The position numbers were made by a program, and so were the translations under genes. DNA of 36,134 nt, taken from Oscillospiraceae bacterium. Lineage in GTDB: Bacteria; Bacillota; Clostridia; Oscillospirales; Oscillospiraceae. The stretch lies in contig JAFRQP010000012.1 of the NCBI GenBank assembly GCA_017428565.1, forward strand, positions 1 through 36,134, in the 5' to 3' direction. The notes under the pieces are model-generated. The model had not been told where the DNA came from, did no database searches, and saw nothing but the letters and a program-made list of their open reading frames with translations. Numbering within the stretch: position 1 is the first letter of the stretch; each line of letters begins with the position of its first letter. Positions 1-36,134 of this stretch are shown here, one piece after another.

Positions 1-140
1 AAATAGCGTTTCCGCTTCAGACCATATTTGCCAAGAGGTCTTTGCTCCGCGTTCTCAATGACGAGGTTAGGAAGAAGCACATCGCCAACTCGCGAATAAG
101 TGCCGCCGTTCTGCTCAAAAAAGGATCTCTGTGTTTTCAT
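1..140 (-). CDS. TnpV-like transposon-encoded protein, N-terminal part only
   Basis: A reading frame begins with ATG at 140 and runs off the left edge; 46 codons are visible. The peptide begins MKTQRSFFEQNGGTYSRVGD and continues through LLPNL to PLGKYGLKRKRY. This matches the start of TnpV-type small proteins from clostridial mobile elements, which open with a FEQxGGTY-like motif, then a pLxLP-like motif and an IGxYGxxHLxYL-like motif. A GGAG Shine-Dalgarno sequence lies about ten bases upstream. Family membership is from remembered motif resemblance and the function of TnpV is not established. It suggests that an integrated element continues beyond the window's left edge. The codons are less GC-rich than those of the neighbouring housekeeping genes, which fits transfer. 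Confidence 0.6.
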   Translation of the reverse strand, partial: MKTQRSFFEQNGGTYSRVGDVLLPNLVIENAEQRPLGKYGLKRKRY

Positions 141-334
141 GGGGTATATCTCCAAAATCATATTTGGAAGTATCCGTAAGCGTGAGTTTGGGGATTTTGT
201 ATCTTTAACTAAATGAATCCCCCCTTCACAATCCCCCCATGCGTGTCGAACCTCTGCCGCAGAGGTTTGTCTACAGTCTGAAGGCCGGGCATCACAAAAG
301 ATGCCCGGCCTCCTATTCAAAAGGACAAAATGAA
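141..334. other. Gene-free spacer with two hairpins
   Basis: No convincing reading frame lies between the TnpV-like start and the secG terminator. The stretch holds a short hairpin at 251-265 (CCTCTG/CAGAGG) and an 11-bp perfect hairpin at 283-310 (GGCCGGGCATC, loop ACAAAA, GATGCCCGGCC). The second hairpin has no long T-run on either side, so a terminator role is uncertain. Confidence 0.5.
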
Positions 335-364
335 AAGGCAGCTGTGATCTCTCACAGCTGCCTT
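335..364 (-). terminator. Rho-independent terminator of secG
   Basis: A perfect 13-bp stem (335-347 with 352-364) has a 4-base loop. On the minus strand it is followed by TTTTCATTTT. It lies 18 bases after the secG stop codon, as expected for its terminator. Confidence 0.85.
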
Positions 365-381
365 GCTTCATGCTGATAAAA

Positions 382-744
382 TTATGCGGTCGGCTCGTCC
401 TCGCTGCCGGCGGCCTCATCGGTATCGGCAACTTCCTCTTCCTGGTTGTCCTCCACAGACACGACGTCGGCGGGATCGATGAGCTCCTTATCCTCGGAAG
501 AAGCGGTGGTGGTGCCGGCCATCAGGTTCAGCACCAGAGTGAGCACCACGAAGCCCAGTGCAAACCACTTGGTGAGCTTGGCGAGCTTGGCGTCCAGAGA
601 CTTGGCCTTGCCCTTGGACATGAAGGTGTCGGCGCCGCCGGAGATCGTACCGGACAGACCGGCGCTCTTGCCGCTCTGCGCCAGAACGATGGCGGTAACG
701 CCCAGACCGGCCAGAACCTGCAGAATGGTAATGAAGATAGACAT
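382..744 (-). CDS. secG: Preprotein translocase subunit SecG
   Basis: This is the small third subunit of the SecYEG protein-conducting channel in the cytoplasmic membrane. The 120-residue product has the SecG pattern: a first membrane helix near residues 1-22, the conserved loop QSGKSAGLSGTISGGADTF, then a second helix near residues 58-78. The C-terminal tail of about 40 residues is strongly acidic and looks specific to this lineage; it is longer than in the roughly 75-residue Bacillus protein. ATG at 744 (MSIFITILQV) is preferred over an in-frame TTG at 765, because a GAAAGGG ribosome site precedes it and homologues begin just before the first helix. It is apparently monocistronic, with its own promoter at 789-817 and a terminator at 335-364. 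Confidence 0.93.
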   Translation of the reverse strand: MSIFITILQVLAGLGVTAIVLAQSGKSAGLSGTISGGADTFMSKGKAKSLDAKLAKLTKWFALGFVVLTLVLNLMAGTTTASSEDKELIDPADVVSVEDNQEEEVADTDEAAGSEDEPTA

Positions 745-788
745 GTATTTCAACCCTTTCGACAATGTACAATTTTGTCAGCCTTGAG

Positions 789-817
789 AGTATAACACAA
801 GGATTCAAGCAATTCAA
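789..817 (-). promoter_or_regulatory. Sigma-A-type promoter of secG
   Basis: Read on the minus strand, TTGAAT (817-812) and TATACT (794-789) are separated by exactly 17 bases. The expected start of transcription is near 782, about 38 bases before the secG start codon. Confidence 0.75.
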
Positions 818-856
818 GACTTATTTTCGTTTTTGGAAAAGATTTTTTTCGCGGCT

Positions 857-1543
857 TTATTTCGGAGACAGGACGATTTCCAGATCAAAGGAATCTGTGG
901 CGGATTTGTAGGGATAATAGAAGAAAAGACGCTGATCCTTCAGGTACACGATCAGAGAACCGGCGTCCTGGGGCGTCAGATCCAGGTCCATGACCCATGC
1001 GTCGTTATCGCCGATGACGGGGGAGAGATAGTCGTAGCAGAGATCCGCGTAGAAGGACACCAGCACCGTGGTATCGTCGGTTACGCTCTCCTGGTCGTAG
1101 ACCTCAAAGAAGGTCCGCCCGTCGTTCTCCTTGCCGATGTAGCCCCAGACCTCCATGGACTCGCCGTCCAGATCGCGGTCGCCCTTGTAATTGCGGATGG
1201 TGAGATAACCGCGCCACCAGCTTTTCGGCTGCAGGAGGGAGCTACCCGATGCCGGAAGGGAGGCCGGCGTTTTCTCCGGGGCCAGGGGGGTGCTGGCCGC
1301 CGTGCCGCCTCCGCCGGAGGAAACCCGGGCGGGCTTCAGGTGGGGCCAGAAGATCCAGAGCCCCGCGGTCAGCACGCAGAGGGCAGCCACACAGGCGATG
1401 GCGATATAGAGCCCGCGGCTGCTGCGCGGCGCGGCAGGCTCCGGCGCGGGGACGGCCGGATGGGAGGAAAAATCATAGCCGCAGCGGCTGCAATAGATCC
1501 TGCCCGGCACGACCTCGGCGCCGCATTCTGGACAAAACTTCAT
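857..1543 (-). CDS. Zinc-ribbon, single-pass membrane protein of unknown function
   Basis: The 228-residue product starts with a four-cysteine zinc ribbon (MKFCPECGAEV then YCSRCGYDF, residues 1-25), a Pro/Ala-rich linker, and one membrane helix near residues 46-66. A Ser/Gly/Thr-rich spacer follows, then an extracytoplasmic domain from about residue 105 rich in Tyr, Asp and beta-prone segments (for example GDRDLDGESMEVWGYIG). The predicted topology is ribbon inside, C-terminal domain outside. This layout is common in Clostridia and Bacillota membrane proteins of unknown role, and I do not recognise the outer domain. The ATG at 1543 follows a strong GAGGAGGG ribosome site. It has its own promoter at 1573-1601 and is not obviously in an operon with secG. 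Confidence 0.8.
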   Translation of the reverse strand: MKFCPECGAEVVPGRIYCSRCGYDFSSHPAVPAPEPAAPRSSRGLYIAIACVAALCVLTAGLWIFWPHLKPARVSSGGGGTAASTPLAPEKTPASLPASGSSLLQPKSWWRGYLTIRNYKGDRDLDGESMEVWGYIGKENDGRTFFEVYDQESVTDDTTVLVSFYADLCYDYLSPVIGDNDAWVMDLDLTPQDAGSLIVYLKDQRLFFYYPYKSATDSFDLEIVLSPK

Positions 1544-1572
1544 GGATTTCCCTCCTCTCCGGATATAAATTC

Positions 1573-1601
1573 AGTCTACAGGATTAGACCGGCGTTTTCA
1601 A
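1573..1601 (-). promoter_or_regulatory. Promoter of the zinc-ribbon membrane protein
   Basis: On the minus strand TTGAAA (1601-1596) and TAGACT (1578-1573) are spaced by 17 bases. Transcription would begin about 20-25 bases before the ATG at 1543. Confidence 0.65.
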
Positions 1602-1650
1602 GTGTTTTCCAAAAGAAAACGGAAAAATTGTCATTTCGCAAAAAATGTCT

Positions 1651-1678
1651 TTGCAAAACACCGAATTGCTGTTATAAT
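1651..1678 (+). promoter_or_regulatory. Promoter of the TetR-type regulator
   Basis: TTGCAA at 1651-1656 and a consensus TATAAT at 1673-1678 are spaced by 16 bases. The start codon follows at 1710. It is back-to-back with the promoter of the preceding minus-strand gene. Confidence 0.7.
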
Positions 1679-1709
1679 ACCATCAAGAAAACGTGGATGG
1701 GGGGATACC

Positions 1710-2270
1710 ATGTCTTCCAGTACGAAAGAGTCTCTGGCTGCGGCTCTGAAGCAGCTGATGAACGTCAAGCCCATCGGCAAAATCACGGTGAAGGATCTGG
1801 TGGAGATCTGCGGCGTCAATCGGCAGACCTTCTATTATCATTTTGACGACGTGTACGATCTGCTGGAGTGGGTCTTCGAGGAGGACGCCAACCGGGTGCT
1901 GCCCCACAAGGTGGTCTATGAACACTGGCGGGAGGATGTGCTGGTGTACATGGAGTATCTGAAGGAGAACAGCGCCTTCACCCTGAACGTGTACAACTCC
2001 AACAGCCGGCTCTACATGCTGCGCTATCTGGAGCAGAAGATGGAGGAGTGCATCCGCAGCTTCGCGGTGATCGTCTCCGAGGGGCAGAACATCGACCGGC
2101 AGGACTTTGAATTCGTGGTCAAGTTCTATGCCAAGTGCGCCATCGGCTTCATCGCCCAGTGGATGGATCTGGGGATGCAGCTTCCCCAGGAAATCACCAT
2201 GGAGCGCATCCTGACCCTGATGGACAACAGCGTGGAGAATTTGATCGCCCGCTTCCGCATCGAGAAATAA
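1710..2270 (+). CDS. TetR/AcrR-family transcriptional regulator (DhaS-like)
   Basis: This is a 186-residue predicted DNA-binding repressor or activator. The helix-turn-helix is clear near residues 24-46 (ITVKDLVEICGVNRQTFYYH), with the TFYYHF signature of TetR proteins. The C-terminal ligand-binding half begins VFEEDANRVLPHK and resembles the C-terminal domain of DhaS-like regulators. ATG at 1710 is chosen because GGGGGG lies 6-11 bases upstream and homologues begin a few residues before the HTH; an in-frame upstream ATG at 1602 lies before the promoter. It is followed after 70 bases by a flavoprotein gene on the same strand, which may be its target, but no ligand or operator can be named from sequence. 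Confidence 0.88.
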   Translation: MSSSTKESLAAALKQLMNVKPIGKITVKDLVEICGVNRQTFYYHFDDVYDLLEWVFEEDANRVLPHKVVYEHWREDVLVYMEYLKENSAFTLNVYNSNSRLYMLRYLEQKMEECIRSFAVIVSEGQNIDRQDFEFVVKFYAKCAIGFIAQWMDLGMQLPQEITMERILTLMDNSVENLIARFRIEK

Positions 2271-2274
2271 AACG

Positions 2275-2317
2275 GAGGAGCCGCCGTGGAAAAGCCATGG
2301 CGGCTCGTCCTTCCACA
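2275..2317 (+). other. GC-rich hairpin between regulator and flavoprotein
   Basis: An inverted repeat (GAGCCGCC with GGCGGCTC, extended by a GTGG/CCAT pairing) sits between the two genes. No T-run follows, so it is not a standard terminator. It could shape mRNA stability or partially separate expression of the two genes. Confidence 0.4.
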
Positions 2318-2340
2318 GAACAGAAAACGGAGGGATCCCT

Positions 2341-3159
2341 ATGTCAGACAATTTTGACGTCATCATCATCGGCGGCGGCCTTGCCGCCACCTCGGCCGCC
2401 ATGACCCTGCGGAATCGGGGGAAGAGCGTGGGCGTGGTGTGCAACCGGCAGGAGACCAGCAGCCTTTATAAAGCGGAAAAGGTCACCAACTATCCCGGCC
2501 TGCCTCCCATGAGCGGGGAGGAGATGACGGCGCTTTTCCGCCGCCAACTGGAGGAGAGCGGGGCGGAGCTGATCTTCGGCCGGGCCCTCTCCGTGATGCC
2601 CATGGGCAATACCTTCGGCGTGGCGGTGGGCAGCGATTTCTATATGTGCACCGCGCTGATCCTGGCGGCGGGCATCACCCGGGAAAAGCTCTACCCCGGC
2701 GAGGGGGAGTTTTTGGGCCGGGGCGTCAGCTACTGCGCCACCTGTGACGGGATGCTCTACCGGGGCAAGACCGTGGCCGTGGTGGGCGGCGGCGAGGAGG
2801 CCCGGCACGACGCCGATTTTCTGGAGAGCATCGGCTGCAGGGTGCTGCGCTTTGAGCAGAACGGCAAGTACGAGATCCGCGGCGGCCTGAAGGCGGACAC
2901 CCTGGTCTTCGCCGGGGAGGAGCACAAGGTGGACGGGATCTTCATCATCAAGGACACGGTCTCCGTCACCCGGCTGGTGCCGGGCCTGGTGTATGAAAAG
3001 GGCGCCGTGGTGGTGGACAGGAGCCTTGCCACCAGCGTCCCCGGCGTCTTTGCCGCGGGGGACTGCACCGGCAAGCCATACCAGCTGGCCAAGGCTGCCG
3101 GCGAGGGGAACGTGGCCGCCCTCTCCGCCTGCGACTATATCGCGGGATTGAAGAATTGA
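2341..3159 (+). CDS. Short thioredoxin-reductase-like FAD/NAD(P) oxidoreductase
   Basis: The 272-residue flavoprotein has an N-terminal FAD-binding Rossmann motif (VIIIGGGLAATSAA, residues 8-21), a redox-active CATCDG disulphide motif near residue 138, a second GxGxxx motif (VAVVGGGEEA) near residue 149, and the C-terminal FAD motif GVFAAGDCTGKPYQLAKAAG. This is the domain order of thioredoxin/alkyl-hydroperoxide reductases. Typical TrxB is about 310 residues; here the central NAD(P)H domain appears shortened by about 35-40 residues after GGGEEA. It may therefore use another electron donor, such as ferredoxin or a flavin, or another partner. Start ATG 2341 has GGAGG upstream. The adjacent TetR gene suggests shared regulation. 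Confidence 0.82.
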   Translation: MSDNFDVIIIGGGLAATSAAMTLRNRGKSVGVVCNRQETSSLYKAEKVTNYPGLPPMSGEEMTALFRRQLEESGAELIFGRALSVMPMGNTFGVAVGSDFYMCTALILAAGITREKLYPGEGEFLGRGVSYCATCDGMLYRGKTVAVVGGGEEARHDADFLESIGCRVLRFEQNGKYEIRGGLKADTLVFAGEEHKVDGIFIIKDTVSVTRLVPGLVYEKGAVVVDRSLATSVPGVFAAGDCTGKPYQLAKAAGEGNVAALSACDYIAGLKN

Positions 3160-3182
3160 GTTTTGAGATAGAAGACAAAACG

Positions 3183-3213
3183 GAGCCGGGGGAAAGATCG
3201 ATTCCCCCGGCTC
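3183..3213 (+). terminator. Terminator after the flavoprotein gene
   Basis: A perfect 12-bp stem (GAGCCGGGGGAA with TTCCCCCGGCTC) is followed by TTT. The T-run doubles as the start of the next gene's -35 element. Confidence 0.8.
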
Positions 3214-3242
3214 TTTACACGGTCTGTGAAGCTTGGTATAAT
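3214..3242 (+). promoter_or_regulatory. Promoter of the MBOAT-DHHW operon
   Basis: TTTACA (3214-3219) and a consensus TATAAT (3237-3242) are spaced by 17 bases. The promoter starts immediately after the preceding terminator stem. The expected transcription start is near 3249. Confidence 0.8.
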
Positions 3243-3287
3243 ACAAATTCAGAGACCGAAGAAATCCGCGAAAAGGATCGTTGACCG

Positions 3288-4703
3288 ATGCTGTTTTCAA
3301 GCTCCATCTTTCTCTTCATCTTTCTTCCCGCAGTGCTGCTGGGCTACTATCTGCTGCGGGGACAGAGGGCGCGCAACCTGCTTTTGCTGGGGGCGAGCCT
3401 GCTTTTCTATGCCTGGGGCGAGCCGGTCTACGTCTTTCTGATGCTTTTTTCCATCTGCGCGAACTACCTGCTGGGCCGGGGCATCGACGCGCGCCGGGGC
3501 GGCGGGCGCAAGACCCTGCTGATCCTGGCCGTGGTCTTGAACCTGGGGCTTCTCTTCGTGTTCAAGTATCTGGACTTCACCATCGAGAATCTGAACGCCC
3601 TGCTGGGGCTTCAGATCCCGCCTGTGGAGCTGAGCCTGCCCATCGGCATCTCCTTTTTCACCTTCCAGGCGCTGAGCTACTGCATCGACGTGTACCGGGG
3701 GACGGCGGAAGTCCAGCGCAATATCCTGGATCTGGGGCTCTACATCTCCTTTTTCCCCCAGCTCATCGCCGGCCCCATCGTGCGCTACAACAGCGTGGCG
3801 GAGCAGATCCGGCGCCGCACGGTGGACGCGGAGGGCTTCCAGCAGGGGGTCATGCGCTTCATCCTGGGCTTTGCCAAGAAGATTTTGCTGGCCAACAATC
3901 TCTCCGTGGCGGCGGAGCGGGCCTTTACCCTGGCCGGGGCGGGGGAGCTCTCCACAGCCATGGCCTGGCTGGGCTCTCTGAGCTACAGCCTGCAGATCTA
4001 TTTCGATTTCTCCGGCTATTCCGACATGGCCATCGGCCTGGGGCGCATGTTCGGCTTCCGCTTTGAGGAGAACTTCAACTACCCCTATATCTCCCGCTCG
4101 GTGTCCGAGTTCTGGAAGCGCTGGCACATCTCCCTGGGGCGCTGGTTCCGGGATTACATCTACTTCCCCCTGGGCGGCTCCCGGGTGGGGAAGGGAAAGC
4201 TCCTGCGCAATCTCTTTGCAGTCTGGCTCTTCACCGGCATCTGGCACGGCGCGGCCTGGCAGTTCATCGTCTGGGGCTTGATGTACGGGGTGCTGGTGGC
4301 CTTTGAAAAGCTCTCCGGCATCCCCGGCAGGCTCCGCACAAAGGCGGGGAAGGGCCTCTATGCCACTCTGACCCTGCTGATCGTGAACGCCGGCTGGGTG
4401 CTCTTCGGGGCCCAGTCCTTTGACGCGGCCCTCTGCCAGCTGGGCGCCATGCTGGGCCTCGGCGCTGCGGGCGCAGCGGATCCGGCGCGCTTCCTCTTCT
4501 CGGAATCCTGGGTCTTCCTGGTTGCCGGCGCGGTGCTGGCCACGCCCCTCATTCCCCGTGCGCTCCGCAAGCTCACGGCGGGCCGGGAGGATCGGCCCCT
4601 GGTCGCCGTCGGCCGGGCGGCGCTCTATCTGCTGCTGCTGGCCCTGTCGGTGTCCTTCCTGGCCATGGGATCCCACAATCCCTTCATTTACTTTACTTTC
4701 TAA
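3288..4703 (+). CDS. MBOAT-family O-acyltransferase (AlgI/DltB-like)
   Basis: This 471-residue polytopic membrane protein belongs to the membrane-bound O-acyltransferase family, which passes acyl groups across the membrane to cell-surface polymers. The signature block is intact: FWKRWHISLGRWFRDYIYFP near residues 277-296, with the first conserved His in WHIS, and the catalytic-type His in FTGIWHGAAWQF near residue 320. At least nine hydrophobic segments are visible. It is the first gene of a two-gene unit; the DHHW protein starts 12 bases after its stop, the usual AlgI-AlgJ/X pairing. The polymer is unknown; a polysaccharide or teichoic-acid-like glycan is likely. The start has an AAAGGA ribosome site about ten bases upstream. 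Confidence 0.93.
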   Translation: MLFSSSIFLFIFLPAVLLGYYLLRGQRARNLLLLGASLLFYAWGEPVYVFLMLFSICANYLLGRGIDARRGGGRKTLLILAVVLNLGLLFVFKYLDFTIENLNALLGLQIPPVELSLPIGISFFTFQALSYCIDVYRGTAEVQRNILDLGLYISFFPQLIAGPIVRYNSVAEQIRRRTVDAEGFQQGVMRFILGFAKKILLANNLSVAAERAFTLAGAGELSTAMAWLGSLSYSLQIYFDFSGYSDMAIGLGRMFGFRFEENFNYPYISRSVSEFWKRWHISLGRWFRDYIYFPLGGSRVGKGKLLRNLFAVWLFTGIWHGAAWQFIVWGLMYGVLVAFEKLSGIPGRLRTKAGKGLYATLTLLIVNAGWVLFGAQSFDAALCQLGAMLGLGAAGAADPARFLFSESWVFLVAGAVLATPLIPRALRKLTAGREDRPLVAVGRAALYLLLLALSVSFLAMGSHNPFIYFTF

Positions 4704-4715
4704 GGGGGTGGGACG

Positions 4716-5873
4716 ATGAAAAAGCTGTTTTCTCTCCGCAATCTCACCGCCCTGTGCTTCCTGCTGTTTCTGGCGGTCTTCTTCCTGCTGAGCCTGAAGC
4801 CCTTCCTGCGGGAGAGCTATTACGCCATCCGCGCCGGCGGCGACACCGCCCTGGCCGAGAGCCGCTTCAACGACTTCCTGCCGGGGAAGGAGGGCTGGGT
4901 CACCCTGAACGGCGGGGTGCAGAGGCTCCTGGGCCGCCGGGAGGTCAACCAGCGCTATCGCCTGGAGAACGGGCAGATGACCTACATCATCCCGGAGCTG
5001 GACATGGAGCCCATCGCCCAAAACACCGTGGACTTCGCCCGGGCGCTGGAGGAGCGGGACATCCCCTTCCTCTATGTGAACCTGCTCTTCAAGGTGGATG
5101 AGCAGGACAAGCAGCTGCCCCCCGGGGTAGAGGATTTCTCCAACGAGAACGCCGACCGCTTCCTGGCCATCCTGCGCCGGGAGGGGGTGGACTGCCTGGA
5201 TCTGCGGGAGCTGGAGCGGGCCGAGGGCCTGGACCATTACAGCCTCTTTTTCCCCTCGGACCACCACTGGACGCCGGAGACGGGGCTCTGGGCCTCCGCC
5301 CGCATCGCCGCCGCCCTGGCGGAGCGGGAGCCGAGCCTGGCGGCGGATCTGAGCTTGATGGACCCGGCGAACTACGACCGGGATGTCCGGGAGGGGATCT
5401 TCCTGGGCAGCCACGGCCGCCGGGTGGGCGAGTGGTACATCGGCGCGGACGATCTGAGCATCCTCACGCCCCGCTTCGAGACCCGGCTGCGCTTCTCCGT
5501 CCCGGAGCTGGAGCTTGTGCGGGAGGGGAGCTTTGCCGAGACCATGCTCTTTCCGGAGAAGCTGGAGCAGACGGACCGGATGCACAGCGCCGCCTACGAC
5601 GTGTACACCGGCGGGGAATACGGCCTTCTGCGGGTGGAGAACCTGCTGGGCGGCAACGGGAAGCGCCTCCTGGTGCTGCAGGATTCCTTCAGCCTGGTGA
5701 TCATTCCCTTCTTCTCCCTGGGCTACGAGCGGGTGGACTATCTGGATCTGCGCCTCTGGGACGGGGATCTGCTGGCCTACGTCGACGAAACGCAGCCCGA
5801 CGCAGTGCTGGTGCTCTACAACCCCGGCGCCCTGGAGGACAACAACACCGTGATGTTCGATTTTTTCCGCTGA
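4716..5873 (+). CDS. DHHW-family protein, AlgJ/AlgX-like partner of the MBOAT
   Basis: This 385-residue protein has an N-terminal membrane anchor (hydrophobic residues about 10-28) and a large extracytoplasmic domain. The hallmark PSDHHWTPETGLWA near residue 185 gives the family its name and supplies the Asp-His pair of an SGNH-like esterase/transferase site. A later LLVLQDSFSLVIIPFF segment (near residue 320) probably carries the catalytic Ser. Related proteins act with MBOAT acyltransferases to move acetyl groups onto extracellular polysaccharide. GGGGTGGGAC precedes the start. The stop is directly followed by the next operon's promoter with no visible terminator, so some read-through into the T-box is possible. 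Confidence 0.88.
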   Translation: MKKLFSLRNLTALCFLLFLAVFFLLSLKPFLRESYYAIRAGGDTALAESRFNDFLPGKEGWVTLNGGVQRLLGRREVNQRYRLENGQMTYIIPELDMEPIAQNTVDFARALEERDIPFLYVNLLFKVDEQDKQLPPGVEDFSNENADRFLAILRREGVDCLDLRELERAEGLDHYSLFFPSDHHWTPETGLWASARIAAALAEREPSLAADLSLMDPANYDRDVREGIFLGSHGRRVGEWYIGADDLSILTPRFETRLRFSVPELELVREGSFAETMLFPEKLEQTDRMHSAAYDVYTGGEYGLLRVENLLGGNGKRLLVLQDSFSLVIIPFFSLGYERVDYLDLRLWDGDLLAYVDETQPDAVLVLYNPGALEDNNTVMFDFFR

Positions 5874-5877
5874 ACGG

Positions 5878-5906
5878 TTGACATTTCATTCGGCACATTG
5901 TATAAT
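5878..5906 (+). promoter_or_regulatory. Consensus promoter of the valS operon
   Basis: TTGACA at 5878-5883 and TATAAT at 5901-5906 match consensus exactly, with a 17-base spacer. It starts only five bases after the preceding stop codon. Such a strong promoter is normal for a leader regulated by transcription termination. Confidence 0.92.
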
Positions 5907-6093
5907 CTCGGCGTCTGATATTTGTGCGCTGTGACGGATAGGAGTACGGGTTTTGCGGATCGCAGAGAGGGGACGGACGGTGCAAGTCCCTGTGATGCAG
6001 CCCGGAAGGTCGATCCTGAGCGCCCGGGGGGAAGGGAAACTGCGTAGTCCCGGCGTTTGACCCGCGTTAAGGGTTCGATGAGCGCTTTGACGC

Positions 6094-6155
6094 GTCATTC
6101 TGAGCGAAGCGAAGAATCTCATGAGATCCTTCGTCGCTTTGCTCCTCAGGATGAC
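6094..6155 (+). repeat. Dispersed palindromic repeat inside the T-box leader
   Basis: An inverted repeat begins GTCATTCTGAGCGAAGCGAA and ends CTCCTCAGGATGAC; its arms meet at CTCATGAG. It is the same family as the copy at 27875-27960. The motif is common in intergenic regions of many unrelated bacteria. Here it would form one long hairpin in the transcript. Confidence 0.85.
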
Positions 6156-6193
6156 AGGAGGAGCGGAATTCAGGTGGTACCGCGGTATTTGAT

Positions 6194-6225
6194 CGCCCTG
6201 AGACGAAAGTCTCGGGGCGTTTTTT
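6194..6225 (+). terminator. T-box regulated terminator
   Basis: The stem CGCCCTGAGAC/GTCTCGGGGCG with a GAAA loop and six T residues forms when tRNA-Val is charged. It lies about 10 bases before the ribosome-binding site of the first gene. Confidence 0.92.
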
Positions 6226-6242
6226 GTTGGGAGGGATGTCAA

Positions 6243-6758
6243 ATGGCCTTTGCCATGCATGTCGAATACGAAAAGGCGGACTTCGTGGCCTATATCAAGG
6301 CGCACGACAAAACAAAGAACCGCAAGCAGCGGATCAGTCAGTTCATACTGGCGGGGCTGTGCTTCCTGCTGGAGATCCCGATGATCCTCCTCTGTGTGGC
6401 CGGGGAGCCGGGCACGCACATCATTGTGCTGATGGTTCTGATGCCGATCCTGGGTGGGGAAATGCTGCTGATGCCGCGGATCCTGGCGGCGACGATGGCA
6501 AAAACCTACCGGAAGACGGGAAGCATCGATCTATGCTTTGGGGAGGAGGACGTCAGCGCCCGGCGGACGGTGGAAAGCACCGTGTACCAGTACGGCGCCT
6601 TTGAGAGTATATTTCACGGCAAGGAAGCCTTTTATCTCTATCTGAACCGCCAGCAGGCGCTGGTGATCCCCGAGCGCTGCTTCACCCACGGCGACCCCGC
6701 CGCCTTTGGTGCCTTTCTCGCCGAAAAGACGGGGCTTGAAGTGAAGGAATTGAATTGA
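6243..6758 (+). CDS. YcxB-like membrane protein, first gene after the valine T-box
   Basis: This 171-residue protein has two close membrane helices near residues 32-54 and 60-80, then a cytoplasmic C-terminal domain. The segment [18 protein letters not shown] near residue 130 followed by a [13 protein letters not shown] motif matches YcxB-like proteins, whose function is unknown. ATG at 6243 is preferred because GGGAGG lies eight bases upstream; the frame is open further 5' but only through the T-box. It sits between the T-box and valS, so its expression should follow valine-tRNA charging. valS begins 17 bases after its stop. Confidence 0.8.
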
Positions 6759-6775
6759 GAATACAGGAGGACAAC

Positions 6776-9400
6776 ATGAAAGAGCTTCCGAAAGTCTATG
6801 AACCCCAGAAGGTGGAAAAGAAGATCTACGACTTCTGGATGCAGGGCGGCTGGTTCAAGGGCGTCATCGACCCCGAGAAGAAGCCCTTCTCCATCGTGAT
6901 GCCGCCCCCCAACGTGACGGGACAGCTGCACATGGGTCACGCCATGGACTCCACGCTGCAGGACATCATCACCCGCTACAAACGCATGCAGGGCTATTCC
7001 GCCCTGTGGCTCCCCGGCGTGGATCACGCGGGCATCGCCACCCAGATCAAGGTGGAGGAGACCCTGCGCAAGGAGGAGGGCAAGACCCGCTACGACCTGG
7101 GGCGGGACAAGTTCCTGGAGCGGGTCTGGGCCTGGAAGGAGCAGTACGGCGACCGCATCGTGGAGCAGCAGAAGAGCATGGGCGTCAGCTGCGACTGGGA
7201 CCGCAGCCGCTTCACCATGGACGAGACCTGCGCCAAGGCCGTGCGGGAGACCTTCTGCGACCTGTATGAGAAGGGCCTCATCTACAAGGGCCGCCGCATC
7301 ATCAACTGGTGCCCCCACTGCCGCACCGCCCTCAGCGACGCGGAGGTGGAGTACAAGGACATTCCCGGCCACTTCTGGCACATCCGCTATCCCATCGAGG
7401 ACTCCGACGAATGCCTGATCATCGCCACCACCCGGCCCGAGACCATGCTGGGCGACTCCGGCGTGGCCGTCCACCCGGAGGACGAGCGCTATGCCCATCT
7501 GGTGGGCAAGAACGCCATCCTGCCCCTGGTGGGGCGGAAGCTGCCCATCGTGGCGGACGATTATGTGGAGCTGGGCTTCGGCACCGGCGCCGTGAAGATG
7601 ACCCCCTGCCACGACCCCAACGACTACGAGGTGGGCCTGCGCCACAATCTGGAGCAGATCCAGGTCATCGACGAGGACGCGAAGATCTGCGGCGGCTACA
7701 AGTATGACGGCATGGACCGCTATGAGGCGCGCAAGGCCATCGTGGAGGACTTTACGGAGCAGGGCTATCTGGTGAAGGTGGAGCCCTACAGCCACAACGT
7801 GGGCTGCTGCTATCGCTGCGGCAACGTGGTGGAGCCTCTCACCAGCCCCCAGTGGTTCGTGAAGATGGCGCCCCTGGCCAAGAAGGCCATCGAGGTGGTG
7901 AAGGACGGGCGCGTCCGCTTCGTGCCGGATCGCTTCTCCAAGATCTACCTGAACTGGATGGAGAACGTCCACGACTGGTGCATCTCCCGGCAGCTCTGGT
8001 GGGGCCACCAGATCCCCGCCTGGACCTGCGAGGACTGCGGCCACGTCACCGTCTCCCGCCAGGATCCCTGCCGCTGCGAAAAGTGCGGCAGCGAGAAGAT
8101 CCGCCGGGAGGAGGACGTGCTGGACACCTGGTTCTCCTCCGCCCTCTGGCCCTTCTCCACCATGGGCTGGCCCGAAAAGACCCCGGAGCTGGATTACTGG
8201 TACCCCACCACCGTCATGGTCACCGGCTATGACATCATCTTCTTCTGGGTGGCCCGCATGATCTTCTCCGCCATGGAGCAGATGGACAAGGAGCCCTTTA
8301 AGACCGTGTTCATCCACGGCCTGGTGCGGGACAGCCAGGGCCGCAAGATGTCCAAGTCCCTCGGCAACGGCATCGACCCGCTGGAGATCGTGGAGAAGTA
8401 CGGCGCGGACGCCCTGCGCTTCAACCTCATCACCGGCAACTCCCCCGGCAACGACATGCGCTTCTACGTGGAGAAGTGCGAGGCCATGCGCAACTTCTGC
8501 AACAAGCTCTGGAACGCCAGCCGCTTCGTGATGATGAACCTCACGATCGACCGCAACGAGCTGCCTGAGAAGCTGGAGATCGAGGACAAGTGGATCCTCT
8601 CCAAGCTCAACGACACCGTCAAAGAGGTCTGCGAGAACATGGACAGCTTCGAGCTGGGCGTGGCCGCCGGCAAGATCTACGACTTCATCTGGGACAGCTT
8701 CTGCGACTGGTATATCGAGCTGACCAAGCCCCGCCTCAACGGCGAGGACGAGGAATCGAAGATCGGCGCCCAGAAGGTGCTGCTCTACGTGCTCACCGAG
8801 ATCCTCAAGCTGGTGCACCCCTTCATGCCCTTCATCTCCGAGGAGATCTGGCAGGCCCTGCCCCACGAGGGCGAGGCGCTGATGGCGGCGCGCTACCCCG
8901 AGTTCAAGCCAGAGCTCTCCTTCCCCGAGGACGAGCAGAGCTTTGAGATGGTGATGACCGCCATCAAGGCCGTCCGCGCCCGCCGCAGCGACATGAACGT
9001 GCCGCCCTCCCGCAAGGCGCACCTCATCATCGCCACCGACAAGAAGGCCGCCTTCGAGGCCGGCAGAGACTATATCTGCAAGCTGGCCTACGCCAGCGCC
9101 GTCACCGTGCTGGACGCCGCGCCCGAGAGCACGGCCGGCATGGTCTCCGTGGTCACCGACAACGCCCGCATGTTCATGCCCATGGCGGAGCTGGTGGATC
9201 TGGAGAAGGAGCGCGCCCGTATCGACAAGGAGCTGCAGAACGCCCAAAAGATGCTCCAGGCGCAGATCGGCAAGCTCTCCAACCAGAACTTCGTCACCCG
9301 CGCGCCGGAGGCCGTGGTCAACGCCGAGCGGGAGAAGAAGGCCAAGCTGGAGGCGCTGATCGAGAATCTGAAGCTGAGCCTGGAGAATCTGGGCAAATGA
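6776..9400 (+). CDS. valS: Valine--tRNA ligase
   Basis: The enzyme charges tRNA-Val with valine using ATP in the cytoplasm. The 874-residue product has the class I HIGH-type motif as [14 protein letters not shown] near residues 42-55, an editing (CP1) domain with [10 protein letters not shown] and [15 protein letters not shown], the KMSKS motif ([13 protein letters not shown] near residue 524), an anticodon-binding domain, and a C-terminal coiled-coil arm ([20 protein letters not shown]). A zinc-binding Cys cluster (CEDCGH...CRCEKCGS) lies near residues 418-440. ATG 6776 follows CAGGAGGA; a TTG seven codons upstream lacks a site. Full length for the family. Controlled by the T-box at 5913-6226; its stop overlaps the next gene's start. 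Confidence 0.98.
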
Positions 9401-10098
9401 ACGCTTCCCCAGAAGCCGCTCTCGCCTGGCTGGACCGGGACCCGCTCCTCCATACGGACATGACGGAGGCCCTGCGCCGGGGGCTGGGGGAGATCGCCGC
9501 CGCGGAGGACAACGGCGTCCTGCTCTCCGTGGACGAGGGCTACTGCGGGATGCTCTCCTGCGCGGACGGGGAGACGGCCCTGCGCCTGCTCTCCGGCCGG
9601 AGCTTCCCGCTGCTGGCCATCCACCAGCCCGAGCAGGAGGCGCTTCTCTGCGCCAGCCTGGGCATGGAGACCTGGATGCGCTGCCGCCAGGCGGTGTACG
9701 AGAGGGCGGAAGCGCCGGCCTTTGACAGAAGCGATATCCGCCCGCTGACCGGGGAGCACCTGGACTTTATGATCGCCAACTACCGCCAGGAGGACAGAGA
9801 ATACCTGGCCTGGCTCCTGGAGCGGGGCGCCCTCTTCGGCCTGTTCCGGGGCGGGGAGATCCTGGGCTTCATCGGCAAGCACGCCGAGGGGGGCATGGGT
9901 CTGCTGGAGGTGCTGCCCGCTTGGCGCCGACAGGGGATCGCTCAGACGCTGGAGAGCTTTCTGATCGCCCGGGAGCTGGCGGCGGGAAACCGGCCCTACT
10001 GCCAGGTCTTTCCCGACAACGCCGCGTCCCTGGCCCTGCAGGAAAAGCTGGGCCTGCGCTTGGCAAAAGGCTCGATCCTCTGGCTTCGAAAGGTGTAA
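9397..10098 (+). CDS. GNAT-family N-acetyltransferase
   Basis: The 233-residue protein begins with an ATGA overlap with valS, so it is translationally coupled. The C-terminal half (about residues 110-233) is an acetyl-CoA-binding GNAT fold: [20 protein letters not shown] contains the R/QxxGxA pyrophosphate loop, and [20 protein letters not shown] is the usual alpha4-beta7 end. The N-terminal half (residues 1-100) looks like a second, degenerate GNAT-like or substrate domain. The acceptor cannot be read from sequence. Its position behind valS makes it a passenger of valine T-box control. A palindromic terminator follows at 10131-10162. Confidence 0.85.
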
Positions 10099-10130
10099 AA
10101 CCGACAGGTTTCTCGGGTAAAATCTGCTAC

Positions 10131-10168
10131 AATAACGCTGCATCCGCGGATGCAGCGTTATTTTTTGT
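10131..10168 (+). terminator. Perfectly palindromic terminator between the valS and spoIIA operons
   Basis: Positions 10131-10162 read identically on both strands (32-base perfect palindrome, AATAACGCTGCATCCG and complement). On the plus strand it is followed by TTTTT. As RNA it forms a 14-bp hairpin with a tight CGCG loop, a good terminator for the valS operon. The spoIIAA ribosome site begins only about ten bases later. Confidence 0.8.
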
Positions 10169-10185
10169 GAAAAGGAGGCGGGAGC

Positions 10186-10503
10186 ATGGAGATCGGCACT
10201 GCATTTGCCGAGGGCCGTCTGACCGCGTATCTCACAGGGGAGCTGGACCAGCACGAGGCGCGCCGGGCCATGGAGAGCATGGACGAGCTGCTGGAGGAGT
10301 ATCTGCCCCGGGACCTGGTGGTGGATCTGAGCGGGCTGCGCTTTATGGATTCCTCCGGGATCGCCCTTCTCATCCGGCTGAGCCGCAGACTCCGGGAGAC
10401 GGGCGGCAGGATGTGGATCGAAAACCCGGCCCAGCAGCCCAAACGCGTGATCGACACCGCAGGGATCGACCGTCTGATCCCCGTGTCTGTCCGGAAACTG
10501 TAG
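10186..10503 (+). CDS. spoIIAA: Anti-sigma-F factor antagonist SpoIIAA
   Basis: This 105-residue STAS-domain protein binds the anti-sigma factor SpoIIAB when unphosphorylated, freeing sigma F in the forespore. The phosphorylation-site loop is intact: LVVDLSGLRFMDSSGIALLI near residues 45-64, with the acceptor Ser in DSSG. Length is close to that of Bacillus SpoIIAA (117). ATG 10186 follows AAGGAGG. It is the first gene of a spoIIAA-spoIIAB-sigF operon with the conserved order. I looked for a sigma-H promoter upstream and found none that is convincing. Confidence 0.95.
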   Translation: MEIGTAFAEGRLTAYLTGELDQHEARRAMESMDELLEEYLPRDLVVDLSGLRFMDSSGIALLIRLSRRLRETGGRMWIENPAQQPKRVIDTAGIDRLIPVSVRKL

Positions 10504-10514
10504 GAGGGGAGCGC

Positions 10515-10955
10515 ATGAAAGCTGTCAATTACATCAAGCTGGAATTTCCCGGCAGGAGCAGCAACGAGGCCCTGGCCCGCGCCGCGGCGGCGGCCTTCGC
10601 CCTGCAGCTGGACCCCACGCTGGAGGAGCTGGGGGACATCAAGACCGCGGTCAGCGAGGCGGTGACCAACTGCATCGTCCACGCCTACCCGGACACGGTG
10701 GGCAAGATCCGGATGCGCCTGCGGGTGCTGGAGGGCGGTCTGCTGGAGATCGCCGTGCAGGACTGGGGCTGCGGCATCGAGGACCTGCAGCGCGCCCGGG
10801 AACCCCTCTTCACCACCGGCGGGGAGGAGCGCAGCGGCATGGGCTTCACCATCATGGAGAGCTTTATGGACAAGCTGCGGGTGCGCTCCCGCCCCGGTCG
10901 GGGGACCACCGTGGTCATGCAGCGCCGGGTCCGCAGCCGCGCGGAGCGGCCGTGA
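10515..10955 (+). CDS. spoIIAB: Anti-sigma-F factor and serine kinase SpoIIAB
   Basis: The 146-residue GHKL-type ATPase/kinase holds sigma F inactive and phosphorylates SpoIIAA. The ATP-binding boxes are clear: an N box (KTAVSEAVTNCIVHAYPD, residues about 40-57), a G1 box (VQDWGCGIED) and a G2 region (GGEERSGMGFTIMESFMD). ATG 10515 follows GGAGGGGAG, 11 bases after spoIIAA. The frame is open for longer upstream, but that part overlaps spoIIAA. Its end overlaps the GTG start of sigF (GTGA), indicating coupled translation. Confidence 0.95.
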   Translation: MKAVNYIKLEFPGRSSNEALARAAAAAFALQLDPTLEELGDIKTAVSEAVTNCIVHAYPDTVGKIRMRLRVLEGGLLEIAVQDWGCGIEDLQRAREPLFTTGGEERSGMGFTIMESFMDKLRVRSRPGRGTTVVMQRRVRSRAERP

Positions 10956-11662
10956 CCGGGCGGCAGCGGGAGGAGCTCAGCGCCGCCCGCGCCGGAGACC
11001 GGGGCGCCGCCGGCCGGCTCATCGAGGAAAACGCCGGCCTCATCTGGAGCGTGGCCCGGCGCTATTTCGGCCGGGGAGCCGAGCCGGAGGACCTGTATCA
11101 GTTGGGCTGCCTGGGCTTCCTCAAGGCCATCGAAGGCTTCGACCCGGATTATGGCACCTGCTTCTCCACCTACGCGGTGCCCAAGATCGCCGGGGAGATC
11201 CGCCGCTTCCTGCGGGACGACGGCATGCTGAAGGTCAGCCGCGGGGTGAAGGAGCAGGCGGCGCGGATCCACGCGGCCCGGCGCGCGCTGGAGCAGCGCA
11301 GCGGCCGGGAGCCCTGCGTCTCGGAACTGGCGGAGGAGACCGGTCTCAGCCCCGAGGAGATCGCCTTTGCGGAGGCGGCCACGGGGCCGGCGGAGAGCAT
11401 CCATCGCCAGAGCGGGGAGGACGGCTTCAGTCTGGAGCTGGTGCTGGGCGACTATGAGGCGGAGGAGCGCATGCTGGAGCGGGTGAGTCTGCGCGCGCTG
11501 ATCGAAAAGCTGCCCGAGCGGGAGAGGAAGGTCATCGCCCTGCGCTACTACCACGGCCTGACCCAGCAGAGCTGCGCCCGGGTGCTGCGCGTCTCCCAGG
11601 TGCAGGTTTCCCGGCTGGAGCGGCGGGCCGTGGAGCAGCTGCGGAGCTGTTTGAAGGAATGA
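10952..11662 (+). CDS. sigF: RNA polymerase sporulation sigma factor F
   Basis: Sigma F directs the first forespore-specific transcription during sporulation. The 236-residue product has region 2 (EDLYQLGCLGFLKAIEGFDPDYG and FSTYAVPKIAGEIRRFLRDD, residues about 48-90), region 3 and a region 4 helix-turn-helix (LTQQSCARVLRVSQVQVSRLERRA near residues 199-222). The start is GTG at 10952, overlapping the spoIIAB stop; no ATG precedes the conserved region. The operon arrangement is the standard AA-AB-sigma order, so the assignment to F rather than G or B is firm. No clear terminator is seen before the next promoter at 11710. Confidence 0.95.
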   Translation: MTGRQREELSAARAGDRGAAGRLIEENAGLIWSVARRYFGRGAEPEDLYQLGCLGFLKAIEGFDPDYGTCFSTYAVPKIAGEIRRFLRDDGMLKVSRGVKEQAARIHAARRALEQRSGREPCVSELAEETGLSPEEIAFAEAATGPAESIHRQSGEDGFSLELVLGDYEAEERMLERVSLRALIEKLPERERKVIALRYYHGLTQQSCARVLRVSQVQVSRLERRAVEQLRSCLKE

Positions 11663-11709
11663 TCCAGTTTTTCCCCCGAAAAGATGCGCGGATTTGTCGA
11701 AAACATGTC

Positions 11710-11738
11710 TTGACTTTATTGTTTTATCCGGCTATAGT
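11710..11738 (+). promoter_or_regulatory. Promoter of the aromatic biosynthesis operon
   Basis: TTGACT (11710-11715) and TATAGT (11733-11738) are spaced by 17 bases. Transcription should begin near 11745, about 30 bases before the leader peptide start. Confidence 0.85.
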
Positions 11739-11775
11739 ATATCCATCTCCAAAGATCGAGAAAAGGAGCCGAAAC

Positions 11776-11829
11776 ATGAGCGTTTTTGCGTACAGCTATC
11801 CCTATGCTCTTCCTGTTGTTGTGCGGTAA
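11776..11829 (+). CDS. Leader peptide of the shikimate operon (17 codons, Phe/Tyr-rich)
   Basis: A short frame encodes MSVFAYSYPYALPVVVR. It has a proper AAAAGGAG ribosome site seven bases upstream and lies between a strong promoter and an intrinsic terminator, 114 bases before DAHP synthase. It contains one Phe (11785) and three Tyr codons (11791, 11797, 11803) in 17. Its last sense codons contain TGTGCGG (11820-11826), complementary to CCGCACA at 11874-11880, the left arm of the downstream terminator. A ribosome stalled at the Tyr codons would leave TGTGCGG free to form an antiterminator; a ribosome at the stop codon would cover it and favour termination. This is the classical attenuation logic; function is inferred from sequence only. 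Confidence 0.85.
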   Translation: MSVFAYSYPYALPVVVR

Positions 11830-11904
11830 GGGCTGATTTGTGGCGCAGAAAAGAGCTCCTGAACATGCTGTTTCCGCACAGGGAATCCCTGGGCGGATTT
11901 TTTA
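11820..11904 (+). promoter_or_regulatory. Attenuator: mutually exclusive antiterminator and terminator
   Basis: The terminator hairpin pairs CCGCACAGGG (11874-11883) with CCCTGGGCGG (11887-11896), nine base pairs with one A-G mismatch and an AAT loop, followed by a T-run from 11898. The competing antiterminator pairs TGTGCGG (11820-11826) with CCGCACA (11874-11880). Both use the same 11874-11880 segment. It controls the whole aroF-tyrA-aroB-aroA-aroCEK-aroQ unit. Confidence 0.82.
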
Positions 11905-11943
11905 TTTCCCGATATAATACCAAAGAACAAGGGGTTTGAGAGT

Positions 11944-12948
11944 ATGATCGTAGTATTGAAGCCGGGCGTAGACCAGGAGAAGAAGGAACGTCTGATCCAG
12001 TGGCTGGAGCATCAGGGACTGAAGGTCCATGTCTCCGACGGCGAGCTGCACACGGTTTTGGGCCTGGTGGGCGATCCCAGCCACCTGGACCTGGATCTGG
12101 TGGGCAGCCTGGAGATCGTGGACAAGGTCAGCCGGGTGACGGAGCCCTTCAAGTGCTGCAACCGGCACTTCCATCCGGAGGACACGGTGGTCAGCGCCGG
12201 CGGCGTTCCCGTGGGCGGCGGCCATTTTGCCATGATCGCCGGACCCTGCTCCGTGGAGACGGAGGAGCAGATCGTCACTGTGGCGAAGGCGGTGAAGGCC
12301 GCCGGCGCGGATCTGCTGCGGGGCGGCGCCTTCAAGCCCCGCACCTCGCCCTATGATTTTTCCGGCCTGAAGGCCACCGGCCTGGAGCTGCTGCGCATCG
12401 CCCGGGCGGAGACGGGCCTGCCCATCGTCACGGAGCTGATGGACGTGCGGGACCTGGAGCTCTTCGCCGACGTGGATGTGATCCAGGTGGGCGCCCGCAA
12501 CATGCAGAACTTCGACCTGCTGCGGGAGCTGGGCCGCTCCGACAAGCCGGTGCTGCTGAAGCGGGGCCTGGCCAGCACCCTGCGGGAGCTGCTGATGAGC
12601 GCGGAGTACATCATGTCCGGCGGCAACGAGCAGGTGATCCTCTGCGAGCGGGGCATCCGCACCTACTCGGATTACACCCGCAACACCCTGGATCTCTCGG
12701 CGGTGCCCATGCTCCATGAGCTGAGCCATCTGCCGGTCATCGTGGATCCCAGCCATGCCACCGGCATGGCCCGCCTGGTGCCGCCCATGGCCATGGCCGC
12801 CGCGGCCGCCGGGGCCGACGGCCTCATGGTCGAGGTGCACAACGACCCCCTCCGCGCCCTCTGCGACGGGGCCCAGTCCCTCCGGCCGGAGGAGTACGCC
12901 GAGCTTGCCCGCAAGGTCCGGGAGATCCGAAAGGTCGTGACGGCATGA
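11944..12948 (+). CDS. aroF: 3-deoxy-7-phosphoheptulonate (DAHP) synthase
   Basis: First enzyme of the shikimate pathway: condenses phosphoenolpyruvate and erythrose 4-phosphate. The 334-residue product has an N-terminal ferredoxin-like domain of about 75 residues, as in the Thermotoga-type class I-beta enzyme, where it mediates feedback inhibition by Phe/Tyr. A TIM-barrel follows with IAGPCSVE, GGAFKPRTSPYDF, PVLLKRG and IVDPSHATG, the conserved substrate and metal residues. ATG 11944 is preceded by AAGGGG, 7 bases away, 47 bases downstream of the attenuator. The stop overlaps tyrA. Tyr codons in the leader match a tyrosine-responsive DAHP synthase. Confidence 0.96.
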   Translation: MIVVLKPGVDQEKKERLIQWLEHQGLKVHVSDGELHTVLGLVGDPSHLDLDLVGSLEIVDKVSRVTEPFKCCNRHFHPEDTVVSAGGVPVGGGHFAMIAGPCSVETEEQIVTVAKAVKAAGADLLRGGAFKPRTSPYDFSGLKATGLELLRIARAETGLPIVTELMDVRDLELFADVDVIQVGARNMQNFDLLRELGRSDKPVLLKRGLASTLRELLMSAEYIMSGGNEQVILCERGIRTYSDYTRNTLDLSAVPMLHELSHLPVIVDPSHATGMARLVPPMAMAAAAAGADGLMVEVHNDPLRALCDGAQSLRPEEYAELARKVREIRKVVTA

Positions 12949-13778
12949 CCCTGGGCGTCGTCGGCCTGGGCCTCATCGGAGGCTCCTTCGTGAAGGCGTA
13001 TCACGCCGCCGGGCATCGGATCCTGGCCTGGAACCGGAGCCCCGCCATCCTGGAATACGCCATGCTCAGCGGGGAGGTGGACGGGAAGCTGGACGCCGAA
13101 ACCGCGTCGAGCTGCGACCTGATCCTCCTCTGCGTCTATCCGGACGCGGCCATCGCGTGGCTGCGGGAGATGGGCCCCTTCATCGGGCCCGGGCCCCTGG
13201 TGATGGACTGCTGCGGCACCAAGCGCGTGGTCTGCGAGGCCTGCTTCCCCCTGGCAAAGGAATACGGCTTCACCTATATCGGCGGCCACCCCATGGCGGG
13301 CACCCAGTATTCCGGCTACAAATACGCCCGGGCGAACCTGTACAAGGGCGCGCCCATGGTGCTGGTCCCCCCCGTGTTTGACGATATCGAGCTGCTCAGC
13401 CGGGCCAAGGAGCTGCTGGCTCCGGCCGGCTTTGGCCGCTTTTCCGTCACCACGGCGGAGAAGCACGACGAGAGCATCGCCTTCACCTCCCAGCTTGCCC
13501 ATGTGGTGTCCAACGCCTATATCAAAAGCCCCACGGCCCTGGGCCACAAGGGCTTTTCCGCCGGCAGCTACAAGGATATGACCCGGGTGGCCTGGCTCAA
13601 CCCGCCCATGTGGACGGAGCTGTTCCTGGAAAACCGGGAGAATCTGCTGGCTGAGCTGGACACGATCATTGCAAGTCTCTCCGCCTATCGGGACGCCCTG
13701 GAGCGGCGGGACGCAGAGACCCTGGAGCGGCTCCTGGAAGAGGGAAAGCGGCGCAAGGAAGAGGTGGACGGACGATGA
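12945..13778 (+). CDS. tyrA: Prephenate dehydrogenase
   Basis: Oxidatively decarboxylates prephenate to 4-hydroxyphenylpyruvate, the precursor of tyrosine. The 277-residue product has the NAD-binding motif GLGLIGGSF at residues 7-15, the substrate-site GGHPMAGTQYSG near residue 109, and an all-helical C-terminal dimerisation half ending in a charged helix. There is no C-terminal ACT domain, so direct tyrosine inhibition through ACT is absent. It starts at ATGA overlapping aroF, and its own stop overlaps aroB. With the chorismate mutase domain encoded downstream, the operon can go from chorismate to 4-hydroxyphenylpyruvate. Confidence 0.94.
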   Translation: MTLGVVGLGLIGGSFVKAYHAAGHRILAWNRSPAILEYAMLSGEVDGKLDAETASSCDLILLCVYPDAAIAWLREMGPFIGPGPLVMDCCGTKRVVCEACFPLAKEYGFTYIGGHPMAGTQYSGYKYARANLYKGAPMVLVPPVFDDIELLSRAKELLAPAGFGRFSVTTAEKHDESIAFTSQLAHVVSNAYIKSPTALGHKGFSAGSYKDMTRVAWLNPPMWTELFLENRENLLAELDTIIASLSAYRDALERRDAETLERLLEEGKRRKEEVDGR

Positions 13779-14836
13779 AAACCGTGAGCATCCACGCCTC
13801 CCGGCAGTATGAGGTTCGCATCGAGGCGGGCCTGCTGGATCGGGCGGGGGCGCTGCTGCGCTCCTTGAGCCGCGCGGAAACGGCCTGCGTCGTCTCCGGG
13901 GAGCATGTGAACGCCCTTTACGGGGACCGGCTGCAGCGCTCTCTCGTCCAGGCCGGCTTCCGGGTCCTGCGCTTTGTCCACCCCTCCGGCGAGCAGTACA
14001 AAAATCTGGAGACCTACGGGAAGCTGCTGGACTTTCTGGCCCGAAAGGGCCTGGGCCGCAGCGACCTTTTGATTTCTCTCGGCGGCGGCGTCACCGGCGA
14101 TCTCACCGGCTTTGCCGCGGCCACATATCAGCGGGGCATGGACTATGTCCAGATCCCCACCAGCCTGCTGGCCATGGTGGATTCCTCCGTGGGCGGCAAG
14201 ACGGCGGTGGATCTGCCCGCCGGCAAAAATCTGGCGGGCTGCTTTTGGCAGCCCCTTGCGGTGCTCTGCGACCCCGCGCTGCTGCAAACGCTCCCGGAGG
14301 AGGAGCTGCGCTGCGGCGCGGCGGAGGTGGTCAAATACGCGATCCTGCGGGACGTGGCGCTGTTTGAGACGCTGGAGCGGGAGGGCCTTGCCGCCGCGGG
14401 CGCCGAGAGCACCATCTTCCGCTGCGTGTCCATCAAGCGGGACCTGGTGGAGGAGGACGAGTTTGACCGGGGCAGCCGCCGGCTTCTGAACCTGGGCCAC
14501 AGCTTCGGCCACGCGGTGGAGCTCTGCAGCGCCTACGCCCTGTGCCACGGCCAGGCGGTTTCCGTGGGCATGGTCATGGCGGCCCGGGCGGCCGCGAAAC
14601 AGGGGATCTGCCCGCCGGAGACGGCGGAGCGGATCTGCGCGCTGCTGCGCGCCCTGGGCCTGCCAACGGAGTGCACCTGGCCCGCGGACGCGCTGCTGCA
14701 GGCCATGCTGCGGGACAAAAAGCGCAGGGGGAGCAGTCTTCCCCTGATCCTGCCGGAGGCCCTGGGCCGCTGCCGGGTGGAGGAAGCGCCGCTCTCCGCG
14801 CTGGGGGACTGGCTGCGGTTGGGAGGCGCCATATGA
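13775..14836 (+). CDS. aroB: 3-dehydroquinate synthase
   Basis: Second shikimate step: cyclises DAHP to 3-dehydroquinate using NAD and a divalent metal. The 353-residue protein carries GGGVTGDLTGFAAATYQRG (about residues 107-125), PTSLLAMVDSSVGGKTAV, and the metal-binding histidines in LNLGHSFGHAVE and CHGQAVSVGM. Normal length for AroB. It overlaps the tyrA stop by four bases and its own stop (TGA 14834-14836) lies inside the aroA start, so translation is coupled throughout. Confidence 0.97.
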   Translation: MKTVSIHASRQYEVRIEAGLLDRAGALLRSLSRAETACVVSGEHVNALYGDRLQRSLVQAGFRVLRFVHPSGEQYKNLETYGKLLDFLARKGLGRSDLLISLGGGVTGDLTGFAAATYQRGMDYVQIPTSLLAMVDSSVGGKTAVDLPAGKNLAGCFWQPLAVLCDPALLQTLPEEELRCGAAEVVKYAILRDVALFETLEREGLAAAGAESTIFRCVSIKRDLVEEDEFDRGSRRLLNLGHSFGHAVELCSAYALCHGQAVSVGMVMAARAAAKQGICPPETAERICALLRALGLPTECTWPADALLQAMLRDKKRRGSSLPLILPEALGRCRVEEAPLSALGDWLRLGGAI

Positions 14837-16089
14837 CGCGCCGCATCCTGCCGGGAAGCCGCTGCGGCGCGGTGACGGTCCCGGCCTCCAAATCCCGCGC
14901 CCACCGGCTGCTGATCTGCGCCGCCCTCTCCCGGGAGGAAAGCCGCATCCGCTGCCGGGGGCTCTCCGACGACATCTGGGCCACGATCCGCTGCCTGCGG
15001 GCCCTGGGGGCGGAGATCGAAGAAGAAAACGAAGTCCTGCGCGTCAGACCCATCCGGGCGCTGCCCGCGGAGGAATGTCTGCTCCCCTGCGGGGAGAGCG
15101 GCACCACCCTGCGCCTGCTGCTGCCGGTGCTGGGCGCCCTGGGCGCCCGGGCAGTATTCCGGCGGGAGGGGCGCCTGCCTCAGCGGCCCCTGGCCCCGCT
15201 GGACCGGGAGCTCTGCGCCCATGGCATGGGCCTCCGGGCGGAAGGCGCTCTGCTGCAGGTGGAAGGGCGGCTGCGCCCCGGGGCCTTTTGCCTGCCGGGG
15301 AACGTCTCTTCCCAGTATATCTCCGGTCTGCTGCTGGCCCTGCCCCTGCTGGAAGGGGAGAGCCGCCTGCGGGTGGAGCCGCCGGTGGAGTCTGGCCCCT
15401 ATATTGCCATGACCGAGGACGCGCTGCGCCTTGCGGGCCTGTCCTATGAGAAGAAAGAAACCGATTATGCCTTCCCGGGCGGAGAGCGGCCCTGTCTCTC
15501 CGGCCCGCACACGGTGGAGGGGGACTGGTCCAACGCGGCCTTCTTCCTCTGCATGGGAGCTCTGAGCCGCCGCGGCCTGCTGGCGCGGGGGCTGGATCTC
15601 CGCTCCCTCCAGGGCGACCGGGCGGTGCTGACACTGCTGCGGGGCTTCGGCGCAGAGGTCCGGGAGGAAGAGGACGGCGTTCTGGTGTGCCGGGGAAGCC
15701 TCCGGGGCCTGGAAATCGACGCCGCGCCCATCCCCGACCTGATCCCGGTGCTCAGCGTGCTGGCCGCCGGGGCGGAGGGGGACACCCGGATCCGCAACGC
15801 CGCGCGGCTCCGTCTCAAGGAGTCGGACCGGCTCAAAACCACCGCCGCCCTGCTGCGGGGTCTGGGCGGCTCGGTGGAGGAGCTGGCGGACGGCCTGGTG
15901 ATCCACGGCCGCGGCAGCCTCACCGGCGGCGCGGCGGACAGCGCCGGGGACCACCGCATCGCCATGGCGGCCGCCGTGGCGGCCTGCCTCTGCGAAGGGC
16001 CGGTGGAGCTCAGCGGCGCGGAGAGCGTGGCGAAATCCTATCCTCTTTTCTGGGAGGATCTGCAGAAGCTGGAGGAAGAGCGCCCATGA
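14833..16089 (+). CDS. aroA: 3-phosphoshikimate 1-carboxyvinyltransferase (EPSP synthase)
   Basis: Sixth shikimate step: transfers enolpyruvate from PEP to shikimate 3-phosphate. The 418-residue product has PASKSRAHRLLICAALS at its N-terminus, CGESGTTLRLLLPVLGALG near residue 87, QYISGLLLALPLLEG, EGDWSNAAFFL, RLKESDRLKTTAALL and a C-terminal DHRIAMAAAVAA. In family consensus the second motif is GNAGTxxR; here GESGTTLR. ATG 14833 overlaps the aroB stop; the frame is open 291 bases further upstream, but only inside aroB. Two inverted domains of about 200 residues each make normal length. Confidence 0.96.
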   Translation: MTRRILPGSRCGAVTVPASKSRAHRLLICAALSREESRIRCRGLSDDIWATIRCLRALGAEIEEENEVLRVRPIRALPAEECLLPCGESGTTLRLLLPVLGALGARAVFRREGRLPQRPLAPLDRELCAHGMGLRAEGALLQVEGRLRPGAFCLPGNVSSQYISGLLLALPLLEGESRLRVEPPVESGPYIAMTEDALRLAGLSYEKKETDYAFPGGERPCLSGPHTVEGDWSNAAFFLCMGALSRRGLLARGLDLRSLQGDRAVLTLLRGFGAEVREEEDGVLVCRGSLRGLEIDAAPIPDLIPVLSVLAAGAEGDTRIRNAARLRLKESDRLKTTAALLRGLGGSVEELADGLVIHGRGSLTGGAADSAGDHRIAMAAAVAACLCEGPVELSGAESVAKSYPLFWEDLQKLEEERP

Positions 16090-18635
16090 ACTGGAACGGA
16101 GCAAAACTGAAGCTGAAGATCTACGGCGCGTCCCACGCGCCCTGCATCGGCATGCGCCTGGACGGCGTCCCCGCCGGGGAGCCCATCGACCGGGACGCGC
16201 TGCAGCGCTTTCTGGACCGCCGGGCCCCGGGCAGGACCCCCTGGTCCACGCCACGGAAGGAGCCGGACCGGCCGGACTTCGTCTCCGGCCTGCAGGACGG
16301 CTGCACCGACGGCGGGATCATCGCCGCCGAGATCCGAAACACCAATGTCCGCAGCGCGGACTATGCCCGCTTTGCCCGGACTCCCCGCCCCGGCCACGCG
16401 GACTTTCCCGCCGCTGTGAAGTACGGCGCGGCCTGGGACAATGCCGGCGGCGGCGCCTTTTCCGGCCGCATGACCGCGCCGGTCTGCATCGCGGGCGGGG
16501 TCTGCCTGCAGCTGCTGGAGCGGGCGGGCGTCCGTGTGATCTCCCGGATCGCGGAGATCGGCGGGATCCATGACGTGGGGGAACTCACGGAATCAACAGC
16601 GGGAAAAAGCTTTCCGGTGGTGGATGACGATGCCGGAGAAGCGATGATCGCCGCCATTATGGAGGCGAAGGAGCAGGGCGATTCCCTGGGCGGCGTGGTG
16701 GAGTGCCGGGTGCTGGGACTCCCCGTGGGCCTGGGCGGCCCCCTCTTTGCGGGGCTGGAGAGCCGCATCGCGGCCCTTGTGTACGGCATCCCCGCCGTGA
16801 AGGGGCTGGACTTCGGCGCCGGCTTTGAAGCGGCCCGCCTCCGGGGCAGCGAGAACAACGACCCCTTCCTGCTGCGGGAGGGCCGGGTGGTCACCGAAAG
16901 CAACCACTGCGGCGGGATCCTGGGCGGTATGAGCGACGGGATGCCCCTGGTGTTCCGGGCGGCCTTCAAGCCCACGCCCTCCATCGCCCTGCCCCAGCGC
17001 AGCGTGGATCTGGAGACCATGACAGAGACCGAGCTGCGCATCAGCGGGCGGCACGATCCCTGCGTGGTACCCCGGGCGGTGCCGGTGGTGGAGGCAGCGG
17101 CGGCCCTGGCCCTGTACGACGCCCTGCTGGAAGCGCGGGAGGCGGAGCCTGCGGAGCTGAAGGACTACCGGGCCCTGCTGGATCCCCTGGACCGGGAGCT
17201 GACGGGCCTGCTGCTGCGCCGGATGGAGCTCTCCGGGCAGATCGGGGAGTTGAAAAAGCGGCGCGCCCTGCCCATCCTGGACGAGGCGCGGGAAAAGCAA
17301 AAGCTGGCCTCCGTGGCCGGGCTCTGCCCCGCGCCGCTGCGGGGGGAGATCCGGGCGGTGTACCGGCAGATCCTGGAGCAGAGCCGGGCGCTGCAGCAGC
17401 GGCGCTCCCCGGAGATGATCTGCGGCCTGCTGGGCCGCAGGCTGGGCCACAGCTATTCGCCCCAGATCCACCGGGAACTGACGGATTACCGCTACAGCCT
17501 CTTCGAGCGGGAGCCGGAGGAGCTGGAGGACTTCCTGCGGGAAGGGGAGTGGCAGGGTCTGAACGTCACCATCCCCTACAAGAAAACGGTGCTGCCCTTC
17601 TGCACCGCCCTTTCCGACGCCGCCCGGGAGATCGGCAGCGTGAACACCCTGCTGCGCCAGCCCGACGGCGGCCTCTACGGGGACAATACGGACGCCTTCG
17701 GCTTCGCCTGGCTGCTGCAGAAGAGCGGCATCGACCCCGCCGGCAAGAAGGCCCTGGTGCTGGGCAGCGGGGGCGCCTCGGTGATGGCCTGCTGGGTGCT
17801 GCGGCAGAAGGGCGCCCGGGAGATCGTGGTGATCTCCCGCGGGGGCGAGAACCACTACGGCAATCTGCACCTGCACGCGGACGCGGAGCTGATCGTGAAC
17901 ACCACCCCGGTGGGCATGTATCCCCATAACGGCGAGGCTCCGGTGGACCTGCGGGCCTTTCCCAGGTGCGTCGGCGTGCTGGACGTGATCTACAACCCGG
18001 CCCGCACGGCGCTGCTGCTGCAGGCGGAGGAGCTGTCGATCCCCCACGCCGGCGGCCTCAGCATGCTGGTGGCCCAGGCCAAGCGCAGCGCGGAGATCTT
18101 CACGGCCTCCGCCATCCCCGACGGGCGCATCGGCGAGATCACCGACAGCCTTTCCCGGGAGATGGAGAACATCGTGCTGATCGGGATGCCCGGCTGCGGC
18201 AAGAGCAAAATCGCGCAGGCGCTGGGCGCGCGGCTGGGCCGCCCCGTGCTGGAGGCGGACCGGGAGATCGAACAGCAGGCGGGCATGAGCATCCCCGAGA
18301 TCTTTACAAGGGAAGGGGAAGAGGGCTTCCGCCGGCGGGAGACCGCGGTGCTGCGGGAGCTGGGCAAGCGCTCCGGCTGCATCCTTTCCACCGGCGGCGG
18401 CTGCGTCACCCGGGAGGAGAACTACCCCCTGCTGCACCAGAACGGGGTGATCGTCTGGCGCAAGCGGGCGCTCTCCCTTCTGAGCCGGGAGGGCAGACCC
18501 ATCTCCCTGAGCCGGGATCTGGGCGAGCTCTACGCCGAGCGGGCGCCGCTCTACGCGCGCTTTGCGGACCATGTGATCGAGGAGACGGACACCGTGGAGG
18601 AAGCGGTGGAGAAGATCCTGGAGGTGCTGGCATGA
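16086..18635 (+). CDS. Four-domain fusion: chorismate synthase - chorismate mutase - shikimate dehydrogenase - shikimate kinase
   Basis: One uninterrupted 849-residue frame. Residues 1-345 are chorismate synthase (KIYGASHAPCIG, RPGHADFPAA, GGILGGMSDGMP, GRHDPCVVPRAVPVVEA). Residues about 350-440 are an AroQ-type chorismate mutase retaining the expected residues: LLRRMELSGQIGELKKR, ILDEAREKQ and EQSRALQ. Residues 444-690 are shikimate dehydrogenase (GHSYSPQIH, NVTIPYKK, GDNTDAFGF, VLGSGGAS, NTTPVGMYP). Residues 693-849 are shikimate kinase (GMPGCGKS, EADREIE, STGGGCV, ERAPLYARF). Shikimate steps 7, 4 and 5 plus the first step toward Phe/Tyr are thus in one cytosolic polypeptide. Methionines at 17415 (AroE) and 18162 (AroK) sit at domain starts; internal initiation is possible but has no strong ribosome site. 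The ATGA start overlaps aroA. Confidence 0.95.
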   Translation: MNWNGAKLKLKIYGASHAPCIGMRLDGVPAGEPIDRDALQRFLDRRAPGRTPWSTPRKEPDRPDFVSGLQDGCTDGGIIAAEIRNTNVRSADYARFARTPRPGHADFPAAVKYGAAWDNAGGGAFSGRMTAPVCIAGGVCLQLLERAGVRVISRIAEIGGIHDVGELTESTAGKSFPVVDDDAGEAMIAAIMEAKEQGDSLGGVVECRVLGLPVGLGGPLFAGLESRIAALVYGIPAVKGLDFGAGFEAARLRGSENNDPFLLREGRVVTESNHCGGILGGMSDGMPLVFRAAFKPTPSIALPQRSVDLETMTETELRISGRHDPCVVPRAVPVVEAAAALALYDALLEAREAEPAELKDYRALLDPLDRELTGLLLRRMELSGQIGELKKRRALPILDEAREKQKLASVAGLCPAPLRGEIRAVYRQILEQSRALQQRRSPEMICGLLGRRLGHSYSPQIHRELTDYRYSLFEREPEELEDFLREGEWQGLNVTIPYKKTVLPFCTALSDAAREIGSVNTLLRQPDGGLYGDNTDAFGFAWLLQKSGIDPAGKKALVLGSGGASVMACWVLRQKGAREIVVISRGGENHYGNLHLHADAELIVNTTPVGMYPHNGEAPVDLRAFPRCVGVLDVIYNPARTALLLQAEELSIPHAGGLSMLVAQAKRSAEIFTASAIPDGRIGEITDSLSREMENIVLIGMPGCGKSKIAQALGARLGRPVLEADREIEQQAGMSIPEIFTREGEEGFRRRETAVLRELGKRSGCILSTGGGCVTREENYPLLHQNGVIVWRKRALSLLSREGRPISLSRDLGELYAERAPLYARFADHVIEETDTVEEAVEKILEVLA

Positions 18636-19078
18636 GGATCCTTGTACTCAACGGACCGAATCTGAATCTGCTGGGCGTCCGGGAACCGGAGATCTACGGC
18701 AGGCGGGACTACGCCGCGCTGGAGCGCTTCATCCGGGAGGCCGCGGCGGAGCTGGACGCGGAGGTGGAGATCTTCCAGTCCAATCACGAGGGCGTTCTGG
18801 TGGACAGGATCCAGGCTGCCCTGGGGGCGTTTGACGGGATCGTGATGAATCCCGCCGCCTACACCCACACCAGCGTGGCCCTGCTGGACGCGCTGAAGGC
18901 CGTGGCGCTGCCCGCGGTGGAGGTGCATCTCAGCGACCCGGACAGCCGGGAGGCCTTTCGCCATGTGTCCTATGTCCGCGCTGCCTGCCTGAAAACGGTC
19001 TCCGGCCTGGGCTTTGAGAGCTACCGGCAGGCCCTGCGCTTTCTGGCGGCGTATCTGAGAGGGGAGAGGGAAGCATGA
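18632..19078 (+). CDS. aroQ: 3-dehydroquinate dehydratase, type II
   Basis: Third shikimate step: dehydrates 3-dehydroquinate to 3-dehydroshikimate. The 148-residue protein is a standard dodecameric type II dehydroquinase: ILVLNGPNLNLLGVREPEIYG at the N-terminus with the catalytic Tyr, QSNHEGVLVDRI, NPAAYTHTSVALLDAL and VEVHLSDPDSREAFRHVS. The catalytic Arg of the usual NLLGxRE loop and the His of the HxS(N) motif are present. It completes the seven-step set in this operon. The start overlaps the fusion gene's stop (ATGA) and its own stop overlaps the next gene. Confidence 0.96.
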   Translation: MRILVLNGPNLNLLGVREPEIYGRRDYAALERFIREAAAELDAEVEIFQSNHEGVLVDRIQAALGAFDGIVMNPAAYTHTSVALLDALKAVALPAVEVHLSDPDSREAFRHVSYVRAACLKTVSGLGFESYRQALRFLAAYLRGEREA

Positions 19079-19788
19079 TCGCGGTATTCGTGAATATGGG
19101 CACGGTGCTGCTGGGAAGCCTGATCGGCATCCTGCTGCGCAACCGTCTGAAGGAGAGCTTCCAGAACGCCCTCATCAAGGCTCTGGCCCTCTGCACCGTG
19201 GTGATCGGCGTCTCCAGCGCCATCCAGACCGGGGAGCTGCTGTGCGTGATCCTCTCCATGGCCCTGGGCACCGCCCTGGGCGAGCTGCTGCGCATTGACG
19301 ACGGCATCGAGCAAGCGGGGGACGCCGTCAAAACCAAGCTCTTCCGCGGCAAAACCGGCAACAGCCGCTTTACCGAGGGCTTTGTCTCCGCCTGCATCCT
19401 CTTCTGCATCGGCTCCATGACCATCGTGGGCTCCCTGAAGGCGGGCATCGAGCACGATTACAGCATCATCTATGCCAAGAGCGCCCTGGATTTCGTGTCC
19501 TCCATGGCCTTTGCGGCGGCCATGGGGCTGGGCGTGCCCTGCTCGGTGCTGTTCATCCTGCTGTTCCAGGGCGGCTTGACCCTGCTGGCGGGCCTGGTGG
19601 GCCCCGCGCTGAGCGAGGCGGTGGTCACGGAGATGAGCGCCGTGGGCGGCACCATCCTCATCGGCATGGCGGTGAACATGCTGGGCCTGGGGAAGGAGCG
19701 GATCAAGGTGGCCAACATGCTGCCGGCCATCTTCCTGCCCATCGCCTATTTCCCCCTCGCATCCTGGATCACGGGACTCTTCGCCTGA
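19075..19788 (+). CDS. DUF554-family membrane protein
   Basis: This 237-residue polytopic protein opens with MIAVFVNMGTVLLGSLIGIL and has about six to seven hydrophobic segments; NGxGxxLGSLIG-like starts and GSMTIVGSL in the middle are typical of the DUF554 (YdfK/YqgA) family. The function is unknown; the family is often described as a putative transporter or channel. Its ATG overlaps the aroQ stop, making it the last gene of the aromatic operon, so a link to export or uptake of an aromatic intermediate is conceivable but is speculation. A strong bidirectional terminator follows. Confidence 0.85.
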   Translation: MIAVFVNMGTVLLGSLIGILLRNRLKESFQNALIKALALCTVVIGVSSAIQTGELLCVILSMALGTALGELLRIDDGIEQAGDAVKTKLFRGKTGNSRFTEGFVSACILFCIGSMTIVGSLKAGIEHDYSIIYAKSALDFVSSMAFAAAMGLGVPCSVLFILLFQGGLTLLAGLVGPALSEAVVTEMSAVGGTILIGMAVNMLGLGKERIKVANMLPAIFLPIAYFPLASWITGLFA

Positions 19789-19794
19789 AGAATG

Positions 19795-19835
19795 AAAAGA
19801 GCTCTCCGCGCCGAAACTGCGCGGAGAGCTCTTTT
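19795..19835. terminator. Bidirectional terminator between the aromatic operon and pcrA
   Basis: A perfect 17-bp stem (AAAAGAGCTCTCCGCGC with its complement at 19819-19835) has a 7-base loop. A-runs and T-runs at both ends let it end the plus-strand aro operon and the minus-strand pcrA gene. Confidence 0.9.
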
Positions 19836-19843
19836 CTGTCTGC

Positions 19844-22312
19844 TTATTCTTTTGTCATGTGCTGGGCGGCGGCGCGGAGCATCAGCTTCTTGACGCCGAC
19901 CTTTTCGAATTGGATCTCCACCAGATGATCCCCGCCCATGGGGGTCATCTTGGCGATCACGCCTGCGCCGAAGGCCTTGTGCCGCACCTTGTCGCCCTCG
20001 GCGAAGCTCTGGGGCGGCGCGGCGGGCTTGGGCGGCGCGAGGCTATAGGCCGGGCGGGGCCTGGGCGCCGCGGGACGGGAGGCGGCTGCGCTCTCCGCCC
20101 GATACGGCCGGGCGGAAAAGCCCTGCTCCTCCCGGCGGCCGCGGGGGGCAAAGCCCGATCCCGGCTCGTCCCAGCGGTTGAAGGAGGCAAAGCCGCTTTC
20201 CTCCCGCCGCTCGTGATAGCCGTAGCCCTTGGGCAGGTTCTTGCGGATGTGCTCCTCCGGGATCTCGTCCACGAAGCGGGAGGCCCGGTTGGCGGTGGTG
20301 CGGCCGAAGAGCATCCGCTGCCGGGCGCAGACCAGATAGAGCCGCCGCTTGGCGCGGGTCAGGGCCACGTAGCAGAGCCGCCGCTCCTCCTCCATCTCCT
20401 CCGGCTCGCCGATGGCGCGCATGCCGGGGAAGATGGTCTCCTCCATGCCCACGATGAACACCGTGGGGAATTCCAGGCCCTTGGCGCTGTGCATGGTCAT
20501 CAGCACCACGCTGTCCGCCTCCCGGTCGTAGTTGTCCAGGTCGGTGTAGAGGGCCACATTTGCCAGATAGCCGTCCAGCGTCAGATCGCCGGACTCCTTC
20601 ATGAAGCTGAGGATGCTGCTCTTCAGCTCCTTCACGTTTTCGGCCCGGCTCTGATCCTTGTCCTCCTCGGAGCTCTCCAGCATCCGCAGATAGCCGGTCT
20701 TTTCCAGCAGCTCGTCGTAGAGCGCGTCCGGGGGATTCAGCGCGGAGAAGGCCCGCAGCTCCTCCAGCATCTGGGTGAAGAGCTTCATCTTCGGCGCGGC
20801 CCGCTTCAGATCCGGCCAGCGGTCCGCCCGGCTCAGCACCTCGAAGAGGCTGCAGCGCTCCTGGGAGGCGATCTCCCTGGCAAGCTCCATGCTCCGCTCG
20901 CCGATGCCCCGGGGGGGACTGTTGACGATGCGGCTGAGCCGCAGATCGTCCGCCGGGCTTGCGATCACGTTCAGATAGGCCAGCAGATCCTTGACCTCCG
21001 CCCGGTCGAAGAAGCGGGTGCCGCCGATGACCCGGTAGGGGATGCCGTTGCGCTTGAAGGCAAATTCCAGCTGGCTGGACTGGGCGTTCATCCGGTAGAG
21101 CACGGCGTGGTCCTGCCAGCGGGCCCCCTGGCTGAAGCCGGAGAGGATGGTGGAGGCAACGAACTGGGCCTCCTCGTTCTCGTTGTCGGCGCAGTAGAGC
21201 TCGATCCTTTCCCCCGGGCCGGCCTCGGTCCACAGCTCCTTGCCCTTGCGGCCCAGGTTGTTTCGGATCACGCTGTTGGCCGCGTCCAGGATGTGGCCGG
21301 TGCTGCGGTAATTCTGCTCCAGGCGGATGGTGCGGCACTTGGGAAACTGGCTCTCGAAGGAGAGGATGTTCTCGATGGTGGCGCCCCGGAACTTGTAGAT
21401 GCTCTGGTCGTCGTCGCCCACCACGCAGATGTTGCCCCAGCCCCCCGCCAGGGTGGAGGCCAGCAGATACTGCAGGTGGTTGGTGTCCTGATACTCGTCC
21501 ACCAGCACGTACTGGAAGCGGCGCTGCCAGTAGGCGCGCACGTCCTCCTGCTCCTGCAGGAGCTTCACGGTGTTGGCGATCAGATCGTCAAAATCCATGG
21601 CGTTGGCCGCGAAAAGCCGCCGGGTATACTCCTCGTAAACGCGCCCCACCCGGATCCGGCGGAAATCGTTGGAGGCCTGGGCCTGCTGCAGATAGGCCGC
21701 CGCGCCCAGCTGCGCGTCCTTGGCGCGGCTGATCTCGGCAGCCACGCTGCGGGGCGGGAAGCTCTTCTCGTCCAGCTCCAGATCCTTCAGGATGCGCTTG
21801 AGGAGACTCTGGGTGTCCGAGGTGTCGTAGATGGTAAAGTTGTCCCCATAGCCCAGCTTGTCCGCATCCCGGCGCAGGATGCGCACGCAGGCGGAGTGGA
21901 AGGTGCAGGCCCAGATGTCCTCGGCCCCCTCGCCCAGCATCCGCTCCAGCCGCGCCTTCAGCTCGTCGGCGGCCTTGTTGGTGAAGGTGATGGCCAGGAT
22001 CCGCCAGGGAGCCACCGGCTCCAGAGCGGCCAGCTTCTCTGCCTCCGTTCCGCCGCCCTCCAGGATGCGCAGGGCCTCCTCGTCCGCGTCGGGGGGCAGC
22101 TCCGTGCTGTCGCTGGCCCGGCCGAAGCGCAGAAGATTGGCGATGCGGTTGATGAGCACCGTGGTTTTGCCGCTGCCGGCGCCGGCCAGGATCAGAAGCG
22201 GCCCCTGGGTGGCCATCACGGCCTCGATCTGCCGGTCGTTCAGTTTTCGAAAATGGCTGCGAATCAGCTTTTGCCGCGCCTCGCAGTAGCGCGCTTCAAA
22301 GTTCGTCATCAT
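19844..22312 (-). CDS. pcrA: ATP-dependent DNA helicase PcrA/UvrD
   Basis: This superfamily 1A 3'-5' helicase acts in DNA repair and replication-fork maintenance. Motifs in order are the Q-motif region LNDRQIEAV, Walker A (LAGAGSGKTT), Ia (TFTNKAADELKAR), II (VDEYQDTNHLQYLL), III (GDDDQSIYKFRGA), IV (EQNYRST), V (TMHSAKGLEFPTVF) and VI (YVALTRAKRRLYL). A linker rich in Arg/Pro/Ala leads to a C-terminal SH3/Tudor-like domain (FAEGDKVRHKAFGAGVI). The 822-residue length is slightly above the Bacillus protein. An ATG at 22321 overlaps the -10 box and cannot be transcribed from that promoter. ATG 22312 or 22309 lies at the predicted transcript start, suggesting a leaderless message. Confidence 0.95.
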   Translation of the reverse strand: MMTNFEARYCEARQKLIRSHFRKLNDRQIEAVMATQGPLLILAGAGSGKTTVLINRIANLLRFGRASDSTELPPDADEEALRILEGGGTEAEKLAALEPVAPWRILAITFTNKAADELKARLERMLGEGAEDIWACTFHSACVRILRRDADKLGYGDNFTIYDTSDTQSLLKRILKDLELDEKSFPPRSVAAEISRAKDAQLGAAAYLQQAQASNDFRRIRVGRVYEEYTRRLFAANAMDFDDLIANTVKLLQEQEDVRAYWQRRFQYVLVDEYQDTNHLQYLLASTLAGGWGNICVVGDDDQSIYKFRGATIENILSFESQFPKCRTIRLEQNYRSTGHILDAANSVIRNNLGRKGKELWTEAGPGERIELYCADNENEEAQFVASTILSGFSQGARWQDHAVLYRMNAQSSQLEFAFKRNGIPYRVIGGTRFFDRAEVKDLLAYLNVIASPADDLRLSRIVNSPPRGIGERSMELAREIASQERCSLFEVLSRADRWPDLKRAAPKMKLFTQMLEELRAFSALNPPDALYDELLEKTGYLRMLESSEEDKDQSRAENVKELKSSILSFMKESGDLTLDGYLANVALYTDLDNYDREADSVVLMTMHSAKGLEFPTVFIVGMEETIFPGMRAIGEPEEMEEERRLCYVALTRAKRRLYLVCARQRMLFGRTTANRASRFVDEIPEEHIRKNLPKGYGYHERREESGFASFNRWDEPGSGFAPRGRREEQGFSARPYRAESAAASRPAAPRPRPAYSLAPPKPAAPPQSFAEGDKVRHKAFGAGVIAKMTPMGGDHLVEIQFEKVGVKKLMLRAAAQHMTKE

Positions 22313-22319
22313 GTGCAGC

Positions 22320-22348
22320 ATTGTAGCACAATTTGCCGCCGTTCACAA
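22320..22348 (-). promoter_or_regulatory. pcrA promoter, immediately abutting the start codon
   Basis: On the minus strand TTGTGA (22348-22343) and TACAAT (22325-22320) are spaced by 17 bases. Transcription would begin around 22313, at or next to the ATGATG at 22312-22307. Confidence 0.7.
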
Positions 22349-22396
22349 GAACAGAATCGCCCTCCTGCCAAAAACTGCCCTGAGGCGACAAAACGG

Positions 22397-22425
22397 TTGC
22401 AAAAGCGCCGGGAGTACGCTATGAT
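22397..22425 (+). promoter_or_regulatory. Promoter of the GH25 muramidase gene
   Basis: TTGCAA (22397-22402) and TATGAT (22420-22425) are spaced by 17 bases. It is divergent from the pcrA promoter, with about 48 bases between the two -35 elements. Confidence 0.7.
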
Positions 22426-22449
22426 AGCAAGGTGATCTCACGGAAACGG

Positions 22450-23469
22450 ATGCGTGGTTCTATGAAAACGATCAACGGATTTTTACAGAAGCTATGGGAT
22501 GCGATCAGCGACCCCCGGCTGAGGAAGCCCCTGATGATCCTGACGCCCTGTCTGGCGCTGATCCTGGCGATCCTGCTCTGGGCCGCCCTTCTGCGGGAGG
22601 GCTCCGGCCGCCGGGTGACGAGCGTTCCCGTCCCGGAAGCCACCGCGGCGCTGATCCAGGTCCCGGAGGCGACGCCGGAGCCGGCCCTCGCGCCGGAGCC
22701 TGCGGAGGCGGTGATCGTGGAGGAGCCCGCGGAGGCGGCGCCCTCCCGCTGGCGCGTCGTGGACGGGGAGACCTACTATGAGCTGGAGGACGGCAGCCAT
22801 GCCGTGGGCCTCCGGGAGATCGACGGGGAGCTCTACTACTTCAACAAGCTGGGGGTGAAGGGCAAGGCCGTCGGCATCGACGTGTCCTTCTATGACGGGA
22901 ATATCGACTGGCACGCCGTAAAGGCCCACGGGGTGGACTTCGCCATCATCCGCGTAGGCTGCCGGGGCTGGACCAGCGGCGAGATCTACGGCGACAGCAA
23001 GACCCAGGAGTACCTGCACGGAGCGCGCGCGGCGGGCATCCCGATCGGCGTCTACTTCTACTCCACCGCTGTCAACCGCAGCGAGGCGGTGGAAGAGGCC
23101 CGGATGACCCTGGAGGCCGTAGGCGGCATTCCGCTGGACTATCCCATCTTCATCGACATGGAGTTCTCCGGCGAGTATCCCAGAGGCCGGTCCGACCGGC
23201 TTTCTCCCAGCGAGCGGGTGGATATCGCCGTGGCCTTCTGCGAGACGGTGCGCGGCGCGGGGTATGAGGCCGGGGTCTACGCCAGCCAGAATTATTTCAA
23301 GGCCTCCATCGACTATCGGGCCATTTCCGGCTACACCATCTGGCTCGCCAGCTACACCAGGGACGACAAGCTGCCGAATTTCAGCAAGCACTATGACATC
23401 TGGCAGTTCTCGGACCGGGGCAGGGTAGACGGCATCGCAGCCGATGTGGACATGAACGTGATCTACTGA
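22450..23469 (+). CDS. Membrane-anchored GH25 muramidase (lysozyme)
   Basis: This enzyme cleaves the beta-1,4 bond between MurNAc and GlcNAc in peptidoglycan. The 339-residue product has an N-terminal membrane anchor (hydrophobic about residues 28-48), a Pro/Ala/Glu-rich spacer, a short YYELEDGSHAVGLREIDGEL segment resembling a cell-wall-binding repeat, and a GH25 catalytic barrel from about residue 138. GIDVSFYDGNIDW carries the first catalytic-type Asp, PIFIDMEFSGEY the Asp-x-Glu pair, and the end WQFSD...VDMNVIY is typical. The start is uncertain: ATG 22450 or ATG 22462 are both possible and neither has a strong ribosome site. A terminator follows at 23480. Confidence 0.92.
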   Translation: MRGSMKTINGFLQKLWDAISDPRLRKPLMILTPCLALILAILLWAALLREGSGRRVTSVPVPEATAALIQVPEATPEPALAPEPAEAVIVEEPAEAAPSRWRVVDGETYYELEDGSHAVGLREIDGELYYFNKLGVKGKAVGIDVSFYDGNIDWHAVKAHGVDFAIIRVGCRGWTSGEIYGDSKTQEYLHGARAAGIPIGVYFYSTAVNRSEAVEEARMTLEAVGGIPLDYPIFIDMEFSGEYPRGRSDRLSPSERVDIAVAFCETVRGAGYEAGVYASQNYFKASIDYRAISGYTIWLASYTRDDKLPNFSKHYDIWQFSDRGRVDGIAADVDMNVIY

Positions 23470-23479
23470 TAACAGCAAT

Positions 23480-23517
23480 AAAACTCTCCTGTGTCTCAGG
23501 ACACAGGAGAGTTTTTT
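23480..23517. terminator. Bidirectional terminator between the muramidase and the sortase substrate
   Basis: The stem AAAACTCTCCTGTGT with ACACAGGAGAGTTTT (15 bp, loop CTCAGG) is flanked by T-runs on both strands. It ends the muramidase gene (plus) and the surface-protein gene (minus). Confidence 0.9.
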
Positions 23518-23544
23518 ATGCTTTGGTTTTCCTTTCGGAAGGGC

Positions 23545-26500
23545 TCAGGGCTTCTTCCAGCCGTCCTCGGGGATCTGGGGATCCCAGTCCTTGGCGGTCT
23601 CTTCGGGCTGCTGCCACTCTTCTCCCGCCTCGTCGGGCTCGTAGTACTCCTCGGAATCCTTCATCTGCGCTTCCCGGGCCGCCTTCTTCTTGTTCTGCAG
23701 GATCAGGAAGGTGACGATGGTGGCCAGCAGCAGGGCGGAGGCCACGCCCAGGATGATGTAGAGCAGATTGCCGTCGGGGTTGTCGTCGCCGGTCTTGGGG
23801 TTGGTGGAGTTGCTCATGGAGCTGGGCCGGATGGTCAGCTTGCCGTCCACGGTGGTGATGTTGAAGTTCTCGCTGACGTCCTTTCCGTTGGAATCCAGGA
23901 TGTGGACCTCGGAGATCTTCTTGGTGTAGGTGCCGACATCCTTGGCGCCGTTCTTGATCAGGTTGCCCTTGGCGTCATAGATGTTCAGCTTCACCTGGTA
24001 CTTCAGTCCGCTGGGCAGGGAGGGCGCCTTGACCTTGTCGTTGACCAGGGCCTTGCCGTCATAGTCCTTGGCGTCGGAGACCGCCTCCAGGGTGATGTCC
24101 AGCTTCTTGACGGTGAGCGTGCCGTTGATGGCGGTGACGGTGTACTTGCCCTCGGCCACGGCGGCGCCGTCCTTGGTCTTGATGGTGACCACGGGGACGA
24201 TGGTGTAGGTCCCGGCGTTGGTGACGGACTCCACCTGGCTGTCGCCCTGCTTGATCTGCAGGCTCACGGTGGCCACGTCGCCGTCCAGCAGGCCGCTGAT
24301 GTTGTACTGGGACTGGTCCGGCTTGTGGGCGGTGCCGTCATAGCTCCAGCTCTGGTTCTTGGTGGTCACGGCCACGGGGACGCCGGTCTGGCTCTTGACC
24401 TTGATGGTCAGCTTGCCGTCCACGGTCTTGATGTCGTAGTTGGCAGTCACGTCAAGCTCGGCGTTGGCGGTGTCCACCACGCGCAGCTCGTTCAGGTCGA
24501 TGCTGGTGGTGAAGGTCTCCTTGCCGCTGCCCTTGACGAAGTCGCCCCGCAGCTCATGGCCGGGGAGCAGACCCTCCACCTTGTGGCCCTTGTTGAAGAC
24601 GTTGTTGCCGGTCTTGCAGTCCTTGGCGTAGATGATCTTGGTACCGTCGGTCTCCACGGTGCCGGTGATGGCGGTGACGGTGATGCTGTGCTTGGTGACG
24701 GTGACCTTGCCGGCATTCTCGTTGTCGATGGTCACGCTGTACTTGCTCTCGGTCACGTCGTTGCCGGCGCTGTCCTTGATGACCAGGGAGGAGATGGGGC
24801 TGGCGACGGGAGAGGCGGTCACGTTGGTGCTGCCGCCCTCGTATTTGACCTCAATGGTGTCGCCCTCGGCCAGAGCGCCGCTGACGATCTCATATTCCTC
24901 GGCGGTGATGAGCTTGCCGCTGTACTCCGCGGTGCGGTCCTTGGAGCGGATCGTGATGGCGATCTTCTCGGCGGGCGGGGTGACGGGCTTGCTGGCCACG
25001 TAGGTGATCTCGTAGTTTGCGGTGACGTCGGTATCGCCGTTCTTGATGACGGCGTCCTTGGGTACGGCGGTGTAGCTGCCGTCCTCGTTCTTCACCACGT
25101 CGATGACGATGCCGCCGAAGGCGTCGCCGTCGTTGAGGGCGCCGGAGGAGAGGACCGCGCCGTTCTGCTCATAGGTCTTGCCGCCGTCCTTGGTGACGGG
25201 CTCGTTGGCGGTGATGGTGAGCTTCACCTTCTCGGGGGCGGGGGGCGTCACAGGCTTGCTGGCCACGTAAGTGATCTCGTAGTTCGCGGTGACGTCGGCG
25301 TCGCCGTTCTGGATGACGGCGTCTTTGGGCACGGCGGTGTAGCTGCCGTCCTCGTTCTTCACCACGTCGATGACGAGGCCGGTGATCTGGTCGCCCTCGT
25401 TGAGCGTGCCGGAGAGAGTTGCGCCGTTGTGCTCATAGGTCTTGCCGCCGTCCTTGGTGACAGGCTCGTTGGCGGTGATGGTGATCTTCACCTTTTCGGG
25501 AGCGGGGGTCACGGGGGGCTCGGAAGGAGCGGGCTCCTCTTCCTTGACCGCGGGCTCACTGGTCACGTAGACCAGCGCGTACTGATCGGTGACGTCCTTG
25601 CCGTCGCGCTCGATCCGGGCGTTGGAGGGGACGCTGTAGAAGCGGCCGTCCTCGCTGGTAATGGTCAGATCCACGTTGGCGACACTGTCGCCCTCGGCCA
25701 GCTTGCCGCTGAGACTGTAGCCGTTGGGAGCAAAGCCCTCGCCGCTCTCCACAGGCACGTTGGCGGTGATGGTGAGGATCTGGGTCCACTGGGCCTCCAG
25801 ACGGCAGTCGGCATAGGGCTTGAAGCTCTCGCCGGGCTGCAGCGTCAGAGAGGCGCCGTTGCCATAGGAAAGCTGCCAGCCGGCGAATTTGGCGTCGGCG
25901 CTGTCGGCGGGCGCGGCGGGCGCGGTGCGCTCGCTGCCCCGGGCCGCCTGGGTCTCAGTGCCGGAGGCGTCTTTGTCCAGGGCCTCCGTCACGGTGACGG
26001 GTTTCTCCGCGTCCAGGGGGGCGAGGACCACCACCACCGCGTAGATCGGGGGATCCATGGTGGAGAGGGTGGAAAGGGCCTCCTTGTCGAAGCGATCCTC
26101 GCCGGTGGCGGGATCCTTGACGGCCAGGGCTCCGGCCTTCAGCGTCAGAGTAGCGGACTCTCTGTCAGCGCCGAAGGGCAGCTTCTTGGGCTTGTTGCTC
26201 TCCAGCGCGTCGCCGCGGAGATAGACCTGCTCAACGAAAAAGCCCTCGGGCGGCGCGATGCGCAGATCGTTCTTCAGCAGGTCGTTCAGCGTGATGCTGC
26301 CGGCCGCGCGGGAGAGGGGAAGGGTGCTCTTCTCGGCATTGTCCCGGACCAGCTCGATGGCGTAGGACTTGCCGGCCAGGAGCTCCGCCTCCTGCTCGGC
26401 GCTGACGGGAATGATCTTGTCGGCGTCGTTCGGGTCGCGGCGATAGAGCTCAAAGACCAGAGTCTCTTTTCCCGAAATATCCGGGTCGGCCAGAGCCAGA

Positions 26501-26571
26501 CCGCCGGCCAGCTGGAGCGTGAGGACCAGCGCCAGCAGCAGGCTGAGAAGGGAACGGATGTTTTTCTTCAT
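23545..26571 (-). CDS. Large cell-wall-anchored surface protein with NPKTG sorting signal
   Basis: The 1008-residue product has a signal peptide (residues 1-29, MKKNIRSLLSLLLALVLTLQ), an N-terminal domain of about 260 residues, then a chain of beta-rich modules. Three related modules are followed by MBG-like modules (KSITVTAI..., YDGTAHKPDQSQYNISGL, KDYDGKALVNDKV). The sorting signal is NPKTGD at about residue 924, then a 23-residue hydrophobic stretch and QNKKK. Unusually, 45 more, mostly acidic residues follow this stop-transfer signal. ATG 26571 follows GAGGTGA; an in-frame ATG at 26619 lacks a site. It is transcribed after the sortase gene 114 bases upstream, whose product is its probable anchoring enzyme. 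Confidence 0.93.
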   Translation of the reverse strand: MKKNIRSLLSLLLALVLTLQLAGGLALADPDISGKETLVFELYRRDPNDADKIIPVSAEQEAELLAGKSYAIELVRDNAEKSTLPLSRAAGSITLNDLLKNDLRIAPPEGFFVEQVYLRGDALESNKPKKLPFGADRESATLTLKAGALAVKDPATGEDRFDKEALSTLSTMDPPIYAVVVVLAPLDAEKPVTVTEALDKDASGTETQAARGSERTAPAAPADSADAKFAGWQLSYGNGASLTLQPGESFKPYADCRLEAQWTQILTITANVPVESGEGFAPNGYSLSGKLAEGDSVANVDLTITSEDGRFYSVPSNARIERDGKDVTDQYALVYVTSEPAVKEEEPAPSEPPVTPAPEKVKITITANEPVTKDGGKTYEHNGATLSGTLNEGDQITGLVIDVVKNEDGSYTAVPKDAVIQNGDADVTANYEITYVASKPVTPPAPEKVKLTITANEPVTKDGGKTYEQNGAVLSSGALNDGDAFGGIVIDVVKNEDGSYTAVPKDAVIKNGDTDVTANYEITYVASKPVTPPAEKIAITIRSKDRTAEYSGKLITAEEYEIVSGALAEGDTIEVKYEGGSTNVTASPVASPISSLVIKDSAGNDVTESKYSVTIDNENAGKVTVTKHSITVTAITGTVETDGTKIIYAKDCKTGNNVFNKGHKVEGLLPGHELRGDFVKGSGKETFTTSIDLNELRVVDTANAELDVTANYDIKTVDGKLTIKVKSQTGVPVAVTTKNQSWSYDGTAHKPDQSQYNISGLLDGDVATVSLQIKQGDSQVESVTNAGTYTIVPVVTIKTKDGAAVAEGKYTVTAINGTLTVKKLDITLEAVSDAKDYDGKALVNDKVKAPSLPSGLKYQVKLNIYDAKGNLIKNGAKDVGTYTKKISEVHILDSNGKDVSENFNITTVDGKLTIRPSSMSNSTNPKTGDDNPDGNLLYIILGVASALLLATIVTFLILQNKKKAAREAQMKDSEEYYEPDEAGEEWQQPEETAKDWDPQIPEDGWKKP
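24976..25512 (-). repeat. Two near-identical tandem modules of about 267 bp within the surface-protein gene
   Basis: Two adjacent units of about 88 residues each begin KVK(I/L)TITANEPVTKDGG and end ITYVASKPVTPP. They differ at only a few positions, including an HNGATLSGTL / QNGAVLSSGAL difference. The DNA is also nearly identical at an offset of 267 bases, so the copy number could change by recombination. A third, diverged unit lies at about 25520-25790. Confidence 0.85.
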
Positions 26572-26685
26572 GGAAATCACCTCAATCAGATAAGTGTGCT
26601 TCAAATGCGGTTTCTGCATTTCGGATACGGATGGGTTTTGCTTTGGCAGGAGGGGAGGGCTCGGATTCGCAAGCCTTCCGGAAAC

Positions 26686-27498
26686 TCAGTGGATGGGGAC
26701 CAGCCTGCCCTGGACCACATAGCGGGCGTCGGTGTACTCGTAGGAACAGGTGGACAGGGTGATGATCCGGTCGTCGGTGCTCAGCATCACGTCCGACTGG
26801 AAATCGGACTGACTGCGCATCCGCTGGAGCCAGGCCGCGTACTCCTGGGTGCTGTCAAAGCGGAAGCTGTAGGTGTCGGAGTCGGCGTCGGTCAGGTAGG
26901 AGGAGAAGAGCTCCACCCGGTAGTTCATGTCCCGTGTGCTCAGGTACATGACGGGGTGCTGTCCATAGTAGCCTCTCTCCCGGTAGCCCATGATGCTGGC
27001 AAACTTGGTGCCGTCGTTCATGTGGTGGCCGTAGATCACGGTGTTCTCGTCGGAGAAGTCCCGGCTGTTGTTGCAGTCCACAAAGAGGGCGCCGCTGGCG
27101 CTCTGGCTGCCGTCGATGGCCCGGTGCAGGTAGTAGTCGTTGTCCTCCGCCTCCACCACGCCGTAGTTGATCTTGGTATCGGGGCAGTAGATCCAGGCGA
27201 CGGCGTCGGGATAATCGGCAAAGAATTTGTCCAGATCAACCAGGCTGTTGATGGGCGACACCTCATCGTCCAGCTGGATCCCCTGTTCGAGAAGCTCCTG
27301 CTCGACCTGCTCCTCATAGACGCGGGGGGCGGGGGAGGCGGGATCCCGGATCTCGTAGTTCTCGGCCACTTCGTTGTCCTTGGCCCGGGCCTGGTAGTGA
27401 ACGACCTTGTCACTGATGACCTTGTAGGCGCTGAAGATCATCACGCCCAGCAGGATGCCGGAGATGACCACCAGCAGGTTTCTGACTGTTTTGCTCAA
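26686..27498 (-). CDS. srtB: Class B sortase
   Basis: This membrane transpeptidase cleaves a sorting motif and attaches the protein to the cell wall. The 270-residue product has an N-terminal membrane anchor (residues 7-25) and a sortase B-type domain. The catalytic His is in ENTVIYGHHMNDG (residue 158 or 159), the Cys in TLSTCSYEY (251) and the Arg in DARYVVQGRL (259). The start is TTG at 27498, with a strong AAGGAGG eight bases upstream; no ATG fits. It is followed by the NPKTG surface protein, its likely substrate. Its mRNA is predicted to carry a long leader with six hairpins (27549-27728). Confidence 0.93.
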   Translation of the reverse strand: MSKTVRNLLVVISGILLGVMIFSAYKVISDKVVHYQARAKDNEVAENYEIRDPASPAPRVYEEQVEQELLEQGIQLDDEVSPINSLVDLDKFFADYPDAVAWIYCPDTKINYGVVEAEDNDYYLHRAIDGSQSASGALFVDCNNSRDFSDENTVIYGHHMNDGTKFASIMGYRERGYYGQHPVMYLSTRDMNYRVELFSSYLTDADSDTYSFRFDSTQEYAAWLQRMRSQSDFQSDVMLSTDDRIITLSTCSYEYTDARYVVQGRLVPIH

Positions 27499-27548
27499 GC
27501 TTCAGCCTCCTTTCCTTTCGTCTGAGGCCATTATTATGGTGACAGGAT

Positions 27549-27728
27549 GGTGCGGCGCCGGGAGGCGCTGCACCGATCCGCTTTGCAAATGGAAAGCGGA
27601 TCGGCAGAAAGAGCTTTGCTCTTTTGCCCTGCCCTCATAACAATGAGCGTCGGGCGAATGATTCAAAAAATCATTCGCTGCCAAACTTGTCGTTTGGCAG
27701 CAAAATCAATCGGATACTCGATTGATTT
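27549..27728 (-). promoter_or_regulatory. Six consecutive hairpins in the predicted leader of the sortase operon
   Basis: Six independent stem-loops are packed in 180 bases: 27549-27574 (11 bp with one G-U), 27575-27602 (10 bp), 27603-27628 (11 bp, one bulge), 27654-27678 (10 bp), 27678-27700 (9 bp) and 27703-27728 (10 bp). Their sequences are unrelated to each other. They lie between a TATAAT at 27749-27744 and the srtB start. They could be a structured 5' leader or a set of DNA hairpins; no known riboswitch class is recognised. Confidence 0.7.
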
Positions 27729-27743
27729 CGCCTTCCGATGATC

Positions 27744-27772
27744 ATTATAGTACAGGAGTTTCGAAAAAGAAA
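27744..27772 (-). promoter_or_regulatory. Probable promoter of the sortase operon
   Basis: A perfect TATAAT (minus strand, 27749-27744) has a weak -35 (TTTCTT, 27772-27767) at 17 bases. The predicted transcript has a leader of about 240 bases. Confidence 0.5.
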
Positions 27773-27874
27773 CATAAGAAGTCTTAAGAATGACAGGGCC
27801 GCCCTGGCAATTGCTTCCAGGGGACAAAGCCTCTCCGGAAGGAGAGGCTTGGACGGCAGACAAAGCAGAGTTGT

Positions 27875-27960
27875 GTCATCCTGAACGAAGCGAAGGATCT
27901 CGCCCCCGGCGCAAGGTCGGACAGCATGAGATCCTTCGTCACTTCGTTCCTCAGGATGAC
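27875..27960 (+). repeat. Dispersed palindromic repeat, second copy
   Basis: The arms GTCATCCTGAACGAAGCGAA and its complement ending CTCAGGATGAC flank a central segment of about 30 bases. It is the same family as 6094-6155, but the centre is longer here (GCCCCCGGCGCAAGGTC). Confidence 0.85.
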
Positions 27961-28078
27961 AAAGCGGGAATGATCGTCCAGCGCCGTAGGGGCTGAGCAG
28001 AGCTGGTTTCGTTGCGCGCTCCCCGCGCGTCGCTATGCTCCCGGCAGCCCGAACTCCCGCCTCCCGTCTCTCGTCCGT

Positions 28079-28122
28079 GTCATTGCGAACCAGTGCGCAC
28101 ACTGGTGTGGCAATCCGCATCT
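28079..28122 (+). repeat. Intergenic repeat with CCAGTG/CACTGG hairpin
   Basis: The sequence starts GTCATTGCGAACCAGTGCGC and ends TGGCAATCCGCATCTC. ATTGC and GCAAT bracket an inner CCAGTG-CGCA-CACTGG hairpin. I recall similar sequences in intergenic regions of other Clostridia, but this is from memory. Confidence 0.55.
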
Positions 28123-28320
28123 CTCGGCTTCAACCCCTCCGTCACCGGCGCAAGCGTCGGCGATGCCTCCCTTTGCACAGGGGAGGCATGAGCGTCCCGT
28201 CGATCCCTGAATCTCCCGGACAGCCCTGGGTTTGCGCCGTAGGGGCTGCCGCCCTCGGCAGCCCGCCGACCCGCGGCAAGCTCGCTTGAAGCACGCCAAA
28301 AGCGCCGGGCCTTCCCCGGC

Positions 28321-28348
28321 AAAAAAAGCAGCTCCCCGGGCGGGAAGC
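28321..28348 (-). terminator. Terminator of thiN
   Basis: On the minus strand GCTTCCC (28348-28342) pairs with GGGGAGC (28337-28331), and TGCTTTTTTT follows. It lies about 40 bases after the thiN stop codon. Confidence 0.75.
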
Positions 28349-28386
28349 CGTTTAGATTTACATAATACAGTTTACATAACATTCAA

Positions 28387-29010
28387 TCAGCCCGGGATCC
28401 GGGCTTCCACGATCAGCAGCGTGCCCTCCCGGACGGAGATCTCCGCCTCCGGGGCGGACCACTCGTTGCTGACGCCCAGGGGGAGCCCCGGCCGCAGCTC
28501 CGCGTCCTCCAGGGGGTACTTCGCCCCGCGGAGGCATACGCCCCGGCACACCCCGTCCGCCGCGAAGACCGAGAGGGAGAAGCCCTCCCGCCGGGGAAGC
28601 CGCAGGGAGCCCTCCCGCAGGGCGGTGATCTCCGTGTCCGGGCTGCAGATCCGGGCCGCGCAGCCCTGCTCCGCCGCGAAAACCAGGGCCTGGAGATTGG
28701 CCAGCGTATGATCCAGCCGCCCGCCCAGGGCGCAGACCAGACGGATCTCCCGGCAGCCCCGGGCCAGGGCGATGCGAAGGGCCAGCATGGTGTCGGTGTC
28801 GTCCTTCTCCGGCGGAAAGCGCAGGAGCTCCACCCCCTCCTCCACGTCCGCGGAGCAGGAATCAAAGTCGCCCACCACCAGATCGGGCCGGATCCCTGCC
28901 CGGCGGGCGTATTCATAGCCCCTGTCACAGGCGATGACGAAGCAGCCCGCCACCGGAGGGGGAAAGGGCGCATACTCGCCCCCGGAAATGATGAGACAGC
29001 GTTTGGACAT
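28387..29010 (-). CDS. thiN: Thiamine pyrophosphokinase
   Basis: Transfers pyrophosphate from ATP to thiamine to make the cofactor TPP in the cytoplasm. The 207-residue product has the family signatures ACDRGYEYARRAGIRPDLVVGDFDS (residues about 23-47), PPEKDDTDTMLAL and ALGGRLDHTLANLQAL, followed by a beta-rich C-terminal half. ATG 29010 is chosen because GGGAGG lies nine bases upstream; an in-frame ATG 30 codons earlier lies upstream of the promoter. It stands alone with its own promoter and terminator. No TPP riboswitch is seen in front of it. Confidence 0.93.
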   Translation of the reverse strand: MSKRCLIISGGEYAPFPPPVAGCFVIACDRGYEYARRAGIRPDLVVGDFDSCSADVEEGVELLRFPPEKDDTDTMLALRIALARGCREIRLVCALGGRLDHTLANLQALVFAAEQGCAARICSPDTEITALREGSLRLPRREGFSLSVFAADGVCRGVCLRGAKYPLEDAELRPGLPLGVSNEWSAPEAEISVREGTLLIVEARIPG

Positions 29011-29025
29011 GGCAGAGCCTCCCGG

Positions 29026-29069
29026 TACTATTTTAATAGTATGATACCAGAAGCACAGCGGATGCACAA
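29026..29069 (-). promoter_or_regulatory. thiN promoter with a palindrome at the transcription start
   Basis: On the minus strand TTGTGC (29069-29064) and TATCAT (29046-29041) are spaced by 17 bases. A perfect TACTATT-TT-AATAGTA palindrome (29026-29041) spans the region between the -10 box and the predicted start point, as an operator would. Confidence 0.6.
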
Positions 29070-29123
29070 GGGCGGAGAGAAAGGAACCACGCAAAAGCAC
29101 CAGCTTTCACAGGTGTTTGTAGA

Positions 29124-29263
29124 GCGAATGATGGGAGTCGCGTGCATGGGTTTTTCCCTCGCGGGGGGACGGGAAAAACCAATCAATGGATTCGGCGGTG
29201 TTTGCGCCGGCTCATGCAAGCCACATAGGTGGCTTGCGGATATGATTCGACTCCCATTCATGC
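29124..29263 (-). repeat. Structured repeat, copy A
   Basis: A unit of about 140 bases with four inverted repeats. The outer arms pair GGGAGTCG (29134-29141) with CGACTCCC (29248-29255). Inside are a 10-bp stem GGTTTTTCCC/GGGAAAAACC, a GGCGGTG/CGCCGGC stem, and a 9-bp GCAAGCCAC/GTGGCTTGC stem. It aligns over its full length with copy B at 29459-29597. Orientation is given relative to the neighbouring tRNA. Its nature (RNA gene or mobile repeat) is not known. Confidence 0.7.
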
Positions 29264-29413
29264 AAAAACACAGTCATGTGCAATGTTTCAAATGGCTATA
29301 CCGGCTTGCTCCGAAAACGGGAAGGAAGATATTGTGAAAGAACCCTACGCCCAGGAGGGGTGTCTTTCACGTTCAATAACCCCGCCGCGCGGATAAGTTT
29401 GCATAGCAAACTT
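29264..29413. other. Spacer between structured repeats with two hairpins
   Basis: No gene is seen. A stem of about 12 bp pairs GTGAAAGA...CCCT with AGGGG...TCTTTCAC (29334-29371), and an 8-bp AAGTTTGC/GCAAACTT hairpin sits near 29396-29414. Confidence 0.5.
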
Positions 29414-29460
29414 GCTCCAAAAAAGAGCACCTGCTGTTTGCAGGTGCTCTTTTTTGGAGC
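29414..29460 (-). terminator. Terminator-like 21-bp palindrome after structured repeat B
   Basis: GCTCCAAAAAAGAGCACCTG, extended by one C, pairs perfectly with its complement at 29440-29460 around a TGTTT loop. On the minus strand it directly follows repeat B and ends in TTTTTT. It has the same TCCAAAAAGAG start as the terminator after the tRNA gene. Confidence 0.8.
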
Positions 29461-29597
29461 GGATGATGGGAATCGCTTGCATTTCTTTTCCGCTTGCGGG
29501 GGACGCGGAAAAGAAATAGAGGAATTCGCCAGCGTTTGCGCTGGCTCATGCACATGCCACCGGCATGTGCGGATATGATTCGACTCCCCTCACCGCC
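29459..29597 (-). repeat. Structured repeat, copy B
   Basis: A unit of about 139 bases aligned with copy A. Its hairpins keep the pairing but change the sequence: TTTCTTTTCCGC/GCGGAAAAGAAA (12 bp), GCCAGCG/CGCTGGC (7 bp) and GCACATGCC/GGCATGTGC (9 bp). Shared single-stranded blocks include GCTCATGCA and GCGGATATGATTCGACTCCC. On the minus strand its 3' end reads CGATTCCCATCATCCGCTCC, which matches the T-arm and acceptor end of the adjacent tRNA-Gly at all but one of 20 positions. Confidence 0.75.
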
Positions 29598-29634
29598 AAA
29601 AAGAGAAGGGGCCTTTGGCCCCTTCTCTTTTTGG
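29596..29634 (-). terminator. Terminator of tRNA-Gly
   Basis: CCAAAAAGAGAAGGGGCC pairs perfectly (18 bp) with its complement at 29617-29634 around TTT. It begins at the CCA end of the tRNA on the minus strand and ends in TTTTT. Confidence 0.85.
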
Positions 29635-29705
29635 AGCGGATGAGGGGAATCGAACCCCCCTTATCGGCTTGGGAAGCCGGAGTTCTACCGATGAACTACA
29701 TCCGC
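29632..29705 (-). tRNA. tRNA-Gly (anticodon CCC)
   Basis: The 74-base gene encodes its own CCA end. The acceptor stem GCGGATG/CATCCGC (7 bp), D-arm GTTC/GAAC, anticodon loop TTCCCAA giving anticodon CCC (reads GGG), and a T-arm with TTCGATT between GGGGG and CCCCT are all present. The anticodon stem has one C-A mismatch at its outer pair (27-43). It decodes Gly GGG codons, in keeping with a GC-rich genome. Confidence 0.95.
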
Positions 29706-29715
29706 GTGTGAGGGA

Positions 29716-29744
29716 AGTATACCACGGGGCAGAAAAATAATCAA
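29716..29744 (-). promoter_or_regulatory. Promoter of tRNA-Gly
   Basis: On the minus strand TTGATT (29744-29739) and TATACT (29721-29716) are spaced by 17 bases, ten bases before the tRNA 5' end. Confidence 0.8.
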
Positions 29745-29847
29745 TCCCTTTTCGCTCAAATTTTTCGACCGCGTTTTGCGCTTTTTCGCCCGTCTCCGGC
29801 TGAGGAGCAAAGGGACGCCCCTCCCCCCGAAAAAGCGCAAATGCCAC

Positions 29848-29876
29848 TTGATTTTTGCGCGGCGTTCCACTATATT
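29848..29876 (+). promoter_or_regulatory. Promoter of the SPFH module
   Basis: TTGATT (29848-29853) and TATATT (29871-29876) are spaced by 17 bases. The start codon lies 84 bases after the -10 box. Confidence 0.75.
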
Positions 29877-29960
29877 TAACAGTAGGGAAATAGCGAGCGA
29901 TTCCCGCCTCAGACCATTCTGCATCAAATTAATCTGCAAATATGGAAAGGAGAAACAACT

Positions 29961-31277
29961 ATGGGTCTTATTCTTGCAGCATTGGGTGCCGCCGGCGGCG
30001 TTCTGGCCGACCAGTGGAAAGAGTATTTCTATTGCGAGGCGCTGTCCAACAATGTCCTTGCCGTCAAGGGCAGAAAGCGCGTTTCCGGCCGCTCCTCCAA
30101 CACCCGGGGCAGCGATAACATCATCTCCAGCGGCTCCGTCATCGCCGTGGCCGACGGTCAGTGCATGCTGATCGTGGAGCAGGGCAAGATCGTGGACGTC
30201 TGCGCCGAGCCGGGCGAGTACATCTACGACTCCTCCACCGAGCCCTCCATCTTCTCCGGCAAGCTGGGCGAGGGGATCCTGAACATCTTCAAGCAGATCG
30301 GCAAGCGCTTCACCTTCGGCGGCGAGGCCCCCAAGGATCAGCGCGTGTACTACTTCAACACCAAGGAGATCACCGGCAACAAATACGGCACGCCCTCTCC
30401 CGTTCCCTTCCGCGTGGTGGACAACAACATCGGTCTGGATATCGACATCTCCATCCGCTGCTTCGGCGAGTACAGCTATGTGCTCTCCAACCCCCTGCTG
30501 TTCTACACCAATGTCTGCGGCAACGTGACCGCCGACTACACCAAGGAGCAGCTGGACGGCCAGATGAAGAGCGAGCTGCTGACCGCTCTGCAGCCGGCTT
30601 TCGCCCGCATCTCCGAGATGGGCATCCGCTATTCCGCTCTGCCCGGCCACACCACCGAGCTGGCCCAGGCTCTGAACGAGGAGCTGTCCGGCAAGTGGCG
30701 CGACCTGCGCGGCATTGAGATCGCCTCCGTGGGCGTCTCCAGCGTCAAGGCCAGCGAGGAAGACGAGGCCATGATCAAGGAGCTGCAGCGCAACGCCACC
30801 TTCCGCAATCCCAATATGGCCGCCGCTCACCTGGTGGGCGCCCAGGCCGCTGCCATGCAGGCTGCCGCCTCCAACCAGGGCGCCGGCGCTCCCATGGCCT
30901 TTATGGGCATGAACATGGCCGGCCAGGCCGGCGGCGTCAACGCCCAGGAGCTGTTCAACATGGGCCAGCAAAAGCCCGCCGCCCCCGCCGCCGGGACCTG
31001 GACCTGCCCCAAGTGCGGCGCCGCCGCCACCGGCAAGTTCTGCCCCGAGTGCGGCACCAAGAAGCCCGAGCCCGCTGCTGCGGACGGCTGGACCTGCCCC
31101 AGCTGCGGCGCGGTGAACAAGGGCAAGTTCTGCGCCGAGTGCGGCACCAAGAAGCCCGCCGGCGCCGTGCAGTACCGCTGCGACAAGTGCGGCTGGGAGC
31201 CGGCTGACAAGTCCAAGCCGCCCAAGTTCTGCCCCGAGTGCGGCGATCCCTTTGACAACAACGACATCGTCGGCTAA
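29961..31277 (+). CDS. SPFH-domain protein with C-terminal zinc ribbons (YdjI-like)
   Basis: The 438-residue protein opens with MGLILAALGAAGGVLADQWKEY and has an SPFH/band-7 domain (about residues 20-280), the kind called 'virion core protein' in older annotation. An Ala/Gln/Met-rich linker follows, then zinc ribbons in tandem: TCPKCGAAATGKFCPECG, TCPSCGAVNKGKFCAECG, and a third, YRCDKCGWEP...FCPECGDPF. In Bacillus the related YdjI acts with YdjG and YdjH in membrane-stress biology together with a PspA protein; no PspA gene is seen here. ATG 29961 follows AAAGGAG. It is the first of three genes in an apparent module. Confidence 0.9.
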   Translation: MGLILAALGAAGGVLADQWKEYFYCEALSNNVLAVKGRKRVSGRSSNTRGSDNIISSGSVIAVADGQCMLIVEQGKIVDVCAEPGEYIYDSSTEPSIFSGKLGEGILNIFKQIGKRFTFGGEAPKDQRVYYFNTKEITGNKYGTPSPVPFRVVDNNIGLDIDISIRCFGEYSYVLSNPLLFYTNVCGNVTADYTKEQLDGQMKSELLTALQPAFARISEMGIRYSALPGHTTELAQALNEELSGKWRDLRGIEIASVGVSSVKASEEDEAMIKELQRNATFRNPNMAAAHLVGAQAAAMQAAASNQGAGAPMAFMGMNMAGQAGGVNAQELFNMGQQKPAAPAAGTWTCPKCGAAATGKFCPECGTKKPEPAAADGWTCPSCGAVNKGKFCAECGTKKPAGAVQYRCDKCGWEPADKSKPPKFCPECGDPFDNNDIVG

Positions 31278-31443
31278 AAGCACACGGCGGGCATGGCGGC
31301 CGTCCTGCGCCGCTTCCGGCGGCGGGACGGCTGCTGTGCCTGCTCTTTCGCAGTTCCGCTTGATGTCTGCCCCGATCGGGGAGGGCGCGCCGATGCCCGA
31401 CCGGATCGGGTGAACCCGCTCTCCGGGGGAGAGCACAGCATCG
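31278..31443 (+). other. Spacer with strong hairpins inside the SPFH module
   Basis: A large GC-rich hairpin of about 17 bp (near 31296-31335, CCGTCC with GGACGG at its core) and a small GCTCTCC/GGAGAGC hairpin (31420-31436) lie between the first two genes. No T-run follows either, so they may modulate mRNA stability rather than end transcription. Confidence 0.45.
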
Positions 31444-31461
31444 ATGGAGAGGAGGACAGAT

Positions 31462-32580
31462 ATGCCCTCGCAAATGACCAACTATCAGTGCCCGGCCTGC
31501 ACCGGTCCGCTGCATTTTGACGGCGCCACCGGCAGACTCCGCTGCGACTACTGCGGCAGTGAGTTCGGCGTGCAGGAGATCGAGGCGCTGTATAACGAAA
31601 AACTGGAACAGTCCGCCCAGGCGGCTGTCCAGCAGGCGGAGAAGGAGGAACAGACCGCCGCCCAGCAGGTCCCCGGCGGGGAAGATCCGGCGTGGGAGAT
31701 GGAGCAGGCTGGCATGAAGGCCTACAACTGCCCCTCCTGCGGGGCGGAGCTGATCTGCGATTCCACCACCGCCGCCACCAGCTGCCCCTACTGCGGCAAC
31801 CCCACGGTGCTGCCGGGGCAGTTCCACGGCATGCTGAAGCCGGACTTCATCCTGCCCTTCAAGCTGGACAAGGAGGCCGCCAAGCGGGCTCTGCGGGACT
31901 TCTACAAGGGCAAGAAACTCCTGCCCCGGGCCTTTTCCAACGAGAACCATATTGAGGAGATCAAGGGCGTCTATGTGCCCTTCTGGCTTTTCGACGGGCA
32001 GGGGGACGCGGACATCCGCTTCAAGGCCACCAATGTGCGCAGCTACCGGGAGGGGGACTATCAGGTCACCGTCACCGATTTCTACGATCTGCGCCGCGCA
32101 GGCACGGTGAATTTCTCCCGCATCCCGGTGGACGGGTCCCGGAAGATGCCGGACGCCCACATGGACGCCATCGAGCCCTTTGATTATTCGGAGCTCAAGC
32201 CCTTTTCCACCGCCTACATGCCGGGCTTCCTGGCCGAGCGCTACGACGTGGACGCGAACGAGTGCGCCGAGCGGGCCAAGCTCCGCGCCACCAACACCAC
32301 CGAGCAGATGATCGCCTCCACCGCCACCGGCTATGCCACCTGCAGCCCCGTGGCCAAGCAGGTGCGCCTGCGCCAGGGCGGGGTGCGCTATGTCATGCTG
32401 CCGGTGTGGCTGCTGTCCACCCGCTGGAACGGAAAGAGCTTCCTCTTCGCCATGAACGGGCAGACGGGCAAGCTCATCGGCGACCTGCCGGTGTCCAAGG
32501 GGCGCTACTGGGGTTGGTTCGGCGGCATCGCCGGCTCCCTGGCGGCGATCCTGACGGCGGCGCTACTGCTGTTTTTCTGA
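31462..32580 (+). CDS. TFIIB-type zinc-ribbon membrane protein (YdjG-like)
   Basis: This 372-residue protein has two N-terminal zinc ribbons: YQCPACTGPL...CDYCGSEF at residues 8-40 and YNCPSCGAEL...CPYCGNPT near residues 91-117. A charged Glu/Gln-rich linker separates them. A beta-rich domain of about 230 residues follows (KPDFILPFKLDKEAAK, GVYVPFWLFDGQ, RYVMLPVWLLSTRWNGK), with one C-terminal membrane helix (WFGGIAGSLAAILTAALLLFF). The order matches YdjG-type proteins that partner SPFH and TPM proteins. ATG 31462 follows GAGGAGG; an in-frame ATG at 31444 lies before that site. Confidence 0.88.
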   Translation: MPSQMTNYQCPACTGPLHFDGATGRLRCDYCGSEFGVQEIEALYNEKLEQSAQAAVQQAEKEEQTAAQQVPGGEDPAWEMEQAGMKAYNCPSCGAELICDSTTAATSCPYCGNPTVLPGQFHGMLKPDFILPFKLDKEAAKRALRDFYKGKKLLPRAFSNENHIEEIKGVYVPFWLFDGQGDADIRFKATNVRSYREGDYQVTVTDFYDLRRAGTVNFSRIPVDGSRKMPDAHMDAIEPFDYSELKPFSTAYMPGFLAERYDVDANECAERAKLRATNTTEQMIASTATGYATCSPVAKQVRLRQGGVRYVMLPVWLLSTRWNGKSFLFAMNGQTGKLIGDLPVSKGRYWGWFGGIAGSLAAILTAALLLFF

Positions 32581-32593
32581 GGGAGGGGAGCGC

Positions 32594-33472
32594 ATGAGAA
32601 AAAAACTGATTGCCCTGTTGCTCCTCTGTACTGCTTTCTGCTTATGCTGCAACTACACCGCGGCAGCGGAAACAGGCTTGGGCTATGTCACAGATCAAGC
32701 CGGAATCCTATCTGATGAGCAGGAGCAGGCCTTGACGGAGACTGCGGAGGCTCTTACCCAGCGTTATGGCGTTTCCTTCTACATCGTCACGGTGCAGGAC
32801 TATCGGGACTATAATGCCGCTGGAGTGGACAAATGTGCTGAGGGACTATACAGCTATTACGATCTTGGCAGTGGACCAGACCGGGACGGAGTTCTGCTGC
32901 TGTTGAGTATGAGCGACCGCGATTATTCTTTGACAACGTACGGATTCTTTGCGGACTACTGTTTTGGGGACCCCAACAAGAATTTGGTGGAAGCCGCATT
33001 CCTGGATAATTTCCGGAACAACGACTGGATGGGTGGCTTTGGGGATTATCTGAGCCAGTGCGATGATGTGATGGCTACTGCTGCGCAGCATCATCTAAGC
33101 AAGGATTCGGAACCCTGTTCCTACAACGGAATTGCTTATCCCAACAAAACGTACGTTTACGGTGATCTAAGAGAGAGCGCAGAACCCGTGAAAATGCCCC
33201 TGGGCATGAAGCTGCTCATCGGCATCGGCGCGCCCTGTCTGATCGCGCTGATCGTCTGCTCCACCTTCAAGGCGCAGATGAAGACCGCCAAGCTCCGCAC
33301 CACCGCGGAGGAGTATGTGGTGCCCGGCAGCATGGCCCTGCGTGCCAGCGACGACCGTTTTGTCAACCGCTCCGTGACCCGTGTTCCCATTCCGAAGAAC
33401 GACAGCTCCGGCCGCGGCGGCTTCAGCGGCGGGGGAAGCGGTGGATTCCACTCTCACACCGGCAAGTTCTGA
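32594..33472 (+). CDS. TPM-domain membrane protein (YdjH-like)
   Basis: The 292-residue product has a signal peptide (MRKKLIALLLLCTAFCLC), an extracytoplasmic TPM domain (about residues 30-165: YVTDQAGILSDEQEQALTE, VSFYIVTVQDYR, DGVLLLLSMSDRDYSLTTYG), one membrane helix near residues 208-226, and a cytoplasmic tail ending in GGFSGGGSGGFHSHTGKF. TPM domains are reported as phosphatase-like or as membrane-protein assembly factors. The first 590 bases use clearly more A/T-ending codons than its neighbours, while the last 290 return to GC-rich usage; this suggests a mosaic gene. Start ATG 32594 follows GGAGGGGAG, 13 bases after the YdjG-like stop. Confidence 0.9.
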   Translation: MRKKLIALLLLCTAFCLCCNYTAAAETGLGYVTDQAGILSDEQEQALTETAEALTQRYGVSFYIVTVQDYRDYNAAGVDKCAEGLYSYYDLGSGPDRDGVLLLLSMSDRDYSLTTYGFFADYCFGDPNKNLVEAAFLDNFRNNDWMGGFGDYLSQCDDVMATAAQHHLSKDSEPCSYNGIAYPNKTYVYGDLRESAEPVKMPLGMKLLIGIGAPCLIALIVCSTFKAQMKTAKLRTTAEEYVVPGSMALRASDDRFVNRSVTRVPIPKNDSSGRGGFSGGGSGGFHSHTGKF

Positions 33473-33489
33473 GACGAAAACAAGAGAAA

Positions 33490-33515
33490 GGCGGCCTCCC
33501 CCGAGGCCGTCTTTT
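33490..33515 (+). terminator. Terminator after the SPFH module
   Basis: A nine-pair stem centred on CGGCCTC/GAGGCCG with a CCCC loop is followed by TTTT. The next ribosome site AGGAGG begins a few bases later, so the following gene may be expressed by read-through. Confidence 0.7.
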
Positions 33516-33531
33516 CATCAGGAGGTAAGCG

Positions 33532-34149
33532 ATGAAGATCTGGATCATCTGCACCGGCGAGCGGGAGGGACTCTGGCCCAAGCGCTGCGACGCGAAAAGC
33601 TTTACCGAGTGTGCCCGCCGTGCGGCGGAGGAAGCCCCGGAAGAGCGGCAGGAACGGAAGATGGACGCCGGGGAGGAGCCCGTGCTGCTTCCCGACACGG
33701 CGGCGGCCCGCCGCACGGCGGAGCTCTGCGTCACCGGCGGCGCGCTCACGGCGGAGCCGCTGCTTGAGCCTCTCCCGCTGACGGCGGAGGGGGAGGGCGA
33801 GCGCCCGCTCTGGCTCTGGCGGCTCCGGGCGGAGCGGAAAAAGGAGCGCCGCGCCCAGCTCCGGACCCGGGCGGAGAGCCTGCTCACCCGCCTGCTTTCC
33901 CGGGGAGAGGACTGCATCCTGATCGCGGATTGCCTCCTGGCCGAGGAGCTGATGGACTGCGCCCGACGGCACGGCTGCAGCCGCGCCCGCACGGGGATCT
34001 TCCGCTGCCGGCCCTGGGAGCGGGTGCTGATCACCCGGCGGGACATGCACTGCGGCGGCTGCGGGCACAACTGCCTGCTCACCAACCCGGGCTGCGGCGT
34101 CGGCAGGGACAAGGCCGCCCGGAAGGGCATCCCCGTCCGGGAAAAATAG
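33532..34149 (+). CDS. Degenerate histidine-phosphatase-like protein with a C-terminal cysteine cluster
   Basis: The 205-residue product looks like a histidine-phosphatase (phosphoglycerate-mutase fold) in outline: a beta-strand start MKIWIICTGERE where the family has RHGxT, an AARRTAELCVTGGALTAEPL segment, a helix rich in Arg, and DCILIADCLLAEELM where active enzymes have a VSHG-like strand. Both catalytic histidines and the RHG motif are therefore missing. A C-terminal segment (about residues 172-195) carries a Cys/His cluster, MHCGGCGHNCLLTNPGCGVG, suited to binding a metal or Fe-S centre. I infer a non-catalytic pseudoenzyme. The fold assignment is moderate. AGGAGG lies 5-10 bases upstream of ATG 33532. 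Confidence 0.6.
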   Translation: MKIWIICTGEREGLWPKRCDAKSFTECARRAAEEAPEERQERKMDAGEEPVLLPDTAAARRTAELCVTGGALTAEPLLEPLPLTAEGEGERPLWLWRLRAERKKERRAQLRTRAESLLTRLLSRGEDCILIADCLLAEELMDCARRHGCSRARTGIFRCRPWERVLITRRDMHCGGCGHNCLLTNPGCGVGRDKAARKGIPVREK

Positions 34150-34165
34150 ACCGAAAAAACAGAAC

Positions 34166-34209
34166 AAGGGAGCTCTTCTCCGGCAAAGCTGCCGGGGGAG
34201 AGCTCCCTT
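34166..34209. terminator. Bidirectional terminator between the Cys-cluster protein and tspO
   Basis: A 19-bp stem with two G-U pairs (AAGGGAGCTCTTCTCCGGC with its partner at 34191-34209) has a 6-base loop. It is followed by T-rich sequence on the minus strand and a short TTT on the plus strand. Confidence 0.82.
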
Positions 34210-34216
34210 TGCGCGT

Positions 34217-34690
34217 TCAATTCAGCTTCCAGACGCCCAAATTCAGCCATGCGGCGAAGAGCACCCACAGCAGATAGGGCAGCTGCAGCAGGGCAGCCCG
34301 CCGGTCCTGCTCCCAGAAGGAGAGGATCATCCGCAGGATCAGCAGCCACAGCACGGCCAGCCAAAAGAAGGCAAAGCCGAAGGCCCGGAAATGGAAAAAG
34401 AAGATGCTCCAGAAGAAGTTGAAGCCCAGCTGCAGCAGATAGAGCCGCAGACTGCCGCTGCGCCCGGGGGAGGGGGGCGAGAGCCAGATCCGCGCCGCGC
34501 CGACGCCCATCAGCGCATAGAGAAGGGTCCATACGATGGGGAACAGGACAGCCGGCGGCGAGAGCGGCGGCTTTACGATGCTGCTGCTGTAGATCTCGAC
34601 GGCCCCGCGGGTCAGCAGCCCCGCCAGGAGCCCCACAGCCTCGGTGAACAGGATCCAGAAGAGATAGGCTTTTCGCTTTTCGCTTTTCAT
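34217..34690 (-). CDS. tspO: TspO/MBR family protein
   Basis: This 157-residue five-helix membrane protein belongs to the translocator/peripheral benzodiazepine receptor family, which binds porphyrins and has roles in stress in bacteria. The conserved stretch VKPPLSPPAVLFPIVWTLLY near residues 39-58 and the later QLGFNFFWSIFFFHFRAFGFA match the family; Trp-rich helix ends are visible. ATG 34690 (MKSEKRKAYL) is preferred, with GGGTGAT upstream; GTG 34699 and ATG 34696 are in frame alternatives. It is convergent with the Cys-cluster gene and divergent from the lipoprotein esterase gene. Confidence 0.9.
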   Translation of the reverse strand: MKSEKRKAYLFWILFTEAVGLLAGLLTRGAVEIYSSSIVKPPLSPPAVLFPIVWTLLYALMGVGAARIWLSPPSPGRSGSLRLYLLQLGFNFFWSIFFFHFRAFGFAFFWLAVLWLLILRMILSFWEQDRRAALLQLPYLLWVLFAAWLNLGVWKLN

Positions 34691-34715
34691 GCACATCACC
34701 CGCTACCCAGGATAT

Positions 34716-34749
34716 GCGCCCCGGCGGCAAAAAAGAAACGCCGGGGCGC
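34716..34749. other. Perfect 11-bp hairpin between divergent genes
   Basis: GCGCCCCGGCG pairs with CGCCGGGGCGC around an A-rich 12-base loop. It lies between tspO and the lipoprotein esterase promoter and could be an operator or part of the tspO leader. Confidence 0.45.
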
Positions 34750-34768
34750 GCAGAGGGCGCGGCGGGAT

Positions 34769-34797
34769 TTGACAAGGCGCGGCGGATGGCATACAAT
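34769..34797 (+). promoter_or_regulatory. Promoter of the lipoprotein esterase gene
   Basis: A consensus TTGACA (34769-34774) and TACAAT (34792-34797) are spaced by 17 bases, 26 bases before the start codon. Confidence 0.88.
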
Positions 34798-34823
34798 GGG
34801 AAAAAACGAAGGGAGGGGAGAGC

Positions 34824-36002
34824 GTGAAGAAAAGGATCCCGGCGCTGCTGCTCCTGCTGTGCCTTGTGCTCTGCGCCTGCAGCAGACCGCCCGCGCCGGC
34901 GGCCACGCCGTCTCCGGCTTCGCCCGTCCCGGCGGCGGAAAGCCCCGCGCCGGCCGCGCCGACCCCTACGGAGGAGCCGCCCCACGAGCATGACTTCGAT
35001 CCGGACAGCGGCCTGTGCCGCGGCTGCGGCTTCGCCTGCCCCCACGAAGCGGGCTTTTCCCCCGAGGGGCGCTGTCAGGTCTGCGGCTGGCTCTGCGATC
35101 ACGCCCGGCACGATCCGGAGTGCGCCCGCTGCCTCTGCTGCGGCGCCCAGTGTCGGCACCATTTCGGCGCAATCGGCCTCTGCGAGGGCTGCGGCAGGGA
35201 GGCGCCGCTGACGGGGACCGTGCTGCCGGACGAGTTCTTTGAACCGGCGGAGCACGAGGGGACCTGCCTGCACGAGACGCTGACGGATCCCGCCGGCCGG
35301 AAGCACGAGATCGCCGTCTGGCTCCCCTGGGACTACAGCGAGGAGACCCGCTACAATGTGGTGCTGCTGATCCACGGCGACGGCGGCTCCTGCTATGACT
35401 GGGTGGACAAGGAGGAATCCACCTCCCGCGGCCATATCCAGGTCTTCCGGGTCTACGACCGCATGGTGGAGCAGCATCTGTGTGAGCCCTTCCTGGTGGT
35501 GGGGCTGAACAACAGGGGCATGGGCGAGAACGCCGCCTTCGGGGAGATGCTGATCGAGGAAGTGGTGCTGCCCTATCTGGCCAGGACCTACTCCACCTGG
35601 ATGGAAGGGGACAGCCACGAGCAGATCGTCGCCGCCCGGGAGCACATCGCCATCGGCGGACTGAGCCGGGGCTCTGTCTTCACCTACTACATCGCCATGC
35701 AGCGCTGCCTGGACGTGGCGGCCAATTTCTGCTGCTTCAGCAACAGCTATACCGGCACGGTGATCCAGACCTTGAATTCCGAGGAAGCCCTGCCCTACGA
35801 GATCCGCTGCTATGTGGCGGAGATCGGCCTGCGGGATGTGGCGGAGTACAACCGGGATCATCGGGCCGTGTACGACGCCCTCTGCGAACAGGTGGAGCGG
35901 ATCCGGGACGGGGAGAACGCCCGCTTCCTGGAGATCGACGAGGGGCACAACTTCCTCATGTGGACGGCGGCGGTGTATAATGCCCTGCTGCTGATGTTTT
36001 GA
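34824..36002 (+). CDS. Lipoprotein with Cys/His-rich repeats and an alpha/beta-hydrolase esterase domain
   Basis: The 392-residue product starts at GTG 34824 after GGGAGGGGAG. It has a lipoprotein signal (LLLLLCLVLCAC, lipid-modified Cys at 19) and a Pro/Ala/Ser-rich linker to about residue 52. A Cys/His-rich segment follows (about 53-128) with repeating CxxCG units (CRGCGFAC, CQVCGWLC, CCGAQC, CEGCG). The C-terminal part from about residue 135 is an esterase of the Fes/feruloyl-esterase type: VVLLIHGDGGSCYDW (oxyanion loop), the nucleophile elbow IGGLSRGSVF near residue 280, and the His in DEGHNFLMW near residue 374. It is exported and membrane-tethered. The substrate is unknown; related domains de-esterify plant polysaccharides or cleave siderophores. 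Confidence 0.85.
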   Translation: MKKRIPALLLLLCLVLCACSRPPAPAATPSPASPVPAAESPAPAAPTPTEEPPHEHDFDPDSGLCRGCGFACPHEAGFSPEGRCQVCGWLCDHARHDPECARCLCCGAQCRHHFGAIGLCEGCGREAPLTGTVLPDEFFEPAEHEGTCLHETLTDPAGRKHEIAVWLPWDYSEETRYNVVLLIHGDGGSCYDWVDKEESTSRGHIQVFRVYDRMVEQHLCEPFLVVGLNNRGMGENAAFGEMLIEEVVLPYLARTYSTWMEGDSHEQIVAAREHIAIGGLSRGSVFTYYIAMQRCLDVAANFCCFSNSYTGTVIQTLNSEEALPYEIRCYVAEIGLRDVAEYNRDHRAVYDALCEQVERIRDGENARFLEIDEGHNFLMWTAAVYNALLLMF

Positions 36003-36004
36003 CA

Positions 36005-36038
36005 AAAAGACAGTCCGCAAAAATGCGGACTGTCTTTT
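36005..36038. terminator. Terminator of the lipoprotein esterase gene
   Basis: AAAAGACAGTCCGCA pairs with TGCGGACTGTCTTTT around AAAA (15 bp). It is symmetrical, so it could act on either strand. Confidence 0.88.
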
Positions 36039-36134
36039 CTGAGACTGTCAAAAAACCTCGCTGAAATGTCAACGGACAGAGCAGCAGGGGAGCTCGAGGG
36101 GGCAAGGCCCGCCTCGAGTACAATAGCCCGCCGC
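36039..36134. other. Right-edge segment without a supported gene
   Basis: It contains a CTCGAGG/CCTCGAG inverted repeat near 36095-36118. On the minus strand a frame enters from beyond the edge and stops near 36071, too short to judge. GACTGTCAAAAAACC near 36044 is reminiscent of insertion-sequence ends, but this is weak. Confidence 0.3.

Follow-up and report, generated by a model that had tools for sequence, protein, structure and literature searches.

We analysed a window of 36,134 nt (the whole stretch of DNA, from an Oscillospiraceae genome), on the minus strand of which a tRNA-Gly(CCC) gene is followed by a palindromic terminator-like hairpin (T1), a structured unit (copy B), a second such hairpin (T2), a spacer repeat (E3), a second structured unit (copy A), a third hairpin (T3) and a same-strand ORF (Table 1). 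The initial annotation had singled out A and B as two copies of one structured repeat; they are indeed 75% identical over 130 nt (E = 6e-18 in a DNA search of their own genome), and both fold beyond shuffled sequences on either strand (minus-strand z scores of −6.26 for A and −7.27 for B, plus-strand z scores of −5.23 and −4.95; 0 of 200 shuffles equalled each). Each copy comprises an inverted arm, a core of ~110 nt with three hairpins (P2, P3 and P4) and a direct arm, and the closing helix consists of the two paired arms, which are made of the neighbouring tRNA 3′ end. The end of B had been described as a copy of the tRNA 3′ end and that of A as a diverged version, and both descriptions stand (Table 1): no other 21-mer on either strand of the whole window agrees with the tRNA-Gly 3′ end at more than 15 positions. 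A terminator follows B as one follows the tRNA, as had also been proposed (T2 and T1, respectively). Two features went beyond that first reading—each element starts with an inverted copy of the T-arm, and the direct arm of A fits the tRNA-Gly of related species better than that of its own genome. A perfect, compensated closing helix of 15 bp was considered for A and rejected, as the helix is perfect in the first 10 pairs only.

Table 1. Features of the tRNA-Gly(CCC) locus, in positions of the window.
Feature	Position	Strand	Basis or match
tRNA-Gly (CCC)	29632–29705	−	ARAGORN; Rfam RF00005, 61.5 bits
tRNA-Gly positions 56–76 (arm source)	29632–29652	−	
T1, palindromic terminator-like hairpin, begins at the tRNA CCA	29598–29632	−	sequence
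B inverted arm: tRNA-Gly T-arm antisense (10 nt) and decayed acceptor part	29581–29597	−	
B core (E1 family)	29473–29582	−	R1 match, 114.8 bits; covariation
B hairpin P2	29550–29570	−	
B hairpin P3	29528–29545	−	
B hairpin P4	29481–29517	−	
B direct arm: copy of tRNA-Gly positions 56–76	29455–29475	−	20/21 nt
T2, second palindromic terminator-like hairpin	29419–29455	−	sequence
Spacer repeat E3	29318–29418	−	seen by eye
A inverted arm	29248–29263	−	
A core (E1 family)	29138–29249	−	R1 match, 105.2 bits
A hairpin P2	29216–29237	−	
A hairpin P3	29194–29211	−	
A hairpin P4	29149–29180	−	
A direct arm	29120–29140	−	own tRNA-Gly, 17/21; tRNA-Gly of five related species, 19/21
T3, terminator-like hairpin, after A	29092–29115	−	sequence

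When compared with 4,227 Rfam families at the gathering cut-off, the window yielded tRNA and T-box only, leaving the family of A and B (hereafter E1) without the existing Rfam match that, according to the initial annotation, would remove its novelty. Matches obtained at a relaxed threshold (E up to 5) were dismissed, the non-tRNA scores lying far below the gathering cut-offs, mostly on terminators, and looking like chance. The T-box leader (RF00230, 94.5 bits; window 5922–6203, plus strand) stands some way upstream of a large ORF (6755–9400) that looks like a valyl-tRNA synthetase gene. Elsewhere in the window (~6057–6200 and 27671–28120), ORF translations containing HSERSEESHEILRRFAPQDD and HPEERSDEGSHAVRP look like another dispersed repeat read as protein. 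The spacer repeat E3 (~100 nt, between B and A) recurs between two tRNA-Leu copies (L009) and is also present behind a tRNA-Thr gene of another species (L193).

Copies and their surroundings

A DNA search of the source genome returned 12 places and one match of an inverted-repeat kind. With a covariance model (R1) built from cores and at most 3 letters of each arm, the family proved far larger than two copies: the genome holds 18 strong ones (E below 1e-16), 14 of which follow a same-strand tRNA gene at a distance of no more than 600 nt. Two more belong to a tmRNA array (L028; tmRNA identified by Rfam), one of them 59 nt behind the tmRNA and the other further down, and another sits behind a displaced 3′ half of tRNA-Pro, adjoining an integrase island. 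The remaining copy (contig C75) has no RNA gene nearby and adjoins a serine recombinase gene, and its arms resemble a tRNA-Ala end (16/18). Random placement, which the initial annotation would have taken as the sign of a plain repeat, is thus the opposite of what was found, with 17 of the 18 strong copies tied to a tRNA or tmRNA gene or to the displaced tRNA half. A copy from another genus (L096) likewise follows a tmRNA. The displaced tRNA-Pro half was observed on contig C51 (L232), where an integrase island (Pfam Phage_integrase) in tRNA-Pro(CGG) has carried the 3′ half away together with an E2-like/E1 array (E2 is described below).

Across all genomes (G146, discussed below, excluded), 36 of 74 distinct matches begin 49–62 nt after a tRNA and 8 more lie within 600 nt. 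The tRNA genes concerned are of at least 16 kinds, in addition to tmRNA. The layout is tRNA, terminator-like palindrome, inverted T-arm, core and direct copy of tRNA positions 56–76, and where a tRNA is close by the unit is constantly oriented as the tRNA is. No tRNA was found within 600 nt of the other 30 matches, two of which stand directly behind tmRNA; a mere 8 of these 30 have less than 150 nt of upstream sequence (L041, L042 and L078 have at least 1,500 nt and no tRNA within 600 nt), and the closing helix retains at least 8 of 10 pairs in 24. Of 36 first units, 32 are set off from their tRNA by a hairpin of at least 8 bp with TTTT; judged by eye, none precedes the tandem second unit at tRNA-Lys. 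Also by eye, these terminators are unrelated where the cores are ~90% alike, indicating that the terminator does not travel with the core.

E1 is patchy between species: at E < 1e-10, R1 matched 18 of 37 genomes of the genus, that of the window included (incomplete MAGs, one genome per species). R1 had no match at E up to 0.01 in 23 genomes that belong to the order but to other families. An order-wide search with R1 matched 6 of 394 genomes, namely the source genome, G304, G349 and G385 from the same family, and G146 and G150 from other families. G146, which contributes 8 of 82 distinct matches, was not retained as a host, its matches having no tRNA arms and looking like another repeat; that repeat, AAGCTTTCGCC...GGCTGCGGGTTCTC, is weakly picked up by R1 (L089, L092, L095, L097, L100, L102, L104 and L105). 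The match in G150 (L088) is doubtful as it has no closing helix, and one further copy (L031) is doubtful as well. If G146 or G150 were real, E1 would extend beyond one bacterial family; doubtful matches aside, it is seen in one family only. A second model that takes in distant copies (R2) found a match in 31 of the 400 family genomes searched, spread over 16 of their 106 genera. Of 391 genomes sampled across the class, it matched the source genome alone; these large searches used stricter filters, at which weak matches are lost. Among 26 R2 loci in other genera (including L261, a training-set member, and two apparent chance matches, L280 and L281), 16 have a tRNA within 600 nt upstream (27–237 nt), and the arms match in 15. 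Hosts found by the core pattern are MAGs labelled Oscillospiraceae, Ruminococcaceae, Clostridiales or Clostridia; the rumen or abomasum of ruminants is named in 3 of 22 such records, and RUG names presumably denote rumen genomes. Viral contigs held 0 stretches with the core pattern. A copy accompanies 58 of 300 tRNA units, but E1 itself had led to many of these loci, which biases the sample; less biased sets, chosen for similarity of tRNA or gene, gave 8 of 28 for tRNA-Thr, 4 of 21 for tRNA-Lys and 2 of 10 for tRNA-Gly.

Arms, cores and hairpins

The arms follow the local tRNA. In ungapped comparisons of 36 elements, the direct arm agrees with its own tRNA at frequencies of 0.72–0.97 per position over 56–65 and 0.56–0.83 over 66–75, falling to 0.42 at position 76 and to 0.25–0.47 beyond it, that is, to background after CCA; the inverted arm agrees at 0.86–1.0 over 56–65 and then drops, except at the A/T-rich start of the terminator (these averages include L050 and L051, whose T-loop is misplaced and which were left out of the acceptor ranking below). 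The own tRNA fits the direct arm better than every tRNA of the set with another anticodon in 27 of the 36 elements. When the acceptor part is compared, the best-fitting tenth of tRNAs includes the own tRNA for 29 of 34 direct arms versus 13 of 34 inverted arms. The inverted arm of L083 is perfect through the acceptor into the terminator, as are those of L035 and L079 after one small indel. In the source genome, the sequence downstream of 13 of 39 tRNA genes, and that upstream of 0 of 39, repeats positions 56–73 of the same gene, compared with 17 downstream copies in 1,478 trials with probes of other tRNAs; 2 of the 39 genes have short downstream stretches (52 and 565 nt), and 10 of the 13 genes with a downstream copy are E1 loci.

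A comparison of 390 T-arm cells from 39 elements showed 354 to be identical to the tRNA on both strands, 28 to differ on one side and 8 on both; 7 of these 8 pair and 1 does not. The 7 paired changes fall in three elements: two are those of A and fit another tRNA-Gly, and the other two elements belong to tRNA-Ala. Both arms of A carry C59 and A64, the letters of tRNA-Gly at the related loci L115, L118, L122, L126 and L127, which are absent from the tRNA-Gly of the source genome and from L107–L110. To judge from these sequences, the arms look as if they were copied at birth and then decayed, and were not steadily matched to the present tRNA.

The cores are common to different tRNAs. Cores behind different tRNAs reach up to 92% identity (1,519 pairs, none ≥93%), and the direct arms of the 14 closest such pairs agree at 5–13 of 18 nt. 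A tree of 60 cores requires 38 changes of tRNA label (43.1 when shuffled; minimum 16), a slight clustering that was as low in 1 of 200 shuffles, so that part of the distribution appears to be inherited in place; the tree has few columns and many open forks and is poorly resolved. The tree and the core-pair comparison left out 18 divergent, doubtful or incomplete elements.

The hairpins were reported to keep pairing while their sequence changes, and the larger family bears this out. In 11 copies from the source genome, 19 of 35 pairs are changed on both sides, 91.9% of cells are paired, and 57 cells are double-changed, as against 19.6 in shuffled alignments and at most 6 with slid partners. G-U makes up 9 of 1,775 cells (0.5%) in P2–P4 of 57 distinct copies (from the best 75 rows) and other mismatches 72; for tRNAs of the source genome, the 468 cells of acceptor and T stems include 39 G-U (8.3%) and 9 other mismatches. 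Five out-of-frame elements were dropped from the analysis that gave these counts and those of the T-arm cells. As G-U is tolerated no better than other mismatches, the hairpins behave like DNA palindromes. This strong covariation almost without G-U is suggestive of DNA palindromes more than of RNA without being proof, and selection on RNAs from both strands would give a similar scarcity.

These data bear on the two possibilities raised by the initial annotation, an undescribed non-coding RNA co-oriented with tRNAs and a small mobile repeat at tRNA 3′ ends. In the former case, E1 would be a functional structured RNA that is read through from the tRNA promoter, has a closing helix mimicking an acceptor/T-arm minihelix, is cut out by tRNA-processing enzymes and acts on tRNA supply. 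The orientation shared with the tRNA, a four-way, cloverleaf-like fold with strong covariation, the end of the direct arm at CCA and a closing helix that is mostly kept (the 354 unchanged T-arm cells) would suit such an RNA, but it would have to be read past the hairpin and TTTT that separate most first units from the tRNA, would hardly tolerate G-U, would have an inverted arm whose acceptor part is recognisable in 13 of 34 cases only, and was not found at E < 1e-10 in 19 of 37 genomes of the genus (incomplete MAGs). The lack of an Rfam family suits an RNA that is undescribed and counts against one that is functional. We therefore regard a functional RNA as unlikely. The mobile repeat is the better supported of the two possibilities, the element being multicopy and patchy, with local arms and a common core.

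Other core types occupy the same position. In the source genome, a different core (E4) is flanked by an inverted and a direct copy of the local tRNA at tRNA-Tyr and tRNA-Arg(CCG), and so is a third (E2) at tRNA-Val(GAC); the layout of tRNA, terminator, inverted copy, core and direct copy was seen for E2 or E4 at L204, L207, L138, L209, L168 and L186. Behind the tRNA-Lys of G006 (L138), four units alternate between the E2 and E4 kinds. The arms of E2 come, by eye, from slightly different tRNA positions (inverted 44–58, direct from ~49). Labels of E2 and E4 assigned by regular expression are guesses (several E1 relatives, the B of the window included, were labelled as possible E2), and class counts were not used. 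At tRNA-Thr of G002 (L186), an E2 unit that terminates in a copied tRNA 3′ end is followed by a terminator, the first E1-like bases and the contig end; a similar terminator and E1 come directly after the tRNA-Thr of G033 (L188). Comparison of G030 with G443, G006 and G436 shows presence and absence of a module for a unit without a clear inverted arm. Such tRNA-Thr pairs indicate that modules come and go at CCA, gain and loss looking alike; the clean presence/absence pairs are of other unit types than E1, and loss by recombination between direct copies would look the same. An ORF behind the tRNA-Thr of G436, tested as part of a supposed integrase island, proved to be a glycosyltransferase.

Possible origin of the units

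No transposase, recombinase or reverse transcriptase tied to E1 was found. A Y1 transposase had no match at threshold in the source genome and matched 33 of 61 genomes of the genus; the RAYT-like subset occurs in 8 of 18 E1-positive versus 3 of 19 E1-negative genomes (hand count; Fisher p = 0.08), and R1 did not detect E1 at any of the 14 RAYT-like loci read in the genus (L242–L255). By eye, GTAGGGGCG-type palindromes, which form a repeat family of their own, lie close to about 9 of these 14 loci. Reverse transcriptases are present in 19 of the 61 genomes, with one in the source genome, and their presence had no relation by eye to E1 copy number. The stretches between direct copies measure 44–367 nt, too short for a full integrase gene.

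The last figure bears on whether the units are leftovers of tyrosine-recombinase islands, which would double the tRNA 3′ end on integrating at the T-loop and, once deleted, leave a short scar behind. The att duplications of such islands usually span the T-loop to CCA, which are the limits of the direct arm, and the tRNA-Pro island of the source genome adjoins units. However, the 420 nt of that island nearest the tRNA show neither an inverted arm nor a core, one core would have to fit at least 16 tRNA kinds and tmRNA, a full integrase gene has no room in the units, and the inverted arm is unaccounted for. Island leftovers are accordingly improbable, more so than a functional RNA. Slightly less probable again are by-products of template switching during replication, produced sense–antisense–sense between the terminator and T-arm palindromes with no dedicated enzyme. 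They would explain the layout of sense tRNA end, terminator, antisense arm, core and sense copy, together with the antisense arms of L083, L035 and L079 that run on into the terminator, but neither the conserved core common to tRNAs and species nor the terminators that differ on the two sides.

The explanation that we favour, with a probability of about 0.62, is that E1 is a non-autonomous cassette of ~140 bp that is inserted at tRNA and tmRNA 3′ ends and has arms templated by its target. One event would add a module right after CCA, composed of the terminator-like palindrome, the inverted T-arm, the core and the direct copy of positions 56–76; with the module added there, the tRNA remains whole and keeps a terminator behind it. 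Both arms would take their sequence from the target as the unit arises and would decay afterwards, the core being the travelling part that probably moves between loci. E1 may act as DNA, through single-strand hairpins or through template switching that involves two palindromes, that of the terminator and TTCGAA of the T-loop; the latter is its own reverse complement. An enzyme may act in trans. DNA synthesis could turn at the terminator palindrome, copy the tRNA end antisense as far as the T-loop, pass over the core template and return to the sense tRNA end. More tentatively, one process in this bacterial family may repeatedly add small hairpin cassettes at tRNA and tmRNA 3′ ends, remaking both cassette ends on the template of each target. 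It would serve at least three core types (E1, E2 and E4), tRNA-proximal arrays would lengthen by one unit at a time, in the way that CRISPR arrays extend from the leader, and such cassettes would form a class of mobile DNA whose hallmark is ends templated by the target in place of fixed ones; we consider this possible, at somewhat less than even odds.

The cassette resembles several known systems in part. Short, non-coding, multicopy and built of near-perfect DNA palindromes, E1 is like MITEs and REP-type repeats with a Y1 transposase (RAYT). Unlike MITEs, it has no fixed terminal inverted repeats, its arms differing by locus and following the local tRNA, and unlike REP repeats with RAYT, it is absent at the 14 RAYT-like loci and its own genome has no RAYT at threshold. 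Casposons make a long target duplication and insert at tRNA 3′ ends. E1 shares with them and with CRISPR spacer acquisition the long target duplication and the tandem arrays of repeat and unit, and differs in its inverted target copy and common core. It is folded and covarying and has a tRNA-like 3′ end, as tRNA-like structures and Rfam non-coding RNAs do, but differs from the latter in having no gathering-score match and almost no G-U. Tandem inversion duplications have a sense–antisense–sense order at two palindromes, an order that E1 units share; in E1, by contrast, the segment is 10–21 nt and a conserved core occupies the second turn. Integrative elements target the 3′ part of tRNA and tmRNA genes, duplicate the T-loop-to-CCA end and leave the tRNA intact. 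E1 is like tyrosine-recombinase islands in its place at this 3′ part, its doubled T-loop-to-CCA end and the intact tRNA. It is unlike them in its size (~140 bp), the absence of an integrase and the presence of a terminator in the unit, the use of one core behind at least 16 tRNA kinds and the additional inverted T-arm copy. We found no description of such units in the literature searched, which included few subscription journals.

Mobile elements are normally recognised by their constant ends, whereas E1 keeps a constant middle between ends that vary with the host gene. If E1 copies its target into its own termini, it does so by an insertion chemistry that we did not find in the literature searched. 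E1 may also leave fossils of tRNA sequence, as suggested by the arms of A, which fit the tRNA-Gly of other species. Because its arrays may record successive events beside essential genes that stay intact, E1 may provide a natural assay.
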